Shown here in pieces: positions 1-64,000 of a stretch of DNA of 64,000 nt. The notes beneath the pieces are model-generated. The model ran no database searches and was not told the origin of the DNA. It was given only the letters and a program-made list of their open reading frames with translations. The DNA is taken from the NCBI RefSeq assembly GCF_001536285.1, contig NZ_FAOZ01000012.1:1-64000 (forward strand), read 5' to 3'. The position numbers were made by a program, and so were the translations under genes. Source of the stretch: Parafrankia irregularis (GTDB lineage Bacteria; Actinomycetota; Actinomycetes; Frankiales; Frankiaceae). The stretch's first letter is position 1; every line of letters begins with the position of its first letter.

Positions 1-520
1 GCAGCAGCAGAAGTGTCGATCATGAGGATCACCGGGCCAGGGGTGTCGTCGCTCTATCGGACCCGCGCATCGTCACACCGACCACCGACAGTTCTCACAA
101 CCCCGACCCAACCCAGGCCTCGACCGTGGCGGCGGCGGGCCCGACCGTGACGGCCCACGACGGGTGTGCGGCGGTTCAGCGGAACCGCCGCACCCGGCAG
201 ACACCCGCGCGCCGGTGCGCACAACCGGCTGCCAAGCAGCGCGGACAGCGGATGCGCACCCGGCTCACCACGACCCTGGGTTTGGCCGCGCCGACGCGCT
301 GAGCGTGACATCGCGGCGGCCTTCGCGCCGCACAGGACGACCATCCCTGCTACGCCGGCCACATCCAAGCGCACCGGCGGACCGGGCCGATCGAGAATTG
401 ATCGGTTCTGGCTGGTACGAGAGACGCACGGTGGGGAGCGCAGTGGGCCGGGTCGAGACCGAGGCTGCCGCCAGGCCGGCGGCGCTGGCCGAGTTGGAGA
501 CATCCGCGCAGGGACCGCGG
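1..520. other. No confident gene; possible decayed sequence
   Basis: Frames on both strands are open here only because of GC bias, and none shows a recognisable domain. At 252 a short frame begins like an exporter signal peptide (MRTRLTTTLGLAAPTR) but stops after 16 residues, so a decayed secreted-protein gene is possible. The alpha/beta hydrolase that follows could be extended upstream through 431 (GTG), but that sequence does not look conserved. Confidence 0.3.
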
Positions 521-1375
521 ATGTCCGACTTCGCGTTGCCGGACACAGTGCTGGTCGATGGCACGCCGATCCGCTACGCGGTGTCCGGGTCGGGAAGCCG
601 CGATCTGGTGCTTGTGCATGGCTACCGGGCACACCACGGGTGGTGGTACCGGATGCTGCCGGCGTTGGAGGAACGCTGGCGGGTGATCCGGTTCGACCTC
701 AGCGGGCACGGCGACAGCGGGCACCGCGACCGCTACGGCGTGGACGTGTGGACGTCCGACCTGATCACGGTGCTCGACGCGGTCGGGTCCCGGCAGGCGT
801 TGTTGGTCGGGCACAGCATGGGCGGCCGGATCGCCGCGGTCGCCGGGGCCGATCATCCGGACCGGTTCGGCGGGATCGTCATGTTCGACTCGATGCTCCG
901 GCCGGCCGGCTCGCCGCCGCCTCGGATGGCGTCGCTTCCGCCCGGCCGCGAGATCCGCTATCCCACCCGGGACGTCGCCGCGGCGCGGTTCCGGCTGCGC
1001 CCGCCGCAGCCGGAGCCCTCCGCCGAGGTGGTCCGCCCGGTCGCCGAGTACGCGGTGCGCCCGAGCACGGCCGCCCAGGGCTGGACCTGGAAGTTCGATC
1101 AGCGCGGGCTGCCGCTGATCGACAACGACCGGGTGACGGAGAGCCTGGCGCGGCTGCGGAATCCGGTGTGGTTCGTCCGCGCCGGGCGCAGCCTCATCGT
1201 CAGCGACGAGGTCGCCGCGTACGCCCGCGCGGCCTTGCCGGCCGGAACGACGTTCGTGACGGTGCCTGAGGCACATCATCACCTCGTCCTCGACGCCACG
1301 GACGAATGCCTGCGCCTGCTGGCGGATCTGCACGCTGACCTGGCCGCCACGGTTCGTCCGTGGTCAACCGGCTGA
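521..1375 (+). CDS. alpha/beta-fold hydrolase
   Basis: The 284-aa protein is a single-domain alpha/beta hydrolase. An oxyanion-hole HGY follows the first strands (VLVHGYRAHHGWWY). The nucleophile elbow GHSMGG places the catalytic serine at residue 99, and the late histidine is probably in EAHHHLVLDA. Family members hydrolyse esters, lactones, C-C bonds or haloalkanes, and the substrate cannot be read from sequence. I chose the ATG at 521 because CAGGGA lies just upstream and the fold begins within 10 residues. An in-frame GTG at 431 would add 30 residues of no visible fold. The gene is convergent with the amidohydrolase at 1459-2649, with only 83 bp between the stop codons. Confidence 0.85.
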   Translation: MSDFALPDTVLVDGTPIRYAVSGSGSRDLVLVHGYRAHHGWWYRMLPALEERWRVIRFDLSGHGDSGHRDRYGVDVWTSDLITVLDAVGSRQALLVGHSMGGRIAAVAGADHPDRFGGIVMFDSMLRPAGSPPPRMASLPPGREIRYPTRDVAAARFRLRPPQPEPSAEVVRPVAEYAVRPSTAAQGWTWKFDQRGLPLIDNDRVTESLARLRNPVWFVRAGRSLIVSDEVAAYARAALPAGTTFVTVPEAHHHLVLDATDECLRLLADLHADLAATVRPWSTG

Positions 1376-1458
1376 CCACGGGCTCCCGGGCGGCCCGGCA
1401 CAGCACCGCCCGACCTGCCAGTGGCAGGCCGGGCGGACCGTGGAGGATCAGGCGGAGA

Positions 1459-2649
1459 TCAGTCGAGCTTGATTCCGGTGACCGCCAGCGCGTTGTCACG
1501 GGCGACCAGCCGGACGTCCGCCTCGCTGAGGCCGGAGAGGGACTCGTCCAGGAAGTCCACGGGCTGACGCACACCCTCGGCGTGCGGCCAGTCCGAGCCG
1601 AGCAGCAGGCGGTCGACCCGGACGTCCGCGACGAGCTTGTCGATGTCGTCCTCCCAGAAGGGGGTGATCCAGACATGCTCGCCGAACACCTCCCGCGGGG
1701 AGTCGCGGAAGTAGCCGGGGTTGCGGTTGGCGGCGTCGTCGAGGCGGTGCAGCAGCTCGGGCACCCAGGAGGCGCCGTTCTCCACGCTGGCGAAGCGCAG
1801 TGCCGGGAACCGGTCGAAGATCCGGTGGCAGACCGCGGCGGCGTAGAAGTCGCTGACCGCGCGGCCTTTCGTGACGATGCCGCGCAGCGGCGAGCGGAAC
1901 AGGGAGGTCTCCTCGCCGCCCGGCTCCCACATCTGCACGAGGGCGTCGTAGCCGTCCAGGCCGGCGTGCGTGGCCACCGCGACGCCGGCTTCGGCGGCCA
2001 GGCCCCAGAACGGGTCGTAGGCCGGGTCGAACGGCGAGCGGTAGCCGCCGGCCACCGGCACCGGCGCGTTGCGCACGTTCACGACGAGGGCACCGGCGTC
2101 GATGAGGCGGCGCAGTTCCTCGGCGGCGAACGCCGGGTCGAGCAGCGGGATGTAGGGCACCGCGAACAGGCGGTTCTCGTAGCGGAAGCCCCAGTCGTCG
2201 TCCAGCCACCGGTTGAACGCCTGGAACACCTTTCCGGCGGCGTCGGTGTCGCGCTTGAGCGCGTCCTCGAGGCCGACACCGAGGGTCGGGAACACCAGCA
2301 TGGCGGCGAGGCCCTGCTCGTCCATCACCCGCAGCCGGGCCGCGCGGTCGTGGTACTCGGCGGGCAGCGGCTCCAGCTCACCGAACGCGTCCTTGATCTG
2401 CTGCTGGCGCGGGTTGCCCCGGTACCAGTCGTACAGCGCGCCCGGCTTCGCGACGGGATCGAACGTCGGGTTGGCGATGTAGGAGTTGAGGGTGCCGCCC
2501 ACGAGCAGGCGCCGCCGGCCGTTCACCTCGGCCCAGCGGACCCCCCGGTTGCGCAGCGAGGGGTCCTGGTATCTCGTGAAGGCATCCTCGGCCTCGTAGT
2601 AGTGGTTGTCGAAGTCGAAGATCCATGGCTTGGTCGCCGGGCTGGTCAC
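1459..2649 (-). CDS. amidohydrolase-family (amidohydro_2) metal-dependent hydrolase
   Basis: The 396-aa protein is a TIM-barrel amidohydrolase of the Amidohydrolase_2/ACMSD-like type common in actinobacterial catabolic clusters. The N-terminal strand motif is atypical (FDFDNHYYE, where many members have DxHxH). Downstream are the barrel features THAGLDGYDALV and, near the C-terminus, LLGSDWPHAEG, whose aspartate is the usual metal/base residue. Relatives hydrolyse or decarboxylate cyclic and aromatic carboxylates; the substrate is unknown. It is the last gene of a minus-strand run of acyl-CoA genes but is separated from the SDR by 132 bp that look like its own promoter/operator (2650-2781). 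A second amidohydrolase of similar type lies at 9471. Confidence 0.85.
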   Translation of the reverse strand: MTSPATKPWIFDFDNHYYEAEDAFTRYQDPSLRNRGVRWAEVNGRRRLLVGGTLNSYIANPTFDPVAKPGALYDWYRGNPRQQQIKDAFGELEPLPAEYHDRAARLRVMDEQGLAAMLVFPTLGVGLEDALKRDTDAAGKVFQAFNRWLDDDWGFRYENRLFAVPYIPLLDPAFAAEELRRLIDAGALVVNVRNAPVPVAGGYRSPFDPAYDPFWGLAAEAGVAVATHAGLDGYDALVQMWEPGGEETSLFRSPLRGIVTKGRAVSDFYAAAVCHRIFDRFPALRFASVENGASWVPELLHRLDDAANRNPGYFRDSPREVFGEHVWITPFWEDDIDKLVADVRVDRLLLGSDWPHAEGVRQPVDFLDESLSGLSEADVRLVARDNALAVTGIKLD

Positions 2650-2680
2650 GATCCACCTCGCTTCCCGATCACTGTCTCAG

Positions 2681-2726
2681 GTCGATACTTCGACGCCAAC
2701 CCTTCAAAGTCGACGTCGATGTCAAT
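2681..2726 (-). promoter_or_regulatory. putative operator region upstream of the amidohydrolase
   Basis: An AT-richer gap between the SDR stop and the amidohydrolase start holds GTCGATACTTCGAC (2681-2694, arms GTCGA/TCGAC) and then GTCGACGTCGATGTCAAT. The GATGTCAAT core (2718-2726) recurs in the control region at 43772-43839 and resembles the palindrome at 9223-9236. The position fits an operator or promoter for the gene starting at 2649. No regulator is assigned. Confidence 0.4.
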
Positions 2727-2781
2727 AATAGGCTACCGGCCGCTTCGGCGCTGGCGCTCTCGGTCGGTCTGGCCGGTGACC

Positions 2782-3579
2782 TCAGTCGGTCTGGCCGGTG
2801 ATGAGCGCTGCCTGCAGGCCCGCGTCCACCGGGATGTTCACGCCGTTGAGGTAGCCCGCGGCGTCCGAGCCGAGGAAGGCCAGGATCCGCGCGACCTCGG
2901 CCGGCGTGGCCGCCCGCCCGTTACCCTGCCGAACCGACCAGTCGATGAGCTCGTCGGTCATCGTCACCCGGAAGTCGCTCAGCAGCGGCGTGCTGACCGG
3001 GCCGGGGCAGGCGCTGTTGATCCGTGTCCGCGCCCAGCTGGCCCCGCGCGCCGCGTAGTGCGTGTAGAGCTGGGTGCACTCCTTGGACAGCGCGTACGGG
3101 TCGGCGGCCAGGTCGGGATGGGCGTCGAGCCAGGCCAGGGCCTCGTCCCAGTCGTCGATCGCCAGCAGCTTGAGCAGCTCGTCCTTGTGCGCCTGCCAGC
3201 CGATGCCGGCCATGGACGAGGTGATGACGACGGCCGCGCCAGCCGGCATCTGCGCCGTCAGCTCCTGCGTCAGCCGCCGGACCGCCAGGTAGTTCACGCT
3301 GAACACAACCGGTGCCGGCTGCGTGCCCGCGACACCTGCGTTGTTGAACAGCACGTGGACGGGGCCCTCGATCGCGGCCACGGCCGCGTCGACACCGGCC
3401 TGGGACGACAGGTCGGCCTCGATGAAGTGGTCGACCTTGGCATCCGGAGGATTACGGTCGATCACGGTGATGTCGGCCGCACCGAGATCCTGGAGCAGGT
3501 CGAGCAGGGCCGCGCCGATGCCAGAGGCCCCGCCGGTGACGACCACCCGCCGCCCGCGGTAGCCGAACGGATTTTCCAC
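2782..3579 (-). CDS. SDR family NAD(P)-dependent oxidoreductase
   Basis: The 265-aa classical short-chain dehydrogenase has the cofactor motif TGGASGIG at residues 15-22 and NNAG at 79-82. The catalytic serine is in ITSSMAG near 121, and YxxxK is Y162/K166 (PYALSK). The acidic residue after strand 2 (IDRNPP) suggests NAD rather than NADP. There is an insertion of about 25 residues between the serine and the tyrosine (KDELLKLLAIDDWDEALAW), as seen in 3-alpha-hydroxysteroid dehydrogenase-like SDRs. The reaction is probably oxidation of a secondary alcohol. It lies 23 bp downstream of the phosphotransferase gene and probably belongs to its operon. Confidence 0.88.
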   Translation of the reverse strand: MENPFGYRGRRVVVTGGASGIGAALLDLLQDLGAADITVIDRNPPDAKVDHFIEADLSSQAGVDAAVAAIEGPVHVLFNNAGVAGTQPAPVVFSVNYLAVRRLTQELTAQMPAGAAVVITSSMAGIGWQAHKDELLKLLAIDDWDEALAWLDAHPDLAADPYALSKECTQLYTHYAARGASWARTRINSACPGPVSTPLLSDFRVTMTDELIDWSVRQGNGRAATPAEVARILAFLGSDAAGYLNGVNIPVDAGLQAALITGQTD

Positions 3580-3602
3580 GTGAACCTCCGGTGCGGAATG
3601 CC

Positions 3603-4784
3603 TTATGCCGAGGCCGAGAGCAGGTCGAGGACACCCAGGTCGCGAATCGCGCGGGCCGCGTTGGTGGCCATCGACAGGAACATCCGATCGGAGCTGTCTG
3701 TGCGCGGAGCACTCGCGTACACGCAGCCGATCATCGTGATCAGCGGACCCTGCAGCATTCCGCGGCGGTAGTCCTCGAAACAGTCCGCGCCCGAGTAGCC
3801 GGTCACGCCGTACTCGACGAGCTGGTCGTGATACGCGGCGACCAGCTCCACCTCCTGGGCCCGCCGCGCCGCCGGCGCGAGCGCGGTGGACAGGAAGTAG
3901 GCGAGGTCCCGCCCCGGAAAACCGATCTCCAGCGTCTGCCAGTCGACGGCCTGGACGTCCGAGTCGCCGGTGAACAGAAGGTTGTCGAGCCGATAGTCCC
4001 CGTGGATCAGGGAATGGCGGGTGGCCGTGTGCCGGCCCCAGCCGCTGACGAGTGCCGCCGCGCGCAGCAGCGTCTCGGCGTCCTCCGGCTCGAGCTGCTC
4101 CCGGTACCTCTCGGTGAACTCGGCGGCCGCCGCCGTCACGACCTTGCCGAGGTAGGCCATGCCGCGTTCGTCCGCGCGGACCGGCCAGGCCGTGTCCCTC
4201 CCGAGCGGGGCGTCCTTCCCGAAGCCCTCCTCCCCGCTCAGGTTCTCGGCGTTCCAGAACGGGGCGTGCAGGCCCGCGAGGTTGCGCACGGCGATCGTCG
4301 CCCGCGCCTGCGAGCAGCCGTCGAGCTGGCTGCCGGCTTCGGCCGGATACGCGTCGTCGAGCACCAGGGTGAACCGGAGCAGGTCGTCGCTGACCGCGGC
4401 GTACCAGCAGCGGGGCGTCCGAATCGCCGCCCGGTGCGCGAAGTAGGCGTAGAAACCGACCTCGTTGCGGTAGGCGGACCGCAGCCGCCGGCGGACGTCC
4501 GGCGCACCGGCGGCCATCTTGACCACCAGGCTGGCCGGCGCCCCACGTCCGTCCGCCCCACGTCCGTCGAGGTGGAAGCGGTAGCTGACGGCCGTCTGGC
4601 CGGTGCCGACCGGCTCGAACCGCACCCCGGTCACCTCGGCGTCGAGACCGCCCGCCCGCAGGACGTCGGTCATCCAGGCCGGCGTGATCTCGGCGGGGTC
4701 GTCGACGATCCCGGGGCCGCCACCCAGGACCGCCGCCTGCCCTGACGCGGCTGGTGCGGCTGGTGCGCGAACGTCACCGGTCAT
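3603..4784 (-). CDS. phosphotransferase family protein (APH/choline-kinase fold)
   Basis: The 393-aa protein has the aminoglycoside-phosphotransferase/ecdysteroid-kinase fold. The catalytic loop is HGDYRLDN (residues 261-268; D263 and N268) and the metal-binding motif is DWQ (D281). SLVVKM near residue 88 holds the likely ATP-binding lysine. In actinobacterial acyl-CoA clusters such proteins occur next to F420 and acyl-CoA genes and are thought to phosphorylate small hydroxylated substrates, not antibiotics. Resistance is therefore not implied. Its ATG overlaps the stop of the LLM oxidoreductase by 4 bp, which indicates translational coupling. Confidence 0.82.
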   Translation of the reverse strand: MTGDVRAPAAPAASGQAAVLGGGPGIVDDPAEITPAWMTDVLRAGGLDAEVTGVRFEPVGTGQTAVSYRFHLDGRGADGRGAPASLVVKMAAGAPDVRRRLRSAYRNEVGFYAYFAHRAAIRTPRCWYAAVSDDLLRFTLVLDDAYPAEAGSQLDGCSQARATIAVRNLAGLHAPFWNAENLSGEEGFGKDAPLGRDTAWPVRADERGMAYLGKVVTAAAAEFTERYREQLEPEDAETLLRAAALVSGWGRHTATRHSLIHGDYRLDNLLFTGDSDVQAVDWQTLEIGFPGRDLAYFLSTALAPAARRAQEVELVAAYHDQLVEYGVTGYSGADCFEDYRRGMLQGPLITMIGCVYASAPRTDSSDRMFLSMATNAARAIRDLGVLDLLSASA

Positions 4785-5884
4785 GCGACCCGCCCGGGGT
4801 TCGCCGGCAGGTCACGGACGGCCGCCGGACGGATATCGCGGTACGCGTCCACCACCGAGGTGAGCTCCGTCGGTGTCGCGCCGTGCATGATCACACCCGT
4901 CACACCCAGGTCGAACTGGCGGGCGACGGCGTCGGCGCACTGCCGCGGGCTGCCGGTCGCGCTGGTCGCGATCCACTCCGCCGGAATCAGCGTGGCGAGA
5001 TGCTCGAGCTCGGCGGTGGTCGCCTTGGCGTCGAAGGCGCCCTTGAAGCCGCGGACGAACGTGTCGGCCCGGAAACGCTCCAGCACCGCAGGGTCCCAGT
5101 CGTTGACCCGCACCATCAGGTCGCCGTAGCCCTGCAGGTAGGAGGCGAGCCGACCGATGGTCTTGAGCAGCCGCCGGTCCTCGGGGATCTCGTCGGAGAC
5201 GGTGGCGAGCACCGACCACACCCGCACCTCGGCCGGGTCTCGCCCCACCGACTTCGCTCCCCGCGCGACAGCGGCGAGCGCCTCGGTGACAGCGGCGTCC
5301 GAGTAGAAGGTGTGCAGCACGACCGCGTCGAGGCAGCGGCCGGCGAGCTCCAGGGTTCGGGTGCCGAGCGCGGCGATGAGGATCGGGATGTCCTCGTCGA
5401 AGTCCCGGTCCTGGTGCAGATAGGGGAACTTGCCGGCCGGGCCGTCGTGGCCGAGCACCATCTCGCCCTTCCACAGCCGGCGCAGCAGGCCGACGACGTC
5501 CTCGATCTGCGCGCCGGTGATCGGCGCCAGGCCGAGCGCCTTGAACAGGCCGTCGAAGCCGCGGCCGAGTCCGAGCGCGAACCGGCCGCCGGTAAGGCGG
5601 TGCATCGTGGTCGCCATCGTCGCGGTGACGATCGGGTGGCGGGTGTTGTGGTTCGTCGCGGCGGTCGCGATGCCGATCTTGTCGCTGACCGCGCCGGCGG
5701 CGCCGGAGAGGGTGGCCGCGTCCTTGGTGGAGAACCGCTCCGAGATGAACGCGGCGCCCAGGCCCAGCTCCTCGGCCTTGCGCACCTCGTCGACCAGGTC
5801 GCGCGGGCTCCCGCTGTGCCCGGCCAGGGTGTAGAAGCCGAGCTCGCTGAGCTGGTCTGTGGCCTGCGTGGTCTGTGTTGTCAT
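4781..5884 (-). CDS. LLM-class F420-dependent oxidoreductase
   Basis: The 367-aa protein belongs to the luciferase-like monooxygenase superfamily (TIM barrel). The typical actinobacterial F420-type signatures are LGLGAAFISERF, the AATNHNTRHPI segment and the GRFALGLGRG motif. By family knowledge these enzymes use coenzyme F420H2 to reduce or oxidise a small organic substrate; the substrate is not predictable. The gene overlaps the downstream phosphotransferase and the upstream aldehyde dehydrogenase by 4 bp each, so all three are co-translated. It resembles, but is not closely similar to, the second LLM protein at 42733-43743. Confidence 0.85.
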   Translation of the reverse strand: MTTQTTQATDQLSELGFYTLAGHSGSPRDLVDEVRKAEELGLGAAFISERFSTKDAATLSGAAGAVSDKIGIATAATNHNTRHPIVTATMATTMHRLTGGRFALGLGRGFDGLFKALGLAPITGAQIEDVVGLLRRLWKGEMVLGHDGPAGKFPYLHQDRDFDEDIPILIAALGTRTLELAGRCLDAVVLHTFYSDAAVTEALAAVARGAKSVGRDPAEVRVWSVLATVSDEIPEDRRLLKTIGRLASYLQGYGDLMVRVNDWDPAVLERFRADTFVRGFKGAFDAKATTAELEHLATLIPAEWIATSATGSPRQCADAVARQFDLGVTGVIMHGATPTELTSVVDAYRDIRPAAVRDLPANPGRVA

Positions 5885-7341
5885 CTCAGGCTCCCCGGGG
5901 TGGAACCGGCCGGCAGGTTGACCGTCTGGTAGGTCAGGTAGGCCGCGAGTGCCTCCGGGCCCAGCTCGCGGCCGATCCCGGAATCCTTGACCCCACCGAA
6001 CGGCGCGACGTTGTCGAGCATGAACATGTTGACGCCGAGCACGCCGACGTCGATCCGGTCGGCCAGGGCGTAGCCCGCCTCGACGTCGGACGTCCAGATC
6101 GTGCCACCCAGCCCGTAGCGGGTGCCGTTGGCGATCGCGACCGCGTCATCCACCGTGTCGTAGGGGATGACGGTCAGCACCGGGCCGAAGATCTCCTCCT
6201 GGGCGATCCGCATCGCCGGGTCGACGTCGGTGAAGACGGTCGGTTCGACGAAGAAGCCGCGTGCCTGCCCGGCGGGCCGGCCGCCTCCGAGAGCCAGCGT
6301 GGCGCCCTCGTCCCGCCCGATCCCGATGTACTCCTCGACCCGGTCCCGCTGCCGGGCGCTGGCCAGCGGCCCGAGTCCGGTGGCCTCGTCCAGCGGATCA
6401 CCGACCTTCAGCGCGCCGACCGCCGCGAGCAGGCCCTCGACCAGCTCGGCGTGGCGGTCACGGGGTGTCAGGATGCGGGTCTGCGCGACGCAGGCCTGCC
6501 CGTTGAGCATGAAGCCGTACTGCAGGATCCCGGGCAGCGCACGGCCGAGGTCCGCGTCCGGGAGCACGAGTGCCGCGCCCTTGCCGCCGAGCTCCAGGCT
6601 CACCGGGCGCAGCAGCTCCCCGCACAGCGAGGCGATGCGCCGGCCGGCCGCGGTGCTGCCGGTGAACGAGATCTTGTCGACGCCCGGGTGGGTCACCAGG
6701 TACTCGCTGACGTCCCGGTCGGCCGGGACGACATTGAGCACACCGGGTGGCAGGTCGGCGTCCGCGGCGGCGTCGGCGAGGATCTGCAGGGACAGCGGGG
6801 CGTCCGGCGCCGGCTTGAGCACGACGGTGCAGCCGGCGAGCAGCGCCGGGCCCAGCTTGAGCGCGCTCAGGTAGAGCGGCACGTTCCAGGCCACGATCGC
6901 GCCCACGACCCCCACCGGGCGCCGCCGCACGACGGTCGGCCCGAGCATTCCCGCCCTGGTCTCGGTGAAGGCGATCTCGGGGGCGAGCCCGGCGTAGTAG
7001 TCCAGCGTCATCGTCGCCATCAGCACCTGCGCCAGCCGGGCGGCGGCGACGGGGGTGCCGTTCTCCTGGCTGATCGTGACGGCGAGTTCCTCGGAGCGCG
7101 CCTGCAGCGCCTTCGACAGCCGGCCCAGTGCCGCGCCGCGCTCGGCCGGGTCCAGCCGGGGCCACGGCCCGGAGTCGAAGGCGGCGCGGGCGGCGGCGAC
7201 GGCCCGGTCGATGTCCGCGCGCTGCCCCACCGGCACCGAGCCGACGACCTCCTCGCTGCCGGCGGAGATCACCTCGAACACCTCGGTGCCGGCCGGGGCG
7301 GTCCAGCGCCCGTCGATGTAGAGCTCGTTACGCGCGCTCAC
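5881..7341 (-). CDS. aldehyde dehydrogenase family protein
   Basis: The 486-aa NAD(P)-dependent aldehyde dehydrogenase has the expected full length. FTGSTAAGR is the Rossmann G-x-T-x-x-G site. The general base is E250 in LELGGK and the nucleophile is C284 in NGQACVA, with the usual 34-residue spacing. I place the start at GTG 7341 because GGAGGAGAG precedes it by a few bases and the conserved N-terminus (ELYIDGRW) follows at once. The upstream frame remains open for 86 codons but encodes low-complexity sequence out of phase with the acyl-CoA synthetase. The start lies inside the last codons of the synthetase (14-bp overlap). The likely role is oxidation of an aldehyde intermediate to an acid that the synthetase can activate. 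Confidence 0.93.
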   Translation of the reverse strand: MSARNELYIDGRWTAPAGTEVFEVISAGSEEVVGSVPVGQRADIDRAVAAARAAFDSGPWPRLDPAERGAALGRLSKALQARSEELAVTISQENGTPVAAARLAQVLMATMTLDYYAGLAPEIAFTETRAGMLGPTVVRRRPVGVVGAIVAWNVPLYLSALKLGPALLAGCTVVLKPAPDAPLSLQILADAAADADLPPGVLNVVPADRDVSEYLVTHPGVDKISFTGSTAAGRRIASLCGELLRPVSLELGGKGAALVLPDADLGRALPGILQYGFMLNGQACVAQTRILTPRDRHAELVEGLLAAVGALKVGDPLDEATGLGPLASARQRDRVEEYIGIGRDEGATLALGGGRPAGQARGFFVEPTVFTDVDPAMRIAQEEIFGPVLTVIPYDTVDDAVAIANGTRYGLGGTIWTSDVEAGYALADRIDVGVLGVNMFMLDNVAPFGGVKDSGIGRELGPEALAAYLTYQTVNLPAGSTPGSLR

Positions 7342-9058
7342 CGCTCTCCTCCACTTCGTGGTCTTCTTTGACGTCTTCGGTCGGCGCCGGCGACCCGGCC
7401 TGAGCGGCCGGCGACCCGGCCTGAGCGGCCGGTGGCTCCGCGCCCGGTAGCTCCGCGGCCGGTGGCTCCGCGGCCAGGCGGTCGAGGTACTGCTGGCGGA
7501 GCGGGACCTTGTAGAGCTTTCCCGTCGGCAGCCGCGGCAGCTCCGCCGCGAAGTCGACGACCCGCGGCACCTTCGGCCCGGCGAGGTGCGCCCGGACATG
7601 GGCGCGCAGCTGTTCGGCCAGCTCCGGTGTCGGCTCCGCCCCCGCGACGGGCTGGACGACCGCCTGCACGTACTCGCCCATCTCCGGGTCGGGCAACCCG
7701 AAGACGGCCACGTCCTCGACGTCCGGGTGGATCGTGAGGCAGGCCTCGATCTCCGCCGGGTAGATGTTCACCCCACCCGAGATGATGGTGAACGCGCTGC
7801 GGTCGGTGAGGTAGAGGTATCCGTCCTCGTCGACGTAGCCCATGTCCCCCAGCGACAGCCAGTTGGCGTGCTCGGGGTGGCGGGCCGACAGCGTCTTCTC
7901 CGCGTCGTTGTGGTACTCGAACACGGTGTCCTCGCGTTCGAAGTAGATCGAGCCCGTCTCACCGACGGGCAGCTCGGCGCCGTCCGGGCCGCAGACACGG
8001 ATCCTGCCCAGTGACGCCCGGCCGACCGACCCGGGGCGTTCGAGCCACTCCGCCGACGAGATCACCGTCATGCCGGCGCCCTCGGTGCCGGAGTAGTACT
8101 CGGTCACGATCGGGCCGAACCAGTCGATGATCTGCCGCTTCACCGGCACCGGGCACGGCGCTCCGGCGTGCAGGACCCGCTGCAGGCTGGAAAGGTCGTA
8201 GCGCCGGCGGATCTCCTCCGGGAGCTTCAGCAGCCGGACGAACATCGTCGGCACCGCCTGCAGGTGGGTGACCCGCTCCCGCTCGATCACCTCGAGCATC
8301 TCCCGGGCGTCGAACTTCTCCATGATCACCACGGTGGCGCCCAGCTCGTGTGCTCCGCGCACCCAGCCCAGCGGGGCCGCGTGGTAGAGCGGCGCCGGGC
8401 ACAGATACACCGAGCGCTCGTTCATGCCGGCGAGGCTGCGGCACATCCGCGCGCCCTTCGCCACGATGGGCACGCTGCCGTCCAGCTCCTGCAGCGGCCG
8501 CTTGATCCCCTTCGGCCGCCCCGTCGTGCCCGAGGAGTAGAGCATCAGCTCGCCCAGCACCGGCCGCGCGGGGCTCTCGGCGGGCACCGCGGCGATCGCG
8601 GCCTCGTAGGCCTCGAACCCGTCGGCGCCGCCGCCGTCGGCGCCCTCCCGGACGCCGTCAATCATCAGACGGGTGGCGCAGCCCGGCACCTCACGTGCCG
8701 CGGGAACCGCGGTCGCGGCGAGCGTCGCCGTCGTCACCAGCGCGCAGGCTCCCGAGTCGCGCAGGATGTAGGCGATCTCCTCGGCGGTCCCATAGCGGTT
8801 GATAGCCGTCAGGTACAGGCCCGAGCGCACCGCCGCCCACAGCACCTCCATGAACCGCGGATGGTTCTCCGCCAGCAGCGCGACGACGTCGCCGGCGACC
8901 AGCCCTCGGTCACTCAGGAGCCGGGCCAGTCGGGCGGACCGCTCGTTGAGGGCGCCATAGGTGATGACCTGCCGACCGCGAGCCATGACCAGCGCGGGCC
9001 GGTCCGGATCGTAGGTCGCGTAGCCGCTGGGATCTGCCACGTAGCCGCTGGGCTGCAT
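7328..9058 (-). CDS. acyl-CoA synthetase (AMP-forming, FadD-like)
   Basis: The 576-aa ANL-superfamily adenylate-forming enzyme has the P-loop YSSGTTGRPKGIK, motif YYSGTEG and C-terminal LPRLPTGKLYK with the catalytic lysine. It activates a carboxylic acid to its CoA thioester through an acyl-adenylate. Chain length and substrate are unknown, but the neighbours (aldehyde dehydrogenase, two acyl-CoA dehydrogenases) fit entry into beta-oxidation. The last ~50 residues are a Pro/Ala-rich tail absent from most relatives, encoded in part by a perfect 21-bp tandem repeat. It is the first gene of the minus-strand run and diverges from the amidohydrolase at 9471 across a repeat-rich 412-bp gap. Confidence 0.92.
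   Translation of the reverse strand: MQPSGYVADPSGYATYDPDRPALVMARGRQVITYGALNERSARLARLLSDRGLVAGDVVALLAENHPRFMEVLWAAVRSGLYLTAINRYGTAEEIAYILRDSGACALVTTATLAATAVPAAREVPGCATRLMIDGVREGADGGGADGFEAYEAAIAAVPAESPARPVLGELMLYSSGTTGRPKGIKRPLQELDGSVPIVAKGARMCRSLAGMNERSVYLCPAPLYHAAPLGWVRGAHELGATVVIMEKFDAREMLEVIERERVTHLQAVPTMFVRLLKLPEEIRRRYDLSSLQRVLHAGAPCPVPVKRQIIDWFGPIVTEYYSGTEGAGMTVISSAEWLERPGSVGRASLGRIRVCGPDGAELPVGETGSIYFEREDTVFEYHNDAEKTLSARHPEHANWLSLGDMGYVDEDGYLYLTDRSAFTIISGGVNIYPAEIEACLTIHPDVEDVAVFGLPDPEMGEYVQAVVQPVAGAEPTPELAEQLRAHVRAHLAGPKVPRVVDFAAELPRLPTGKLYKVPLRQQYLDRLAAEPPAAELPGAEPPAAQAGSPAAQAGSPAPTEDVKEDHEVEESGERA
7386..7427. repeat. two tandem 21-bp repeats in the acyl-CoA synthetase tail
   Basis: Two perfect copies of GCCGGCGACCCGGCCTGAGC+G lie end to end at 7386-7406 and 7407-7427, followed by degenerate GCCGGTGGCTCCG units. 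The repeat preserves the reading frame (7 codons) and encodes the repeated AAQAGSP of the protein tail. It is a likely site of length variation by replication slippage. Confidence 0.8.
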
Positions 9059-9222
9059 ATGTCCTCGTGTCCTCCAGCCTCACCGGCGAGGTGCTGGTCC
9101 CCCGACCGTGATGGACGTGGACGGCGTGGGAATGGGATGTTCGGTCTCTGGTCGGTGCGTCGGGGCAGCGCCACGAAAGATCGGTCCGCCGCCGCGGGAG
9201 CGAGCGTAACGCACCTTGATAT

Positions 9223-9236
9223 CGATGTCGACATCG
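9223..9236. promoter_or_regulatory. 14-bp palindrome in the divergent promoter region
   Basis: CGATGTCGACATCG is a perfect palindrome preceded by TTGATAT. It lies between the divergent acyl-CoA synthetase (start 9058) and amidohydrolase (start 9471) genes. Its half-site resembles GATGTCAAT elements upstream of 2649 and between 43743 and 43879. It may be the operator of a TetR-type regulator of both lipid blocks; that is inference. Confidence 0.4.
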
Positions 9237-9269
9237 AGACCGGTTGGCGGCTATCGTGAGCCCGGTCCG

Positions 9270-9456
9270 GCCCGCACCACAGCCGGCCCGCACCACATTT
9301 CCAGCCCGCACCACATATCCAGCCCGCACCACATCGCCGCACGACCCGACCGCCGCACGACCCGATCGCCACACGAGCCGCACGACCCGATCGCCGCAAG
9401 TCCCGGCATCACGTCGCCGCCGCACGTCCCGGCATCACGTCACGGCATCACGTCAC
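9270..9456. repeat. degenerate short tandem repeats in the intergenic region
   Basis: GCCCGCACCACA occurs four times (9270, 9286, 9304, 9322; spacing 16-18 bp). It is followed by CGCACGACCCGA-type units and then by CGGCATCACGTC-type units up to about 9456. The array ends just before the ribosome binding site of the amidohydrolase at 9471, so it probably forms the long 5' leader of that mRNA. Spacing is too short and irregular for CRISPR. A frame from 9216 reads through it as His/Pro/Arg-rich sequence unlike the family and is not taken as coding. Confidence 0.7.
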
Positions 9457-9470
9457 GGAAGGTGTCCAAG

Positions 9471-10409
9471 GTGGCTTCCGCGCACCCGTCCCCCGCCGCT
9501 CCGGTCGCTCACGACCGGCCCTGGCCGCTCGACCTCGGCGTGATCGACACCCTGGTAGGGCTCCCCCAGGACCCGGCCGCGCTGTACCGGCAGATCCGCT
9601 CGGTGCTGCGCGACAAGGAGTCGCGCGAGGACTTCGTGATGCCCGCGTCGTACATGTTCCACGACGTGCCGACCACCCACGAGGCGCAGGACGCGGACCC
9701 GGTGGCCCTCGTGCTCGGCGAGATGGACCGCCACGGCCTCGACGTCGCGCTGATCAGCCTGAGCGCGAACACCGAGGTCGCCCAGCGCGCGCTCACCGAA
9801 CACCCGGGCCGGTTCGTCGCCTCGTGGACCTGCGACCCGAACCAGGGCATGGCGGGGCTGCGCACCCTCGTCCGCATGCACGAGGAATGGGGTGTCCGCG
9901 CCGTCTCGCTGTTCCCGCACGGGGTCTCCCCGCAGGTCGCCATCGACGCGCCGCAGATGTACCCGATCTACGCCAAGTGCGTCGAGCTGGAGATCCCCGT
10001 CTTCGTCTCGGTCGGGATCGCCGGCCCCCGGGTCCCGTCCATGGTGCAGCGGGTCGAGCTCATCGACCAGGTGATGTACGACTTCCCCGAGCTCGTCTTC
10101 GTGATGCGCCACGGCGCCGAGCCGTGGACGGACCTCGCGGTGAAGCTGATGCTCAAATGGCCGAACCTCTACTACTCGACCAGCGCCTTCTCGCCGCGCT
10201 ACTACCCGGCGAACATCATCGACTACGCCAACACCCGCGGCGCAGACAAAATCATCTACGGCGGCTACTTCCCGATGGGGCTGAGCCTCGACCGGATCAT
10301 GACGGAGCTGGCCCAGGTCCCCCTCAAGGCGGAGGTGTGGCCGAAGTTCCTGCGCGAGAACGCCGCCCGCGTTCTCGGCCTCGGCGACACCGACAGGAAG
10401 ACCCCGTGA
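9471..10409 (+). CDS. amidohydrolase-family protein (amidohydro_2)
   Basis: The 312-aa protein is a TIM-barrel amidohydrolase similar in type to the one at 1459-2649. Recognisable stretches are LGVIDTLVG, VALISLSANTEVA, the barrel strand FVMRHGAEPW and the C-terminal DKIIYGGYFPMGLSLDRI. The usual LxGSDxP aspartate position is replaced by YGGYFP, as in the non-canonical actinobacterial subgroup, so metal-dependent catalysis is not assured. The start is GTG 9471, with GGAAGG 8 bp upstream; earlier in-frame starts run into the repeat array. It overlaps the acyl-CoA dehydrogenase start by 4 bp (GTGA), so the two are translationally coupled. Confidence 0.8.
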   Translation: MASAHPSPAAPVAHDRPWPLDLGVIDTLVGLPQDPAALYRQIRSVLRDKESREDFVMPASYMFHDVPTTHEAQDADPVALVLGEMDRHGLDVALISLSANTEVAQRALTEHPGRFVASWTCDPNQGMAGLRTLVRMHEEWGVRAVSLFPHGVSPQVAIDAPQMYPIYAKCVELEIPVFVSVGIAGPRVPSMVQRVELIDQVMYDFPELVFVMRHGAEPWTDLAVKLMLKWPNLYYSTSAFSPRYYPANIIDYANTRGADKIIYGGYFPMGLSLDRIMTELAQVPLKAEVWPKFLRENAARVLGLGDTDRKTP

Positions 10410-11560
10410 ACCTCGCCTTCTCCGACGAGCAGAACGAGCTGCGCCGGACGGTCCGCGACTTCCTCGACAAGAACTCGCCGGAGACCGAGGTCCGGCGCCT
10501 CATGGAGACGTCCGAGGGCTACGACCCGGACGTCTGGCACCAGCTCGCCGCCGAGCTGGGCATCGCGGGGCTGGCACTGCCCGAGGAGTACGGCGGCGCG
10601 GGCTGCGGATTCGTCGAGCTGGGCATCGTCCTGGAGGAGGCGGGGCGTGCGCTGCTGTGCGCGCCGCTGCTGTCGACCGTGGTCCTCGCCGCCTCCACCC
10701 TGCTCGAGCTGGGTGACGCGGGCGCCTGCGCCGACTACCTGCCCGGCATCGCCGACGGGACGACGCTGGCCACCCTCGCGCTCACCGAGTCCACCGGCCG
10801 CTGGGACGACCCCCACGCCATCACCTGCGCCGCGTCCCCGTCCCCGAGCGCGGGCTCGGGCTCGGGCTCGGGCGGCTGGACCGTCTCGGGCCGCAAGTCG
10901 TTCGTGCCCGACGGGCAGACCGCCGCGCTGCTGCTCGTCGTGGCCCGCACCGACGCCGGCCTGAGCGTGTTCGCGGTCGCCGCCGACGCCCCGGGGGTGC
11001 GGCGCGAACCCCGCGCGACGCTCGACCAGACCCGCCGGCAGGCCGACCTCACCTTCACCGCAGCCCCCGCCCGCCTGATCGGCACCGACGGCGCGGCCTG
11101 GCCGGCCCTGGAGCGCGTGCTCGACCTCGCCGCGATCGCCGTCGCCACCGAACAGGTCGGCGCCGCGTCGCGGGTGCTGGACATGGCCGTCGACTACGCG
11201 AAGACCCGAGTCCAGTTCGGCCGGCCGATCGGCGCGTTCCAGGCCATCAAACACAAGCTCGCCGACCTGCACCTGGCCGTCGAGTCGGCGCGTTCGGCCG
11301 CCTACCACGGCCTGTGGGCCGCGGCCGAGAGCCCGCTCGAGCTGCCGGCGGCGGCCAGCCTCGCCAAGGCCTGCTGCGGCGACGCGTTCGTCACCGCCGC
11401 CACCGAGAACATCCAGGTGCACGGCGGCATCGGCTTCACCTGGGAGCACCCGGCCCACCTCTACCTGAAGCGGGCCCACAGCTCCCGTCAGCTGTTCGGC
11501 AACGCGGCGCAGCACCGCCAGCGCCTCGCCCAGGTGCTGCTCGCCGAACTCCCCGCCTGA
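10406..11560 (+). CDS. acyl-CoA dehydrogenase (short form)
   Basis: The 384-aa FAD-dependent acyl-CoA dehydrogenase has N-terminal FSDEQNELRRTVRDF, the C-terminal helix signature YAKTRVQFGRPIGAFQAIKH and the end motif VHGGIGFTWEHPAHLYLKR. It probably forms a heteromeric acyl-CoA dehydrogenase with the next gene, as in mycobacterial steroid/cholesterol FadE pairs; that is inferred from pairing. An unusual Ser/Gly linker (SAGSGSGSGG) sits at the beta-domain near residue 150 and is encoded by a CGGGCT-type microrepeat. The start is GTG 10406, overlapping the previous stop by 4 bp. Confidence 0.9.
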   Translation: MNLAFSDEQNELRRTVRDFLDKNSPETEVRRLMETSEGYDPDVWHQLAAELGIAGLALPEEYGGAGCGFVELGIVLEEAGRALLCAPLLSTVVLAASTLLELGDAGACADYLPGIADGTTLATLALTESTGRWDDPHAITCAASPSPSAGSGSGSGGWTVSGRKSFVPDGQTAALLLVVARTDAGLSVFAVAADAPGVRREPRATLDQTRRQADLTFTAAPARLIGTDGAAWPALERVLDLAAIAVATEQVGAASRVLDMAVDYAKTRVQFGRPIGAFQAIKHKLADLHLAVESARSAAYHGLWAAAESPLELPAAASLAKACCGDAFVTAATENIQVHGGIGFTWEHPAHLYLKRAHSSRQLFGNAAQHRQRLAQVLLAELPA

Positions 11561-11621
11561 CGCACCCCACCATCCTTCTCGTAGCCGAACCCTCATGAAT
11601 CCCAGCGGAGGCGCAGACCCG

Positions 11622-12824
11622 ATGCCGAACCCAGCCGCCCCGGTGTCCGACCGGCCCGCCGAGGGGCGGTCGGAGTTCCAGGCCCGTGTCCACGAGTGGT
11701 TCGCCGCCAACGCGCCACGCAAGGGCTCACCGGAGGACTTCTCCGCGGTGCACATCGTCAGCGCCGCCACCGCCGAGGAGTACCGCGCGCAGGAACAGCA
11801 CGCGATCTCCGTGACCCGCGCGTGGCAGCGCAGGCTCTTCGACGCCGGCCTCGCCGGCCGCTCGTGGCGGCCCGAGTACGGCGGGCACGGCGCACCCGAC
11901 TGGCAGGACGAGGTCGTCATCGAGGAGCAGGCCCGCTGGGGCGTGTCGACGAAGATGTTCGCCGTCGGCCTGGAGATGGTGCCCGCGGTGCTGTTCGGGC
12001 ACGGCACGCACGAGCAGCGCGCCACCTTCCTGCCGCCGATTCTGCGCGGCGAGCACAGCTGGTGCCAGCTGCTGTCCGAGCCGGGCGCCGGCTCCGACCT
12101 CGCCAACGTGCAGACCCGGGCGACCCCGGTCGACGGCGGCGGCTGGTCCGTCACCGGCCAGAAGGTGTGGACGTCCAACGCCGGGTGCAGCGAGTACGCG
12201 CTGCTCATCGCGCGCACCGGCAGCCGGGAGGAGGGCCGTGCGGGCCTGTCCTGCTTCCTGCTGGACATGGCGCAGCCCGGTGTCGACATCCGGCCGCTGC
12301 GGCAGATGTCCGGGGCCTACCACTTCAACGAGGTGTTCCTCGACGACGCCCACGTGCCGGAGAACGGTCTCATCGGCGCCCCCGGCGAGGGCTGGGCCGT
12401 GCTGCGCACGATGCTCGCGAGCGAACGCGCCGCGATCGGCGGCGGCACCAGCGCCCGCTCCGCCACCCAGCTCGTCGGCCTGGCCCGCACCCTCGGCTGC
12501 GACGGCGACCCGGTCGTGCGGGACCTGCTGGCCCAGGCCGCCATCCGGGAGCGCACCCTCGACCTGCTGCGCGCCCGCATCGCCGCCGGCCACGCCGTCG
12601 CCGCCGCCGGCCCGACCACGAAACTGCTGTACTCCGAGCACGCCCGCCTCAGCGCCGACGCCGCGACCACCATCCTCGGGATGGCCGCGACCGTCGTCGA
12701 CGACGAGGTCTCCGCCCCGTGGATCGAACGGCTGCTGTTCGCCCCCGGCCTGCGCCTGGGCGGCGGCACCGACGAGATCCAGCGCAACGCCATCGCCGAA
12801 CGAGGCCTCGGCCTCCCCCGCTGA
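11622..12824 (+). CDS. acyl-CoA dehydrogenase
   Basis: The second acyl-CoA dehydrogenase (400 aa) has the FAD/substrate motif LLSEPGAGSDLANVQTRA and TGQKVWTSNA. Near the end it has LRLGGGTDEIQRNAIAERGLGLP, the flavin/ADP-binding tail. Sequence type resembles the FadE partner that carries the complete C-terminal signature. I prefer ATG 11622 with GGAGG 10 bp upstream; ATG 11595 is also in frame and would add 9 residues. The gene ends a plus-strand operon with the amidohydrolase and the first dehydrogenase. A 10-bp inverted repeat (12902-12911/12940-12949) lies downstream. Confidence 0.9.
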   Translation: MPNPAAPVSDRPAEGRSEFQARVHEWFAANAPRKGSPEDFSAVHIVSAATAEEYRAQEQHAISVTRAWQRRLFDAGLAGRSWRPEYGGHGAPDWQDEVVIEEQARWGVSTKMFAVGLEMVPAVLFGHGTHEQRATFLPPILRGEHSWCQLLSEPGAGSDLANVQTRATPVDGGGWSVTGQKVWTSNAGCSEYALLIARTGSREEGRAGLSCFLLDMAQPGVDIRPLRQMSGAYHFNEVFLDDAHVPENGLIGAPGEGWAVLRTMLASERAAIGGGTSARSATQLVGLARTLGCDGDPVVRDLLAQAAIRERTLDLLRARIAAGHAVAAAGPTTKLLYSEHARLSADAATTILGMAATVVDDEVSAPWIERLLFAPGLRLGGGTDEIQRNAIAERGLGLPR

Positions 12825-12911
12825 GCGGCCGCAGGCACCTCGTTCGATCGACGGAGACTGGCGCGGTGCCGCCGGATCGTCCGCGCCGTCGCAGAGAGCC
12901 CGCCCCGCTGG

Positions 12912-14158
12912 TTACGCCCGGACCAGGGTGACGGTGCGTCCAGCGGGGCTCGTCGCGGTGGTGATGACCGTGCGCTCGACGATGTCCTCGGCGTTCGGAC
13001 GCTGATCGAAGATGACGAGAACGCCGGTGGCCAGGCCCAGGCGGTCGAGGTAGCGGTCGAGTTGACCCAGACCCGCGCGCAGCGGGTCGGCCCGGCCCTC
13101 GCGCCACACCTTGAGCTCAAGAGCCTCCCGCTGGAGGCGGCGGGTGCCGTCCTCGGCGGTGTGTGGCCAGCGGATCAGCAGGTCCGTACGCCCGGTGCCG
13201 ACGCCGTACTCCCGGTCGACGTAGCCACCGCCGTTCACGACCCGCTGCAGAAAACCCATGAGCACCAGCTGGGGCGCCGCCTCGTGGTAGTAGTCACGAG
13301 AGGTGAGGAACTCGCCGTGCTCCATCCAGAATTCGGTGAACTCGCTGATCATTTTCGGCAGGTCGAAGGTGCCGTCGGGGCGCACGAACGACCGCGGGTC
13401 CGCGGTCACGCTTTCCTGGCGCGAGCAAGGATGAGCCGCTCCTTGGCCTGCTCCACATGGTCTGTGGTGATCGGCTCGACGGGTGGGACTCCGATCTCCT
13501 CGACGATCTCACGGGCGAGCGCGTTGACCAGCCACGGCTGGCCGGCGGTGAGCTCGACTGCCCGATCGACGGCGGCCGACGTGAACTCCCGGCCGGTCTC
13601 GGAAGTGTGCTGCGCGTAGAGATCCCGCACCTCGTTCGCGGTGAAGTCCCCCAGCCGCAGCGACTCCAGCTTGATGTTGAACGGGCTGGACGTCCCCAGC
13701 CGCGACGGATCCCCACCAGACGCGGCTTTGTAGTCGCGGACGTCGCGCAGCCCGCGCAGGGCGACCGAGGCGGGAAAGCTGTCAGGACGTCCACGGAAAC
13801 CATCTCGGAGCTGGCTGAGCACGCTGATCAGAGTCAGCCCGCGCAGAGAGTCGATCTCGTCGAAGAACAGCACCAGCGGCCGCGGGCAGGCCTGCGCCCA
13901 CGCTGTCAGGGCCGCTACGAGCAGGGCTCCTTCCGCGGCCTCGGGCCAGGCCGGAGGCCGCAGCGGGAGCGGCAGTGCTCGATCGGCCTCCGCCCGGATT
14001 CGTTCCAGGACCGCACGGGTCGCCGCGCTGATGTCGTCCTCCCACGCCCGCCCGGCCTCGCAGGAGAACAGCAGCGCGGCCTACCGGCCGGTCGCGGTCA
14101 GCTCACGGGCGAGCGCTTCCAGCGTCGTCGTCTTGCCCCGTTCGTCCGACGACGCCTG
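12912..14158 (-). pseudogene. decayed AAA ATPase with C-terminal PD-(D/E)XK domain
   Basis: Three pieces of one gene are visible. At about 14081-14158 a P-loop remnant (RGKTTTLEALARELTATGR) ends in an in-frame TAG at 14081-14083, where relatives continue with AALLFSCEAG. The same frame continues to 13406 with Walker B LVLFFDEIDSL and the tail EHVEQAKERLILARA-type helix, then stops. A second frame (12912-13409, overlapping by 4 bp) holds the nuclease-like end with GTGRTDLLIRW, EALELKVW and LGQLDRYLDRLG. Relatives as I recall them carry about 80 more residues at this junction, so an internal deletion with frameshift is likely. The N-terminus is missing and abuts the TetR stop. The 165-aa C-terminal piece could still be translated, but function is doubtful. 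Confidence 0.75.
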
Positions 14159-14166
14159 ACAGAGTC

Positions 14167-14817
14167 CTACCGCAGGACGGTCGCGGTGAGGGTGTCGACG
14201 ATCCAGTGTTCCCACCGGTCCGGCGTCCAGCCACAGTCGGCGAGCAGGTGGAACACCTCGACGCTGTTCAGGGCGAAGAAGATGTCGGTGGCCTCGTCCA
14301 CGGTCAGTCCTTCGCGTAGGCCCTGCTTGGCGGCGAGCTGTTCGGCGAGGACGCGCATGGCGGTGAGGCGTTGCCGCTGGTTGGCCTCCCACTGATCGGC
14401 CATGTCCGGATCGGTACCGGCGGCGTCGCGGACGATCCGCATGATCGGTGCGATACGAATGAAGATCGCCCGGCTGTTGGCGATCCAGATGGCCAGGGCC
14501 CTGCGGGCGTCGGGCTCCTCGCGCATCCGTTCCAGCCAGGGCCGCTCCAGCACCGCGGCGGGCTCGTCGTCGCCGGCCGCGAGGATGTCCACGCCCTCTT
14601 TGAGCACGGTGCGTTTGTTGCCGAAGTGGAAGTAGACGGTCTGGACCGCCACACCGGCCTGGGCGGCGATCTCGTCCAACCGGGTGGCCGCGTATCCCTG
14701 CCGCAGGAACAGGTCCAGGCCCGCTTCGACGATCCGTCGCCGGGTGGCGCGGGCCTGCTCCCCGCGGCGCGCGCCGCGCTTCGCCACGCTCTTGACATCG
14801 TCCGCCACGCGCTGCAC
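14167..14817 (-). CDS. TetR/AcrR family transcriptional regulator
   Basis: The 216-aa protein has an N-terminal TetR HTH: ATRRRIVEAGLDLFLRQGYAATRLDEIAAQAGVAVQTVYFHFGNK, ending with the classic recognition helix and YxHFxxK. The C-terminal ligand domain is unclassified. It is divergent from the VOC gene at 14885 with 67 bp between, and a TAGAG-N4-CTCTA dyad lies at 14837-14850. It therefore probably represses itself and the VOC gene. Its stop lies within a few bases of the decayed ATPase, as if insertion of the TetR/VOC unit had removed that gene's 5' end. Confidence 0.92.
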   Translation of the reverse strand: MQRVADDVKSVAKRGARRGEQARATRRRIVEAGLDLFLRQGYAATRLDEIAAQAGVAVQTVYFHFGNKRTVLKEGVDILAAGDDEPAAVLERPWLERMREEPDARRALAIWIANSRAIFIRIAPIMRIVRDAAGTDPDMADQWEANQRQRLTAMRVLAEQLAAKQGLREGLTVDEATDIFFALNSVEVFHLLADCGWTPDRWEHWIVDTLTATVLR

Positions 14818-14836
14818 TCTACGCTGGACGAAACAT

Positions 14837-14850
14837 TAGAGCTGACTCTA
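14837..14850. promoter_or_regulatory. putative TetR operator
   Basis: TAGAG-CTGA-CTCTA, a 5-bp inverted repeat with a 4-bp spacer, lies midway between the divergent TetR (start 14817) and VOC (start 14885) genes in a locally AT-rich stretch. Its size and place fit autoregulation by the adjacent TetR protein. Confidence 0.5.
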
Positions 14851-14884
14851 GAGTTCGGTCGCAGACATCTTGGAGGGGATCTGC

Positions 14885-15304
14885 ATGGGTACCGACGTGG
14901 GCCAACTACGCGGGTTTCATCACGTGAAACTCCCGGTCGCGGACATTGCGCGCAGCCGCGCCTGGTATCAGCGGGTGCTCGGCTTCGAGGTCGCGCTGGA
15001 GTTCGTCGAGGACGGCGTACTGATGGGCCTCGCGCTGCGCGACCCGTCCGGCACGGTGGAGCTGGCCATCCGGGCCGACGCGACACGGGCCGCCGCGCTC
15101 GCCGGGTTCGACCCGATCGCCCTCGGCGTGCCCGACGGGGCCTGCCTGCGGACCTGGGAGCAACGCCTTGACGACCTCGGTGAGCCGCACGGCGGGGTGG
15201 TCACCGGCCGCAGCGGATCGGTTCTCATCGGCCTGCACGACCCGGACGGCATCGAGATCCGCCTCTACACAGAGCACAACCACGAAGCAGGGAACCCGCG
15301 ATGA
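14885..15304 (+). CDS. VOC family protein (glyoxalase/bleomycin-resistance fold)
   Basis: The 139-aa vicinal-oxygen-chelate protein begins FHHVKLPVADIARSRAWYQRVLGF, the standard first beta-alpha-beta module with a metal-ligand histidine. It ends with LHDPDGIEIRLY, which holds the last ligand glutamate. It could be a lyase, dioxygenase or binding protein. ATG 14885 is preceded by GGAGGGG at a 6-bp spacing. It diverges from the TetR gene and is probably controlled by it. Confidence 0.85.
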   Translation: MGTDVGQLRGFHHVKLPVADIARSRAWYQRVLGFEVALEFVEDGVLMGLALRDPSGTVELAIRADATRAAALAGFDPIALGVPDGACLRTWEQRLDDLGEPHGGVVTGRSGSVLIGLHDPDGIEIRLYTEHNHEAGNPR

Positions 15305-15402
15305 GTTCCGCCCCGCACAGCCACTAGCGGCAGGCAAGACCGCCGAATCACCGGGATCCGGATCGCGGGACGACACTTCAATCCATTTCAGAGGGTGCTG
15401 CC

Positions 15403-16638
15403 ATGGTGGACCAGGAACGGGCGATAATGCTGCGACGCACCGAATGGTGGCTGTTTCGTCAGGCGTTACCAAAATTCATTGCGAAGCAGGGGTTCCGCAG
15501 CCACACGCTGGCCCGGATGTTCCCCTTCCTGTTCTTTGTCGACGTGGTGACCGCGGAAGAACCGCTCGAGGACTTCCTCGGAGCCGACTGGCGCGTCACG
15601 CTGGCTTTCTCCGTACTCCTGTCGACCGCGCTGTGGCTGTTCGTGACCCGTATCGGGCGTCGCCCGCCGCCCCCTGTACCGACCTGGCTGGCAGTCATTC
15701 TGGTGAGTGCATACTTCCTGGCAGCCCCACTGGCGGCCACGGTTTACGCCGCCGCCCGGCCCGAGGAGTTCCAGTCCGGCGACCTCACTGGGATCGTGAT
15801 CGTTGAGCTCGTCATCCTGGCTGTGGCGTTCGGGGTGGCGAACATCTCCACCCGGTACGGGCTGGTGGCGCTGTTCATGCATGCGCTCCGGCACGTGGCC
15901 GGCGATCTTCGCAACAGCTTCGGCCTGCTGGGACACGCCCTGCCGGCCGTGCTGTTCCTGACGGCCTTCCTCTTCTTCACCTCCGATATATGGGGGCTGA
16001 CCCAGCATCTGTCTCGCTGGCGCCTCGGCTTCCTGTTCGTCCTGTTCGCGGCGGTGATCGTGCTTGCCATCCGTGCCCGGTTGCGCGAGGAGCTGGACAA
16101 TCTGCAGACTTCCATGTCAACCCCGGAGCTGGAGCGGGCGTGCCACGGCACACCTCTTGAACCGGTCGCGGCAGAGCTGGCGCCGTTGGCGCAGGTGACC
16201 CGCCTCCAGCGGGCCGAAGTGCGAAACATTCTGCTGGTTCTGGCCTCCCGCCAGCTGATCCGGGCCACCGTGGTCGGCGTGGGCGTGTTTCTGTTCTTCG
16301 GGCTTCTCGGCCTGATCACGATCACCAGCCCCACCGCCAGGAGCTGGATCGGTGCGGCGCCCCGGGACCTCCTGCCCGGCATATCGGTGGAGACCGTCAA
16401 AGTGTCCGCCCTGCTCGCCGGCTTCAGTGTCATGTACTTCGCGGTCTCGTCGATGACCGACGGCGAGTACCGGCAGCGGTATTTCAACTCCGTCCTCAAG
16501 GAGATCAGCCGGGTTCTGGCCGTTCGTGCGGTCTATCTGAAGCTGCGGGAGACGACGCCCGGCCCCGCAGCGGACGACGCCGACGTGAGCGCTCCTCCGG
16601 CCCCGGAACCGCGATCGCCTGACGTCCTCTCCGCGTGA
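15403..16638 (+). CDS. multi-pass integral membrane protein, unknown family
   Basis: I do not recognise this 411-aa protein. It has six to eight hydrophobic helices, for example TLAFSVLLSTALWLFV, LAVILVSAYFLAAPLAATVY, VIVELVILAVAFGVA, LPAVLFLTAFLFF, LGFLFVLFAAVIVLAI and VVGVGVFLFFGLLGLIT. A soluble stretch (about 220-280) contains the charged RLREELDNLQ and RLQRAEVRN. The tail (from about 345) is cytosol-like with DGEYRQRYFNSVLKEISRVLAVRAVYLKL and a Pro-rich end. No transporter or enzyme motif is seen. It has no operon partner. Its stop codon is part of a long inverted repeat that probably ends transcription. Confidence 0.75.
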   Translation: MVDQERAIMLRRTEWWLFRQALPKFIAKQGFRSHTLARMFPFLFFVDVVTAEEPLEDFLGADWRVTLAFSVLLSTALWLFVTRIGRRPPPPVPTWLAVILVSAYFLAAPLAATVYAAARPEEFQSGDLTGIVIVELVILAVAFGVANISTRYGLVALFMHALRHVAGDLRNSFGLLGHALPAVLFLTAFLFFTSDIWGLTQHLSRWRLGFLFVLFAAVIVLAIRARLREELDNLQTSMSTPELERACHGTPLEPVAAELAPLAQVTRLQRAEVRNILLVLASRQLIRATVVGVGVFLFFGLLGLITITSPTARSWIGAAPRDLLPGISVETVKVSALLAGFSVMYFAVSSMTDGEYRQRYFNSVLKEISRVLAVRAVYLKLRETTPGPAADDADVSAPPAPEPRSPDVLSA

Positions 16639-16727
16639 CGACTCCCTTGCCAAATTCGGTCACGCGGAGGGCGTGAAGGTCAGGGCGCCAGCCCGGGCTC
16701 GAACAGACTGGCAACGGAGTCGTCACG
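16634..16727. repeat. 19-bp imperfect inverted repeat with 56-bp loop
   Basis: CGTGACGACTCCCTTGCCA (16634-16652) pairs with TGGCAACGGAGTCGTCACG (16709-16727), 18 of 19 positions matching. The loop contains a smaller hairpin TCACGC-GGAGG-GCGTGA. The left arm overlaps the stop of the membrane protein. A bidirectional terminator between two convergent genes is the simplest reading, but the long loop and lack of a T-run are unusual. Confidence 0.7.
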
Positions 16728-16809
16728 AGTGTGTGCACGTCCGTGTTGCCGCGCTCTCCGAGGCTTTCGCGTGGTTCAGCGTTGCGATCACGGTGAAGGT
16801 GGCACGCGA

Positions 16810-17832
16810 CTACCGGTACCGCCGCGCCACTGCGGTGAAGGCCTCCTTGGGCTCCCACTCCATGTCGGGGTAGGTACGCCCTTGGCGCCCTTCGAGGAGT
16901 TTGACGATGCCAAGGCTGGCGCGGTCCAGGTCGTCGCGGGGGTCGCCATCGGGGCGGTAGGGGAAGCCAGCCAGGGCGAAGAGATAGACGAATGCGCTGT
17001 CCACACCCTCGGTGTCGAAGATTTCCAGTAGTTCGTCGAGGTACGCGGCCTGGCCGGCCTCGTCGCGTTCGTACATCCCGTTCAGCCGCACCGGGGCCCC
17101 GGTGTGCGGGTCGTGTTCGACCACTTCCAGTACCCGCCCGCCCCGGTCCCCCGCGCCGCGGTAGGCCGCGGTGCCAAAGCCGGTCAGGGCCAGCGGCTTC
17201 GGGCCCCGCGCCAGGGCACGCACCCCCTCCCGGAATCGGTCGGCGACCTCCGCGGAGCGGATCAGCTCGAATGTCCTGAAGTCGAAGGGGGCCCAGTCGA
17301 CCTGCTCGAACTGGATGGACGCGTAGGTCAGCTTTCCCTGGAAGCGCTCGCGGATCGCTGCCGCGGCGTCGCGCAGGAAGGCGTTGATGCGCACGCCGAG
17401 CTCGCACATCGCGTGCGCTCGCCGCTCGGGATCGCTTATGAGCTGCGTGACCCGCTCCTCCGGGCTGTCGCCCGGCAGGAAGCCGCGGTTCATCACACTC
17501 AGCTCCACACCGGCGACGAACACGACTGTGGCGCCCTGCTTCCGTAGCCGCTCGGCGCGTTCGGCGCAGTCGCGGAAGAGCGCGAGGATCTGCTGTGGGT
17601 CCAGCTCCAGGGGATAGGGCGAGAACCAGACCTCCAGGCCGAGCTCGGCGGCGCAGCCGGCGGCCAGCTCCAGGCGGCCCGGGTCGCCGCCGATGATCTG
17701 GACCGCGTTGCAGTGCAGGTCGTCGCGGATCACGGTGAGTTCGCGTCGCACGACCACGGGGTCGAGGTGCTCGCGGGAGATCCGGCCGTGTGTGACGAGT
17801 CCGGTGTCGTAGGTCATTCCTCTGGCTCGCAT
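16810..17832 (-). CDS. TIM-barrel/glycosidase-like protein (often labelled 'abortive infection protein')
   Basis: The 340-aa protein has repeated beta-alpha units: RELTVIRDDLHCNAVQIIG, LELAAGCAAELGLEVWFSP, FRDCAERAERLRKQGATVVFVAGVELSVM, KLTYASIQFEQVDWAPFD and PLALTGFGTAAYRGA. This fits a glycoside-hydrolase-like TIM barrel with acidic residues at strand ends (VAGVELS, FEQVDW). Streptomyces homologues are, to my memory, labelled abortive phage infection proteins, but nothing here shows a defence role. The start ATG 17832 has GGAAGGG 8 bp upstream. It diverges from a TetR gene across a near-perfect 28-bp palindrome, so it is probably that repressor's main target and responds to a small ligand. 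Confidence 0.7.
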   Translation of the reverse strand: MRARGMTYDTGLVTHGRISREHLDPVVVRRELTVIRDDLHCNAVQIIGGDPGRLELAAGCAAELGLEVWFSPYPLELDPQQILALFRDCAERAERLRKQGATVVFVAGVELSVMNRGFLPGDSPEERVTQLISDPERRAHAMCELGVRINAFLRDAAAAIRERFQGKLTYASIQFEQVDWAPFDFRTFELIRSAEVADRFREGVRALARGPKPLALTGFGTAAYRGAGDRGGRVLEVVEHDPHTGAPVRLNGMYERDEAGQAAYLDELLEIFDTEGVDSAFVYLFALAGFPYRPDGDPRDDLDRASLGIVKLLEGRQGRTYPDMEWEPKEAFTAVARRYR

Positions 17833-17882
17833 GGCGTCATCCCTTCCATCGGTCGCGGTGGAGCCGAGACTCGCAGAAAAAA

Positions 17883-17910
17883 TGCGCGCACGCAAATTTG
17901 CGTACGCGCA
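17883..17910. promoter_or_regulatory. 28-bp near-perfect palindromic operator
   Basis: The left half TGCGCGCACGCAAA (17883-17896) and the reverse complement of the right half, TGCGCGTACGCAAA, match at 13 of 14 positions around a central AATT. It lies 24 bp before the TetR start (17934) and 51 bp before the divergent gene at 17832, where it could block both promoters. Length and symmetry are typical of a TetR dimer or double-dimer site. Confidence 0.75.
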
Positions 17911-17933
17911 GTCATCTGTGGAAGGCTGGCATC

Positions 17934-18584
17934 GTGACAACACCACCGGGACTGCGAGAGCGGAAGAAGCAGGCCACGCGCGAGGCGCTGCGCGAGGCGG
18001 CCCTGCGCCTGGCCGTGGAGCGCGGACCGGACGGAGTGCGCGTTGAGGACATCGCCGAAGCGGCCGGGGTCTCGCCCCGCACGTACAACAACTACTTCGC
18101 CAGCCGCGAGCAGGCGATCGTCGCCGCCGTCACGGCGGACCGGGAGGCACGGATCGCTGCGGCGGTGGCGGCCCGGCCCGCCGAGGTGCACCTGGCCGCC
18201 GCGGTCACCGAGGCGGTGGTCGAGCAGTACACGAACACCCGCGAGGACGAACATGCGGCACTGCTGCTGATCACCACCCGGACCGCGCTGCGTGAGGCGT
18301 TCCTCGACACCACCACCGGCATCGAGGCCCCTCTTACGACTGTGATCACTGAGCGCCTCGGCGACGCCGAGGCACGCACCGCCCGCGTTCTTGCGGCGAG
18401 CGTGGCCACGGCCGTACGCATCGCGCTCGACGAGTGGCTTCAGGGCTCAGGCACGGCAGGCGCCGGCGCCACAGGACTGCTCATACCCTCCGGCTCGCTG
18501 CCCGACCTGCTCCGCAGTGCGCTGGCCCCACTCGCGCCCGCTTTCGACGCCGCCGAGAGCGCCACCCGGTCGTCATCGCCCTGA
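17934..18584 (+). CDS. TetR family transcriptional regulator
   Basis: The 216-aa regulator begins RERKKQATREALREAALRLAVERG and its HTH runs VEDIAEAAGVSPRTYNNYFASREQAI. YNNYFAS replaces the usual YxHFxxK, a known variant in actinobacteria. The C-terminal ligand domain resembles the MftR/TetR_C_17-like type (LLITTRTALREAFLDTTTGIE), which is a tentative assignment. GTG 17934 has GGAAGG at an 8-bp spacing. It probably autoregulates through the 28-bp palindrome and controls the divergent gene at 16810-17832. Confidence 0.88.
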   Translation: MTTPPGLRERKKQATREALREAALRLAVERGPDGVRVEDIAEAAGVSPRTYNNYFASREQAIVAAVTADREARIAAAVAARPAEVHLAAAVTEAVVEQYTNTREDEHAALLLITTRTALREAFLDTTTGIEAPLTTVITERLGDAEARTARVLAASVATAVRIALDEWLQGSGTAGAGATGLLIPSGSLPDLLRSALAPLAPAFDAAESATRSSSP

Positions 18585-18774
18585 CGTCCGGCGCGCTCGC
18601 CACGCCGCGCCCGGGCCCGCAGGTGCGCGAGAACGGTCGGCCAGTCCGGGTCGGCGCGCGGGCCGCCAGCCCCCGATCTCTGCCCGGAGCCAGGACGGCC
18701 AGCGGGCCGCTTCCTGCTTTTCTTCGTCCCGACACCCATCCATTACATGTCTATTCGCCGGATGCGCATTCAGC

Positions 18775-18806
18775 TCGACATCACGAAGAGCCGGACCATA
18801 TATAAT
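18775..18806 (+). promoter_or_regulatory. putative consensus-like promoter
   Basis: TCGACA (18775-18780) and TATAAT (18801-18806, part of CATATATAAT) form a sigma-70-like pair; the spacer is 18-20 bp depending on the register of the TATA run. It lies in an AT-rich patch that stands out from its surroundings. A ribosome binding site and a short frame follow 30-40 bp downstream. Confidence 0.5.
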
Positions 18807-18844
18807 CCGTGTACGGCCTACTAGCGATCAAGAACAAGGAGAAA

Positions 18845-18958
18845 GTGTGCGGCATTTATGACGGCGACAGGTTGGCTCGAGGGCCGGGGCAGCCAGTCCC
18901 TCGGACGCATCCGCACCGGTGGACGATCGTCACCGCCACGGTCGGACTGACCACCTGA
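18845..18958 (+). CDS. possible small protein or leader peptide (37 aa)
   Basis: AAGGAG (18836-18841) is followed by a GTG start and 37 codons beginning VCGIYDGDRLARG and ending at TGA 18956-18958. A consensus-like promoter lies directly upstream, so the stretch is likely transcribed and possibly translated. The product has a cysteine at position 2 and is Arg/Pro-rich; it resembles nothing I know. It could be a true small protein, a leader peptide, or the 5' part of an sRNA. The surrounding 18585-19111 holds no other gene. Confidence 0.35.
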   Translation: MCGIYDGDRLARGPGQPVPRTHPHRWTIVTATVGLTT

Positions 18959-19111
18959 CCGCGGGTACCTGTTCGAACAGCGTCTGGCGGGACAACGGCG
19001 GCCTGCTCCACGGAGGCCACGTCAGCTGAGGGTCGGACCGCCGTGACGTGCTCGGCCAGAAACGACGCGAGACCGATCGCCGCGTCCGCGACGGGCCGAC
19101 CTCGCCGGGGT

Positions 19112-19513
19112 TCACCGGGCGTCGTACTCCCGGCGGGCGGCCCTGATGTCGTCGGTGTGCCCCAGGACCCAGTTCATCAGCGGCCAGGTGCTGTCCAACA
19201 GGTCACGTCCCAGCGGAGTGAGGGCATAGTCCACCCGAGGCGGCACCGCCGCGTGCACGGTCCGGTCGACGAATCCGTCCCGTTCCAGGCCACGCAGCGC
19301 CGCGGTCAGCATTCGCTGACTGATACCCGGAATGTCCCGGCGCAGCTCGGAGAATCGCCGCGGGCTGTCGGCAAGCTTGTGCACGACCGCTATCGACCAC
19401 TTGTCACCGATGCGGTCCAGTACCTCCCGCACATGGCAGGCATCCTCGCCACGAGCGGCCAGGACGGCCGCGATCCGCTGGTGGTCGGTCTCGTCGGCGG
19501 CGCCAGTCGTCAC
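19112..19513 (-). CDS. HxlR family winged-helix regulator
   Basis: The 133-aa MarR-like HxlR protein has the family signature REVLDRIGDKWSIAVVHKL, then FSELRRDIPGISQRMLTAALRGLERDGFVDR and the wing VDYALTPLGRDLL. A cysteine just before the signature (DACHVREVL) is the redox/aldehyde-sensing position in many HxlR members. It diverges from the LUD-domain gene at 19631 with 117 bp between, which suggests it regulates that gene. Confidence 0.92.
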   Translation of the reverse strand: MTTGAADETDHQRIAAVLAARGEDACHVREVLDRIGDKWSIAVVHKLADSPRRFSELRRDIPGISQRMLTAALRGLERDGFVDRTVHAAVPPRVDYALTPLGRDLLDSTWPLMNWVLGHTDDIRAARREYDAR

Positions 19514-19630
19514 AGTTCCCTCCAGGTAACCAAGGCAGAAAAAAGTGCCGTCTTCCGGAGCAGCCTGGTCGCTATCAAGAATATGACGAGCCCCACCCGG
19601 AACGCCGACCCACCCACAGAAAGATCAGAC

Positions 19631-20263
19631 ATGACTGTCGAAGCACCGGCCCTCGACGAGGCCTTTTCCGTACCCGCCGACGAGGCGGCCCTGAACCGCG
19701 CGGCCACCGCGCTGCGGGACAACGGCTTCGTCGTCCACATCGTCGACACCGCCGCCGACGCCCGGACCCTGCTCGGCCAGCTCCTCCCCCGCGACCGCGA
19801 GATCTTCACCGCGTCCAGCCAGACACTGGAGCTCTCAGGGATCACCGCGGACATCGACACCTCGGGTGACTACGTCTCCGTTCGCGCCCAGGCCGGCCCA
19901 CCCTCCACGGACGACGTATGGAAGACGATCCGGCTCGGAGCCACCCCGGACGTCGTCGTCGGCAGCGTCCACGCGGTGACCGAGGACGGACGCCTGCTCG
20001 TCGCCTCCGCCAGCGGCAGCCAGTTCGCTCCCTACGCCTCCGGAGCCAAGCTCGCCTACTGGGTCGTCGGCGCGCAGAAAATCGTCGCGGACCTCGAGAC
20101 CGGACTGCGCCGGTTGCGCACCTACAGCCTGCCCCGCGAAGACCAGCGGCTGCGGGAACAATACAACCAGGGCTCGTTCATCGGCCGCATCCTGATCCTC
20201 GAGCGCGAGGCGTTCCCGGAGCGCGGCACGGTGGTCCTGGTCCGCGAGGTCATCGGCTACTGA
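19631..20263 (+). CDS. LUD domain-containing protein (LutC-like)
   Basis: The 210-aa protein matches the LUD domain (lactate utilisation proteins B/C). It has LNRAATALRDNGFVVHIVDTAADA, the ITADIDTSGDY region, GATPDVVVGSVHAVTEDGRLLVASASGSQ and ILILEREAFPERGTVVLV. It is a stand-alone LUD protein without LutA/LutB neighbours. Such orphans occur with HxlR or TetR genes, and their role is unclear. The ribosome binding site before ATG 19631 is weak. An in-frame ATG at 19583 would add 16 residues. Confidence 0.82.
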   Translation: MTVEAPALDEAFSVPADEAALNRAATALRDNGFVVHIVDTAADARTLLGQLLPRDREIFTASSQTLELSGITADIDTSGDYVSVRAQAGPPSTDDVWKTIRLGATPDVVVGSVHAVTEDGRLLVASASGSQFAPYASGAKLAYWVVGAQKIVADLETGLRRLRTYSLPREDQRLREQYNQGSFIGRILILEREAFPERGTVVLVREVIGY

Positions 20264-20453
20264 CAGCCACTCCCGCCACCTACGGGCCCCGTTCCCCGAA
20301 ATCATTTCGTCGGCCAGGGAACCCTTTTCCAGAGTCGAATACCGACCACACCGGACGTCGTACCCGACAGGAACTCCGTAACCTCGTCGGCGACGGCGCC
20401 GAGCCTGGCAGAACCGCTGACCGGGCAGCTGCCTGCGTACGCCGGTGACTGTG

Positions 20454-21320
20454 CTACGAGGCTCGCGCGGTTTGGGATGTCCCCGCCAGGGCGGTGCTCA
20501 GCAGGCCGGCCACCTCGATGAGCCGGCTGCCGAGCTCGGCGATGCGGGCACCCGACAACGGCGCCGGCAGGCAGGTCAGGCCGAGCAACAGGACGGGCTG
20601 GGCCCCCGGGCCGGGTACCGCGATGTTGATCGAGGTCGTGTCGTACTCACGGCTGAGCTCGAGATCCTGGACCAGGTAGTGGTCATCGCCAGTCAGTTCC
20701 TCCGTGAGCCGCTCCAACAGCCCGGGCAGGCCGAGGCGGCTGGCGAGGCGACGCAGTTGTTCGGTGGGCGCGGGTGCCAGCTCGACGGCGTAGCCCCGCG
20801 CCCGGACCGAGGCCAACGCCGCGGCGTAGTACTCGCGGTGCGCGGCCGGCGCCTGCGCCAGCCAGCGGTCGGTGTCGTCGCCGGCGAGGACGGCGGTCCC
20901 GAACGGTGGACGGAGCGGGACCGTGGAGCCGACCCGCAGGCCCCCGGCCGCGGCCCGCGGATGGCGAACCTCGTCGACGACGGTCATCTGATCTCGGCCG
21001 ATGGTCAGCACCAGGCAGTTCGCACCGGCGGCGGCGCTGAGCTCTGCCATGGCGGGCCGGGCGAAGGCGAGCGCGGGAAACCCGTCGTCGGCCGCCCGGC
21101 CGACCGCGACCAGACCCGGGCCGAGGCAGTAGCGCTTGCGGACCGGGTCACGCAGCAGCCAGCCTGCCGAGGTGAGGGCGCTGAGCATCGAGTGGCAGGT
21201 GGACTTGTTCACGCCGAGGCCGCGGGTGACGTCCGCCAGGGTCACGCCCTCGGTCGGACGCAGCGCGATCAGCTCGATGAGCGCCACGACTCTGTCTGTC
21301 TGCGGCGAGGGACGGGCCAT
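20454..21320 (-). CDS. IclR family transcriptional regulator
   Basis: The 288-aa protein has an N-terminal winged helix (ALIELIALRPTEGVTLADVTRGLGVNKSTCHSMLSALTSAGWLLRD) and the IclR effector domain (FARPAMAELSAAAGANCLVL; GLRVGSTVPLRPPFGTAVLA). The start is ATG 21320; longer frames upstream enter the operator region. It is divergent from the molybdopterin oxidoreductase and probably controls it through the inverted repeats at 21337-21382 in response to an aromatic or small-acid substrate. Confidence 0.9.
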   Translation of the reverse strand: MARPSPQTDRVVALIELIALRPTEGVTLADVTRGLGVNKSTCHSMLSALTSAGWLLRDPVRKRYCLGPGLVAVGRAADDGFPALAFARPAMAELSAAAGANCLVLTIGRDQMTVVDEVRHPRAAAGGLRVGSTVPLRPPFGTAVLAGDDTDRWLAQAPAAHREYYAAALASVRARGYAVELAPAPTEQLRRLASRLGLPGLLERLTEELTGDDHYLVQDLELSREYDTTSINIAVPGPGAQPVLLLGLTCLPAPLSGARIAELGSRLIEVAGLLSTALAGTSQTARAS

Positions 21321-21336
21321 GGCGGTACTTTTGCGT

Positions 21337-21382
21337 GCATGGTTGCATAGTGCAACCCTTGTGGTGCATGTCTCAACCATGC
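21337..21382. promoter_or_regulatory. nested inverted repeats, putative IclR operator
   Basis: GGTTGCA-TAG-TGCAACC is a perfect 7-bp inverted repeat at 21341-21357. A wider pair, GCATGGTTG (21337-21345) and CAACCATGC (21374-21382), is also perfect. Both lie in the 93-bp gap between the divergent IclR and oxidoreductase starts. The arrangement resembles two overlapping half-site pairs for an IclR dimer of dimers. Confidence 0.65.
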
Positions 21383-21413
21383 GAGTCTGCCGCCATGCAC
21401 GATCTGGTGATCC

Positions 21414-23585
21414 ATGAATCCTGAGTCCTCTCACCTCCATGGGCGCACAGGCACCGCGGCCGGGCTGCTCGACGGGCCGGCCGGCACCGTCCGCACCTAC
21501 TGCCGGCTCTGCGAGGCCGGCTGCGGAACGGTCGCCACGGTCGAGCGCGGCCACCTCGTCCGTCTCCGTCCGGACCACGATCACGTTGTCACCCGCGGCG
21601 CCGCGTGCAACAAGGGACTTCGCGCCATCGACCTGCACCGCGACCCGGACCGGCTGCGGGTACCACTACGCAGGGAAGGCGACCGCTTCGTCCCCGTCTC
21701 GTGGGACGAAGCCCTGGCGGAGATCGCCGCGCGGATGCGGGACGCCATGTCCGAGCACGGCCCGAGGGCGGCGGGCATCTACATCGGGAACCCGGTCGCG
21801 TTCAACGCCCTGGGCAGCGCGGCCTCGGGGCACTTCGCGGGCGCGCTGGGGACGGACCGGGTCTTCTCCGCCGCCACTCAGGACTGTTCCAACAAGTACG
21901 CGGTCGCCGAGCTGCTCTACGGCTCGCCCAGCGCGAACCCGATCCCCGATCTCAGGCGCACCGAGCTGCTTCTCGTGATCGGCTCGAACCCGCGGGTCAG
22001 CAAGTCGTCTTTCATCAGCGTCGCCAACCCGGTCGTGGAGCTGCGGCGAATTCGCGACCGCGGCGGCCGGGTCGTGTTCGTGAACCCCGTCGACGTCGAA
22101 CCGGACATCGGCCCGACGTTGCAGATCCGGCCGGACAGCGACCCGTACCTGCTCGCCGCGATCCTGCATGAGATCCACCGCACGGTGGGTTTCCGGACGG
22201 GTGCCGCGCAGGGGGCGGTCACCGGTGCCGAGCAGGTCGCCGCGTTCGTCGCCCCGTACTCACCCGACGCGGTGGCCGACGTCGTGGGCCTTCCCGCCGA
22301 GGTCATCGCACAGCTCGCCCGGGACTTCGCGGCCGCCGGGTCCGCGGCGATCCATGTGTCCACCGGCCTGAACATGGGCCGCCAAGGTGCTCTCGCCTAC
22401 TGGCTCGTCCAGATGCTTCTCCTGCTGACGGGAAACCTCGACCGGCCCGGCGGGAACTACTTCCCCGCCCGTGGGATCGGGGCACGCTTCGGACCCGTCG
22501 ACCGGACCGCGGCCTCGTTCCGCACGACCGAATGGGGTGACTTCCGGCGCGCGATGGGTCTGCTTCCCGCCGCCCTGCTCCCCGAGTTCATCGGCGCGGA
22601 CGAGGAGCCGTTGCGGGCGCTGGTCGTCGTGGCGGGAAACCCGGCGCTCAGCGTCGGCGGCGGCCCCCAGCTCACGGAGTCACTGAGGTCGCTGGACCTG
22701 CTCGTCACGATCGACCTCTACCGCAACGCCACCGGTGAGCTCGCCGATTTCGTGCTCCCGGCCACCGACCAGTTCGAGCGACCGGATCTCAACACCTTCG
22801 TCCAGGGCATTCAGGTGGAGCCCTACCTGCAGTGGACGCCGGCCGTGGTCGAGGCGGACGCGCAGCAGCGCGAGGAGTGGCGCATCCTCGGCCAGCTGCT
22901 GCAGGCGATGGGCCGCACCCCCCTGCTCGACCCGGCCGCGACCGATGCCCTGCCCCTGCTGTTCGACCGGGCGCTCGCCCCGAAGGGCCTCGACGTGCCC
23001 GCGCTGCGCACGGCGGGTGGAGTCGTGCCGTTGCATGAGGACGGCGCCGAACGCTCCCGGGAACGGCTGGGGGTCGACGGCCCGCTCGAATGCGTGCCTG
23101 AGGCACTCGGCTCGACTCTCACCCGGGGGCACGCCCTGTTCGAGGAGCTCCAGGCAGAGGATCCCGGGCGCTTCAAACTGGTCACGAGACGAACCCGGGA
23201 CGCGATGAACTCGGCCATGGGAAACCTGCCGACGAAACGCCCCGGCGACTGGCCGAACCCGCTCTGGATGAACCCGCGGGATGCCGCCGGCCTCGGTCTC
23301 ACCCCTGGGTCACGGGTCTCGGTCAGCAACGAGTGGGGCGCGCTGGCCGCCGAGGTGCAGTTCGATCCGCGGCTGCGCCCCGGCGTGGTGGCGATGACCC
23401 ACGGTTTCGGCAATGCGGGCACGACCGGTATGCCGGTGGCCCAGCGGCGTGGCGGTGCGAACGTGAACGTCCTGACACCGCGCGGACCGGGGGCCTTCGA
23501 TCCCGTGAGCTGCATGTCCCACATCACCGCGATTCCCGTCGACGTGTGCGCCGAGCCGGACGTCGCCCCATCCCCCGCCCGCTAG
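21414..23585 (+). CDS. molybdopterin-dependent oxidoreductase (4Fe-4S, DMSO-reductase family)
   Basis: The 723-aa protein has the N-terminal 4Fe-4S motif with C30, C33, C37 and C65 (TYCRLCEAGCG...GAACNKG) and the molybdopterin domains ISWDEAL-like (VPVSWDEAL) and LLVIGSNPRVS. The C-terminal Molydop_binding domain contains FKLVTRRTRDAMNS and MTHGFGNAGT. C158 in TQDCSNKY lies where the Mo/W ligand is expected, as a cysteine-ligated, NapA/FdhF-like site; this alignment is mine and untested. There is no Tat signal, so it is cytoplasmic. It is followed by two NTF2-fold proteins on the same strand, and all are probably induced by relief of the divergent IclR repressor. Confidence 0.88.
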   Translation: MNPESSHLHGRTGTAAGLLDGPAGTVRTYCRLCEAGCGTVATVERGHLVRLRPDHDHVVTRGAACNKGLRAIDLHRDPDRLRVPLRREGDRFVPVSWDEALAEIAARMRDAMSEHGPRAAGIYIGNPVAFNALGSAASGHFAGALGTDRVFSAATQDCSNKYAVAELLYGSPSANPIPDLRRTELLLVIGSNPRVSKSSFISVANPVVELRRIRDRGGRVVFVNPVDVEPDIGPTLQIRPDSDPYLLAAILHEIHRTVGFRTGAAQGAVTGAEQVAAFVAPYSPDAVADVVGLPAEVIAQLARDFAAAGSAAIHVSTGLNMGRQGALAYWLVQMLLLLTGNLDRPGGNYFPARGIGARFGPVDRTAASFRTTEWGDFRRAMGLLPAALLPEFIGADEEPLRALVVVAGNPALSVGGGPQLTESLRSLDLLVTIDLYRNATGELADFVLPATDQFERPDLNTFVQGIQVEPYLQWTPAVVEADAQQREEWRILGQLLQAMGRTPLLDPAATDALPLLFDRALAPKGLDVPALRTAGGVVPLHEDGAERSRERLGVDGPLECVPEALGSTLTRGHALFEELQAEDPGRFKLVTRRTRDAMNSAMGNLPTKRPGDWPNPLWMNPRDAAGLGLTPGSRVSVSNEWGALAAEVQFDPRLRPGVVAMTHGFGNAGTTGMPVAQRRGGANVNVLTPRGPGAFDPVSCMSHITAIPVDVCAEPDVAPSPAR

Positions 23586-23627
23586 CCGTCCACCATCCTT
23601 CCGCCGGCCGGCACCAAGGAGCTGACC

Positions 23628-24089
23628 ATGCCCGACACCACGGCGCTCGCGACCCCCAAGGAGATCGTCGCCGCGTTCACGGAAGCGATGTACACCCGCG
23701 ACTGGGAGCGCGCGCGCACGTTCTTCGGCCCGGATTCCGTCTACTGGGACGTGCCCACCGGCCCGACCGTGGCGGCCAGAGGCCCGGAGGACATCATCGC
23801 CCGGGCCACGTCGGTCCTCGACGCCCTCGTCTTCTACGGCAACGATCATCTTCGGACGGTGGCCGCCGGGGACACGGTCATGACCGAGCACGCGGAGATC
23901 TGGCAGTTCGCCGGTGGGGAGAAGATCGTGCTCCCCTGCGTCTCGGTGCAGGTCGTACGCGACGGTGTGATCGCCATCTGGAAAGACTACTGGGACCTCC
24001 AGGCCCTCCTCACGAAGGCGCCCCCGTCCTGGATCGCGAACCTCGGACGTGACCGGTCCTGGCTTTATGACGCCACCGGGGTCCGGTGA
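23628..24089 (+). CDS. nuclear transport factor 2/SnoaL-like protein 1
   Basis: The 153-aa protein has a cone-shaped NTF2-like fold: FTEAMYTRDWERARTFFGPDSVYWDVP, GPEDIIARA, the NDHLRTVAAGDTVMTEHAEIW stretch and DGVIAIWKDYWD. This pattern fits limonene-1,2-epoxide hydrolase/SnoaL-like enzymes, where Asp/Arg/His pockets act on small hydrophobic rings. AAGGAG precedes the ATG. It lies 42 bp after the oxidoreductase and 59 bp before its own paralogue. Confidence 0.85.
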   Translation: MPDTTALATPKEIVAAFTEAMYTRDWERARTFFGPDSVYWDVPTGPTVAARGPEDIIARATSVLDALVFYGNDHLRTVAAGDTVMTEHAEIWQFAGGEKIVLPCVSVQVVRDGVIAIWKDYWDLQALLTKAPPSWIANLGRDRSWLYDATGVR

Positions 24090-24148
24090 CGGAACACGGC
24101 GACGCCCGCAGCCCTTTCCGTACCGTTGCACCGTACAAGGAGCCGACC

Positions 24149-24613
24149 ATGACCGACGCCCCGTCCGCGACGAGCGCCGAGGCGCTTGTAGCGGAGTTCT
24201 GGAAGACACTTTTCGCCCGTGGCTGGGAGCACCTCCACGTCTTCTTCGGCGACGACTCCGTGTACTGGGACGTGCCCGCAGGGCCCGCCCTGGCGGCCAA
24301 AGGGCCGAAAGGCATCGTCGCTCGCGCGAAGTCCGTCCTGGACAGCCTCACCGCCTTTGAGAACGATCAGATCAGGATGGTCAGCGAAGGCGACACGGTG
24401 ATGACGGAGCATCACGAGATCTGGCGCTTCGCCTCGGGCGAGGAAATCGTGCTGCCCTGCCTGTCGGTGCAGGTCGTCCAGGACGGTGTGATCGCCCTCT
24501 GGAAGGACTACTGGGATATGCAGACCCTGATGGGCCGCGCGCCCGCGGAATGGCGCGAGGGCCTCGCCAACGGGGACTTCTCCTGGATCGTCGACGCCAC
24601 CGGCAGCCGCTAA
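24149..24613 (+). CDS. nuclear transport factor 2/SnoaL-like protein 2
   Basis: The 154-aa paralogue of the preceding gene shares well over half of its positions. Identical blocks are VYWDVP, GDTVMTEH, IVLPC, SVQVV and WKDYWD, plus an identical AAGGAGCNGACCATG leader (24137-24151). A local tandem duplication is therefore likely. NTF2-fold proteins can work as heterodimers, so the pair may form one enzyme acting on the oxidoreductase product; that is inference. Start ATG 24149. Confidence 0.85.
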   Translation: MTDAPSATSAEALVAEFWKTLFARGWEHLHVFFGDDSVYWDVPAGPALAAKGPKGIVARAKSVLDSLTAFENDQIRMVSEGDTVMTEHHEIWRFASGEEIVLPCLSVQVVQDGVIALWKDYWDMQTLMGRAPAEWREGLANGDFSWIVDATGSR

Positions 24614-25067
24614 GCCGTGTCCAGCCGATCACGTGCATCGTTCAGGGGCACCAAGTCCTTCCTGACAGCCGGAGCCGCGTTTTCGGTGGACTTCGCCCCT
24701 GCAGGTGCGAGGCCGTGTCGAGGGCATCGGGCACCGCGAAGCGCGCAATGCAGCAGCCGGCCAGCCGCCACCCCCTACTGCCGTTTTACCTGTTGCGCAG
24801 GCACTTTCGAGACCTGCGGCTCGCGGCGGTCTGGTTGGGAGGACGAACCGCAGGCGGCGGGAGCTCGTACTCGTCAACACTGCGCCGAGGAGATGTCCCC
24901 CAGACGATCGACGTTCGGTGGCTACGCTCGTCTACGTTCCTGGTCACGGAGGTGAGCTGCAGCCTGCTCGCGATTTGTCAGATGCGTGAGCAGGTCGGTA
25001 TGAGTGAAGCGGGTCCCGCAGGTACTGACCGCCACCCAAATGGGGTGGTGCGTCCGAAGGAGCTGCG
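24614..25067. other. 454-bp gap without a supported gene
   Basis: Open frames here show no conserved domain, no ribosome binding site and irregular codon use. The right end carries the GAAGGAG ribosome binding site of the next small gene. I see no strong hairpin or repeat. Confidence 0.5.
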
Positions 25068-25277
25068 GTGTCCATGCCTGCCGACTCGGTTGTGGTCCGG
25101 GTTCTTGTGGTGGCGCTGTGCGCCACCGTCTCTCTGATCGTCGCCTTGGTGGCCGGCATGCTGGTTCGGCTGGACGGGGCGAGCCTGCCCAGCGCGGTTA
25201 TGGCCGGCGGTGGGGCATTCGCCGCCGCGATGTTCTTGACGCTCGCCGTGGCCGGGGTGCTAGCGCGAGGACTGTAG
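25068..25277 (+). CDS. small two-helix membrane protein
   Basis: The 69-aa protein has two hydrophobic segments: VRVLVVALCATVSLIVALVAGMLV (about 9-32) and AVMAGGGAFAAAMFLTLAVAGVLA (about 43-66), joined by RLDGASLPS. GAAGGAG sits 5 bp before GTG 25068; an in-frame ATG follows at 25074. It is unlike any named family I know. A CCCTCT-G-AGAGGG hairpin lies 24 bp after the stop (25301-25313). The response regulator begins 223 bp later and is not clearly in the same operon. Confidence 0.6.
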   Translation: MSMPADSVVVRVLVVALCATVSLIVALVAGMLVRLDGASLPSAVMAGGGAFAAAMFLTLAVAGVLARGL

Positions 25278-25500
25278 CCGACGGGTCTGGCTGGAGGTTC
25301 CCCTCTGAGAGGGCCTCGGTACGCGGGTGCTGATCGGGAGTCCCGGGGATTGCTCCTCTCGGCCTGGCCGTGTGGCGACTGGCGCAGGTGTACATCTCCC
25401 TCGCGCCGACGGTGCCTGGCACACCACATGTTCAAAAGCCGCCGAGGGTGTCGGCCGGTCGACCAGGTGGTGTGGGTGGCCGCCTCACTAAGCTGGTGGG

Positions 25501-26178
25501 GTGGTGTTACGCGTGGTCTTGGCCGACGACTCTCTGCTGATGCGTGAGGGTGTGGGCCGGCTCCTGGAGCTTCAGCCCGGCATTACCGTCGTCGGATCGT
25601 GTGGCGATCTGGAGGGGCTTTTCGCCATGGTGGAGGCCGAGCGGCCGGACGCTGTGGTGACAGATGTGCGCATGCCGCCGACCGGCACGGACGAGGGCAT
25701 CCGTGCCGCCTCCCACCTGAGGTCCAGCCATCCCGGGATCGGGGTGGTGGTGCTCTCCCAGTACGCGAGCCCGGAGTATGCGTTGAGCCTGTTCGAAGGA
25801 GGCAGCGCGGGCCGGGCGTACCTGCTGAAGGACAGGGTCGGCGAGCCGCAGCACCTGGCCGATGCGGTGCGCGCGGTCGCCGCCGGTCGTTCGGTGGTGG
25901 ACCCGGTGGTGGTGGAGGCGCTGGTCACGGCCCGGACGTCCACCCGGACATCAGTGCTGGCCTCGCTCAGCCCGCGGGAACGGGAGGTCCTGTCCCAGAT
26001 CGCGCAGGGAAAGAGCAACGCCGCGGTCGGCGCCTCGATCTTTCTTACTGAGAGGGCTGTGGAGAAACACATCAACACCCTCTTCGCGAAGCTCGGGCTG
26101 ACCAACGAGCCGGATGTCAACCGGCGTGTGAAGGCTGTCCTCATCTACCTTGCGGAGGAACAGGCCGCCGGGCCCTGA
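25501..26178 (+). CDS. NarL/FixJ-type response regulator
   Basis: The 225-aa protein has an N-terminal receiver domain (VVLADDSLLMREG; phospho-acceptor D55 in VTDVRMPP; switch lysine in LLKDR). The C-terminal LuxR-type HTH is LSPREREVLSQIAQGKSNAAVGASIFLTERAVEKHINTLFAKLGL. It would be phosphorylated by a HisKA_3-type kinase, and the one encoded at 26627-28729 is the obvious candidate although it lies on the other strand. GTG 25501 (or the next codon, also GTG) is the start. Confidence 0.93.
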   Translation: MVLRVVLADDSLLMREGVGRLLELQPGITVVGSCGDLEGLFAMVEAERPDAVVTDVRMPPTGTDEGIRAASHLRSSHPGIGVVVLSQYASPEYALSLFEGGSAGRAYLLKDRVGEPQHLADAVRAVAAGRSVVDPVVVEALVTARTSTRTSVLASLSPREREVLSQIAQGKSNAAVGASIFLTERAVEKHINTLFAKLGLTNEPDVNRRVKAVLIYLAEEQAAGP

Positions 26179-26199
26179 AGCGGCGTCCTGAAACGGCAC

Positions 26200-26228
26200 C
26201 GCAGCGGTGGCTCTGTCCTACCGCTGCG
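26200..26228 (+). terminator. hairpin between the two response regulators
   Basis: CGCAGCGGT (26200-26208) pairs perfectly with ACCGCTGCG (26220-26228) around an 11-nt loop, 21 bp after the stop of the first regulator. There is no T-run. It suggests that the two regulator genes are separate transcription units or are attenuated between. Confidence 0.5.
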
Positions 26229-26283
26229 CCGAGTCGTGCCAGCACCCTGTACCGGGCCGGACCCGGCCGGCACCATCGGACGC

Positions 26284-26664
26284 ATGGCAGTGAACGGCGA
26301 GGGCGGTGCGGTCGCGGTGCTCGTCGTCGACGACCAGGATCTGTTCCGGGGAATTACGTGTGCCCTGGTCGGGATGGTGCCCGGCTGGCGGGTGGTGGCC
26401 GAGGCGGCGTCCGGCGAGGAAGGTGTCATCCTCGTCCAGCGGATCCGGCCGGCTGTCGTGCTGATGGACGTCTACCTGCCCGGTATCAACGGGATCGAGG
26501 CGACCAGGCGGATCGTCGCAGGCAATCCGACGGTGAATGTCCTGCTCATGTCGAGCTATGCGGCCGACGACCTGCCACCGGGGACTGACGACTGTGGCGC
26601 CGCCGGCTACATCCGCAAGGATGAGCTCACGCCTGCGATCCTGCTGGAGCTCCTTCGGAGGTAG
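26284..26664 (+). CDS. stand-alone receiver-domain protein
   Basis: The 126-aa protein is a receiver domain only. It has VLVVDDQDLFR, phospho-acceptor D62 in VLMDVYLPG, the threonine/serine switch position in LLMSSYAAD and K in YIRKDE. It has no DNA-binding output, so it may act as a phosphate sink or through protein contact. The last helix is short and ends at LLRR. Its 3' end overlaps the convergent histidine kinase gene by 38 bp. ATG 26284 is favoured over 26236 because the receiver fold begins 10 residues later. Confidence 0.82.
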   Translation: MAVNGEGGAVAVLVVDDQDLFRGITCALVGMVPGWRVVAEAASGEEGVILVQRIRPAVVLMDVYLPGINGIEATRRIVAGNPTVNVLLMSSYAADDLPPGTDDCGAAGYIRKDELTPAILLELLRR

Positions 26665-28729
26665 CCCGGGGGATGAGGCCGCGCACGATGGTCCCGGCGC
26701 CGGGTGCGGAGACCACCTTCAGCGTGCCACCCATCGCCCCCAGCCGGTCCTGCATGTTGACGAAGCCGTGGCCGCCGACGGCTGCCTGGTCGAAGCCGGC
26801 GCCGTCGTCGGATACCGAGAACCGGAAATCCTCGCCGTCGGCATCCACCCGCACCTGGACCCGCGCGCCCGGCCCGGCATGCTTGGCGGCATTCTGCAAC
26901 GCTTCGACACAGCAGAAGTAGAGGGCGGCCTCCACGGCGGACGGATACCGGGCAGTGGTCACCTCCACCGAGCATTCCAGGGGGCAGCGGGCCGCGGCCG
27001 CGCGCAACGCGGGGGCGAGGCCGTGGTCGCGCAACAGCGGTGGGTAGATGCCGTGGGCCAGTTCACGCAGCGCCGCGGTGGCCGTCTGCACGTCACGGCG
27101 CAGCTCCGCCAGCAGCTGCCCGGTCACGGTCGGGTCGGCGGCGATGATCTGCTCGGCCATGCCGAGCTTCACCGAGACGCCGAAGAGATGCTGCTGGGCA
27201 CCATCGTGCAGGTCCCGCTCGATCCGCCGGCGGGAGGCGTCGGCGGCGCCGATGATTCGCGCTCGGGATGCCTGCAGCTCGGCGTTACGCTCCTGCAACT
27301 GCGCCAGGGACGCCTGCAGGGCCGTGTCCAGGCTGATGTTGTGCAGGGCCAGGCCCACCGGACGGGCGAGTTCGGCGAGGATGCGGTCGTCCTGGGCGGT
27401 GAACGGGGGCCCGGTCGGCGGCCGCCGGACCACCAGCAGTCCCAGCAGCTCCCCGAAGTGTGTGACGGGCACCGCTCGCACCAGCTCGACGCCGGCGCCC
27501 GCACTGTCGGCGGGCACAGCGACGCCGGAGTGCCCCGGGGCACGTTCGGCCGCACCTGCGCTGGTGGCAGCGCCGGTGCCGGCTGGACCTGTGAGCAGGT
27601 CGGGAATCCAGATCGCGAGCCACCTGGTGCCTGCGGCCCGGGCCTGGGCCACCACGGTCCGCTGCCGTTCGCTGAGCTCGATGGTTGCCGGCGGCCGTTC
27701 TGGCACCGAGACCGTCCTGGCCAGGATCGCCTCCGTTCCGGTCCACACCTCGGCTCCGGCCAGCCCCATCGTGGCCCGTAACAGCTCGGCGAGCTGGAGC
27801 AGCAGCTCGTCCATGGGGACCGCTCTGGTCATCCGGGCGCTGAAGGTGGTGAGCAGTTCCTGCGGGGACGGTCTCACGCTGCGCAGGGCCCGTTCGGCGG
27901 CGTCGGCCAGGCGCGCCCGGGCCGGCCAGGCGAGTGCCGCCGTCACCAGGGCTGCCACCAGGGACAGCCCGAGAACGGTCCGCTCGCCGCCGACCGGCCG
28001 GTGGCCCAGACCGATCACGATGACCAGGTAGACGATGTCGGCAAGAACGGTCAGCCCGGCGACGACCAATGCCCCGGACAACGCCCGGGGGGCCAGCCCT
28101 GCCGTTCGCGGCCAGACGCCTGCGGCGAGACCGAGCGGAAGCGCCAGCGTGCCGGCCAGGGCCGGCAACATCGGCCGTGCCGGGGTGCCGACCAGGAGGA
28201 GAAGGGCACCGGCGACACCGGCACAGGCGACCGCGATCAGCCCTCCGGCGGCTGCCCACAACAGCGTCCAGCGCGCCTGCTGATCCGCGCGGGCCGCGCC
28301 GACAAAGCCGGTCAGCGCCGCGCAGCCAGCCATCGCCCCGGCAAGGGCACCAGCGGGAGCGGCTGTGTCGAGGCCGGCGGTGGCCAGCGCGGCCGACCAA
28401 CCGAGCGCGCCGGCGACGAGAAGAGTGCCGATCGCCCGCCGGCCGGTGCTCGCCAGCCTTCCGTGTGGGAGGGCCAGCAGGACCCAGGCCCAGGCGACGA
28501 CGACCAGTGGGCCCAACGCAGGCATCGCGACGACCGCCGCCTGGAGAGCGGTGACCACGGCGGCGACCCGGGCGAGGCCGGGGCGACCCGCGCGCGCCGC
28601 GGCCACGGTCACCGCCAGCCAGCCGGTACTCAGCAGCGCGGCGATCACGCCCGGCGGTTCGGGCCCTCGGACGGCGGCGAGGACGACGGCCGCGACGACG
28701 GCCACGGCCGCCCCGCCCTCACTCGGCAC
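26627..28729 (-). CDS. sensor histidine kinase (HisKA_3, GAF, multi-TM)
   Basis: The 700-aa kinase has roughly eight N-terminal transmembrane helices (about 1-260), a coiled segment, a GAF-like domain (about 300-460) and the dimerisation/phosphoacceptor box RRRIERDLHDGAQQHL with H508. The HATPase domain has N-box EALQNAAKHA and G1 motif DDGAGFD. It is the NarL-partner type. GTG 28729 has GGAGAGG upstream and overlaps the ABC permease stop by 11 bp. Kinase, permease and ATPase are thus one operon in the order ATPase-permease-kinase. The sensor may monitor the exporter or its substrate, as in Bce-like modules, although the architecture differs. Confidence 0.92.
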   Translation of the reverse strand: MPSEGGAAVAVVAAVVLAAVRGPEPPGVIAALLSTGWLAVTVAAARAGRPGLARVAAVVTALQAAVVAMPALGPLVVVAWAWVLLALPHGRLASTGRRAIGTLLVAGALGWSAALATAGLDTAAPAGALAGAMAGCAALTGFVGAARADQQARWTLLWAAAGGLIAVACAGVAGALLLLVGTPARPMLPALAGTLALPLGLAAGVWPRTAGLAPRALSGALVVAGLTVLADIVYLVIVIGLGHRPVGGERTVLGLSLVAALVTAALAWPARARLADAAERALRSVRPSPQELLTTFSARMTRAVPMDELLLQLAELLRATMGLAGAEVWTGTEAILARTVSVPERPPATIELSERQRTVVAQARAAGTRWLAIWIPDLLTGPAGTGAATSAGAAERAPGHSGVAVPADSAGAGVELVRAVPVTHFGELLGLLVVRRPPTGPPFTAQDDRILAELARPVGLALHNISLDTALQASLAQLQERNAELQASRARIIGAADASRRRIERDLHDGAQQHLFGVSVKLGMAEQIIAADPTVTGQLLAELRRDVQTATAALRELAHGIYPPLLRDHGLAPALRAAAARCPLECSVEVTTARYPSAVEAALYFCCVEALQNAAKHAGPGARVQVRVDADGEDFRFSVSDDGAGFDQAAVGGHGFVNMQDRLGAMGGTLKVVSAPGAGTIVRGLIPRATSEGAPAGSQA

Positions 28730-31175
28730 GCAGGGCCTCTCCGACGCCGATCCGGGCGGCGCGGCGGGCCGGCAGGGCGGCCAGCAGGCCGCCGATCAGC
28801 AGCGTAGCCGGGACGACGAGAGCGAGGGTGAGCTGTGCGACCGGCCGGACGTAGAGGACCGGGATGGTCGACGCCACCGCCCGCCACATCGTCCAGCCCA
28901 GCGCGAGTCCCAGCGGCACGCCGAACAGCAGCCCGGTGAGGGTGAGCGTGGTCGCCTGGGCGAGAGGGATCAGTCGGCTCTGCCGCCGGGTGAGCCCGAG
29001 CGCGCTCAGCACGGCAATCTCGTGTCGGCGCCGCCGTACCGCGGCCGTCAGCGTGTGGCCGGTGGTGGCGACGGCGAGCAGGGCGAGGAAAACACCGAAC
29101 GCCAGCGGCAGCCCGCGGACGTTACGAAGCTGTTGGGCCTCCCGGGGAATGTCGGCCGGACCGAGTTTTGCGGTGTTCTGCCCGCCGAGCACCGCCGAGA
29201 TCCGCTGGGAGACCACCTGGGCGTTCGCGCCGGATCGCAGCGATACGTGGAGCTGGTGGTAGGTGAAGGAACCGCCGGGGAACAGCGCCTGGTAACCGTC
29301 CCCCGTGGTCCACGCGCCCTTCGCGTAACTGACCCCCCCGTCGGGCACGAGCGCGACGCCGGTGAGCCGCATCGGCGCCCGTTCCGTTCCGGCGAAGGTG
29401 AGCGTGTCACCCACCTGCGCGCCGGTCTCCCGGACGGTCTGCGGGGCCAGCGCGATCTCATCCGGCGCCACCGGCATCCGGCCGGAGAGCGTCACGACCG
29501 GTAACAGCCGGCCCGCCACCGCCGGTTGGTGGGCGAAGACGTGGACTGGTAGCCCGTTCACCGTGGCCACACCGACCCGGGTGTCGTTCACCGCGACAAC
29601 GTCCGGATCAGCTGTGAACGCGTCCATGACCTCCCGCGCTGGCGCGAAGTCCGTTCCGTTGAAGCCGACCCAGCCCTCGATCTGGTACGTACGACCGAAC
29701 CGCTGGGGGTTGCCCGCGGCATCTGCGACGCCGGTGTGGAACGTGAGCGCGGCGAGCACCCCGAGCACGCCGAGCACGGCGCCGATCAGGGCCGACCGGG
29801 CCGGCGCCGCGGCGCGTCCCCGACCGGGCTCGAGGGCGAACCGGGCACCGATGAGGACCGGTACCGGAAGACCCAGCCGGTACACGGCGTCGGCGACCAT
29901 CGACCGGGGGGGTGTGGCGGCGACCGGTTTCCTGGCGAAGTCCGACCAGGCGGTGAGTGCCGCCGCGACCGTGACGAGGGCCACCGCCATGACCGCGGTC
30001 CCGGCGAGCACAGCCAGATCAGCATGCCGTCCCGGGGCGGGCTCGTAGTCGGCCGCGGTGCCGATCGGGAACGCGGCCGAAGCGGCCACCGCGGCCGCGG
30101 ACGCCGCGACGGCTCCCGCCGCCGCGGCGAGGGCGGGGCCGGCCGCCGCGGCCGCTGTCGCCTGCACCCGGGTCATTCCCAGCATCAGCAGGACCCGTAG
30201 CTGGGCGGTGGCCGCCGTCGCATACCGGGCGGCGGCCTGACCCAGCACAACAGCGGAGGCGACCAAGGCGGCGAGCGTGAACATCAGCAGGGCGTTCCGC
30301 TCGAAACCGGTGATCCCCTTCGCGTCGCGTGCCTCCTCGACCAGGTTCTGGAACTGGATGTCGTCCTGCTGGCTCAGTTGGGCGAGCCGACGCTGGAAGT
30401 CGGGGAGACCGGCCTCGCCCTGGGCGAGGCGAACCGCGGCGAAGTCGACCCGGTGCCCGCCCGCACCGAACAGGTTCGCGCGGTAGGCGTCGGTGAACGA
30501 CACCGTCGTCATGATCACGCTGTGGTGCGTGAAGTTGTTCACCGCCGGTGAGCGCACCACGCCGACGATCCGCAGCGGCTGGCGCGGACCGCTTGCGGCG
30601 TGGAGTGCCTTGCCCGAGAGGAACAGGTCGGTCTCCCCGGGTGTGAACAGCCGGGCGGTGACCGCGTCGCCCACCCTCAGGTGATGGCGCTCGGCGAACG
30701 ACTCGGTGACCATCGCCTCGCCCACCCGCGTTGGGTCGGCGAGTCGGCCCGCGAGTACCACCGCCCTCTCGACGGTCCGGGTCAGCTCGGCGTCACCGAT
30801 CGGGTACCAGTAGTCCTCGCCGTCAAGCGTCTCGACCCCCTCGATATTGAGACGGACGTCGACGGTAAGCAGCATGGTGCCGACTGCCTCCACCCCTGGC
30901 ATCCGGCGCACCCGGTCCCAGTCGAACCCAGGCGTTCTGGGCGCGACCAGCACGGTGGCGGCGAGATTGGAGTCGCGCAGCCGGTCCACCGCCGATCCGC
31001 CGCGCCGTGCCCCGGCGGTGGCCGCCATCACCACACCGCAGGACAGCGCCACCAGCAGCGTGAGCACGGCCAGCGACCGCCAGCGCCGTCGCAGATCGAG
31101 CCGCAGGAACGCCCACACTGGCATCAACATCACCGCTGCCGACGGGACCATCCTCCTACTCGCGGTCGTCGCCAT
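28719..31175 (-). CDS. ABC transporter permease, FtsX/MacB type
   Basis: The permease is about 818 aa. The first TM is in the segment RWRSLAVLTLLVALSCGVVM, followed by a large extracytoplasmic domain and a cluster of TM helices (around 310-420, including VASAVVLGQAAARYA). A second copy of the same plan ends with TLALVVPATLLIGGLLAALPARRAARI. FtsX-domain proteins couple ATP hydrolysis to movement of an external domain, or to export of peptides and lipids. The start is uncertain: ATG 31175 overlaps the ATPase by 20 bp, and ATG 31151 or 31130 are possible. The ATPase gene directly precedes it. Confidence 0.88.
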   Translation of the reverse strand: MATTASRRMVPSAAVMLMPVWAFLRLDLRRRWRSLAVLTLLVALSCGVVMAATAGARRGGSAVDRLRDSNLAATVLVAPRTPGFDWDRVRRMPGVEAVGTMLLTVDVRLNIEGVETLDGEDYWYPIGDAELTRTVERAVVLAGRLADPTRVGEAMVTESFAERHHLRVGDAVTARLFTPGETDLFLSGKALHAASGPRQPLRIVGVVRSPAVNNFTHHSVIMTTVSFTDAYRANLFGAGGHRVDFAAVRLAQGEAGLPDFQRRLAQLSQQDDIQFQNLVEEARDAKGITGFERNALLMFTLAALVASAVVLGQAAARYATAATAQLRVLLMLGMTRVQATAAAAAGPALAAAAGAVAASAAAVAASAAFPIGTAADYEPAPGRHADLAVLAGTAVMAVALVTVAAALTAWSDFARKPVAATPPRSMVADAVYRLGLPVPVLIGARFALEPGRGRAAAPARSALIGAVLGVLGVLAALTFHTGVADAAGNPQRFGRTYQIEGWVGFNGTDFAPAREVMDAFTADPDVVAVNDTRVGVATVNGLPVHVFAHQPAVAGRLLPVVTLSGRMPVAPDEIALAPQTVRETGAQVGDTLTFAGTERAPMRLTGVALVPDGGVSYAKGAWTTGDGYQALFPGGSFTYHQLHVSLRSGANAQVVSQRISAVLGGQNTAKLGPADIPREAQQLRNVRGLPLAFGVFLALLAVATTGHTLTAAVRRRRHEIAVLSALGLTRRQSRLIPLAQATTLTLTGLLFGVPLGLALGWTMWRAVASTIPVLYVRPVAQLTLALVVPATLLIGGLLAALPARRAARIGVGEALRAE

Positions 31176-31932
31176 GTGCTTCGCTCGCACCCGCATCTTC
31201 CGCCCGCCCATCGATGATCACACCGTCGCGCATATGGACCAGCCGCCCGGCGCCAGCCGCAACCTCGGCCGAATGCGTGACCATCACGATGGTGTGGCCG
31301 TCCATGTGTAACCGGCGGAACAGCTCGAGGATCTCCAGCCCGCCGTCACTGTCGAGCGCGCCCGTGGGCTCGTCGGCTAGCAGCAGGGCGGGTTCGTTCA
31401 CCAACGCACGCGCGATCGCCAGCCGCTGGCGCTGCCCCCCGGACAGTACTGACGGCAGCTGGTCTGCTCGGTCACCCAGACCGAGCAGGTCCAACAGATC
31501 GCGTGCGCGAGCTTCCGCGTCGCGGCGACGCATCCCTGCGATGGCCGCCGGCAACGCGATGTTCTGCATCGCCGACACCCCGTCGATCAGGTTGAAGAAC
31601 TGGAACACCACGCCGATATGGTGCCGGCGGAACCGGGCCGTCCAGTCCGGATCCCGCCCGCTGATCGTCTCGCCGGCAACCTCAACGGTTCCCTCGTCGG
31701 CCGTCTCCAGCCCCGCGACGACGTTGAGCAGCGTGGACTTACCGCAGCCTGACGGACCGATGATCGCGACGAACTCGCCGGCACGGATCTCCAGGTTGAC
31801 CCCACGCAGCGCACGGACCGGCGCCAGTTCGGCGTCGAAGGTCCGCCGCACCCCACGCAGCCTCAGCACCACAGGGGCGGTGGGCGCGACCGCGGACACG
31901 TCCTCGGCTCCGGTAACCGGTGTGAACCTCAC
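31156..31932 (-). CDS. ABC transporter ATP-binding protein (LolD/MacB type)
   Basis: The ATPase is about 258 aa, with Walker A GPSGCGKST, Q-loop FQFFNL, signature LSGGQRQR, Walker B LLLADEPTGALD and H-loop VTHS. Closest in style to MacB/LolD ATPases that partner FtsX permeases, here the protein encoded immediately downstream. GTG 31932 is chosen because the fold begins about 20 residues later; an in-frame ATG lies at 31980. Ribosome binding is weak at either. Confidence 0.92.
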   Translation of the reverse strand: MRFTPVTGAEDVSAVAPTAPVVLRLRGVRRTFDAELAPVRALRGVNLEIRAGEFVAIIGPSGCGKSTLLNVVAGLETADEGTVEVAGETISGRDPDWTARFRRHHIGVVFQFFNLIDGVSAMQNIALPAAIAGMRRRDAEARARDLLDLLGLGDRADQLPSVLSGGQRQRLAIARALVNEPALLLADEPTGALDSDGGLEILELFRRLHMDGHTIVMVTHSAEVAAGAGRLVHMRDGVIIDGRAEDAGASEAHGDDRE

Positions 31933-32276
31933 GCAACACGGCCAGGGGACGCCAGGCCGCCGGCTTGCCCCGCGCAACATCCTGTCGCGGTTCCTCGTGG
32001 CCCGCAGTCAGCGGACCGGCCAGCTTCACCGGCGACAGCATCCCGACGACGATCTCCTGGCCGAGCATCGACCCGTCCGCCGCACCAGCACGCTCTCCCG
32101 GACGATCCGGTTCCCCGTGCGGAACACCGTCGACCACCCATGGCGACCATTAAGCTGCAGCGCGATCTTTCCGGCAAGGGTGTCAGGACCCCGGCACTCC
32201 GGGTGCCAGCACCCCACAGCTGGGCGGCGGCGAGTGAGGGGCACGCAACCGCAATACGGCCTGTGGCGTGGTGCAG
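31933..32276. other. 344-bp gap, possible gene remnant
   Basis: Minus-strand translation gives protein-like pieces in two different frames (FRTGNRIVRESVLVRR and MLGQEIVVGMLSPVKLAG). This may be a frameshifted remnant of an unknown gene. No intact gene is supported. The right part is the downstream flank of the repeat-protein gene at 32277. Confidence 0.3.
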
Positions 32277-33461
32277 TCAGCGGGGGGCGCCTGTCACGGC
32301 CTCCCGGGTTGGGATGTGGGGATTATTGGCACCTTTCAGCGAGTCCCCACCGGTCTTGACGTTTCCCCCGGCTTCTACGAGGTTGCCCGCATTGGCGGCG
32401 GCCCGCATGTCGGCGGCGGTTCCGCCTCTCATACCGACCACACCGGCGAGGATGCCACCGATCCCGCTTCCCGGCTTCGTGATGATATTGATCTTGTCGG
32501 CGGTTTCGCGGTCGGCCAGGTTTGCAGCCGACCCAACCCGGCCTGCGTAGTCCGCTTGTAGCGGCCTGTCCTGTGGCAGGAGGCCACGGACGAGGTTCGA
32601 CAGTTCACGACCCTCTTCCTTCGTCATCCCGAACGTTTTCGCCACCTCCCGCTCACGATCAACGCTGCCGACATACTGGACGGTGCCGCCCCTTCCTTCG
32701 GTGCGCGCGTAGACGACGTTGGCAATCTGTCGCGCGGTTTCGACCGCCACCGGATCGTTGTTCTCCAGACCCCGCTTCAGACTGTCAATCACGGCGCGTC
32801 CCCAAAACCGGGAATCGTCGGTACGGTAACCCTCCTGCTGGGTGCCGTCCTTCCCAGTCGATGATGTCGCGTTCGGTCCGCTCATTCCGCCGGCGGAGGC
32901 GTTGTCCGCGGCCGGCGTGGGCCGTGGATCCTTCGAGAGGTCGCCCTCGGGCTGGGTGCCGTCCTTCCCGGCCGATGATGTCGCGTTCGGTCCGCTCATT
33001 CCGCCGGCGGAGGCGTTGTCCGCGGCCGCCGTAGCCTGCGGATCCTTCGAGAGTCCGCCCTCCTGCTGGGTGCCGTCCTTCCCCGCTGATGATGTCGCGT
33101 TCGGTCCGCTCATTCCGCCGGCGGAGGCGTTGTCCGAAAGCTGCGTGAGCACCGGACGATCGCCCGCGGTGGCCGCGGCCTCGCGACCACTCATCCCGCC
33201 GCTCACCGCCCCACCCAGCCGTTGATCGACAGTCGTGACATTCGGTGAGGCGTCTCCGCCGCCCTTCGCGGCAAGGCCACCTTCCCGTTGATGCGATTGC
33301 CCGAAGCCGGCCCCGCCGCCGGCGGGTCCCGAGCGGTCAGCCCCGCCGTCGCCGACCCCGGAGCGCGAAAGGCTGCCGTCCCGTTGTGTCGTGTCCGGCC
33401 TGGTTGGCTGACCGTCCGCGGGACGGTCGCTGGTGGTTGGATGCTCGTGCGACTGTGGCAT
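32277..33461 (-). CDS. low-complexity protein with three 38-aa repeats
   Basis: The 394-aa protein has no known family. Residues 1-100 are hydrophilic and Gly/Asp/Gln-rich. Three tandem units follow, beginning DNASAGGMSGPNATSS and carrying GKDGTQQEG. A compact conserved-looking part (about 215-330) has SRFWGRAVIDSLKRGLENND, VAVETARQIANVVYART and EREVAKTFGMTKEEGRELSNLVRGLL. A short Gly-rich hydrophobic stretch (GSGIGGILAGVVGM) lies near the end. There is no signal peptide. Its ATG overlaps the previous stop by 1 bp (TGATG), so it is translated with the HerA operon. It may be a structural or scaffold partner of the ATPase. Confidence 0.7.
   Translation of the reverse strand: MPQSHEHPTTSDRPADGQPTRPDTTQRDGSLSRSGVGDGGADRSGPAGGGAGFGQSHQREGGLAAKGGGDASPNVTTVDQRLGGAVSGGMSGREAAATAGDRPVLTQLSDNASAGGMSGPNATSSAGKDGTQQEGGLSKDPQATAAADNASAGGMSGPNATSSAGKDGTQPEGDLSKDPRPTPAADNASAGGMSGPNATSSTGKDGTQQEGYRTDDSRFWGRAVIDSLKRGLENNDPVAVETARQIANVVYARTEGRGGTVQYVGSVDREREVAKTFGMTKEEGRELSNLVRGLLPQDRPLQADYAGRVGSAANLADRETADKINIITKPGSGIGGILAGVVGMRGGTAADMRAAANAGNLVEAGGNVKTGGDSLKGANNPHIPTREAVTGAPR
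32841..33130. repeat. 114-bp direct repeats within the coding region
   Basis: The same block (GGTGCCGTCCTTCC...GAGGCGTTGTCC) begins at 32841, 32955 and 33069, exactly 114 bp apart. The first two are almost identical at DNA level and the third is shortened. The period of 38 codons keeps the frame. High DNA identity implies recent duplication or ongoing homogenisation. Confidence 0.85.
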
Positions 33462-34183
33462 CAGACTCTCCTTCCTGTTCCTGCAGGATTGAACGGGTCC
33501 ACGGCCGGCAGGCGGCCCGGCGCGGGAAGGTCCAGGCCTGCGTTCCCGAGCGTCCGGCCCACGATGCCCACCAAGGAAGCCACCACCTCGTCAGGGAGCG
33601 CGGGCAGCGATGTTTGCCGCCCGACAGCGTTGGTCGCCGCGTCAAATCCTTTGTCGTCTGCCTGCTCCTGCGAACCCAGTGGGTCGCGGACCTGGCTGTA
33701 CCCGGTCGGTCCAAAGACGGCGTTCAGCCCGTCGTCCTCCGAGGTGCCGTCTGGATCTCCCGGTTGGTCGCCGTTCGGACCGCTGGGTTCGTTGCCGCGG
33801 GGCGAGCCCTTCCTGCCACCGCCGCCGTCGAGGCCGATCCCAAGGCTGGGTCCAACTCCCACGGCTGGCAGGAGCCCGGCGGCCGCACGGAGATCCGCGC
33901 TCTCCGACCCGAGACCGGGAACGCCCGCGCCGGGCGTCTTCAGCACCTGGCCGACCGCACGTTCGCCCGCGTCAGCGCCCGAGCCTGCCTGGGCCTGCAG
34001 CGTGGTGGCGCGCTCCATGAGCTTCGCGCGGGACTCGAGGGATCCCTCTTCCATCGTGAGGAACCCCAGCCTGGCGCGGTCGCTGTCCCTACCGGAACCG
34101 GCGGACAGCGCCTGCTTTTCCAGTTTGATCGATTCTCGGCGGGACTGGTCCATGAGGTGGAGCACCGGGCCGAAATCCATCAT
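33461..34183 (-). CDS. hypothetical protein in the HerA operon
   Basis: The 240-aa protein is unrecognised. It begins MMDFGPVLHLMDQSRRESIKLEKQ with a charged helical N-terminus (about 1-80, rich in Arg/Glu/Leu and likely coiled). A Gly/Pro/Asp-rich low-complexity centre follows, then a C-terminal motif LPALPDEVVASLVGIVGRTLG. Both ends overlap neighbours by a single base (TGATG), so translation is strictly coupled to the ATPase upstream and the repeat protein downstream. No signal peptide or TM segment. Tight stoichiometric production suggests one complex; that is inference. Confidence 0.7.
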   Translation of the reverse strand: MMDFGPVLHLMDQSRRESIKLEKQALSAGSGRDSDRARLGFLTMEEGSLESRAKLMERATTLQAQAGSGADAGERAVGQVLKTPGAGVPGLGSESADLRAAAGLLPAVGVGPSLGIGLDGGGGRKGSPRGNEPSGPNGDQPGDPDGTSEDDGLNAVFGPTGYSQVRDPLGSQEQADDKGFDAATNAVGRQTSLPALPDEVVASLVGIVGRTLGNAGLDLPAPGRLPAVDPFNPAGTGRRV

Positions 34184-37100
34184 CACAGACCGGCTTCCGC
34201 CACCACGCGGGCGAGAATCCGGCGGGTGGTTCTCGGCAGCTTCCGGCGGTCGTCGGCGAGCATCTGCTGCTCGAAGCAGACACACACCCGCCTGGCCGCG
34301 ACCTCCACCTCGCGGCTCACCTCGGCGGGCATCTCGGGATCGGGGAACTCCACCAGTTCGTACGCCGCGTCCTGGCAGACCTCCCACGTCTGCTGCGCCC
34401 GGTTGCCACCCGTGGCCAGGTCGCCCTCGTCAGCTGTGCGCCACGCCGACTGGTATCGGCCGCTGGCCACCAGGTCCGCGACGGCCGAGCGGTAGAGGCA
34501 CAGCGGCGGGTCCTGGGCGCAGACGAGTTCGCAGGCTGGATAGGGGCGAAATTCTCGAGGGTGCAGCCGGTGCACCGTCGCGCGAAGCGACGCCGTCAAC
34601 GCGGCGACCTGCGGGCTGCCGGCCAGCTTGGCGAGGAGCAGCTCGCGGAGGCGGTCGCGGAACCCGGCCGTGTCGGCGTAGGACCAGCCCCCCTGGACGC
34701 CGCGGCGGGTGGCCAGCAGATCCGAGCCGTGCCCGAGGTACGCCCGCAGCAGGTCATCGTCGCGTACCGTCACCGGCCGCCGGGCACGCAGCACGAGGAC
34801 GAGGTCGTCCCAGAGCCGTTCGAGCGCATCGGGTTGATTGACGACCGACAGTGTGACCCGGCCGAGCGTCCGCTGGACGTACTCGTCGTCCGCCAGCCGG
34901 CGGGCGGCCTCGCATGCCGCCGGAGTCGCGCAGGTCCGCGCGCAGAACGGCTGGGAGAGGAACAGCTCGTCGAACCTGCCCGCCACGCGCCAGCGCCGCA
35001 TGTGTTCGGCCACCCGGGCATCGGGTGGCGGAACCGGTGAGATCGCGTCCTTGACGAGGGGAACCTGGACCAGAAGCGGTGCGTCGTCGCCGCCGCTGAA
35101 GACGGCAGCCTCGCCGACGCCGAGTGCCGTCAGGGCCGTCGACTGCCGTTCGTCCATGGCCATCGTGCCGGCCAGCGCCTGCCGGTCGTCCGCCGCGACG
35201 ATCCGGTGGGCAATCTTGAGGTTGGTGTTCTTCATGACGTCGGGCGCGAGCCGGACCGGCACCTGGTCGGCGATGACGACCCCCTGGCCGTAGGCGCGGA
35301 TTTCCGACAGGAGGTTCGAGAAGGTCTGGACGGCCTCGCCCCGTGGATTCGCCGTCTCCTCGGAGACCGAGGTGGCCACGTTGGCCAGCAGCCGGTGTGC
35401 TTCTTCCACGACGAGCAGGTGCACGAGGTCGGGCGACTGCCCCTGCGCCCGCCGGTACTCGGCGAGCCTGATGAGCAGCAGGCCGCTGAAGAAGGCGCGG
35501 TCTCCCTCGTCGCCGAGCGCCTCGAGCTCGACCACGGTGGGCATGCCGAACAGTTCCCGCGCTGGCAGCGACCGGACCACGTCGAGCATCGCGCCCTTGG
35601 CGCCCTGGCGAAGCGAGTCGAGCCGGGTGACGAGGGCGGCCGTCAGGTCGCCCGTGACCTTCTCGTCGTACCCCAGCGCCTTGATCACATGCTCGGTTTT
35701 CGCGATCAGGTCGGACAGCGTGGGGAAGGCGGCGGCCACGTCGAGACCAGTCCCGTGACCGCCGTCAGGTGCCGTAAGCCGCGCGTTGGTGTTCGTCCGC
35801 AGGTCCCATCCCCGGTCGACGTAGATGTCGTGGAGGCAGCGCTCCAGGATCTGCGGCAGCGGCGTCCACATCCCGAACGCCGCTGTGAAGACCGCCCGCA
35901 GCAGGTTCAGGTGTTCGCCGACCGTGGTGCCTTCCGGCACCTCGAACGGGTTGAGGACGAACGGCCCGATCGTCGCCTTGCCGGCGGTGAACACCCGCAT
36001 CCGCGAACCGAGAGCCGGATGGTCGATCAGCGCCCGGTACTCGGTCTTCGCCGGCTCGATGACCATGAAGGGGACGTTGTGGGCGGCGGCCTCCACCAGC
36101 ATCGACATGATGGTGTTGGTCTTGCCGGACCCGGTCAGGCCGGCGACGAAGACGTGGCGCGTCAGCGAGCGCCTCGTGATCTCGTACGTCCCGGCCGTCG
36201 GCCGGCGGTGCTGCAGCACGCGACCGATGACGAAGCCCTGGCTGTCGTGGTCGGCGGGCCGCGCGACGACGTCGAACCGCGGCGCCACGTCGACCGCGAA
36301 GCCCGGAGTCTCGATCTCGGGCAGGTGCGCACAGGCAGCCAGCTGTGCCGTCGACAGGAACGTCTGGCATTCGAAAGGACGCCGGTAGAGGCCTGGCGGC
36401 GAATCCCCGGGCTGGTTGGGCATGGCCCAGGCCGCGGCCAGGCCGGCGACCTCGGCCCGCTCGAAGACCCGGACCGGCTCCGGCAACGAACGCTCGCCGG
36501 ACATGACGCTGCGCCACGCGCTTGCGAGCCGGGGATAGCTGTCGCGGTCCCCCCCGAGATACACCGCGGTACGCCATGCCCCGATGGCCAGGCCCTCACC
36601 GGTCGACAGCAGCGACGCCTTCAGGAACTCCACGTACTGGTCCGTGAGCGGGCTCGGCGCGAGTTCGTTCCTGGCGGCCGAGGTGACGGCCCGCATCTCG
36701 TTGAGGACCGAGTCCCGGACGTGACTGATGGTGTCCTCCCTGAGCGGATAGGCCAGCACCAGAACACTCCACGCCGTGCCGGTCATCGACCGGATGATCC
36801 GATCCATCGGGGCGGCACCGTCACGGTGGTCGATTCCCGCTGGTGCGGGCACCCCGAGAGCCATGCCGCCGAGCGGCCATCGCGGCGACTGGGCGGTGAC
36901 GGCCTCCACGTCGACAACAGGGTGGAGCCCGCGAAGCACGGATTCGATCACCCCGATCCGGCGTACCTGAGCCGCCTCCGAACCGGGCCTGGCCGACCAT
37001 GTCCCGAGCTGGACGCGCACGCCGTCGGGTGAGCCGATGATCTGCAACGCCAGCGGGATCAGATATCCGTAGAGCCCTGTGACCAGCTCAGTTGTCGGCG

Positions 37101-37290
37101 ACCGCCATCGTTCGGCCTGCACCGCGGGCTTGTGGTGTTGCGCCTTTTCCGGACGACCGACGCCACGCACCTGCAGCAGCCGGCGGGAGGCGAGCACGCC
37201 CTCCGTCCAGGCCTCGGCCAAGATTCTCGGCCCGGGACCGCAGCGCTGCAGATAGTCGACTTTGGCGGTCGTGACAGATGCCGTGGACAT
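34183..37290 (-). CDS. large HerA/FtsK-like (DUF87) ATPase
   Basis: The 1035-aa protein has an unassigned N-terminal half (1-330) and then a HerA-type ATPase core. Walker A is GLTGSGKT with K390, followed by MSMLVEAAAHNVPFMVIEPAKTEYR. Walker B is HLLVVEEAH with E629/E630. The sensor-like segment is GVVIADQVPVRLAPDVMKNTNLKIAHR. The C-terminal third carries two cysteine motifs, CARTCATPAAC (about 783-793) and CELVCAQDPPLC (about 920-931), plus CVCF near 1000, which may bind zinc or Fe-S. HerA-type enzymes are hexameric DNA or protein translocases, often paired with nucleases or conjugation/defence partners. None of those partners is adjacent. ATG 37290 is behind GGTGGAG. Confidence 0.85.
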   Translation of the reverse strand: MSTASVTTAKVDYLQRCGPGPRILAEAWTEGVLASRRLLQVRGVGRPEKAQHHKPAVQAERWRSPTTELVTGLYGYLIPLALQIIGSPDGVRVQLGTWSARPGSEAAQVRRIGVIESVLRGLHPVVDVEAVTAQSPRWPLGGMALGVPAPAGIDHRDGAAPMDRIIRSMTGTAWSVLVLAYPLREDTISHVRDSVLNEMRAVTSAARNELAPSPLTDQYVEFLKASLLSTGEGLAIGAWRTAVYLGGDRDSYPRLASAWRSVMSGERSLPEPVRVFERAEVAGLAAAWAMPNQPGDSPPGLYRRPFECQTFLSTAQLAACAHLPEIETPGFAVDVAPRFDVVARPADHDSQGFVIGRVLQHRRPTAGTYEITRRSLTRHVFVAGLTGSGKTNTIMSMLVEAAAHNVPFMVIEPAKTEYRALIDHPALGSRMRVFTAGKATIGPFVLNPFEVPEGTTVGEHLNLLRAVFTAAFGMWTPLPQILERCLHDIYVDRGWDLRTNTNARLTAPDGGHGTGLDVAAAFPTLSDLIAKTEHVIKALGYDEKVTGDLTAALVTRLDSLRQGAKGAMLDVVRSLPARELFGMPTVVELEALGDEGDRAFFSGLLLIRLAEYRRAQGQSPDLVHLLVVEEAHRLLANVATSVSEETANPRGEAVQTFSNLLSEIRAYGQGVVIADQVPVRLAPDVMKNTNLKIAHRIVAADDRQALAGTMAMDERQSTALTALGVGEAAVFSGGDDAPLLVQVPLVKDAISPVPPPDARVAEHMRRWRVAGRFDELFLSQPFCARTCATPAACEAARRLADDEYVQRTLGRVTLSVVNQPDALERLWDDLVLVLRARRPVTVRDDDLLRAYLGHGSDLLATRRGVQGGWSYADTAGFRDRLRELLLAKLAGSPQVAALTASLRATVHRLHPREFRPYPACELVCAQDPPLCLYRSAVADLVASGRYQSAWRTADEGDLATGGNRAQQTWEVCQDAAYELVEFPDPEMPAEVSREVEVAARRVCVCFEQQMLADDRRKLPRTTRRILARVVAEAGL

Positions 37291-37315
37291 CGCTCCACCG
37301 TCCCGTTCCGCGCTG

Positions 37316-37936
37316 TCAGCAGCTCGCTGGCCTGATGCCCGCGTCGCGTGCCGAATCACACCAGTTCTGATGGTCGCTCGCACTCATGACGGTTCCCAGG
37401 ACCATGAACGCGGCCACCAGGACAAACGCCAGAACCAGAAAGATGACCAGCCCCTTCCAGGGGAACCTCCTCTTCCGCACCAGGGAGTTGGTTGTCAGGT
37501 TCTCGATGCGCTCGGCCCGGATAGTGCCGTCCTTCCACGAGCCGGCCACCCGGACCTCGTCGCCCTCGCTCAGCGATCCCTCAAAACCCCGCGCGCGCAT
37601 CTCCACGGCGACGGGAGGCAACCGGTTTCCGGCACTGTCGTAGCGCTCGATCCGAAACGCCCACACCGTCACCGCGTCGCCGTTGTCCGAGGCCTCCGAA
37701 CGGGTCTGAATCCCGCGTGCCTGCCCTTCGACGCACGCCGCCCCGCTCCGCGGAACCGGACCGCGGCGGCCACCGGCAGGCGCCGGCCCCTCCGGGGCAC
37801 GATGGCCCGGAGAAAACACCTGTCCATGCCCTGCGGGCGGCGGGAACGGCCCCGCGGTGTCCGAGCCTCGCCGCATCCAGTCCAGGTTCGAACTGCCCCA
37901 ACCCGTCCCCATGGTCGACTCGTCGTCGACGCTCAT
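37316..37936 (-). CDS. single-TM protein with OB-like domain
   Basis: The 206-aa protein opens with a disordered Pro/Gly-rich part (1-80). Next is a small beta-rich domain (AVTVWAFRIERYDSAG...SEGDEVRVAGSWKDGTIRAERIENL), which reads like an OB fold of the YdeI/NfeD or DUF5666 sort. A strongly basic RKRRFPWK precedes one TM helix (GLVIFLVLAFVLVAAFMVLG), and a short tail has two cysteines. The positive-inside rule puts the OB domain in the cytoplasm. ATG 37936 has GGAGGG at 5 bp. It is 25 bp upstream of the HerA-like gene and is the first gene of that operon; it may anchor the ATPase at the membrane. Confidence 0.7.
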   Translation of the reverse strand: MSVDDESTMGTGWGSSNLDWMRRGSDTAGPFPPPAGHGQVFSPGHRAPEGPAPAGGRRGPVPRSGAACVEGQARGIQTRSEASDNGDAVTVWAFRIERYDSAGNRLPPVAVEMRARGFEGSLSEGDEVRVAGSWKDGTIRAERIENLTTNSLVRKRRFPWKGLVIFLVLAFVLVAAFMVLGTVMSASDHQNWCDSARDAGIRPASC

Positions 37937-38393
37937 ATAGCCCTCCCTCATCCGACTGTATTCCCGGCAGCAGGTTCACTCCAAATCGCCCAGAAGGAAC
38001 CAAACAAGAACGGAGGAAAAATTAGATAGCAGCCAGCAAGCGAAATGTTCTTTCCCGGATCGTCATCCTCCACGGAATCCGGTGTCGCGACGACCGTGCA
38101 GGCCGGTGAATCAAGGGGATGCCAGCACCCCGTGCAGTCGCGATGCGCGACGGCAGGCTGCAACACGGGATCCCGGATGGCGCGTCGCACCACCGCCCGC
38201 GTCGCCCGCTACGACGGCGCCGAGCGAGTCACCGGACCGCTGCTACCGCACCTGCTTCAACGCAAATTCGGTCTCCGGCACGAAGCCATCGATGTCAACA
38301 CCGTCCAGAACCCGCTGAAAAACCTCAGGGCCCGCACCGGCCGACACTGCTACATCCCCTGAGCGAGTCCGCGAGGCTCCTGATCGGTCATGT

Positions 38394-38540
38394 CTGAAAC
38401 GCCTGCGTTCCGTCCAGACCGTCGGCGCCGGACCCGCCTTGGTGCAGAACATCCGCCGCGGCCACTACGAGCTCACCGTCGACACCGACCCTCAGCTTCG
38501 GCTGGCAGCCGCGTTCACCGAACTCGCAGTAGCCGTCTGA
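38394..38540 (+). pseudogene. IS6-family transposase C-terminal remnant
   Basis: The frame reads LKRLRSVQTVGAGPALVQNI, then RRGHYELTVDTDPQLRLAAA and FTELAVAV before the stop. This is the standard C-terminus of IS6/IS240-type DDE transposases (xFVQNLRRGHYEL...AAAFTEL). The rest of the gene is absent upstream, and I saw no terminal inverted repeat. It marks old insertion activity between the HerA operon and the Cys-tail gene. The rest of 37937-38619 holds no supported gene. Confidence 0.75.
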
Positions 38541-38619
38541 CCGGCAGCCGGCCGCCGCTGCACGCTTGCCCGGCCTTCGCTGAACGCAACGGTGCCAGAC
38601 CAGCGAAGCAAGTCGCCGG

Positions 38620-39180
38620 TCAGCATCCCGGCACATGCACAACGCACGCGGCACAGTAGCCAGCCGAGAACAGGCCGATGCCAGTCCCAAGAGTGTCAGC
38701 GGAAATCCCGCACGCGATCCCGCACAGCGGGGGGCATTCTGCTGCCGCAGACGGAACTGCCCCCTCGAAGAGCTTCTCGCGAAACGCCGGCTCGGCTTTC
38801 AAGGAGCGGGCGAAGGAAAATATTCGGGTGGCGTTCGGCAGATCAACATCCGCAAGTATCCGCTCCAGCTCGTACGCCACCGTTTCCGCGGTGCCCCGAG
38901 CCTCGCGCACACAACTCCCAGCCTCAACACGTACGGTCACAGCCTCCCCATCGGAGCCCCCCGAGTATGTGGCTCGAGTACCGCATTCGTCCTCGAGTGT
39001 CACCGTCAAACCATCACCAGCAACAACGGAGTTCAGGACTTCGACAACGGTCCCGCCCTGACGGGCATGAAGCGAAATTGAATCCCCATCCCGGTGTATC
39101 TGAAACCGACTCTCCTCGAAGTCGATCTCGACCACGCCTGCAGGGGATCCCGTGAGCCGATACGGCGAGATTTCCGTCAT
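38620..39180 (-). CDS. protein with cysteine-rich, peptide-like C-terminus
   Basis: The 186-aa protein has a beta-rich N-terminal part (1-90; VVEIDFEESRFQIHRDGDSI, TVTLEDECGTRATYSG) and a helical linker (96-140; YELERILADVDLPNATRIF). The tail from 145 has six cysteines in 38 residues (149, 153, 157, 176, 179, 186), including CPPLCGIACG and GYCAACV. The layout of a leader-like domain plus a Gly/Cys-rich core resembles RiPP or halocin-C8-type precursors. No modification gene is next to it, so function is unknown. AAAGGA precedes the ATG. It lies upstream of the HerA operon on the same strand but is separated by transposase debris. Confidence 0.65.
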   Translation of the reverse strand: MTEISPYRLTGSPAGVVEIDFEESRFQIHRDGDSISLHARQGGTVVEVLNSVVAGDGLTVTLEDECGTRATYSGGSDGEAVTVRVEAGSCVREARGTAETVAYELERILADVDLPNATRIFSFARSLKAEPAFREKLFEGAVPSAAAECPPLCGIACGISADTLGTGIGLFSAGYCAACVVHVPGC

Positions 39181-39227
39181 GACCTAAATCCTTTTCTGTA
39201 CCGCGCCGGAGCCGTCGCATCTTCCTC

Positions 39228-39348
39228 GGCGCCGGGCTCCGGCGCCTGTCGTGTCGTCGACACTACGTATCTCGGGACACCCCGCCCAGGGTGCTCGCCG
39301 GTCAATCTGCCGGGGGTGGTAGCACGCGAATTCCGGTTTCTACCACCC
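39228..39348. other. two perfect inverted repeats upstream of the Cys-tail gene
   Basis: GGCGCCGG-GCT-CCGGCGCC (39228-39246) lies 48 bp before the start codon on the minus strand. GGGTGGTAG (39314-39322) pairs with CTACCACCC (39340-39348) further upstream. The first could fold in the mRNA leader, and the second could be an operator. Neither has a T-run. Confidence 0.5.
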
Positions 39349-39539
39349 GGCCAGGGGCCTGCTTCAGGATCGGCCGGGTGGCCTGGGGGATCTTACCCCC
39401 GGGCTCCTACAGATCCCGGCGTGACGATCTCTCGTTACCGGACTCCTGCCATTCCGTCCGCCGGGACGCTGCGGCCCGTACACAGTGGGTGAGGAGTCCG
39501 GGCTACTGGCGCTTCACACGCCTGCTGGTAAAGGCGGCC

Positions 39540-39888
39540 CGACCGTGTCGGCACCGGCCTGGCAGGAGGTGGTTCGTCGACGAGACCTAACGTCAAGGTC
39601 TCCGGCCGGTGGACATACCTGTACCGGGCGGTCGACCACGACCAGTACGCGCAGGTCATCGACGTTCTCGCCAGCACACGGCGCGGCCAGGCCGCCGCCC
39701 GGCGATTCTTCGTCCGAGCGTTGACGCATGGACGCCGCCCGGTCGAGGTCACGACCAACAAGGCCGCGGTCTACCCGCGGGTCCTCGACGAACTGCTGCC
39801 CGAGGCTTGGCACGTCGACACCACCCGGGACAACAACCCTATTGAATCCGACCATGGCCGATTGAAAGCACGGCAATGCCCATGCTGA
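39540..39888 (+). pseudogene. IS6-family transposase catalytic-core remnant
   Basis: Frame one gives RHRPGRRWFVDET, then an extra A at about 39589 shifts the frame. The next frame continues VKVSGRWTYLYRAVDHDQYAQ, VIDVLASTRRGQAAARRFF and NNPIESDHGRLKAR. These are the DDE motifs of IS6-type transposases: D in FVDET, second D position altered in VTTNKAAVYP, E in IESDHGRLK. The frame ends at TGA 39886-39888 without the usual C-terminus. The element is dead. No other gene is supported in 39181-40090. Confidence 0.8.
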
Positions 39889-40090
39889 AGGATCGCCGTA
39901 AGGTCGCGGTCGTTCACTACTCCGCCGCCGACGAGCACGTCGGCCGTCTGCTCGGGTTGTCTCTGTTCCACGATGTTCGCATTGCCAGCTGTCCTCCCAA
40001 CTGACTCGCGGGCCGCAACTATCTCGTCGAACGTGAGACCAATCGGCCGCCGGACATGCCTGATCGCGGGGGCCCACCCCATCCTCACTG

Positions 40091-40960
40091 TCAGGGCAGG
40101 CCGGCGCCGGGTACCGGGACGCGGAGGGTTTCCACCACGGAGGTTCTGGCGCCGGCCAGGGCGTCGGCGCTCCAGTTCTTCGCGCTGAGCAGGAACAGGG
40201 TCCGGCGGTCGTCGCCGCCGAGGGTGCAGGCGATGGCCATGCGTTCGCCGGTGCTGATCCGGTCCGTCACCTCGCCGCCGGGCAGGATGCGGCGGAACTC
40301 GTGGGCGAGGGGGAACGCGGCCCAGATCGCGCCGGCCGCGTCGAGGGCGATGCCGTCCGGGGCGGCGTCCGGGGTGGTCGCGACCGTCCGGGGGTGCGTG
40401 AGGTTGCCCTGGTCGTCGAGGTCGAACGCGGTGAGGCGGCGGCCTTTGGACTCGGCGACGATCAGCGTCCGGCCGTCGGGGGTGATGACCGAGCCGTTGG
40501 GGAACTCCAGGCCGGTGGCGGCGATCGTGGCCGAGCCGTTGAGGGCGACCCGCACGATCACACCGGTGCCCGGCTCGGTGTTGTAGCTGCCGACGTAGGC
40601 GGTGCCCGCCGCGTCGACCACCATGTCGTTCAGTTCGTCCGGCACCAAGTGCGCGAGATCCGCGTGCACCTGGTACGCAGCGCCCGCGGACGAGCCGTCG
40701 GTGGTGAAGCGCAGCAGCGCCCGGCGCTTCATGGCCACGACCAGCACGGATCCGTCCGGCAGGAAGCCGAGGCCCGACGGTTTCTCGCCGGGAAGGGCGA
40801 GAACCTGGGTGGTCTTTCCGTCCAGGGTTGCGGTGTGGACGGCCTCGCCGTGCATGTCGGAGAACCAGAGCCTGCCGGCGTGCCAGCGGGGGCCCTCCGC
40901 GAAGACGAGGCCGTCGGTGAGCGGCGACGGGCGGGTGCCCGCCGGCTCGAGCGTCGTCAT
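40091..40960 (-). CDS. SMP-30/gluconolactonase/LRE family protein
   Basis: The 289-aa six-bladed beta-propeller lactonase has LVFAEGPRWHAGRLWFSDMHG (E of the metal site), NDMVVDAAGTAYVGSYN (N/D ligands), GLEFPNGSVITPDGRTLIVAES and DGIALDAAGAIWAAF. Ca/Mn-dependent hydrolysis of a lactone is expected. In acyl-CoA clusters such proteins may open lactone intermediates. It is 16 bp downstream of the acyl-CoA synthetase gene and last in the minus-strand operon. Confidence 0.9.
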   Translation of the reverse strand: MTTLEPAGTRPSPLTDGLVFAEGPRWHAGRLWFSDMHGEAVHTATLDGKTTQVLALPGEKPSGLGFLPDGSVLVVAMKRRALLRFTTDGSSAGAAYQVHADLAHLVPDELNDMVVDAAGTAYVGSYNTEPGTGVIVRVALNGSATIAATGLEFPNGSVITPDGRTLIVAESKGRRLTAFDLDDQGNLTHPRTVATTPDAAPDGIALDAAGAIWAAFPLAHEFRRILPGGEVTDRISTGERMAIACTLGGDDRRTLFLLSAKNWSADALAGARTSVVETLRVPVPGAGLP

Positions 40961-40976
40961 GGGTGTGCTCCCCCGC

Positions 40977-42680
40977 TCAGCCGAGGAGGGTGGCGAGCCG
41001 GGAGCGGTCGGCCGCGTCGAGCCGGCGCAGTGGCTCGCCCTTGCCCGGGCGCCAGACCACCTGGTCGGCCTGCCAGGCCTCGCGCCGCAGCCGCATCTTG
41101 TCGATCTTCATGCTGGCGAGCTTCGGCAGCTCCTGCGTCACGCGGACGAACGCCGGGACCCACTTGGGGCCGAGGTCGGGCTGGTCGGCGAGGAAGGCGT
41201 CGAAGGCCGCCGGGTCGAACTCGGCGCCGCCGCGCAGCTCGAGGGCAACCATGACCCGGTCGCCCACCGGGTCGTCGGGGACGGCGTAGACGGCGACCGA
41301 GCGCGCGTCCGGGTAGCGGCCCACGATGGCTTCGACGGGGGCGGCGGCGAAGTTCTCGCCGTCGACGCGCAGCCATTCGTTGGAGCGGCCGGCGAAGTAC
41401 AGCCAGCCGTCGGCGTCGCGGTAGGCGAGGTCCCCGGACCAGTACCAGCCGTCGCGGAAGCGGGCGTGGGTGGCAGCCTCGTTGCGGTAGTAGCCCTCGA
41501 ACCCGCCGGTCGGGGCGGTCTCCACGATCTCGCCGACGGCGACGTCCAGGTTGGTGGGACGTCCGTCCGCGCCGAACGTGACCGGCGGGCATTCGAGCCC
41601 GGTGTCGGGATCGAGCACCTTCACCGTCGGGTCGGCGACGCCCAGTGCGCCCTCGGGCATCGCCGGGTCGCGGCGGATGATGATGATGCCCTCGGTCGAG
41701 CCGTAGCTGTCCCGGACGGTGCAGCCGAAGCGGCGGGCGAAGTCGCGGATGTCCCGCGCCGAGGCCTCGTTGCCGACCGCGAGGCGCAGCGGGTTGTCGG
41801 CGTCGTCGGGGCGCTCGGGGGTGGCAAGGATGTAGTTGAGCACCTTGCCGGTGTAGGTGATCATGGTCGCGCCGAAGCGGCGGACGTCCGGCAAAGTGTT
41901 GGAGGCGGAGAACTTCGACCGGGTCGCGAGCGGGATGCCGGCGTTCAGCGCGGACGACCACCCGGTGAACAGCGAGCTCGAGTGGAAGAACGGAAGCGGG
42001 GAGTAGACGACGTCACCCGCGCCCAACTGCGCGATCTTCGCCACGTGCGCGCCGGTGCGGGCGTACCGGCCCTGGGTGCAGCGCACCGCCTTCGGCAGGC
42101 CTGTCGAACCCGAGGTGAAGATCAGCAGGAGCAGGTCCTCGGGCGCGGCCTGCCGCCGCGGCGGCTGCGCCGGCTGGCGGGCGACGAGCGCGAGGTGGTC
42201 GGGGTCGTCGATCAGCAGCACCCGGTCGGCGGAGACGCCGGTGCCCACGCCGGCCAGCAGCGGCTGCTGCCCGGTCGAGGTGACCAGCAGCTGGCAGTCG
42301 CTGTGCCGGATCAGCTGGCCGAGTGCGTCCCCGCGGTAGGTCGAGTTGATGCCGACGACCACCGCCCCGGACAGCGCGGCCGCGGCCAGCCAGAACAGGT
42401 AGTCGGGCTCGTTCTCCAGCAGGACGCCGATGTGCGGGGGGCGGTCGGCGTCACGCAACTTCTCGAACAGCACCGCGCGGCGCGACGCCTCCTCGACCAG
42501 CTCGCGGTAGGTCCACTGCCGGTCGGCGACCAGTAACGCGGACTCGTCCTGCCCGGCCCGCGCCAGCAGGACATCCGCCACCGTGGCCGCGGCCGCAACG
42601 GCGGCCGCAGCCGCAGCTGCCGTGATCGCCGTGCCCGCGCTTGTCGCGTCCCCCGCGCCCCCGGTCGCCGCTGCTGGCAT
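40977..42680 (-). CDS. acyl-CoA synthetase/AMP-dependent ligase
   Basis: The 567-aa adenylate-forming ligase has P-loop FTSGSTGLPKAV, YGSTEGIIIIRRD, the hinge region YFAGRSNEWLRVDGENFAA and C-terminal catalytic lysine in ASMKIDKMRL. The family resembles FadD6/very-long-chain acyl-CoA synthetases with FATP-like hinge sequence. It opens with an alanine run of about 25 residues that is atypical. ATG 42680 is behind GGAGACAGCC. It lies between the LLM and lactonase genes on the same strand. Confidence 0.9.
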   Translation of the reverse strand: MPAAATGGAGDATSAGTAITAAAAAAAVAAAATVADVLLARAGQDESALLVADRQWTYRELVEEASRRAVLFEKLRDADRPPHIGVLLENEPDYLFWLAAAALSGAVVVGINSTYRGDALGQLIRHSDCQLLVTSTGQQPLLAGVGTGVSADRVLLIDDPDHLALVARQPAQPPRRQAAPEDLLLLIFTSGSTGLPKAVRCTQGRYARTGAHVAKIAQLGAGDVVYSPLPFFHSSSLFTGWSSALNAGIPLATRSKFSASNTLPDVRRFGATMITYTGKVLNYILATPERPDDADNPLRLAVGNEASARDIRDFARRFGCTVRDSYGSTEGIIIIRRDPAMPEGALGVADPTVKVLDPDTGLECPPVTFGADGRPTNLDVAVGEIVETAPTGGFEGYYRNEAATHARFRDGWYWSGDLAYRDADGWLYFAGRSNEWLRVDGENFAAAPVEAIVGRYPDARSVAVYAVPDDPVGDRVMVALELRGGAEFDPAAFDAFLADQPDLGPKWVPAFVRVTQELPKLASMKIDKMRLRREAWQADQVVWRPGKGEPLRRLDAADRSRLATLLG

Positions 42681-42732
42681 GGCTGTCTCCTTCGAAGTCT
42701 GGCTCTCTGGCACTGGCCCGGGCGTGGTTACG

Positions 42733-43743
42733 TCACCACAGGCTGGCGATGGGCTCCAGCATGCTCAGGTCGGCCGGTTCGATGATCATGGTGGTGACCG
42801 GACCGTCGCGCCAGGCGGCGAGCTGGTCGGCGATCCGCTCGAGCGGCCCGACCAGCGCCAGGTCGTCGACGAGCTCGTCGGGGACGGCCGCGCACGCGCC
42901 GGCGCGGTCGCCGCTGAGGAAGAGATCCTGGATGTGGCTGGCCTCGGCCTCGTACCCGTAGCGGGAGACCAGCGCCGCGTAGAAGTTCGTCTTCTTCGAG
43001 CCCATTCCGCCGATGTGCAGCGCGATGCGCGGACGGACCTGGTCACGGCACTTGTCGAGGTCGTCACCGACGCAGGCGAGAACGGTCGGGGCGACCTGGA
43101 ACCCGGCCGGCGCCTTGGCGAGGGTCTCACCCCAGGCCGCGCTCCACCGGGTCGGGCTCCACAGGTATGGGAGCAGGCCGTCGGCCTCGGCGACGGTCAT
43201 CGCCACGTTCTTCGGGCCCATCGCGGCGACGAGGATCGGCGTGCCCGGGGCGGGCGGCATCGTGGAACGCAGCGGCCGGCCCTGGCCGGTGGCATCCGCG
43301 CCCGCGTAGGGAATCGTGTAGATCGAGCCGGCGAACTCCAGCCGCTCCTTCGCCGCGAGCGCCTTGCGCAGCACGGCCAGGTACTCGCTGGTCATGCGCA
43401 CCGGCTGGCGGAACGGGACGCCGTGCCAGCCCTCGACGACCTGCGGCCCGGAGGCGCCGAGCCCGAGGGTGAGGCGGCCGCCGGACAGCTGCTGCAGCGT
43501 CAGGGCGGTCATCGCCGTGGTCGCCGGCGTCCTGGCCGGGATCTGGGCGATGGCGGTGCCGAGCCCGAGCCGGGAGGTGACAGCCGCGATGACGCCGAGT
43601 GGCGTGAACGCGTCGTTGCCCCACGCCTCGTTGGTCCAGACCGAGTCGTACCCCGACTCCTCCGCCCGCCGCGCGACCGCGGCGAGGGTGGCCGCGTCAC
43701 CGCGGATTCCGGCGAGACTGAGCCCTAGCGCAACCTTTGACAC
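42733..43743 (-). CDS. LLM-class F420-dependent oxidoreductase
   Basis: The 336-aa luciferase-like F420 enzyme begins SKVALGLSLAGIRGDAATLA and contains GYDSVWTNEAWG, LGLGTAIAQIPARTPATTAM and LSGGRLTLGLGASGPQVVEGWHG, which is the classic F420-dependent pattern. The start is one of two GTG codons (43743 or 43749). A much longer upstream open frame on this strand crosses the promoter region and the divergent SDR gene and is rejected. First gene of the minus-strand operon; divergent from the SDR gene. Confidence 0.88.
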   Translation of the reverse strand: MSKVALGLSLAGIRGDAATLAAVARRAEESGYDSVWTNEAWGNDAFTPLGVIAAVTSRLGLGTAIAQIPARTPATTAMTALTLQQLSGGRLTLGLGASGPQVVEGWHGVPFRQPVRMTSEYLAVLRKALAAKERLEFAGSIYTIPYAGADATGQGRPLRSTMPPAPGTPILVAAMGPKNVAMTVAEADGLLPYLWSPTRWSAAWGETLAKAPAGFQVAPTVLACVGDDLDKCRDQVRPRIALHIGGMGSKKTNFYAALVSRYGYEAEASHIQDLFLSGDRAGACAAVPDELVDDLALVGPLERIADQLAAWRDGPVTTMIIEPADLSMLEPIASLW

Positions 43744-43771
43744 CGACACTCGCGCACAATAACTTTTTTGC

Positions 43772-43839
43772 AACTTCGATGTCAATTTCGAAGTTCGAGC
43801 ATTTTCGATCTTGAACAGCTTTTCGATCTTGATGTCAAT
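43772..43839. promoter_or_regulatory. AT-rich divergent operator with repeated GATGTCAAT
   Basis: AACTTCGA (43772-43779) and TCGAAGTT (43788-43795) form a perfect inverted repeat around TGTCAATT. GATGTCAAT occurs at 43779 and 43831, and TTTTCGATCTTGA is directly repeated at about 43802 and 43820 (18 bp apart). The region lies between the divergent LLM and SDR starts and should hold both promoters. The same core appears at 2718. Confidence 0.6.
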
Positions 43840-43878
43840 ATTGTCCCATCTTGATGTTGTTCGTCGCGGGAGGAACCA

Positions 43879-44646
43879 GTGGATCTGGCAGGGCGTTCGG
43901 CGATCGTCACCGGCGGAGCGGGCGGGCTGGGCGCCGCCTGCGTCCGCCACCTCACCGGACTCGGCCTGAAGACCGTGGTCTTCGACCTGCACGAGGGCCG
44001 TACCAAGGAGCTCGCCGACGGCATCGGCCCGGCCGCCACCGCGGTGAGCGGTGACGTCACCGACGACGACGCGGTCCTCGCCGCCATCGCCGCCGCGCAG
44101 CAGCTCGGCGTCCTGTCGGTCGTCGTGAACGTCGCCGGCGGCGGCATCGCCGGGCGCACCGTAGCCCGCGACGGGACCCCGCACGACAAGGACGCGTTCG
44201 TGAAGGTCATGAACATGAACGCGATCGGCACGTTCAACGTGACCCGGCTCGCGGCGTCGGCGATGAGCCGCAACGAGCCCACCGAGGACGGGGAGCGCGG
44301 CGTGGTGGTCAACACCGCCTCCATCGCGGGCCTCGAAGGGCAGGCCGGCCAGCTCGCCTACGGTGCGGCCAAGGCGGCCATCCTCGGCATGACGCTGCCG
44401 ATGGCCCGCGACCTCGCCCCGGCCGGCATCCGGGTCTGCGCGATCGCGCCGGGCACCATGGGCACGCCGATCATGCTCGGCGCACCGGACGCCCTGAAGG
44501 CACGCCTGGTGGAGACCATCCAGTTCCCCAAGCGGATGGGCAAGCCCGAGGAGTTCGCCCTGCTGGTGGAGTCGATCGTGCGCAACCCCTACCTCAACGG
44601 CGAGAACATCCGCCTCGACGGCGCCCTGCGCTTCCCGCCCAAGTAA
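43879..44646 (+). CDS. SDR family oxidoreductase, 3-hydroxyacyl-CoA dehydrogenase-like
   Basis: The 255-aa SDR resembles type-2 3-hydroxyacyl-CoA dehydrogenase (HSD10-like). It has TGGAGGLG (11-18), D36 after strand 2 (VVFDLHEG, NAD-type), S148 in NTASIAG and Y161/K165 (YGAAK). The C-terminal LNGENIRLDGALRFPPK is typical of that subgroup. With the thiolase 55 bp downstream it would complete the last two beta-oxidation steps. GTG 43879 is behind GGGAGGAAC. Confidence 0.9.
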   Translation: MDLAGRSAIVTGGAGGLGAACVRHLTGLGLKTVVFDLHEGRTKELADGIGPAATAVSGDVTDDDAVLAAIAAAQQLGVLSVVVNVAGGGIAGRTVARDGTPHDKDAFVKVMNMNAIGTFNVTRLAASAMSRNEPTEDGERGVVVNTASIAGLEGQAGQLAYGAAKAAILGMTLPMARDLAPAGIRVCAIAPGTMGTPIMLGAPDALKARLVETIQFPKRMGKPEEFALLVESIVRNPYLNGENIRLDGALRFPPK

Positions 44647-44701
44647 CCCAGGCCCCAGGCAGACCCAGGTAGTCGTCCGGTCGAAATCGAGGAGATCCCC
44701 C

Positions 44702-45871
44702 GTGACCGAAGCAGTCATCGTCTCCACCGCCCGCACCGCGATCGGCCGGACCCGCAAGGGCAGCCTCGTCGGCCTCGACGCGTTCGAGCTGGCCGAGGCC
44801 GTCGTCCCGGCCGCCCTGGAGCGCGGCGGCGTGCCCGCGGCGGACGTCGACGACGTCGTCCTCGCCGAGTCGTACCAGGGCGGCGGGGTGATCGCCCGCA
44901 ACATCGCCGTCCGGCTCGGCCTGTTCAATGCCTCCGGTGCCGCGACGAACCGGCACTGCGCCGGCGGCCTGACCGCCGTCACGTTCGCCGCCGGCAGCAT
45001 CCGCGCCGGCATGGACCGCGTCGTCATCGCCGGCGGCACCGAGAGCCTCACCAACGCGGCCCGCAGCTCGAAGCGGGACGCCACCGGCGAGTACCAGCCC
45101 TGGATGGCCCCGTCGCACCCGGAGACGCCGGAGGCCCCCGCGTTCGACATGTCCATCACCGTCGGGGAGAACACCGCCCGGGAGATGGGCCTGACCCGCC
45201 GCGACGTCGACGAGTGGACGGTCTACACCCACGAGCGCGCGCTGGCGTCCATCGACTCCGGCGCCTTCGTCGACGAGATCATCCCGCTGGACGTCACCCT
45301 GCCCGACGGCACGACCAGGCGGTTCGACACCGACGAACACCCCCGCCGCGGCACCACCCTGGAACGCCTCGCCACGCTGCCTCTGCTGCACCCCGAACTG
45401 CCGAACGCCACCGTCACCGCCGCGAACGCCGCCGGCCTCAACGACGCCGCGGCCGCGGTGACCCTGACCAGCGACGACTACGCGGCCACCCACGGCCTCA
45501 CCCCGCTGGCACGGGTCCGCTCCTGGGCCACCGCCGGGATCGAGCCCGCGCTGACCGGCCTCGCACCCACCCTCGCGATCCCCCGCGCGCTCGACCGCGC
45601 CGGGCTCACCCTCGCCGACATCGACCTGTTCGAGATCAACGAGGCGTTCTGCTCGGTGCCGGTGGCGGCCGTGCGCAAGCTCGGCATCCGCCCGGAGATC
45701 GTCAACGTGAACGGCAGCGGGGCGAGCCTCGGTCACCCCATCGCCGCCACCGGCGCCCGGATGGTCGTCACCATGGTCGGCGAGCTTCGCCGCCGCGGTG
45801 CCTCCCTCGGCTGCGTCTCCATGTGCGCCGGCGGAGGGATGGGCGCCGCCATGATCATCGAGATCGTCTGA
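44702..45871 (+). CDS. thiolase family protein (acetyl-CoA acyltransferase)
   Basis: The 389-aa degradative-type thiolase has nucleophile C86 in NRHCAGGLTAV, NEAFCSVP (His position variant), NGSGASLGHPIAATGARM and acid/base Cys in SMCAGGGMGAA. Usual family length. It cleaves 3-ketoacyl-CoA with CoA. GTG 44702 has GAGGAG upstream. It forms a two-gene operon with the SDR and, by position, is co-controlled with the divergent minus-strand genes. Confidence 0.92.
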   Translation: MTEAVIVSTARTAIGRTRKGSLVGLDAFELAEAVVPAALERGGVPAADVDDVVLAESYQGGGVIARNIAVRLGLFNASGAATNRHCAGGLTAVTFAAGSIRAGMDRVVIAGGTESLTNAARSSKRDATGEYQPWMAPSHPETPEAPAFDMSITVGENTAREMGLTRRDVDEWTVYTHERALASIDSGAFVDEIIPLDVTLPDGTTRRFDTDEHPRRGTTLERLATLPLLHPELPNATVTAANAAGLNDAAAAVTLTSDDYAATHGLTPLARVRSWATAGIEPALTGLAPTLAIPRALDRAGLTLADIDLFEINEAFCSVPVAAVRKLGIRPEIVNVNGSGASLGHPIAATGARMVVTMVGELRRRGASLGCVSMCAGGGMGAAMIIEIV

Positions 45872-46089
45872 CCGCCGCGCCGCAACCGCCGGCATTCCCC
45901 ATAGGCGTTCCCCGCCGGCGTCCCGCTCGGATCGACACCGCCGTACCTGGTCAGAAACCGGCCACCGACGGCAACGATTCTCCCAGTGCCGGATAGTCTG
46001 CCAACGTTCCGAAAGGGAAAGGCAGCGTAGCGGCGCCGGCACGTACGGGGAGGACGGGCTGTGTCCGAGGTTGATGGGTCGAGGTCGCG

Positions 46090-47622
46090 ATGACGAGCGA
46101 CGGCGGGGCGCTGGTCCATTCGTTGGCCGAGGCGGAGGTGCTGGCCCTCGCGGCCGTCTATTCCGAGCGGATTTCCGCAGGTCAGCTACTCAGGCAGGCC
46201 GGCCTGGAGTCCGCACGGCAGCCGCAGGGGACGTCGACCGCGATCGAGTACTGGCATGCGGTCAACGCCACGCTCGTCCAGGGCGTGCTCCCCGACGCCC
46301 GCTGCCGGATTCTCACCATCGCTGCTCGCGACTTCCCCGCCAACCCGGCGTTCCAGACGGGGCTGGCCGCCGCGCAGGACGCCGAACTCGCGGGTGGGCA
46401 GCCCAGGGTCGCCGGCCAGCCCCGGAACACCGCCCAGGCGCGGCGTGCAGATCGTGAGCTGCCCACGAACGGCACCGTCATCGCCTTCGACGCCGTCGGC
46501 TACAGCGGGCTCAACATGCTGGAGCAGAGGCAGCTGCGCGACGGGCTGCGGGGAATCATCGAGGGCGCTCTGGCCGAGGCGCGGATACCCTCCGCGCTTC
46601 TGCAGCAGGACCGGGGCGACGGCTACCTCATGGTGTTCTCGGCCGACATCCCGAAAGCACGGATCGTCGCCGACTTCGTCCGCGAGCTCGGCATCGCGCT
46701 GAACGACTACAACGCGACCCATAACGAGCGCGGCCGGATCCGGCTGCGGGTCTCGATCCACGACGGTGACATCCTCGAGCACGGCACCGGCTGGGCCGGT
46801 GACACCGTGGTGATCGGCGCGCGGCTGGTCGACTCGACGCCCATCCGGGATGCGCTGGCGCACGACAAGGACGCGGACCTGGCGCTGATCCTTTCGTCCG
46901 AGGTCTTCGTTTCCGTCGTCCGCCCGCGGCTGCGCGGGCTCTCGCCGAGCAGCTTCCGCGAGGTCGACGTGTCGGTGAAGACGTTCTCGGCCACCGCGTG
47001 GCTGACCCTTCCCGGCCGCCCGCTGCCCGCGGTACCGGCGGTACCGGCCGGTCGCCCGTCAGGTACCCAGACCCCGGCCGTTCCCGTGAGCCAGAAAGGT
47101 CCGGAGGGCCCGGATCACTCGTCCGGGCTGGACGAACCGGATGGCCTGGATGCCCCGGTCCGGGCGGACGGCACCAAGTGGGACTTCTTCGTCTCCGCGC
47201 TCGAGGCCGACGAGGCGTGGGGCGCCTGGATCGCGGGGTTCCTGCAGGAGAACGGTTACCTGGTCCGCTACGACGCCTGGAATCCCGTGGGCACCAACGA
47301 GTACTGGGCACTCGACAAAGGCCTGAACTTCTCGGAACGCATGATCGTCGTGCTGTCCGAGGCCTATCTGGCTTCGGACAAGGTCCAGGCCTCCTGGGGA
47401 ACCGCGTTCAACCGCGACCGCGGCGGCCTGGACCGCAGACTGATCCCCGTCAGGATCGAAGAATGCGAACCCGGGGGCCTGCTCGGCGGAATCCGCTACA
47501 TCGACCTGGTTCCGTTCAGGAGGGACGCCGAGAGGGCCCGAAGCTACCTGGCCCAGGAGATCGATCGAGCGGTCAAAGGTAGCTACCGTCCCACCGTGGC
47601 ACCACCGTTCCCAGGCTGCTGA
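46090..47622 (+). CDS. EAD - nucleotidyl-cyclase-like - TIR protein
   Basis: The 510-aa three-domain protein starts with a helical effector-associated domain (about 10-95; LAEAEVLALAAVYSERISAG, ILTIAARDFPANPAF). Residues 125-300 resemble a class III cyclase: FDAVGYSG (D134), DRGDGYLMVF (D177), RLRVSIHDGDILE and VVIGARLVD. A Pro-rich linker (315-355) leads to a TIR domain (about 358-500; WDFFVSALEADEAWGAW, MIVVLSEAYLASDKVQASW, IPVRIEE). E404 (TNEYW) may be the NADase glutamate. Such EAD-linked proteins act in actinobacterial conflict/immune networks (Aravind-group classification). It stands alone with a good GAGGT site before ATG 46090. Its TIR is almost repeated at 63535-64000. Confidence 0.85.
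   Translation: MTSDGGALVHSLAEAEVLALAAVYSERISAGQLLRQAGLESARQPQGTSTAIEYWHAVNATLVQGVLPDARCRILTIAARDFPANPAFQTGLAAAQDAELAGGQPRVAGQPRNTAQARRADRELPTNGTVIAFDAVGYSGLNMLEQRQLRDGLRGIIEGALAEARIPSALLQQDRGDGYLMVFSADIPKARIVADFVRELGIALNDYNATHNERGRIRLRVSIHDGDILEHGTGWAGDTVVIGARLVDSTPIRDALAHDKDADLALILSSEVFVSVVRPRLRGLSPSSFREVDVSVKTFSATAWLTLPGRPLPAVPAVPAGRPSGTQTPAVPVSQKGPEGPDHSSGLDEPDGLDAPVRADGTKWDFFVSALEADEAWGAWIAGFLQENGYLVRYDAWNPVGTNEYWALDKGLNFSERMIVVLSEAYLASDKVQASWGTAFNRDRGGLDRRLIPVRIEECEPGGLLGGIRYIDLVPFRRDAERARSYLAQEIDRAVKGSYRPTVAPPFPGC
47161..47600. repeat. left copy of an inverted TIR-coding duplication
   Basis: This stretch and the reverse complement of about 63545-64000 are closely similar at DNA level. 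Long shared runs lie around GGGTTCCTGCAGGAGAACGG and CGCGACCGCGGTGGCCTGGA-like codons. The matching starts near the PVRxDGTKWDFF codons and ends just before the stop. The copies are about 16 kb apart in opposite orientation. Confidence 0.8.
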
Positions 47623-47834
47623 CCAGGGCACGCACTCCAACGGACCGGGCCCGGAACATGCCATCCCGCAGGTGGTCAGCTTTCCCGGCTGGCAGCCCCT
47701 CGCGCCCGCATGTCTGTTGGGCAAAGGATCTGACGCGCTCGCCGCCGGGCAGCGGTGTTCAATCACGGAGACGCGACCGAAAGATCACCTGGTAGTGTGC
47801 GCGGAGCATTTTCGGGAGATCATCGAGGAGAGCA

Positions 47835-48599
47835 GTGGCTTTTCGTTCTGGCCGGGCAGGGTTCGGCGGTCGCCTTGGCGCCGCAACCACCGCGGCCGCT
47901 CTTGTTTTCGCCTTTGCGCTCGGCGGATGCGCGACGGAGGATGACGGCGCCGCCGCCGAAGCCAGCAGCCCCGGTGGCGCGGCGAGCACAGCGGCAACGG
48001 CAACGCCAACGGCAAGAGCCGCATCCGACCTGAAGGCCGCCGACTACGTCTACACCGGGGGGCCGGAGACCAGCGGCTTCGAGCAGGAGCCCGGAGCAGA
48101 TGGCCTGGGCTCCGACGAAGCTGACGAGCTGGGGTGCGAAGGTGTCTTCGACTCCTCTCCGGACTCGACCGGCTGGGCGGACGGGCCGACGCTGACCAAG
48201 AACGGCGGGCTCGTCTTCGTGGGCTCCACGGCTTACATCCAGCCCGCGAAAAAAGTTGCGGAAGACGTCACGGCGGTGCGCACCCAGAAGTTCCACGACT
48301 GCGCCGTCAAGGTGCTCGGCGAGTCCATCGGTGGCGCGGATGATCCCACCCAGAGCACGGAAACGATGGGTGAGCTCGAGGAGCGGGACGTCCCGCTCCC
48401 GGACGGCGCGGCGGCCCGCTTCGCCTTGACGGTGAACATGACGACCGACGGCGTGACCGTCCCCCTCTTCATGGATATTCTGCTCTTCGGGAAAGGCCAG
48501 GTGGAGAGCATGGCCTCCGTGAGCAGCGTACTTAACCCGCCCGACGACCTCGTCACCGCCATCGCCGCCCAGATGGTCGCGAAGCTGAACAAGCAGTAG
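47835..48599 (+). CDS. secreted lipoprotein, unknown function
   Basis: The 254-aa precursor has a lipobox ALGGC with C32 after a twin-Arg-free signal (RLGAATTAAALVFAFALGG). A Ser/Ala/Thr-rich linker follows, then one folded domain from about 65 (DYVYTGGPETSGFEQEPGADG, FVGSTAYIQPAKKVAEDVTAVRT, ATAAA-free beta strands, LNPPDDLVTAIAAQMVAKLNKQ). The C-terminal domain looks like a PknH-sensor/LpqN-type alpha-beta sandwich, but this is weak. GTG 47835 has GAGGAG upstream. A nested hairpin follows the stop. Confidence 0.75.
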   Translation: MAFRSGRAGFGGRLGAATTAAALVFAFALGGCATEDDGAAAEASSPGGAASTAATATPTARAASDLKAADYVYTGGPETSGFEQEPGADGLGSDEADELGCEGVFDSSPDSTGWADGPTLTKNGGLVFVGSTAYIQPAKKVAEDVTAVRTQKFHDCAVKVLGESIGGADDPTQSTETMGELEERDVPLPDGAAARFALTVNMTTDGVTVPLFMDILLFGKGQVESMASVSSVLNPPDDLVTAIAAQMVAKLNKQ

Positions 48600-48614
48600 C
48601 ACCCCAGTATCCCC

Positions 48615-48689
48615 GTGGCCGCCGGCCACCCGCCCCGAAGAAAGGTGGGGGAAACCCCACCAGGAAAACACCAGGCGGCCGGCGGTCAC
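48615..48689 (+). terminator. nested hairpin between the lipoprotein and lipase genes
   Basis: The inner stem GGTGGGG-GAAA-CCCCACC (48644-48661) has a GNRA tetraloop. An outer stem pairs GTGGCCGCCGGCC (48615-48627) with GGCCGGCGGTCAC (48677-48689), 12 of 13 matching. It begins 16 bp after the lipoprotein stop and ends 32 bp before the lipase ATG. It could be a terminator of the first gene or a structured leader of the second. Confidence 0.55.
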
Positions 48690-48720
48690 GGAAAGCGGGC
48701 AGCGCCTAGCGTTCCGCATC

Positions 48721-50040
48721 ATGACTTCCCACTCCGACCGCCAGGTACGTTTCCGGTGGTCGCGCCTGCATCGTGCCAGCTTCCTGGCCGTGTCCGGAGC
48801 AACGGCTGCCGCTCTCATCGCACCACCGATCGGCGCTGTTCCCGCGTTCGCCACCGACCACCGCGGGCGCTGGGCTGTCCAGGACCACGATGGCACGGCC
48901 GGCCACCGCGCCCCGTGGCGCGGAGATCTCGTCTCCTCGACCCCACTCACGACTTTGGCGGATCGGGCCGACGTCGAGGCGTTTTTGCGTGCACAGAGCT
49001 TCGACGCCGGCACCGTCCGGTATGGCGTCAGCACGTTTCGGCTGGTGTACCGGACGGTCGACGCCCACGGCGCACCGACCACGGCCAGCGGACTGCTGGC
49101 CATACCGGAGAACGACAACGGGCGCCTGCGGCCGGTCCTCTTCGCGCACGGTACGCAGATCTTCAAGGGCGACGCTCCCTCGACGTCCTCCGACGGGTTT
49201 CTCACCGGACCGCCGATCACCTTCGCCGCCGCCGGTTTCGCGGCGGTGGCACCCGACTATCTCGGCCTCGGTGAGGGACCGGGGCCGCACCCGTGGATGG
49301 ACGTCCCGTCGGAGACGACCGCGTCGCTCGACCTGCTGCGGGCCGCCCGCTCGTTCCTGGCCGGCCGTGGGACCCAGCTTGGGCGGGACGTGCTGGCCAC
49401 CGGGTTCTCCCAGGGCGCGTCGGCCGCGCTGGGGCTGGGCCGAGCCCTGCACGACGGCGCGGACCCGTGGTTCCGGCTCGGTGCCCTCGCGCCGATCAGC
49501 GGTGGCTACGACTTCCAGAACGCCCAGATCCCGGCCATGCTCGACGGCGAGTTGCACCCGAAGTTCTCCGTGGCCTACACGGCGTATCTGCTGGTGGCGT
49601 ACAACCGGCTTCATCACATCTACGACACGCCCGCCGCGATGTTCCAGCCGCCTTACGTGGACGTCGCCGAGCTGTTCGACGGAACGCACCAGGGCCTGGA
49701 GGTTCTCAACGGACTTCCCGACACACTGGCGGACCTGCTGACACCCCAGGGTTTCGCGCTGCTGGCCCACCCCACCGGCGCGTTCGCGCAGGCACTGACG
49801 GTACTCGACAGCGTCTGTTCGGGCTGGGCTCCGGCGGCCCCGTTCCGGCTGTATTACAGCCCTGGTGACGAACAGGCGGCGAACCTCAACTCCATTCACT
49901 GCCAGGAGCGGTTCGCCGCCGGCGGCAGGCGGGTTCGACTTGTCGACCTGGGGGTCAACCGCGACTACAGCGGTTTCGTGCACGAGGGATCCGAGCTGCT
50001 CGGCACAGCCGCGATCGTCCGCTGGTTCCTGACCCTCTGA
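48721..50040 (+). CDS. secreted lipase/esterase (alpha/beta hydrolase)
   Basis: The 439-aa exported hydrolase has a signal peptide of about 44 residues (SFLAVSGATAAALIAPPIGA, cleavage after PAFA). The mature enzyme contains VLFAHGTQIF and VAPDYLGLGEGPG, as in secretory lipases (LIP/Streptomyces lipase-like). The nucleophile elbow GFSQGA has S230, and the late acid/His are around LYYSPGDEQAANLNS and GFVHEGSE. It hydrolyses esters outside the cell. The gene ends 32 bp before a strong bidirectional hairpin. Confidence 0.85.
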   Translation: MTSHSDRQVRFRWSRLHRASFLAVSGATAAALIAPPIGAVPAFATDHRGRWAVQDHDGTAGHRAPWRGDLVSSTPLTTLADRADVEAFLRAQSFDAGTVRYGVSTFRLVYRTVDAHGAPTTASGLLAIPENDNGRLRPVLFAHGTQIFKGDAPSTSSDGFLTGPPITFAAAGFAAVAPDYLGLGEGPGPHPWMDVPSETTASLDLLRAARSFLAGRGTQLGRDVLATGFSQGASAALGLGRALHDGADPWFRLGALAPISGGYDFQNAQIPAMLDGELHPKFSVAYTAYLLVAYNRLHHIYDTPAAMFQPPYVDVAELFDGTHQGLEVLNGLPDTLADLLTPQGFALLAHPTGAFAQALTVLDSVCSGWAPAAPFRLYYSPGDEQAANLNSIHCQERFAAGGRRVRLVDLGVNRDYSGFVHEGSELLGTAAIVRWFLTL

Positions 50041-50072
50041 ACAGACGAGCCCCCACCGCGGCCACGCTTCGT

Positions 50073-50112
50073 CCGTTCCTTTTCAGGCACCCCGGTGTCT
50101 GAAAAGGAACGG
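50073..50112. terminator. strong bidirectional terminator hairpin
   Basis: CCGTTCCTTTTCAG (50073-50086) pairs perfectly with CTGAAAAGGAACGG (50099-50112). The stem continues through a G-T pair and CACC/GGTG to a 2-nt loop, about 19 pairs in all. The A/T runs in the stem serve both directions. It lies between the convergent lipase and TetR genes. Confidence 0.85.
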
Positions 50113-50134
50113 AGATGTCGCGCTGACCGCCTGC

Positions 50135-50767
50135 CTACCTCGGTGCGCGCAGGCCGTCGAAGAGAACGGCGTTGAGACGTGCGAACCGGTCGGGGGCCCC
50201 CTCTGCGTCCGCGTGGCGCAGAGTGGCGAAGGCACCCGCCAGCAGGGCGAACAGATCGTCGACGTCGATGTCGCCGCGGACTGCGCGGTCCCGCTGCGCG
50301 CGCTGGAGAAGGGCGTGCAGAGTCTCGCGCAGACGAGCCGCGACGTCGGGCGCGGCGGTTCGTATGTCGAAGTCCGTTCCGGCGAGCGCGGCCTTGAGCG
50401 GCCTGCTCTCGATTCCCTCCGCCAGCATTCGGGCCAGCATGGCAAGCAGCGCCTCACGGGAATCGGCATTCGTGGCGTATGTGGTGGCATCCGCGACGAG
50501 CTGTTCCACCTGGTCGACGACGACCGCCGCGAACAGCGCCTCCTTGGTCGGGAAATGACGGTGTACCGTGCCGGCGCCGACGCCCGCATGTCGGGCGATC
50601 TCGTCCAGCGGAACGGACAGGCCGTCGGCCGCGAACAGGTCACGGGCGGCGCGGAGCACTCGCGCCCGGTTTCGCCGCGCGTCGGCACGCAGTGGACGCC
50701 CGGAGACCGACGTGCTCGGGTCTGTTTCTGCCGCCGCCGTGCCTGCGATGCCCGTCCGGTCCGTCAT
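50135..50767 (-). CDS. TetR family transcriptional regulator
   Basis: The 210-aa regulator has HTH ADARRNRARVLRAARDLFAADG, VPLDEIARHAGVGAGTVHRHFPTKEALFAAVV, the canonical TetR pattern. The C-terminal domain is of the SCO1712/TetR_C_21-like sort (LLAMLARMLAEGIESRPLKAAL). ATG 50767 with GGGAG upstream. It diverges from the aldo-keto reductase gene, and three dyads in the 152-bp gap are likely targets. Confidence 0.9.
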   Translation of the reverse strand: MTDRTGIAGTAAAETDPSTSVSGRPLRADARRNRARVLRAARDLFAADGLSVPLDEIARHAGVGAGTVHRHFPTKEALFAAVVVDQVEQLVADATTYATNADSREALLAMLARMLAEGIESRPLKAALAGTDFDIRTAAPDVAARLRETLHALLQRAQRDRAVRGDIDVDDLFALLAGAFATLRHADAEGAPDRFARLNAVLFDGLRAPR

Positions 50768-50849
50768 GGCACCGCACTCCCTTCCACATTCGCGGCCGGC
50801 TACGTTCCTGCGCGTTCCACAGTCTGCGCCATGAGCTCCCAGCACGAAG

Positions 50850-50900
50850 CGGGGCGCCGCCCCGTACAGTGTGGTCACCACTAAGCGGGGCGACGCCCCG
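50850..50900. promoter_or_regulatory. triple-dyad operator of the TetR/aldo-keto reductase pair
   Basis: CGGGGC-GCC-GCCCCG (50850-50864) and CGGGGC-GAC-GCCCCG (50886-50900) are two 15-bp copies, each preceded by AAG, with centres 36 bp apart. GTGGT-C-ACCAC (50871-50881) lies exactly between. The right dyad ends 19 bp before the reductase start. It suggests cooperative TetR binding. Confidence 0.7.
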
Positions 50901-50919
50901 GATAGATGGAGGAGATCCT

Positions 50920-51939
50920 GTGGAGTACGCACCGCTGGGGCGATCCGGCCTCAAGGTGTCGCGGCTGGCACTTGGGACCATGAACTTCGGCGCCGGTCCC
51001 GGCGCGCCCTGCGACGAACCGGAGGCACGCCGGATCATCGACGCCTTCCTCGACCTGGGCGGCAACATCATCGACACTGCCGACATCTACACCGGGGGAC
51101 GTTCGGAGGAGGTCGTCGGACGTGCCATCGCCGCTCGCCGGGACTCGGTCGTACTGGCCACCAAGGGCGCCGGCCCGCTGGGCCCGGGCCCGAACGACCG
51201 CGGCCTGTCCCGACGCCATCTCAGCCGCGCGCTGGACGCCAGCCTCCGCCGCCTGGGCACCGATCACGTCGATCTCTACCAGTGCCACAACTGGGATCCG
51301 GACGTGCCCGTCGAGGAGACGATGACAACCCTGGACGGGTTCGTCCGCCAGGGCAAGGTCCGCTACATAGGCTGCTCCAACTACACCGCCAGCCAGATCA
51401 TCGAATCCCAGTGGGCGAGTCAGCGGCTGGGAACGACGCCCTTCATCAGCCTCCAGCCCCACTACTCGCTCCTCGCCCGCGAGATCGAGGCCGAGATCCT
51501 GCCGGCCTGCGCGCGCCACAGCCTGGGCGCCATCGCCTACGGACCCCTCGCCGGTGGCGTGCTCGCCGGCCGGTACCGACGCGGCACCCAGCCCGCACCG
51601 GGCAGCCGCCTGCACCAGTGGCTCGCCTTCAACCCCACCGCCGCCCGATGGGCGGCCACACTTCTGCGCGACCGAAGCTTCGACATCGCCGACGGCGTCA
51701 CGGAGGTCGCCGACCATCTCGCCACCACCCCGTCAGCCGTCGCCATAACGTGGGCTCTGCGGCGTCCCGGCATCACCTCGGTGATCCTCGGCCCACGCAC
51801 CATCGACCAGCTCACCGACAACCTCGCCAGCCTCGACCTCGACCTGCCGACCGATCTCGCCGCACGGCTCGACGACCTCTCGGCGCCGCCCAACCGGCCG
51901 GTCACCGGCCTGCCCGTCACTCTGCAGGAGGAGCGGTAA
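50920..51939 (+). CDS. aldo/keto reductase
   Basis: The 339-aa (beta/alpha)8 NADPH-dependent reductase has the full catalytic tetrad D52 (IIDTADIY), Y57, K82 (LATKGAG) and H123 (YQCHNWD). SNYTASQI and the cofactor-binding VILGPRTIDQLTDNL follow. It reduces aldehydes or ketones, substrate unknown. GTG 50920 is behind GGAGGAG. It shares a TAATG stop/start with the next gene and is probably repressed by the divergent TetR. Confidence 0.93.
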   Translation: MEYAPLGRSGLKVSRLALGTMNFGAGPGAPCDEPEARRIIDAFLDLGGNIIDTADIYTGGRSEEVVGRAIAARRDSVVLATKGAGPLGPGPNDRGLSRRHLSRALDASLRRLGTDHVDLYQCHNWDPDVPVEETMTTLDGFVRQGKVRYIGCSNYTASQIIESQWASQRLGTTPFISLQPHYSLLAREIEAEILPACARHSLGAIAYGPLAGGVLAGRYRRGTQPAPGSRLHQWLAFNPTAARWAATLLRDRSFDIADGVTEVADHLATTPSAVAITWALRRPGITSVILGPRTIDQLTDNLASLDLDLPTDLAARLDDLSAPPNRPVTGLPVTLQEER

Positions 51940-53003
51940 TGCCCGGTGCATCAGAGATCGGCCTGCTCAGGCTGGTGGCACAGCGGCTCGCCGGTGAGCC
52001 CGCGGCGACACCGGCCGAGGCGGTGCGCACCCTCGGCGGCCTGCAGGCGCAGGAACGGGGAAGCCTGCTGATGTCCGTCGCGCTGCGCACCACCGGCCGC
52101 AGCCAGGCGGGTGTGGTAGCCGCCTTCGACGCCGGCGAGCTGGTCACGAGCTGGCCCATCAGGGGCACGCTGCACACCGTCCCCGCGGAGGACCTCGGCT
52201 GGCTCACCGCGCTCACCGCTCCCCGGCTGGCAACCCTCGCCGCCCGGCGCCGAGCCGAGCTGGGACTGGACACCGCCGTCTTCGAGCGGGCCCGCGCGCG
52301 GGCCGTCGAGGCGCTGTCCGGAGGCCGCCGCCTGCTCCGGGACGAGCTCTACGCGGCCTGGGAGGCCGCAGGCATCGCCACCGGCGGCCAGCGCGGCTAC
52401 CACCTGATCGTCCACCTGGCCGAGACCGGAACGCTCTGCCTCGGCCCGGCCCGGGACGGGCAGCAGGCCTTCGTCCTGGTCGCCGAGTGGGTACGCCAGC
52501 CGCGGCAGCTGGACGGGGAGGAGGCTCTCGGCGCGCTGGCGCTCGCCTACTTCCGGGGGCACGGGCCGGCCAGCCGGGACGACTTCGCGAAGTGGACGAA
52601 GCTGCTGGCAGCGGACGTCCGTACTGCCGTCGCGGTGGCCCGGCCCAGTCTCGCCGGCCTGGACGTGGACGGCGTCGAGCACCTGATGGACCCGCTCACC
52701 CCGGAGCGCCTGGCGACCTGCCGGGACGAGGCCCGCGCCGTCCATCTGCTGCCCGGGTTCGACGAGCTGGTGCTCGGCTACACCGACCGGTCCGCGATGC
52801 TCGGCCGAAAGGACTTCCAGCGGGTCGTCCCGGGCGGCAACGGCGTGTTCCGGCCGACCGTCGTCCACGACGGCCGCATCGTCGCCACCTGGCAACGGCG
52901 CCGGCCACGCGGCCGCGGGGACACGATCGAGACGTCGCCGTTCACGAGCCTGAGCGCATCCGTGCGCGCGGAGATCGACCGGGTCGCCACGCTCCTGCCC
53001 TGA
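51939..53003 (+). CDS. winged helix DNA-binding domain protein (HTH_42/AlkX-YcaQ-like)
   Basis: The 354-aa protein of the winged-helix family PF06224 has the typical opening LVAQRLAGEPAATPAEAVRTLGGLQAQE, LVTSWPIRGTLHTVPAEDLGWLTAL, YFRGHGPASRDDFAKW, LLPGFDELVLGYTDRS and DGRIVATWQRR. Related AlkX/AlkZ proteins unhook DNA interstrand crosslinks with a QxQ/QxD glycosylase motif; LQAQE here contains Q-x-Q. Most actinobacterial members are untested. The start ATG overlaps the reductase stop by one base, with GGAGGAG upstream. Confidence 0.87.
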   Translation: MPGASEIGLLRLVAQRLAGEPAATPAEAVRTLGGLQAQERGSLLMSVALRTTGRSQAGVVAAFDAGELVTSWPIRGTLHTVPAEDLGWLTALTAPRLATLAARRRAELGLDTAVFERARARAVEALSGGRRLLRDELYAAWEAAGIATGGQRGYHLIVHLAETGTLCLGPARDGQQAFVLVAEWVRQPRQLDGEEALGALALAYFRGHGPASRDDFAKWTKLLAADVRTAVAVARPSLAGLDVDGVEHLMDPLTPERLATCRDEARAVHLLPGFDELVLGYTDRSAMLGRKDFQRVVPGGNGVFRPTVVHDGRIVATWQRRRPRGRGDTIETSPFTSLSASVRAEIDRVATLLP

Positions 53004-53152
53004 CCGGCCACGGCCGGCGCCGCTACCGGCGTCGAACCAGAACCCTCAATGGCACCTTACGGCAGGTACTCGACTGCATTCACAGCGCGAACGAGTGGTG
53101 CCGGTTAGCTTGATCACCCAAAGGTGTGCGTGAGCTGTCGAGGGGGACGCCC

Positions 53153-53803
53153 ATGACCATCCGAAACAAGATCACAATCCTTGTCGCGGGCCTGTTATCA
53201 GCGCTGGCGGCACTCACCGCGACGGCGGGAACCGCGAACGCGGCCAGCCCGGCCGCCGCACCAGGCCTCGCCGCGACGCTGGCGGCTCAGGCCGCCGCCT
53301 CAACCGGGCCGTTGTGCTCCCCGACTCGGCCGGCGACACCGGCGCCAGGGGTCGGAACCGCACAGTTCACCTTCAACCGCGAGTTCCTGCTGGCGCTCGC
53401 CAGGGCGGGTGTGATCGCCTACTCCACCGCACCCGGCCAGACCAGTGTGTGCCTGAATCCGCTCTCAGAACGGCTCACCTTCCCGCTCGAGCCCCCGCAG
53501 TACGGTGCCGGGACGATCACCGCGCAGATCGACGGTCAGCTCGTCTTCCGCAAGGTCGTCACCGGTGCGACGGTGTCGCTGAGCCTGCGCACCTTCAGCC
53601 ATACGGCCATCGGGAACTGGATCTTCATCAACGCGGACGTTCCGCTCGCCGAGCAGATCCTGTTCTCCGTCGGGCTGCCCGACGCCACCGGCGCCTACCC
53701 GCTCGGGTTCTCCCGTCCAGAGGTGGTCAGCGTGCCGCTCGGCGTCACGTTCACGTTCCATGGGCAGGCCGGCACCGTGGCCACCGCCTACCCCACGCCC
53801 TGA
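53153..53803 (+). CDS. secreted protein, unknown function
   Basis: The 216-aa product has a signal peptide KITILVAGLLSALAALTATAGTANA, cleaved near ANA|AS. The mature part starts with an Ala/Pro-rich stretch and then a beta-rich domain (FTFNREFLLALARAGVIAYSTAPGQTSV, ITAQIDGQLVFRKVVTG, NWIFINADVPLAEQILFSVGLPDA, VPLGVTFTFHGQAGTVATAYPTP). Similar small exported proteins are common in Frankia and Streptomyces, with no function known. ATG 53153 has AGGGGGA upstream. Its 3' end overlaps the convergent HTH gene by 16 bp. Confidence 0.72.
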   Translation: MTIRNKITILVAGLLSALAALTATAGTANAASPAAAPGLAATLAAQAAASTGPLCSPTRPATPAPGVGTAQFTFNREFLLALARAGVIAYSTAPGQTSVCLNPLSERLTFPLEPPQYGAGTITAQIDGQLVFRKVVTGATVSLSLRTFSHTAIGNWIFINADVPLAEQILFSVGLPDATGAYPLGFSRPEVVSVPLGVTFTFHGQAGTVATAYPTP

Positions 53804-54810
53804 CCCGCAACACCGGAGGCACCGGGTTCCTCGCCACAGGCAACGCCTGACGTCCGTGGCGAGGAACCCGCGGACGTCAGGTGCCCGATGCCGGAGTCCG
53901 GCAAGACGGTTTCGGCAACCGCATCGCGGCCAGCCCTGGGATGGCCGGGAGGTCCGCAGGGTCCCTGGAGCGCGGTCGCGCCCAGGCAGGCGAGCAGCGC
54001 GAGCCGCTCGGCGGTCGGCGAGTGCGGCTCGGCCGACATGATCGCGATGCGCTGGCCGTGGTCCTCCGGCAGGCGCAGCGTCTCCTCGTGCAGGGTCAGC
54101 TCGCCGACCAGCGGATGGCGGTAGACCCGCACGTGGCTGGCGCAGTCCTTGACCGGATGGCGCGCCCACCCCGACGCGAACTCCTCGCTCTTCACACACA
54201 GCTCACCGATGAGGGTGGTGAGCTGTTCGTCGTCGGGATACTGGCCCGAGGCAAGGCGAAGATAGCCGACGAGGTCCTCGACCTTGCGCCGCCAGTTGAC
54301 GTAGAGGTCGCGGACATGGGCGTCCAGCATGATCAGCCGGGCCATGTTGGGGCGGGAGGCGCAGCGGTCCGGGGCGTTGAAGTCCAGGTGCGGCGCCACC
54401 AGTGCGTGCCCGAGCCGGTTCCAGGCGAGCACGTCGGTGCGGCGGCCGATCACGAGGGCCGGGCTGTCACGGACCGACTCGAGCAGGATCCGGACCCCGG
54501 GACGTACCCGCTCCAGCTGGCGGCTGCGCCGGGCCGATCGCTCCGGGCGGGCGAGGGTGAGCAGGTGAGCCTGCTCGTCGTCGGTGAGCCTCAGCACCCG
54601 GGCGAGCGAGCCGAGCACGGCGTCCGAGGCGTTGCGGCTCTGCCCCTGCTCCAGCCGCGTGTAGTAGGTGACGCTCACCCCGGCGAGCTGGGCGAGCTCC
54701 TCGCGGCGCAGGCCGGGCACCCGGCGCCGATCACCCGGGCGGGCGATGCCGGCCTCCGCGGGCGCGAGCCGGTTGCGACGCGAACGAAGAAACTCGCCGA
54801 GCTCGGTCAT
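53788..54810 (-). CDS. helix-turn-helix regulator with MmyB-like ligand domain
   Basis: The 340-aa protein has an HTH_31/XRE domain (LRREELAQLAGVSVTYYTRLEQGQSRNAS) and an MmyB-type PAS-like domain with PALVIGRRTDVLAWNRLGHAL, MARLIMLDAHVRDLY and LTLHEETLRLPEDHGQRI. Usual members stop soon after the SAEPHSPTAERLALLA segment. Here about 50 extra Gly/Ser/Pro-rich residues follow and run through a hairpin region, which suggests loss of the original stop. Divergent from the MFS gene, with a 25-bp palindrome between. Confidence 0.88.
   Translation of the reverse strand: MTELGEFLRSRRNRLAPAEAGIARPGDRRRVPGLRREELAQLAGVSVTYYTRLEQGQSRNASDAVLGSLARVLRLTDDEQAHLLTLARPERSARRSRQLERVRPGVRILLESVRDSPALVIGRRTDVLAWNRLGHALVAPHLDFNAPDRCASRPNMARLIMLDAHVRDLYVNWRRKVEDLVGYLRLASGQYPDDEQLTTLIGELCVKSEEFASGWARHPVKDCASHVRVYRHPLVGELTLHEETLRLPEDHGQRIAIMSAEPHSPTAERLALLACLGATALQGPCGPPGHPRAGRDAVAETVLPDSGIGHLTSAGSSPRTSGVACGEEPGASGVAGQGVG
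53823..53879. terminator. two overlapping, mutually exclusive hairpins
   Basis: CGGGTTCCTCGCCAC (53823-53837) pairs perfectly with GTGGCGAGGAACCCG (53856-53870). The loop holds AGGC-AAC-GCCT. An alternative pair, TGACGTCCG (53848-53856) and CGGACGTCA (53871-53879), cannot form at the same time as the first. The region follows the secreted-protein gene and lies inside the extended end of the convergent HTH gene. Confidence 0.7.
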
Positions 54811-54867
54811 CTTCGCATTGTCACTCGGCGGGCAGGCGTTTCAGGTACCCGGAAGGTGACCCTGCCA

Positions 54868-54892
54868 GGGCTACCCACCCGGTGGATAGCCC
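54868..54892. promoter_or_regulatory. 25-bp near-perfect palindrome (operator)
   Basis: The left half GGGCTACCCACC and the reverse complement of the right half, GGGCTATCCACC, match at 11 of 12 positions around a central C. It lies 57 bp before the HTH start and 47 bp before the MFS start. This is a likely site for the MmyB-like regulator. Confidence 0.7.
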
Positions 54893-54939
54893 GTGCAAGG
54901 CGATGGCTACTCTGCGCACCCGCCGGGATCGTCAGGCCC

Positions 54940-56544
54940 ATGACCGACACGACCGCCACACCGACGTCCGTCGCCGTCCCGGCGCAGGCGCAGGCGCAGG
55001 CGCAGACCGGACGCGGTTCCGCGGAACCCGGCCGGCAGGCACCGGACGGCCTGCCTGCCACAACGCAGCCTCCGCAGCCCCCGCCGGCGACGGCGGCGGG
55101 CTCCGACAGTCTCACCGCTCGGCAGCGCGTCGCGCTCCTGCTGCTGCTCGGAACGCAGTTCATGCTCGCGGTCGACTTCTCCATCCTGAACGTCGCCCTG
55201 CCCTCCATCGGCGCCGGCGTGGGGTTCTCCGAAGGCCACCTGCAGTGGATCGCGACGGCCTTCGCGCTCCCGTCCGCCGGCTTCACGCTGCTGTTCGCGC
55301 GGGTCGCCGATCTCACCGGGCGGCTCCGGCTGTTCATGACCGGGCTGGGGCTGCTCGTCGTCGCCTCGCTGGTCGGCGGGGTGGCGAGCACTCCGGCGGT
55401 GCTGCTCGCCGCCCGCGTGGGCCAGGGGATGGCCGCGGCCATCGCCACGCCGGCCGCGCTCTCGCTGCTGGTGACCACGTTCCCGGAGGGGCCGGCCCGC
55501 CAGCGGGCACTCGGGCTCAACGGTGCGCTCCTGCCGGCCGGGTTCACCATCGGCGCCCTCATCGGCGGCCTGCTCACGCAGTACCTGAGCTGGCGCTGGG
55601 CCTTCCTGCTGAACGTGCCGATCGCGCTCGCCATCCTGGCCGCCGCACCGCGGGTGGTCACGGACGGGCGCGGTGAGACGGGCGGGCGACTGGACGTCCC
55701 GGGTGCGCTGACCGTCACCGGCGGGCTGGTGGCGCTGATCTACGGGATCTCCACCGGTGGCGAGGACGGCTGGGGCCGGCCCGTCGTGTGGATCACTGCC
55801 GGGGTGGGCCTGGCGTTGCTGGTCGCCTTCTGGCGCATCGAGTCGACCAGCTCGCATCCGCTCGCGTCACTGGCCGTGCTGCGCCGGCGCGCGGTGGGTG
55901 GCGGCAACGCCGGCGGATTCGTGATCTTCGCGATGGGCAGCGCGATCGTCTTCCTGCTCACCGTCTACCTGCAGGAGCTGCTCGGCTACTCGGCCATGGT
56001 CACCGGGCTGATCTTCGGTGTCCCGGGCGCGGCGGCCTTCACCGCCGGCATCGTCGCGCCGCGGGTCCTGCGCCGGATCAGCCCGCGGACGACCCTCGTC
56101 ACGGCGCTGTTCGTCCAGGGGGCGTCCGCCGTGGCGCTGGCGTTCGTCGACCTGGACCGCACCTCGCTCACCCTGGTGATGGTCGCGTCGGTGCTCGGGT
56201 TCTTCGGCCATGCCCTCGGCATCGTCGGGTTCCTGGTGACGGCGACCGCGGACCTGCCCGACGACGAACAGGGTCTCGCCACCGGGCTCGCGACCATGAC
56301 CCAGCAGATCGGGCTCACCGTCGGGATCCCGATCCTGAGCGCGGTCGTCGCCGCGAACGCCGCCGGAGCCCCCGGCACCCTCGCCGCCGACGAGGCGACC
56401 CTGGACGGCATCAGGATGGCCCTGTCCATCGACGGCGCCGTCACGATCGCGGCCGGGTTCGCCGTCGCCGCCATCCTCCCCCGCCTGCGGACACGAACAG
56501 CACACACCGCGACCGACGCCGCCGCCGGGCGTACGACCGGGTGA
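54940..56544 (+). CDS. MFS transporter, DHA2 (EmrB/QacA-like) drug exporter
   Basis: The 534-aa transporter begins with a cytoplasmic Ala/Gln/Pro-rich tail (1-60) followed by about 14 TM helices. Motif C-like and DHA2 signatures are visible: FMLAVDFSILNVALPSIG, QWIATAFALPSAGFTLLFARVADLTGR, and the ALLPAGFTIGALIGGLLTQYLSWRWAF segment. It exports small hydrophobic compounds by proton antiport. A short QAQAQAQ run is encoded by a CAGGCG microrepeat (54980-55000). It is paired with the divergent HTH regulator. Confidence 0.92.
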   Translation: MTDTTATPTSVAVPAQAQAQAQTGRGSAEPGRQAPDGLPATTQPPQPPPATAAGSDSLTARQRVALLLLLGTQFMLAVDFSILNVALPSIGAGVGFSEGHLQWIATAFALPSAGFTLLFARVADLTGRLRLFMTGLGLLVVASLVGGVASTPAVLLAARVGQGMAAAIATPAALSLLVTTFPEGPARQRALGLNGALLPAGFTIGALIGGLLTQYLSWRWAFLLNVPIALAILAAAPRVVTDGRGETGGRLDVPGALTVTGGLVALIYGISTGGEDGWGRPVVWITAGVGLALLVAFWRIESTSSHPLASLAVLRRRAVGGGNAGGFVIFAMGSAIVFLLTVYLQELLGYSAMVTGLIFGVPGAAAFTAGIVAPRVLRRISPRTTLVTALFVQGASAVALAFVDLDRTSLTLVMVASVLGFFGHALGIVGFLVTATADLPDDEQGLATGLATMTQQIGLTVGIPILSAVVAANAAGAPGTLAADEATLDGIRMALSIDGAVTIAAGFAVAAILPRLRTRTAHTATDAAAGRTTG

Positions 56545-56734
56545 GGCGGGTGCGTTTTCCAGAGGGTTTCTCCACCCTGTTCGCAGCAAAGCGACAACGA
56601 GATCCGCCGACGGCCGCACCGGCTGGGTGGGGGCCTTTTCCGGCCCCACCTGGCTGGATGTCAGCCATCGGATAGGCCGATCGCCCGGGCCCGGCGGGCC
56701 GGTGGGCCGGTGCCGGCTATTCTCGGCGACCACC

Positions 56735-59425
56735 ATGACCACACCCGCGGATTTCTTTGCCGGACATGAGGGCGCCGTGCGCGCGATCGCGGTCTTCCCG
56801 GACGGCCGCCGAATCGTCACCGGCGGAGCCGACAGCAGAATCCGGGTCTGGGACCTGCCGTCGGGCCGGCTGCTCACCGAACACACCGCGCACACCGGCC
56901 CCGTCCTCGCGGTGGCGGTGGACGAGCAGTGCCAGGTGATCTCCAGCGACCAGCGGAAGACGGTCGTCTGGGCGAGCGAGCCTGCCGCGGCCTCGTCCGC
57001 GGCGCCATCCTCGGTGCCGTATCCGAGGCGCGTCGCCGAGACAGCCGTCTCGCCCCGCGGGGACACCGTGGTCAGCATCGACACCGGCCAGGACGTCGTC
57101 ATCCAGCCTCCCGGGACCGGCAGCTGGCCCAGCGGCCACCGGCGCGTCGACAGCATCGCGGTGAGCGACGGAGGGCAGGTCGTCACCGGCGGATCGGAGC
57201 CGATCGTCCGCGTGACGGATCTGCACGGGGCCGAGCTGCGCCGACTGGACGGTGCCGCGCACAGCAGTGTCGCCGTGGCGGCCTCCCACGACGGCAGCCA
57301 CATCGCCGTCGCGTTCGAGGAGGCTGTGAAGTACTGGGACGTTGCAAACTCCGCTACGGCGTTCGACCTGGCCGGCTGCGAGGACGCCGTCGCCCTGGCG
57401 GTGACCCCGGACGGCAGGCAGATCGTCGCGGGCGACGTCCGTGGCGGGATCTGGGTGTGGAACGCGGAGCAGCCCGGCCAGGCACCGGTGAGGCTGCGGG
57501 GCCACGACAAGGCGGTGCGGGCCTTCGCCGTCACACCGGACAACAAGCGCCTGGTCAGCGGCGCCGATGACGGCACGATCCGGCTGTGGGACCTGGCGAC
57601 GGGTGCGCGGATCACGCCGGGCACCGCCCCCGGCCCGCTGCCGGGCCACGTCAGCGATCAGGAAAGCGCGCTCGACCTGCTCGGGTTCGCCACGGACGTC
57701 GAGAGCATGGCCGCGCTCCTCGCGGACCGCTCGACCGAGCCGCCGCTGGCGATCGCGCTGCTCGGCCGGTGGGGCTCCGGCAAGTCGAGCTTCGCCCGCC
57801 AGCTCCACGACCGGGTGGCCGCGCTGGCCGAGCAGTCCAGCCGCAGCGCGGCGCGCAGCATCTTCGCGACCAACATCCGCCAGGTGCGCTTCGACGCCTG
57901 GCACTACAACGACGACCACCTGTGGGTGGGCATGGCCGAGCACCTCTTCGCCGGCCTCGTCGAGCCGGAGCCGTCGGACACCGAGCAGATCCGCGCGAGG
58001 CGGGAGGTCCTGCGCGACAGGCTGCGCGCCTTCGAGGACCTGGCCGCCGAGGACACCAGCTGGGCACAGCGACTGCGGGCCCGGGCCCGGCTGTGGCGGG
58101 TCGACCTCGCGCGGTGGCGTGGCCGGTTCGTCCTGGCGGGGGCGGTGCTGGTGCTGGGAGTGTGCATCGGTCTGGTCGGCGTGCTGTGGGGCCCGGCCCC
58201 GGTGGTGGCGGTCGGTGGCGTCGTCGCCGTGCTGGCCGGGTTTCCCATCGTCGGCTGGCTCGTGGCGGCCTGGCAGGCGGTCAGCGGGCTCGACCAGCGG
58301 CGTGTCAACGAACTGGAGCAACAGGCGCGGGACACCCGGATGCAGCTGGCCACGCTCGACGCCGCGCAGCGGCTGGCGGTCGTGATCGAGCAGGCCCGGT
58401 CGGGCGCCTACGACCAGTATCGCGGGCTGCTCGGCCAGGTCCACGCCGACCTGCGCCAGCTCAGCGACAGCGCGCGGCGGGCCTTCGCCGAGTGGACGAG
58501 GGCCGGCTCCCGGGGCAGGCCTCCGTTGGAGCGGGTCATCCTCTACATCGACGACCTCGACCGCTGTTCGCCTCGCAGGGTGGTCGACGTTCTCGCCGCG
58601 GTGCACATGCTGCTGGCGCTTCCGCTGTTCGTCGTGGTGGTCGCCGTGGATCCCCGGTGGCTTCGGCGCTGCCTCGAGCAGTACTACGCCGAGATCTTCG
58701 CCGGGAACGCGGACGCCGCCGGCGGCGCGACACCGTTCGACTACCTGGACAAGATCTTCCAGGTGGTCTTCGCGCTGCGGCCGATGGGGGCCGAGGCCGA
58801 CCGCTACGTGGAGTGGCTCGTGCCGACGGCCGCCGAGAACGAACGCCCCCGGCGCCGGGAAGCCGAACCGCCTGAGGCCAGGCCGCGCCCCGGTTCCGGG
58901 GAGCCCGACCGGCCCGGGCCGGGACGCACCGGGCGGGCGGCCACACCCGGCGGGATGCCGCCCCAGCCGGACCAGCTGCGGCTGCGCCCCCAGGAGCTGC
59001 GGTTCGTCCAGCGGCTACGCCCGATGCTGGAGACACCGCGCGCGCTGAAACGGTTCGTCAACCTGTACCGCCTGGTGCGCGCGGGAATTCCCGACAACGA
59101 GCTCGACGACTTCATCGGCATCGACGAAAACGGCCCCTACCAGGCGGTGCTCGTACTGCTCGCGGTACTCGTGGCCGATCCGGAAGGCGGCCGGACCCTG
59201 ATAAAGGCGCTACACGGACAAGTCGACGGGACCGGTATCCACGAGCTGATCGAGGAGCTGTCCCGCCGCGAACAGCCCTGGCGGGTACACGACATCTGGG
59301 CGCGTCTGCTGGCTCTGCTGGGAGACGGGAATTCCGTACACAGTAGTCTTCCCACCTACCGGCGCTGGGCGGGAACGACGGCGCGGTTCAGTTTCGAGAC
59401 CTGGGATCTGACCGAGCCCCGCTGA
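56735..59425 (+). CDS. WD40-repeat KAP family P-loop NTPase
   Basis: The 896-aa protein combines WD40 blades in residues 1-300 (SRIRVWDLPSGRLL, GGIWVWNAEQPG, GTIRLWDLATGA) with a KAP NTPase. Walker A is GRWGSGKSSF with K350. Then come RQVRFDAWHYNDDHLW, two TM helices at about 465-510 (AGAVLVLGVCIGLVGVL; VAVGGVVAVLAGFPIVGW), Walker B ILYIDDLDRC (D606/D607/D609) and ALKRFVNLYRLVR near the end. KAP NTPases insert their TM pair into the membrane, with ATPase and WD40 parts facing the cytosol. Many are linked to phage or plasmid conflict. It is 17 bp upstream of the vWA gene, first of a probable four-gene operon. Confidence 0.88.
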   Translation: MTTPADFFAGHEGAVRAIAVFPDGRRIVTGGADSRIRVWDLPSGRLLTEHTAHTGPVLAVAVDEQCQVISSDQRKTVVWASEPAAASSAAPSSVPYPRRVAETAVSPRGDTVVSIDTGQDVVIQPPGTGSWPSGHRRVDSIAVSDGGQVVTGGSEPIVRVTDLHGAELRRLDGAAHSSVAVAASHDGSHIAVAFEEAVKYWDVANSATAFDLAGCEDAVALAVTPDGRQIVAGDVRGGIWVWNAEQPGQAPVRLRGHDKAVRAFAVTPDNKRLVSGADDGTIRLWDLATGARITPGTAPGPLPGHVSDQESALDLLGFATDVESMAALLADRSTEPPLAIALLGRWGSGKSSFARQLHDRVAALAEQSSRSAARSIFATNIRQVRFDAWHYNDDHLWVGMAEHLFAGLVEPEPSDTEQIRARREVLRDRLRAFEDLAAEDTSWAQRLRARARLWRVDLARWRGRFVLAGAVLVLGVCIGLVGVLWGPAPVVAVGGVVAVLAGFPIVGWLVAAWQAVSGLDQRRVNELEQQARDTRMQLATLDAAQRLAVVIEQARSGAYDQYRGLLGQVHADLRQLSDSARRAFAEWTRAGSRGRPPLERVILYIDDLDRCSPRRVVDVLAAVHMLLALPLFVVVVAVDPRWLRRCLEQYYAEIFAGNADAAGGATPFDYLDKIFQVVFALRPMGAEADRYVEWLVPTAAENERPRRREAEPPEARPRPGSGEPDRPGPGRTGRAATPGGMPPQPDQLRLRPQELRFVQRLRPMLETPRALKRFVNLYRLVRAGIPDNELDDFIGIDENGPYQAVLVLLAVLVADPEGGRTLIKALHGQVDGTGIHELIEELSRREQPWRVHDIWARLLALLGDGNSVHSSLPTYRRWAGTTARFSFETWDLTEPR

Positions 59426-59441
59426 CCATCAGGAGGCGACC

Positions 59442-61307
59442 GTGTTCGGCGGACGGGCACACCGGTTCTTCCGCCGCCGTCACGCACTCGGCGGTCTGGT
59501 CGGCGTCGTCCTCGTCGCGGCGACCGCGGTGGCGCCGCGCGTCGCGGTCGGCGGCCACGGCCCGGCCGACTGCGACCGCACGGAGACGATCCGGGTCACC
59601 TCGTCCACGGAGAAGGCCGGCGTCATGGCGCAGCTCGTCGACCGGTACAACGACGCGGGGCGCGCCGTGGCCGGCCTGTGCGGGCACGTCCAGCTCAGCG
59701 CCCGCACCTCCGGGGCGACGAAGAACGACCTCGCCGAAGGCATGAAGGACCCACCGCAGGTGTGGCTGCCGACGTCGTCGATGTGGACGAGCCTGCTCGC
59801 GCAGGAGGGGCACGGCGACCTCCTGGTGCCCGAGCCCGCGCACCGGTCGGTGACCCGGAGCATGCTCGTCATCGCGATGCCACAACCGGTGGCCGAGACG
59901 CTGGCGCAGCACGGCGCCCCGCTCGCCACCTGGAAGGACGTGCTCGACCTGGCGCAGAAGGGCTGGTCCGCCTACGGCCGATCGGAATGGGGGAAGTTCG
60001 TGCTCGGCCGGGACAACGCGGAGACGTCGACCTCAGGGCTGGCCGCCACGGTCGCCACCTATCTCGCCGCCGCCCACGCGACCGGAACCGCGACCACACC
60101 CACCTCCGACTGGCTCAACGATCCGGACGTCGTCGGTTTCGTGCACGGAATCGAGTCGTCGGTTTCGCGGTACGGCGACGAGGCGGTGCTGTTCATGCAG
60201 CAGATCTACGACGCCGAGCAAAAACAGGACGATGCCGCCTACCGGCCGTATGTCGACGCGATAGTCATCCAGGAGCAGATGGTCTACCTGTACAACCGAG
60301 GCGCGCCCGGCGGCGATCCGGCCCAGATGAGCGATGAGCGCCAGCCACGCCGTCCGCTTCGGGTGGTGTATCCGCAGGACGGCACGCTCGAGCTCGATCA
60401 CCCGTTCGTCGTGCTGGCCTCGGCGACGCCGACGCAGCGCCGCGTCGCGGAGGACTTCTACCGTTTCCTGGTCGAGGACGACCAGCAGCGGCTGTTCGCC
60501 GACGTCGGTTTCCGCCCGCTGCCCGCCAGCTCCACCGAGAACGACGAGCACGACAAGCCCGACGAGCACGATGGGCAGTCCACGGCCACCCGGCCGACCG
60601 AGCAGCTCGTACGGACGCTCGGCATACCGGCGGATCAGGCGCCGGCGCTCGTGCCGGTCCCCGACGGCAAGCTGCTCGCGGCAATGCTCGAGAACTGGGA
60701 CCGGGTACGGCGCAAGGCCCGGGTGCTGCTGCTGCTCGATGTGTCGGGCTCGATGAACGAACCTGTCGACGACCCGGACAAGGCCGTCGACGCGACGAAG
60801 CTGCAGCTGATGATCCCAGCCGCCGAACGTGCGCTCAAGCTGCTCGACGACGATGACGAGGTGGGCCTGTGGACGTTCTCCTCAGGCCCGGCCTACACCG
60901 AGGTCGTGCCGGTGTCACCGGTCGGCACGGTCCGCGCCGCGCTGCAGGAGCGGCTGCGGGGACTGCGGGCACGCGGGGACACCGCCCTGTTCGAGGCCAC
61001 CCAGCGGGCCAGCGAGATGATGACGGCGAACGCGGACCCGGAGCGCATCAACGCCATCGTGCTGCTCAGCGACGGGCAGAACACCGAGCGATACCCCGGT
61101 GACGCGAAGGCGCTGCTGGCCGCCCTGGACCCGGGCACCTCGGACACGCCCGTCCGGATCTTCACCGTCCCCTACGGCCGGGCCGACAACGCCGACGTCG
61201 GCACGCTCGCGGAGATCGCGCGCCTGACCCGGGCGGCCCAGTACGACGCCCGCAACCCGCTGGACATCGACGCGGCTTTCGTCCGGGTCTTCCGGAACTT
61301 CGGCTGA
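59442..61307 (+). CDS. substrate-binding-protein-like domain fused to vWA domain
   Basis: The 621-aa protein has an N-terminal signal anchor (RRRHALGGLVGVVLVAATAVA). A periplasmic-binding-protein-like part (about 45-370) has IRVTSSTEKAGVMAQLVDRYN, VWLPTSSMWTSLLA, GWSAYGRSEWGKFVLGRDN and FYRFLVEDDQQRLFADVGFRP. A C-terminal vWA domain has a complete MIDAS: DVSGSM (D433, S435, S437), T514 in RGDTALF and D544 in LLSDGQ. It should sit outside the membrane and bind a partner through a metal. An acidic linker (ENDEHDKPDEHDG) joins the parts. AGGAGG precedes GTG 59442. No ABC permease is adjacent, so it is not a classical importer. Confidence 0.85.
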   Translation: MFGGRAHRFFRRRHALGGLVGVVLVAATAVAPRVAVGGHGPADCDRTETIRVTSSTEKAGVMAQLVDRYNDAGRAVAGLCGHVQLSARTSGATKNDLAEGMKDPPQVWLPTSSMWTSLLAQEGHGDLLVPEPAHRSVTRSMLVIAMPQPVAETLAQHGAPLATWKDVLDLAQKGWSAYGRSEWGKFVLGRDNAETSTSGLAATVATYLAAAHATGTATTPTSDWLNDPDVVGFVHGIESSVSRYGDEAVLFMQQIYDAEQKQDDAAYRPYVDAIVIQEQMVYLYNRGAPGGDPAQMSDERQPRRPLRVVYPQDGTLELDHPFVVLASATPTQRRVAEDFYRFLVEDDQQRLFADVGFRPLPASSTENDEHDKPDEHDGQSTATRPTEQLVRTLGIPADQAPALVPVPDGKLLAAMLENWDRVRRKARVLLLLDVSGSMNEPVDDPDKAVDATKLQLMIPAAERALKLLDDDDEVGLWTFSSGPAYTEVVPVSPVGTVRAALQERLRGLRARGDTALFEATQRASEMMTANADPERINAIVLLSDGQNTERYPGDAKALLAALDPGTSDTPVRIFTVPYGRADNADVGTLAEIARLTRAAQYDARNPLDIDAAFVRVFRNFG

Positions 61308-61310
61308 ACG

Positions 61311-61850
61311 GTGGCGCTTCCACAGCGGTTCCAGGATCCGGTCGGGGTCGGCGAGGCCGTCGTGCTCGGACTCGGCGCGTTCGTGGCCGGGCTGGTCGGG
61401 CCGTGGCCGTGGCTGGCCGGTGTGGCCGGGCCGGTGACGGCGGCCCTCGTCCTGATCACGGCTACCCGACGCGGCCCGCAGCCGCCGCCCCCTCCTCCGC
61501 AGCCGCACCCGCTGGGAGCGGCGGACGCCGTCCGGCTGGTGCGGGAGTGGAGGGAGGACCTGGGAGCAGACCATCCCGCCCGCTCCCGCGCCGACGAGGT
61601 GTGCGAGCTGGCCGACACGGTCGAGTTGCTGATCCTGCGGCGGGAACACGTGATCGCCGGTATCGAGGAGGCCGCGGCGCGGGAGGCGATGGCCCGCGAC
61701 CTGAGCCTGGACATCGCATACCTCACGCGCTTTCTGGACAGCTTCTACGTCTCCAGAGGGATCGCTCCGACGAGAACGGTCCACTGGGACGAGCTTCGGG
61801 AGCGCTTCAACCGGGTGCACGGCATGCTCCACAACGATCCCGATCTTTGA
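61311..61850 (+). CDS. two-TM protein with helical cytoplasmic domain
   Basis: The 179-aa protein starts 3 bp after the vWA gene. Two hydrophobic helices (about 13-50; AVVLGLGAFVAGLVGPWPWLAGVAGPVTAALVLI) are followed by a Pro run (PQPPPPPPQP). The helical domain that follows has AADAVRLVREWREDLGADH, ELADTVELLILRREHVIAG and DIAYLTRFLDSFYVSRGI. I know no family for it. Near-zero spacing implies co-translation with the vWA protein, and it may link that protein or the KAP ATPase to the membrane. GTG start. Confidence 0.7.
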   Translation: MALPQRFQDPVGVGEAVVLGLGAFVAGLVGPWPWLAGVAGPVTAALVLITATRRGPQPPPPPPQPHPLGAADAVRLVREWREDLGADHPARSRADEVCELADTVELLILRREHVIAGIEEAAAREAMARDLSLDIAYLTRFLDSFYVSRGIAPTRTVHWDELRERFNRVHGMLHNDPDL

Positions 61851-61967
61851 CCCGCACGTCCCAGCGGGCACGGCCACTCGGCACGCGGCCGTGCCTGCAC
61901 GCCCGGCTGTGTGCCCGCGGGGTATCCGGGAAGCATCCGAGGGAGGAGCTGCGCGGAGGAGAGGGCC

Positions 61968-63311
61968 GTGGCGGAGTACGGGGATCGCGGTGGCACGGGG
62001 GCACCGCCGTGCTCGGTTCGTCCCGAGCTGGACTCGAAACCGGAGCCGGACCCGGAGCGTTGGCCTGGCCTGGAACCTGTGACCGAGCTGGAACCGGTGC
62101 CGGCGGCCGTGGCCGGGTTACTGGCGACTGCCCGCGGCTGCCTCGAAGTGGATGTCTGCTGGCTGTCCCGGCTGATCGGCGGGACCCAGGTGATCGAGGC
62201 CTGCAGTGGGGACGCGGCCTCGTTCGGCGTTCGCCCCGGCTCGACCGTCCGCTACGGCGACCGGCGGCACTCGCGCGGGCACACCGGCCACCGGCCCGCA
62301 CCGGCCGGTCAGACGGGGCCGAGCACAGGCACAGGCACGACGGTTGCCGAGGGTCAGGTCTCCGGGCGGCTCGGAGCGGGTTCGTACCTCGGGGTCCCGG
62401 TGGTGCTGGCGGACGGGCGACCGTACGGGATGCTGTGCTGCCTGAGCCACGACCGCGCCCTCACCGCACGTGGCCGCCAGGCGCGGTCCCTGATCCTGCT
62501 CGCCGGCGTGCTCGCCGAGTCGCTTTCCTGCCAGCGGCCGGACCTGGAGGCACGGCGCGGGCGGTTCCGGCAGCTGATCGACAACGGCGGTCCCCGGATG
62601 ACGTTCCAGCCGGTCTTCGAGCTGCCGTCGATGGACTGCATGGGAGCGGAGGCGCTGGCGCGGTTCCCCCCGGATTTCGGTGGCCCTGAGCGTTGCTTCG
62701 CGGAGGCCGCCGAGCTGGGTCTGGACCTCGCTCTCGAGGTGTCCGCGATCAGGGTGGCGCTGCGCGCCCTGCCACGGCTCGCACCCGAGTTCGGCCTCGG
62801 CATCAACGCGTCTCCGACCACGGTCGTCTCCGGGGAGATCGCCAAGGTGATCGCCGACGTCCCCGCCGAGCGCCTCGTTCTCGAGATCACCGAGCACGAC
62901 CGCATCGACGACTACCCGGCGATGGACCGCGCTCTCGATGTCCTGCGCCGGGAGGGTGTCCGGGTCGCCGTGGACGACGTCGGCCGCGGCTCCGCGGGCC
63001 TGCGTCACCTCGTACACCTGCGGCCGGACTTCATCAAGATGGACCGCTGCCTCACCCAGCACATCGACGTCGATCCGGCCCGACGCGCACTCGCGACCGC
63101 GCTCGTGAGCTTCGCGCGGGAGACCGACGGGCTGGTCCTCGCCGAAGGTGTCGAGACCGCCGCGGAGCTCGACGTGCTGATCGGCGCCGGCGTTCACCAG
63201 GCCCAGGGCCACTACCTCGCACCCCCGGGACCGCTCCCCCTACCCCCGAACGCCGATCAGACCCCTCCGGTGGCCAAGGCGTCACCGTCGGGCCCGGTCC
63301 GAGGATCGTAG
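61968..63311 (+). CDS. GAF-EAL domain cyclic-di-GMP phosphodiesterase
   Basis: The 447-aa protein has a GAF-like sensor (about 30-190; LLATARGCLEVDVCWLSRLIGG, GSYLGVPVVLADGRPYGMLCCL) and an EAL domain (200-430). The EAL domain contains MTFQPVFELPS, GAEALARF (EAL motif), LGINASPTT, LEITEHD, VAVDDVGRGSAGL, FIKMDR and LAEGVET. Key catalytic residues are present; DDVGRG replaces DDFGTG, a tolerated change. It should hydrolyse c-di-GMP to pGpG. GTG 61968 has GGAGGAGAGGG upstream; it is 117 bp after the TM protein and may be in the same operon. Confidence 0.9.
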   Translation: MAEYGDRGGTGAPPCSVRPELDSKPEPDPERWPGLEPVTELEPVPAAVAGLLATARGCLEVDVCWLSRLIGGTQVIEACSGDAASFGVRPGSTVRYGDRRHSRGHTGHRPAPAGQTGPSTGTGTTVAEGQVSGRLGAGSYLGVPVVLADGRPYGMLCCLSHDRALTARGRQARSLILLAGVLAESLSCQRPDLEARRGRFRQLIDNGGPRMTFQPVFELPSMDCMGAEALARFPPDFGGPERCFAEAAELGLDLALEVSAIRVALRALPRLAPEFGLGINASPTTVVSGEIAKVIADVPAERLVLEITEHDRIDDYPAMDRALDVLRREGVRVAVDDVGRGSAGLRHLVHLRPDFIKMDRCLTQHIDVDPARRALATALVSFARETDGLVLAEGVETAAELDVLIGAGVHQAQGHYLAPPGPLPLPPNADQTPPVAKASPSGPVRGS

Positions 63312-63435
63312 CGAGGAGAACGCTGCCTGCAGACCCATCCATCATCATCGTCGTCTCAGCCGAACGCAGCCCACTCAAGATCACAAACCAGGACGCCGGC
63401 GCCGCCCTGTGATCTGACCCGAAACCGGGCGGCTG

Positions 63436-63484
63436 GGCGTCTTTCCGCCCCGTACGGATCCCCCTCACCCCAGCGAAAGACGCC
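63436..63484. terminator. inverted repeat between convergent EAL and TIR genes
   Basis: GGCGTCTTTC (63436-63445) pairs perfectly with GAAAGACGCC (63475-63484) across a 29-nt loop. It lies 124 bp after the EAL stop and 51 bp after the TIR stop, so it can terminate both. The remaining 63312-63534 sequence holds no supported gene. Confidence 0.55.
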
Positions 63485-63534
63485 GGGTTGGGTGTCAGTT
63501 ACGAAGCGAGCGCAACTTCGGATTCCATGGTCGG

Positions 63535-64000
63535 TCAATTAGGGAAAGGCGGCGGCTCGGAGGGGCGATACCCGCCTTTGACCGACCGATCGATCTGCTG
63601 GGCCAGGTAGCTTCGGGCGCCCTCGACGTCCTTCTTGAACGGCACCAGGTCGATGTAGCGGATCCCGCCGAGCAGGCCATCGGGTTCGCATTCTTCGACC
63701 CTGACAGGGATCAGTCTGCGGTCCAGGCCACCGCGGTCTCGGTTGAACGCGGTTCTCCAGGAGGCCTGGACCATGTCCGACGTCAGATAGGCCTGCGACA
63801 GCACGACGATCATGCGTCTCGAGAACCTCAGGCCTTCGTCGAGTGCCCAGTAGTCGTTGATGCCCACGGGACGCCAGGCGTCGTAGCGGACCAGGTAACC
63901 GTTCTCCTGCAGGAACCCCGCGGTCCAGGCGCCCCACGCCTCGTCGGTGTTGAGCGCGGAGACGAAGAAGTCCCACTTGGTACCGTCCGACCGAACCGGG
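63535..64000 (-). CDS. TIR-domain protein, C-terminal part (runs off window)
   Basis: The last 155 residues of a TIR protein are present; the gene continues beyond the window. Residues match the C-terminal TIR domain of the protein at 46090-47622 almost throughout (KWDFFVSALNTDEAWGAW, FLQENGYLVRYDAW, MIVVLSQAYLTSDMVQASW, IPVRVEECEPDGLLGG). It probably also has EAD and cyclase-like domains upstream, which cannot be seen. The candidate catalytic Glu of the first copy (NEYW) is Asp here (NDYW). Convergent with the EAL gene. Confidence 0.85.
   Translation of the reverse strand, partial: PVRSDGTKWDFFVSALNTDEAWGAWTAGFLQENGYLVRYDAWRPVGINDYWALDEGLRFSRRMIVVLSQAYLTSDMVQASWRTAFNRDRGGLDRRLIPVRVEECEPDGLLGGIRYIDLVPFKKDVEGARSYLAQQIDRSVKGGYRPSEPPPFPN

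What the first reader, a model, noticed from the sequence alone, without database searches (positions are those of the whole stretch)
32277..37936. Four-gene operon around a large HerA/DUF87-like ATPase with cysteine motifs
Sequence shows an OB/TM protein, a 1035-aa ATPase, a 240-aa protein and a 394-aa repeat protein on one strand. The last three are joined by single-base TGATG overlaps, so they are made in fixed proportion. HerA-type ATPases in known systems partner with nucleases, SIR2 or conjugation proteins; none is here. The ATPase has two similar three-cysteine motifs in its C-terminal third that I do not know from HerA proteins. I infer a membrane-anchored translocase complex of unknown purpose (DNA or protein transfer, or defence).
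Basis: partly seen in the sequence, partly recalled or inferred. Interest (0 to 1): 0.78.

Follow-up and report, generated by a model that had tools for sequence, protein, structure and literature searches.

The report
HerA motor with swappable toxin gene
A soil bacterium carries a membrane-anchored molecular motor next to a gene whose relatives in other bacteria end in interchangeable toxin-like parts, pointing to an undescribed way of handling or exporting toxins.

Summary
The operon is real: four genes on the minus strand (37936-32277): membrane-anchored OB-fold protein, 1035-aa HerA/FtsK-class ATPase, small low-complexity protein, 394-aa repeat protein. I compared 14 full-length orthologues (42-62% ATPase identity). 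The OB-TM gene is upstream in 14 of 15 loci; the "four-gene" form is one clade only. Six C-terminal cysteines are invariant in 15 of 15. The last gene is mosaic: a low-complexity leader plus an exchangeable C-terminus. Two loci with 45%-identical ATPases share a 71%-identical 304-aa C-terminus; two with 86%-identical ATPases share only the leader. More distant ATPases, two in this same genome, are followed in 13 of 24 Frankiaceae loci by leader-plus-variable-domain genes. In five such or similar next genes (three Frankiaceae, two outside) Pfam recognises RNase (with barstar), deaminase (with MORN), RelA/SpoT (with HD hydrolase) or colicin-type DNase domains. I read the family as a HerA-driven polymorphic-toxin machine, probably for export. 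The window's own copy has no recognisable terminal toxin and no immunity gene, and lies in a region missing from two congeners. Export is inferred, not shown; an intracellular conflict system or DNA transfer remain open. Nine literature searches found no description.

The parts
37316..37936 (-). g1: 206-aa OB-fold protein with one C-terminal transmembrane helix
   Evidence: g1-type gene upstream of the ATPase in 14 of 15 orthologue loci
37472..37744 (-). OB-fold (SSB/PriB-like) domain of g1
   Evidence: AlphaFold pLDDT above 90; Foldseek best hits SSB/PriB
37397..37453 (-). transmembrane core of g1
   Evidence: hydropathy 3.15 over 19 residues; helix in the model; in L064 the part after this helix holds two PASTA stretches
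34183..37290 (-). g2: 1035-aa HerA/FtsK-class ATPase, no transmembrane segment of its own
35938..36171 (-). DUF87/HerA central ATPase core with the GLTGSGKTNT P-loop
   Evidence: Pfam DUF87 residues 374-451
34912..34944 (-). cysteine motif 1 (C783, C787, C793)
   Evidence: all three invariant in 15 of 15; the first C-x3-C pair also in 4 of 4 distant paralogues aligned
34498..34533 (-). cysteine motif 2 (C920, C924, C931)
   Evidence: C920 and C931 invariant in 15 of 15; C924 in 8 of 12
34276..34278 (-). C1005, sixth invariant cysteine
33461..34183 (-). g3: 240-aa protein, helical-looking start then low complexity; one-base overlaps on both sides
   Evidence: counterparts seen in clade A only
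32277..33461 (-). g4: 394-aa low-complexity leader plus a domain that is internal in a relative; member of the variable effector family
32858..33134 (-). three copies of the NASAGGMSGPNATSS repeat in g4
   Evidence: GGMSGPNATSS 3 times here and once each in L032 and L060; 0 of 300 shuffles
32367..32801 (-). C-terminal domain of g4, homologous to an internal domain of the Rhodococcus opacus PD630 g4
   Evidence: 41% over 147 aa, E 2e-20; the Rhodococcus protein goes on for about 350 more residues
12828..40089 (.). stretch absent from congener G017 at this site (54 bp in its place); the right-hand part is absent from G020
   Evidence: BLASTN to L070 and L071

Best explanation
The operon is one branch of a family of HerA-class motor loci devoted to polymorphic effectors. 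The ATPase (g2) assembles at the membrane through a dedicated partner, here the OB-fold single-pass protein g1. Its substrate is the product of g4: the low-complexity leader is what the motor recognises, and the C-terminal part is the exchangeable cargo, which in relatives is often a toxin-like domain (nuclease, RNase, deaminase, RelA/SpoT). g3 is a clade-specific adaptor. Most likely the motor threads the leader-cargo protein through the membrane to act outside or in a neighbouring cell. Shown by sequence: the operon, the membrane anchor, the OB fold (model), invariant cysteines, the linkage g1-g2-g4, exchange of C-termini independent of the ATPase, and toxin plus immunity families next to the ATPase in the distant branch. 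Inferred: that the motor moves the g4 protein, that it is exported, that the cysteines bind a metal, and that the window branch's C-termini are toxic. The window copy itself ends at a domain that is internal in a relative and has no visible immunity gene, so here the cargo is probably lost or of another kind.
For: Close branch: g1-type gene upstream in 14 of 15 loci and a low-complexity gene downstream in 14 of 15 (L061 lacks both). Exchange: L032 v. L077, ATPases 45%, g4 C-termini 71% over 304 aa; L033 v. L075, ATPases 86%, first 126 aa of g4 46%, no significant match in the rest. Distant branch: L045 v. L049, ATPases 95.6%, leader 71%, last 130 aa no match; L050 v. L052, ATPases 53%, leader no match, last 130 aa 73%. 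So the leader follows the ATPase and the C-terminus does not. Pfam at the C-termini: Ribonuclease 5.1e-4 (L045), YwqJ deaminase 4.3e-6 (L052) and 4.2e-8 (L080), RelA_SpoT 4.4e-4 (L040), WHH 1e-15 and Colicin-DNase 1.6e-11 (L038). Overlapping or adjacent following genes: Barstar 3.4e-18 (L045), MORN_2 6.5e-11 and 1.2e-14 (L050, L052), DUF2283 2.4e-4 (L049), HD_4 2.2e-21 (L040), DUF6985 1.5e-5 (L038). Membrane: g1 TM; PASTA beyond the TM in L064; a different, mutually homologous membrane-protein family directly upstream of the distant ATPase in 6 of 9 loci checked.
Against: In the window's own branch no g4 C-terminus gets a Pfam match above cut-off (11 distinct g4 proteins scanned, window included) or an NCBIfam match (5 scanned, the window); the GIY-YIG reading of L041 rests on motifs seen by eye and a weak PHROG endonuclease hit (E 0.12). 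No downstream ORF is shared between L077 and L032/L060 although the C-terminal cassette is, so no immunity gene travels with it. Several g4 proteins (L033, L036, L062, L075, L076) end in Thr/Asp-rich or other repeats, not in a recognisable domain. No signal peptide or channel protein was recognised. The OB domain looks like a single-stranded-DNA binder, which suits DNA transfer or defence better than protein export. In 9 of 24 distant Frankiaceae loci no leader-type gene follows the ATPase. The ATPase core tree separates the OB-TM loci from the others only at 75/46 support.
Confidence: 0.55

Rival explanations
1. Intracellular conflict (abortive) system: the HerA motor senses or pumps invading DNA at the membrane, helped by the SSB-like OB protein, and unleashes the C-terminal effector inside the same cell. 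Nothing is exported.
For: SSB/PriB-like OB fold; HerA models of known defence systems match (PADLOC 1.3e-14); no immunity gene in the window branch; WYL, dynamin or GTPase genes beside the distant homologues of Lactococcus, Acinetobacter and Anabaena; GAP1/DO-GTPase gene near L048.
Against: Dedicated immunity-type genes (barstar, HD, MORN) in the distant branch are usual for toxins that reach kin. PASTA domains on the presumed outer side of g1 in L064 are unneeded for a cytosolic effector.
Confidence: 0.27
2. DNA-transfer (conjugation-like) machine: the HerA pump moves DNA through the membrane, g1 holds single strands, and g4 is a protein sent along with the DNA, its C-terminus helping establishment.
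For: Four of the 15 loci compared are on plasmid records (L033-L036; L034 beside mobC, a relaxase and a conjugative-transfer gene), and the window copy is in a region missing from congeners. HerA-type TdtA donates DNA in Thermus (PMC5365140, passages). NCBIfam CedD 1.2e-20, far below its cut-off.
Against: No relaxase, VirB4 or TraB-like gene recognised beside the window operon. Rhodococcus carries a separate coupling protein. Barnase-barstar and RelA-HD cassettes make little sense as establishment factors.
Confidence: 0.1
3. Decayed operon in the window: an accessory region that once carried such a system, now without effector and without function. (This can be true of the window while the main reading holds for the family.)
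For: g4 ends where the Rhodococcus relative continues; no immunity gene; lies in a region absent from G017 and partly from G020.
Against: All four reading frames are open, overlaps and P-loop intact, all conserved cysteines present.
Confidence: 0.08

Closest known systems
Polymorphic toxin systems (Zhang et al. 2012, PMC3482391; passages read)
   Same: Leader part tied to its machine, exchangeable C-terminal toxin domain, immunity gene next door in the distant branch; toxin families of the same kind (barnase-type RNase, YwqJ deaminase, WHH/colicin DNase)
   Different: The passages read tie FtsK/HerA-type ATPases to T7SS (YueA) and, as FtsK-related, to T4SS; here a DUF87/HerA ATPase with its own membrane partner; no immunity gene found in the window branch
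Type VII (ESX/Ess) secretion
   Same: FtsK/HerA-superfamily motor at a Gram-positive membrane with toxin substrates
   Different: One ATPase core, no transmembrane segment in the ATPase, no WXG100/LXG match above cut-off in any gene scanned
HerA-NurA, HerA-SIR2 and HerA-DUF4297 pairs (recalled)
   Same: HerA-class ATPase core
   Different: No NurA, SIR2 or DUF4297 beside it; extra N- and C-terminal regions with six invariant cysteines; PDB relatives only at 1.6e-8 over 96 residues
TdtA transjugation of Thermus thermophilus (PMC5365140, passages read)
   Same: HerA-type ATPase in a four-gene operon, linked to the membrane
   Different: That operon has a NurA-like nuclease, a restriction enzyme and a methylase; no OB-TM protein and no leader-cargo protein is mentioned in the passages read
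GAP1-N2 GTPase-centric conflict systems (Kaur et al. 2020, PMC7159879; passages and one section read)
   Same: Actinobacteria, zinc ribbons and TM parts with extracellular domains, variable components; a GAP1 gene lies near the distant ATPase L048
   Different: No GTPase or GAP1 in the window operon; the passages and section read name no HerA component

Membership tests
HerA/FtsK superfamily | DUF87/HerA_C ATPase core with intact P-loop | tested here: met
   Pfam matches above cut-off; GLTGSGKTNT in sequence
HerA-NurA / HerA-SIR2 / HerA-DUF4297 defence | partner nuclease or SIR2 gene adjacent | tested here: not met
   g1, g3, g4 and the 38620-39180 ORF have no such match in Pfam, NCBIfam or PADLOC
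Type VII secretion | WXG100/LXG substrate and multi-domain EccC/EssC ATPase | tested here: not met
   no WXG match in g1-g4; one ATPase core; no TM in g2
Type IV secretion / conjugation | relaxase, VirB4, mating-pair genes with the ATPase | tested here: not met
   none recognised among g1-g4 or by eye in the neighbouring ORFs; relaxase present beside the Rhodococcus plasmid locus
Polymorphic toxin system | C-terminal domain exchanged independently of the rest | tested here: met
   for the family; the window copy itself shows no terminal domain beyond the shared one
Polymorphic toxin system | C-terminal domain of a known toxin family | tested here: inconclusive
   met in the distant branch for 5 of 14 proteins scanned; 0 of 11 in the window's branch, window included
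Polymorphic toxin system | immunity gene directly downstream | tested here: inconclusive
   met in the distant branch; no candidate shared or evident in ten loci of the window's branch or after the window's g4
Polymorphic toxin system | export of the toxin | not testable with these tools
   needs an experiment
GAP1/DO-GTPase conflict systems | DO-GTPase and GAP1 genes | tested here: not met
   none in the window operon; present near distant paralogue L048

The most novel reading that the evidence does not exclude
A previously undescribed class of protein secretion machine in Gram-positive bacteria: a HerA/DUF87-class hexamer docked on a dedicated membrane partner (two unrelated partner families in two branches) that recognises long low-complexity leaders and exports polymorphic toxins, with an OB-fold membrane anchor and a cysteine-rich (metal or disulfide) domain as branch-specific parts.
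Probability: 0.4. Interest if true: 0.9.

Novelty: new variant of a known kind. Interest (0 to 1): 0.72.

Why it matters
A HerA-type motor linked to toxin-like proteins, with a leader that co-varies with the motor and a cargo that does not, gives a direct and testable candidate for how such proteins leave filamentous actinobacteria. It would add a motor class to toxin export, or, if nothing is exported, a new way of arming HerA pumps with interchangeable effectors.

Tried and rejected
HerA-NurA/SIR2/DUF4297 defence, T7SS and T4SS membership were tested and not met (see membership test). Strict 'four-gene operon' as the unit: rejected, g3 is clade-specific. Strict exclusivity of g1: rejected; 5 of 6 plasmid records with a g1 match have it beside the ATPase, the sixth (Embleya NBC_00888, L065) beside a glycosyltransferase-like ORF. 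Viral origin: no match in viral contigs; in phages only two fecal contigs at 28-33% of the core. Fold of the L032 g4 C-terminus: model useless (pLDDT 40), no fold search made. Deaminase reading of L063 and ADP-ribosyltransferase reading of L064: seen by eye, unsupported by any search, not used. PD-(D/E)XK readings of L034, L035 and L044: by eye only, not counted. Direct repeats at the borders of the missing region: none of 12 bases or more found.
Full report
OBSERVATION. The operon is as described, on the minus strand: g1 37936-37316 (206 aa), g2 37290-34183 (1035 aa), g3 34183-33461 (240 aa), g4 33461-32277 (394 aa). g2/g3 and g3/g4 overlap by one base. The ATPase matches FtsK_SpoIIIE, HerA_C and DUF87 above Pfam's cut-offs. 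Nothing in Pfam, NCBIfam or PADLOC names g3 or g4.

SETTING. Congener G017 runs from sequence matching window 12,827 straight to sequence matching 40,090 with 54 bp between; G020 lacks the right-hand part up to the same junction at 40,090. The operon is therefore in a variable region, with no integrase that I could recognise.

HOW COMMON. Full-length orthologues are rare: 1 of 396 genomes of the phylum sample, the own one (E 1e-150); 5 of 392 in one genus; 0 of 150 in another; 1 of 250 in one family; 5 of 394 in another family, two of them already seen (E 1e-100). In the own order 20 of 35 genomes have some homologue, one besides the own with 60% over the full length. The one genome-contig scan gave one (Streptomyces sp. 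WAC 01529); 5 plasmid records cover at least 80% of the query. I took 15 loci: window, L032, L033, L034, L035, L036, L041, L060, L061, L062, L063, L064, L075, L076, L077.

G1. A g1-type gene precedes the ATPase in 14 of 15 loci; L061 shows none. Most Streptomyces-type and Embleya forms have N-terminal zinc ribbons (DZR 9.1e-10 in L032, 3.7e-9 in L033), not seen in the window, L034 and L041. The model of the window protein (two-sequence alignment) is confident for the beta-barrel and shows one long C-terminal helix; Foldseek's best matches are SSB and PriB OB folds. In L064 two PASTA stretches follow the helix (2.2e-22), which by general knowledge places the C-terminus outside the cell. In plasmids the g1 OB-TM part hits 6 records, 5 of them beside the ATPase, one beside a glycosyltransferase-like ORF.

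ATPASE. Six cysteines (783, 787, 793, 920, 931, 1005) are invariant in 15 of 15. C924 is Trp in 4 of 12. The first C-x3-C is also in 4 of 4 distant paralogues aligned. A metal or disulfide role is inference.

G3 AND G4 IN THE CLOSE BRANCH. In clade B and L064 (L035, L036, L062, L063, L064, L076, L077) the low-complexity gene starts within about 10 bases of the ATPase stop, so there is no g3. In 14 of 15 loci a low-complexity gene follows. The window's g4 residues 221-365 match residues 379-525 of the 879-aa Rhodococcus PD630 protein (41%, E 2e-20), which then continues about 350 residues to an unrelated end. Short leader motifs recur: GGMSGPNATSS (3 in the window, 1 each in L032, L060) and R-x-[ED]-R-[PG]-[DE]-L (in 6 of 15 g4-region proteins, not in the window), each at 0 of 300 shuffles.

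EXCHANGE OF C-TERMINI. L032 and L077: ATPases 45% identical, last 304 aa of g4 71%, leaders without a match. L033 and L075: ATPases 86%, first 126 aa of g4 46%, the rest without a significant match. This is the pattern of cassette exchange. In the close branch no C-terminus is recognised by Pfam above cut-off (11 scanned; L062, L075 and L076 were not scanned) or, for the five scanned, by NCBIfam. The L041 end shows the GIY-YIG elements in order by eye (recalled motif), with PHROG 'endonuclease' at E 0.12 and no plasmid or PDB match.

DISTANT BRANCH. ATPases at 29-30% overall identity to the window protein (four aligned; 31-39% over the best-matching stretch) include two in this same genome (L045, L046). 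Of 24 loci of the own family read (9, 15) 13 have a leader-type gene overlapping or next to the ATPase stop; 9 do not; 2 (L084, L091) could not be judged. Pfam was run on 14 genes that follow such ATPases, 10 from the own family and 4 from plasmids (for L037 the second gene after). It recognised 5: L045 Ribonuclease 5.1e-4, L052 and L080 YwqJ deaminase 4.3e-6 and 4.2e-8, L040 (Streptomyces antimycoticus plasmid) RelA_SpoT 4.4e-4, L038 (Lactococcus plasmid) WHH 1e-15 and Colicin-DNase 1.6e-11; Ribonuclease and RelA_SpoT score below Pfam's cut-off. The genes after them: Barstar 3.4e-18 (L045), MORN_2 (L050, L052), DUF2283 (L049, just under cut-off), HD_4 2.2e-21 (L040), DUF6985 (L038); two of eight submitted gave nothing. 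RNase with barstar and RelA/SpoT with HD hydrolase are matched toxin-antidote pairs (general knowledge). Among nine of these loci the leader follows the ATPase while the last 130 aa do not: L045 v. L049 95.6% ATPase, 71% leader, no toxin match; L050 v. L052 53% ATPase, no leader match, 73% toxin. A mutually homologous membrane protein (one to three predicted TM segments) is directly upstream of the ATPase in 6 of 9 loci checked and elsewhere near it in others.

ARE THE BRANCHES ONE FAMILY? The core tree (42 rows) keeps the 15 OB-TM loci and the others on two sides of a branch, at 75/46 support, with long branches for Lactococcus, Acinetobacter and Anabaena. They are the nearest homologues seen, far nearer than solved HerA proteins (best 1.6e-8 over 96 residues), but carry-over of function from one branch to the other is inference.

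MECHANISM. The motor is bound to the membrane by a partner, the leader is its address and the C-terminus its cargo. Export is the likeliest use because of the membrane partner, the PASTA domains and the immunity genes in the distant branch. Against this stand the DNA-binding look of the OB fold and the lack of immunity genes in the close branch, which favour an intracellular effector. The window copy has no terminal cargo domain.

LITERATURE. Nine searches found no description of HerA/DUF87 ATPases with polymorphic toxins outside T7SS/T4SS. Read as passages: PMC3482391, PMC5365140, PMC2782261, PMC5512222; passages and one section: PMC7159879; all others as search listings only.

Noticed in passing
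38620-39180 minus strand: 186-aa ORF upstream of the operon with a cysteine-rich C-terminus (CPPLCGIACG...GYCAACVVHVPGC), like a secreted or processed peptide; no Pfam, NCBIfam or PADLOC match above cut-off
   Followed up: partly
window 12828-40089: 27-kb stretch absent from congener G017 and partly from G020, both ending at 40,090
   Followed up: partly
L045 (G000 contig C17), 6313-8426 minus: In the window's own genome another HerA-like ATPase is followed by a leader plus barnase-type RNase and an overlapping barstar gene
   Followed up: yes
L040:10481-13352: HerA-like ATPase, RelA/SpoT-domain protein and HD_4 hydrolase in a row on a Streptomyces antimycoticus plasmid
   Followed up: partly
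L038:535-11040: Lactococcus plasmid pB26B: WYL regulator, two dynamins, HerA-like ATPase, colicin-type DNase and a DUF6985 gene in one row
   Followed up: partly
L048:14864-17833 minus: GAP1-N2/GAP1-M/DO-GTPase protein near a distant HerA locus
   Followed up: no
L065:11707-12300: Zinc-ribbon OB-TM protein like g1 without a HerA gene, next to a glycosyltransferase-like ORF
   Followed up: partly
window 12912-13873 minus: Two adjacent ORFs resembling an AAA-type ATPase with a PD-(D/E)XK-like end (by eye); a similar ORF lies upstream of the operon in L041 at 7902-8360
   Followed up: no
L033, L062, L075, L076 g4 proteins: Several g4 C-termini are Thr/Asp-rich repeat arrays instead of a globular domain; unexplained
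   Followed up: no

What the first reader, a model, noticed from the sequence alone, without database searches (positions are those of the whole stretch)
56735..63311. WD40-KAP NTPase, SBP-vWA protein, 2-TM protein and EAL phosphodiesterase in one run
Spacings are 17, 3 and 117 bp on one strand. KAP NTPases put a TM hairpin in the membrane, and the vWA protein should sit outside with a complete MIDAS. The 2-TM protein could bridge them, and c-di-GMP turnover could be the output or control. The mixture of NTPase, vWA and WD40 resembles ternary conflict systems (vWA-MoxR-VMAP type), but the parts differ and the sensor domain is a binding protein. It may be a transmembrane signalling or defence module not yet described.
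Basis: partly seen in the sequence, partly recalled or inferred. Interest (0 to 1): 0.78.

Follow-up and report, generated by a model that had tools for sequence, protein, structure and literature searches.

The report
Membrane sensor–NTPase module in actinomycetes
Three of the four neighbouring genes form a conserved, horizontally shared unit that seems to sense something outside the cell and pass it through the membrane to an ATP-driven protein of a kind used in bacterial self-defence; the fourth gene is an unrelated neighbour.

Summary
The four genes are real and well placed. Three of them (WD40-KAP NTPase, SBP-vWA protein, small two-TM protein) form a conserved operon: same order and strand at 17 loci, in Parafrankia, Kribbella, Actinopolymorpha, Saccharopolyspora, Amycolatopsis and others. 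NTPase and vWA trees agree at every well-supported group and depart from the species tree, so the genes are inherited and transferred together. The GAF-EAL gene is not part of it: absent at every other module locus, and present in sister Parafrankia genomes that lack the module. Walker A/B and the vWA MIDAS are invariant. A lone cysteine pair at the start of the SBP, conserved or lost together, places the SBP-vWA outside the cell. The SBP-vWA plus two-TM pair is itself widespread; WD40-KAP is one of several 5' add-ons. In one genome a cytosolic trypsin is fused through a TM helix to the SBP-vWA. Best reading: an outside sensor wired across the membrane to a propeller-gated KAP NTPase of the conflict/defence kind (inferred, not shown). 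It is not a vWA-MoxR ternary system, but a MoxR-vWA-EAD1-TIR system lies convergently next door. I found no published description in the library I could search.

The parts
56485..56734 (.). Boundary of the acquired region: DNA similarity to congeners G002-G004 ends at 56485-56528 (end of the MFS gene); the module starts at 56735
   Evidence: blastn of the G000 contig against G002, G003 and G004 MFS loci; other genes follow MFS there
56735..59425 (+). WD40-KAP NTPase, 896 aa: 7-bladed WD40 propeller plus KAP P-loop NTPase
   Evidence: Pfam; AlphaFold2 model with 28 strands in residues 15-286 and mean pLDDT 75.6; Foldseek best match is a WD40 domain from Thermomonospora
56777..57592 (+). WD40 propeller (residues 15-286), fastest-evolving part of the module
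57764..57790 (+). Walker A GRWGSGKSS (residues 344-352)
   Evidence: WGSGKSS identical in 16 module loci
58116..58297 (+). Hydrophobic helical hairpin inserted in the NTPase domain (about residues 462-521)
   Evidence: Hydropathy; two long helices in the model
58550..58567 (+). Walker B core DDLDRC (residues 606-611)
   Evidence: Invariant in 16 module loci
59442..61307 (+). SBP-vWA protein, 621 aa, extracytoplasmic
   Evidence: Pfam; alignment A2; co-conserved C44/C80 pair
59493..59549 (+). Signal anchor / TM helix (residues 18-36) after an RRRH motif
59589..60515 (+). Solute-binding-protein domain (residues 50-358)
   Evidence: SBP_bac_11
60711..61283 (+). vWA domain (about residues 424-614) with MIDAS D433, S435, S437, T514, D544
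   Evidence: VIA-align Z 23.4 to a vWA structure, 4fx5 (rmsd 2.2, 178 residues aligned)
61311..61850 (+). Two-TM protein, 179 aa: N-terminal TM hairpin, proline-rich linker, helical cytosolic tail
   Evidence: positional orthologue at all 17 module loci
61968..63311 (+). GAF-EAL phosphodiesterase: adjacent, judged NOT part of the module
   Evidence: Orthologues 64-67% in G003 and G004; absent from all other module loci
63535..64000 (-). 3' end of an EAD1...TIR gene of the neighbouring MoxR-vWA system (continues beyond the window)

Best explanation
It is a three-gene transmembrane sensing module of actinomycetes. Shown by sequence and comparison: the three genes are a co-inherited, horizontally transferred unit; the NTPase and MIDAS sites are kept; the SBP-vWA lies outside the membrane. 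Inferred: the SBP domain binds a small ligand or envelope breakdown product; the vWA MIDAS binds a protein partner or peptide in a metal-dependent way; the binding state is relayed through the two-TM protein, whose helical tail is in the cytosol, to the membrane-inserted KAP NTPase; the WD40 propeller restrains or recruits, and NTP-driven assembly of the KAP protein at the membrane produces the response. Given the company KAP NTPases of this clade keep, that response is most likely a protective, conflict-type one such as growth arrest or membrane or cell shut-down on envelope attack.
For: (1) Same order and strand at 17 loci. (2) KAP and vWA trees share all well-supported groups, and Saccharopolyspora (Pseudonocardiaceae) falls with Parafrankia, Kribbella and Actinopolymorpha rather than with the other f46 loci. 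(3) Walker A/B and MIDAS invariant. (4) The SBP-vWA has two cysteines, at the start of the SBP, present in 15 of 16 loci and both lost in the 16th, as for an extracytoplasmic disulfide. (5) In L266 a trypsin-like domain is joined through one TM helix (214-232) to the SBP-vWA in one polypeptide: sensor outside, effector-type enzyme inside. (6) N-termini of other KAPs carry SEFIR, TIR, trypsin, EVE, macro, SLOG, NB-ARC or WD40, and a second KAP of Parafrankia sp. EUN1f sits beside EAD1-TIR and TIR-WD40 genes. KAP NTPases are reported in conflict and defence systems: PMC8195603, Tmn in PMC11846954, QatA in PMC13279940. (7) In the window the module begins at a point where similarity to congeners stops and abuts a MoxR-vWA-EAD1-TIR system.
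Against: No functional data. Most module loci outside Parafrankia are not obviously in defence islands. The SBP-vWA plus two-TM pair is widespread without any KAP gene, so its basic role may be ordinary envelope or nutrient sensing. No direct evidence of interaction; the SBP half of the AlphaFold2 model is poor.
Confidence: 0.5

Rival explanations
1. An ordinary envelope or nutrient signalling device: SBP-vWA plus two-TM sense a solute or envelope state, and WD40-KAP is a regulatory NTPase with no defence role.
For: The SBP-vWA plus two-TM pair is widespread without KAP: 19 of 25 non-module relatives have the two-TM gene directly 3'. Loci outside Parafrankia sit among metabolic genes.
Against: Patchy spread and transfer as a unit; 5' partners and KAP N-termini drawn from conflict-type domains.
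Confidence: 0.3
2. A chaperone or metal/oxyanion insertion system: KAP with vWA works like MoxR with vWA, and the ModA-like SBP supplies the ion.
For: MoxR-vWA pairs act as insertion chaperones (PMC7159879). SBP_bac_11 is a broad family that, from general knowledge, includes molybdate-binding proteins.
Against: The vWA is extracytoplasmic while the NTPase domain is cytosolic, so they cannot pair as MoxR and vWA do. No ABC permease or metalloenzyme in the module.
Confidence: 0.08
3. One reading: c-di-GMP hydrolysis by the GAF-EAL protein is the output or control of the module.
For: Same strand, 117 bp gap, no terminator-like site on the + strand; EAL motif residues intact by eye; linkage kept in Parafrankia sp. 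EUN1f.
Against: No EAL gene at the other module loci; EAL orthologues in G003 and G004, where the KAP and two-TM genes were not found.
Confidence: 0.06

Closest known systems
KAP-family NTPases PifA, Tmn and QatA
   Same: KAP P-loop NTPase; TM segments within the NTPase domain as in Tmn; clear PADLOC hits to QatA and PifA
   Different: N-terminal 7-bladed WD40 propeller; obligate-looking partners SBP-vWA and two-TM; QatB, QatC and QatD absent; NCBIfam QatA 66.8 bits against a cut-off of 600
vWA-MoxR ternary conflict systems (Kaur et al. 2020, PMC7159879; 2021, PMC8195603)
   Same: NTPase plus vWA protein plus third protein; a real MoxR-vWA-EAD1-TIR system is next door
   Different: NTPase is KAP, not MoxR; vWA is extracytoplasmic and fused to an SBP; no VMAP, iSTAND or EAD in the module
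System 4 EACC1/caspase two-gene membrane systems (PMC7159879)
   Same: Membrane-linked, common in actinobacteria, small TM component; a periplasmic-binding-protein domain is reported as a variant
   Different: No caspase or cyclase; two TM helices rather than one; gene order and domains differ
Streptomyces sp. CdTB01 plasmid locus: CU044_2847-family protein, trypsin-nSTAND1-WD40, vWA (L204)
   Same: WD40-bearing NTPase followed directly by a vWA gene related to the SBP-vWA C-terminus
   Different: STAND rather than KAP NTPase; trypsin; vWA protein has no SBP domain, predicted TM or two-TM partner

Membership tests
KAP P-loop NTPase family | KAP_NTPase domain with Walker A and Walker B | tested here: met
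   Pfam PF07693 78 bits, cut-off 20; motifs invariant in 16 loci
[quoted passage not shown]
   Hydrophobic hairpin between Walker A and B
vWA-MoxR ternary conflict system | MoxR-type AAA+ gene in the operon | tested here: not met
   The module NTPase is KAP; MoxR lies only in the separate convergent operon
vWA-MoxR ternary conflict system | Third component VMAP, iSTAND or similar | tested here: not met
   No such Pfam hit among the module proteins
vWA-MoxR ternary conflict system (neighbouring convergent operon) | MoxR AAA+ plus vWA plus EAD-bearing components | tested here: met
   AAA_5 3.3e-12, VWA_CoxE 7.9e-13, EAD1 in three proteins, TIR in two
vWA-MoxR ternary conflict system (neighbouring convergent operon) | Identified third component (VMAP, iSTAND2 or TERNS3) | tested here: inconclusive
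   The EAD1 protein has an unassigned C-terminal half
Qat anti-phage system | QatA equivalog score and QatB, QatC, QatD genes | tested here: not met
   66.8 bits against cut-off 600; none of these genes in the module
PifA/Tmn-type defence KAP | Demonstrated phage exclusion | not testable with these tools
   Needs plaque assays; PADLOC PifA similarity only, 39.8 bits
System 4 EACC1/caspase | Caspase or cyclase gene next to a single-TM EACC1 gene | tested here: not met
   No caspase or cyclase hit; two TM helices

The most novel reading that the evidence does not exclude
A transmembrane immune-receptor-like system of bacteria: an extracytoplasmic SBP-vWA sensor with a small two-TM relay, coupled to interchangeable cytosolic conflict effectors (WD40-KAP NTPase, or a fused trypsin), reporting attack on the cell envelope.
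Probability: 0.3. Interest if true: 0.82.

Novelty: new variant of a known kind. Interest (0 to 1): 0.62.

Why it matters
Most bacterial defence systems described so far sense inside the cell (general knowledge). A conserved, transferred unit with an outside binding protein plus MIDAS, a membrane relay and an inside propeller-KAP NTPase would be an outside-to-inside surveillance circuit comparable in layout to eukaryotic receptors. It gives KAP NTPases a concrete upstream sensor to test, and offers a role for a widespread uncharacterised gene pair (SBP-vWA plus two-TM) in actinomycetes.

Tried and rejected
Neighbours of SBP-vWA in close relatives first suggested no co-conservation; this was overturned by the KAP scan of genome contigs. 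The EAL gene as a member was rejected. The two-TM protein searched alone found only the sister genome and low-complexity matches: it diverges too fast for single-sequence search. KAP search in 200 relatives failed technically and was replaced by a shorter query in 58 genomes. No PDB chain is similar in sequence to the KAP domain. The AlphaFold2 model of SBP-vWA is poor in the SBP half, so no ligand class is claimed; the fold search tested only its vWA half. The full-length WD40-KAP fold search was filled by propellers and says nothing about KAP. Literature searches gave no description of this combination; one of them returned nothing, and the library holds open-access papers only. An empty insertion site could not be closed on the 3' side because the next flanking gene (P450) has no close orthologue in G002-G005.
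Full report
Observation. The window is G000:C12:1-64000 of a 9.54 Mb, 82-contig genome. Its closest held relative, G001, is Parafrankia sp. EUN1f: the contig and that of the EUN1f record have the same length, 121,346 bases, and both carry the same KAP locus. Four same-strand genes are present as described: WD40-KAP 56735-59425, SBP-vWA 59442-61307, two-TM 61311-61850, GAF-EAL 61968-63311. The gaps are 16, 3 and 117 bp.

Are they a unit? The sister genome has all four (KAP 96%, vWA 94%, two-TM 98%, EAL 89%). Among about 40 other SBP-vWA loci of relatives none had a KAP, two-TM (by BLAST) or EAL neighbour, which alone would have refuted the claim. A scan of 84,980 species genomes with a KAP alignment reversed this. 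The five best hits (Kribbella monticola, Actinopolymorpha pittospori, Saccharopolyspora elongata, a strain filed as Rhodococcus rhodnii, and Amycolatopsis coloradensis) have WD40-KAP, SBP-vWA and a small two-TM gene in the same order and strand. A profile search in family f46 added eleven genomes, ten of them new, since G485 is the strain filed as R. rhodnii. With the window, the sister genome and the five loci above, that makes 17 loci. All 17 have a short gene with an N-terminal TM hairpin directly after the vWA gene; in 15 both helices pass the hydropathy threshold, in two only one does.

Trees of the KAP domain and of SBP-vWA over 16 loci recover the same supported groups: window with Kribbella, Actinopolymorpha and Saccharopolyspora at 100/100 in both; g164; g152 (Amycolatopsis); g161; and L262 beside the window group. 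Saccharopolyspora belongs to Pseudonocardiaceae yet groups with Parafrankia, Kribbella and Actinopolymorpha. The pair therefore travels together. In the window, DNA similarity to three congeners stops at the end of the upstream MFS gene, 56485-56528, and different genes follow there.

The EAL gene. It is at no other module locus. Orthologues of 64-67% identity occur in congeners G003 and G004, where the two-TM and KAP genes were not found. It is a local neighbour, though co-transcription in Parafrankia is not excluded.

Anatomy. Residues 15-286 of the NTPase form 28 strands, that is seven four-stranded blades, with pLDDT near 90. The KAP domain keeps WGSGKSS and DDLDRC at 16 loci and holds a hydrophobic hairpin between the two motifs. 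The propeller is the most divergent part: 49-53% identity to the window in the four-member group, against 60-72% for the other domains. The SBP-vWA has an N-terminal signal anchor. It has two cysteines (C44, C80), conserved in 15 of 16 loci (two of them with one extra cysteine) and both missing in the 16th, as expected for a disulfide outside the cytosol. All five MIDAS residues are invariant. The two-TM protein has a short extracytoplasmic loop, a basic and proline-rich segment after the second helix and a helical tail, so the tail should be cytosolic (positive-inside inference).

A wider family. The SBP-vWA plus two-TM pair exists without KAP: 19 of 25 other SBP-vWA loci of this clade have such a gene directly 3'. 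WD40-KAP is thus a 5' addition. Another addition is seen in L266, where a trypsin-like domain is fused through one TM helix to the SBP-vWA (catalytic His, Asp and Ser seen by eye). A Streptomyces plasmid has a trypsin-nSTAND1-WD40 gene followed by a related vWA gene. KAP proteins of the wider family carry SEFIR, TIR, trypsin, EVE, macro, SLOG, NB-ARC or WD40 at the N-terminus, and one in Parafrankia sp. EUN1f sits beside EAD1-TIR and TIR-WD40 genes. These are domains of the conflict systems of Kaur et al., who note KAP as an alternative to STAND NTPases (PMC8195603). Tmn and QatA are KAP proteins of known defence systems.

The neighbourhood. Past the window edge, and convergent with the module, lie an EAD1 gene ending in TIR, a CoxE-type vWA gene, a MoxR gene, an EAD1 gene and a divergent EAD1-TIR gene. 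This is a MoxR-vWA system with the effector on a separate gene, the layout described for iSTAND2/TERNS3 systems; which of these it is was not resolved.

Mechanism. Shown: co-inheritance, intact active sites, topology of the SBP-vWA by disulfide pattern and by the trypsin fusion. Inferred: ligand binding by the SBP domain, partner binding at the MIDAS, relay by the two-TM protein, propeller control of KAP, a protective outcome. I put the defence/conflict reading at 0.5 and an ordinary envelope-signalling role at 0.3.

Limits. Family labels f46 and so on are anonymous; g152 is taken as Amycolatopsis because its loci are 84-91% identical to that of A. coloradensis. Nothing here tests transcription, interaction or phage resistance.

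Noticed in passing
window 63535-64000 and L073:535-7446 (G000:C12:63535-70446): A MoxR-vWA-EAD1-TIR conflict system runs convergently to the module; the window holds only the TIR end of its last gene.
   Followed up: partly
L073:535-2940 versus L052:3916-5928: The EAD1 effector gene ends in a TIR domain in the window genome but stops before it in Parafrankia sp. EUN1f: gain or loss of the TIR effector between sister species. A cyclase-like middle part was seen by eye only.
   Followed up: no
L052:8231-10071: The SBP-vWA gene of Parafrankia sp. EUN1f is split by a frameshift near its residue 530; assembly error or real.
   Followed up: no
L119:5878-13608: Second KAP gene of Parafrankia sp. EUN1f, followed by EAD1-TIR and TIR-WD40 genes.
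   Followed up: partly
L266:6367-8748: Single protein: trypsin-like domain, TM helix, SBP, vWA.
   Followed up: partly
L204:2134-7837: Streptomyces sp. CdTB01 plasmid: CU044_2847-family gene, trypsin-nSTAND1-WD40 gene and vWA gene in a row.
   Followed up: partly
L118:9040-12750; L097:6864-10358; L098:6756-10373: KAP proteins with peptidoglycan-binding domains (Pfam), and by eye Clp-N-like or TIR-like N-termini; the L097 gene lies beside a DUF4062 gene and near DarT and SIR2 genes.
   Followed up: no
L127 / L254: The strain filed as Rhodococcus rhodnii NRRL B-16535 has a 12.4 Mb genome in the same family as Amycolatopsis-like genomes; the name looks wrong.
   Followed up: no
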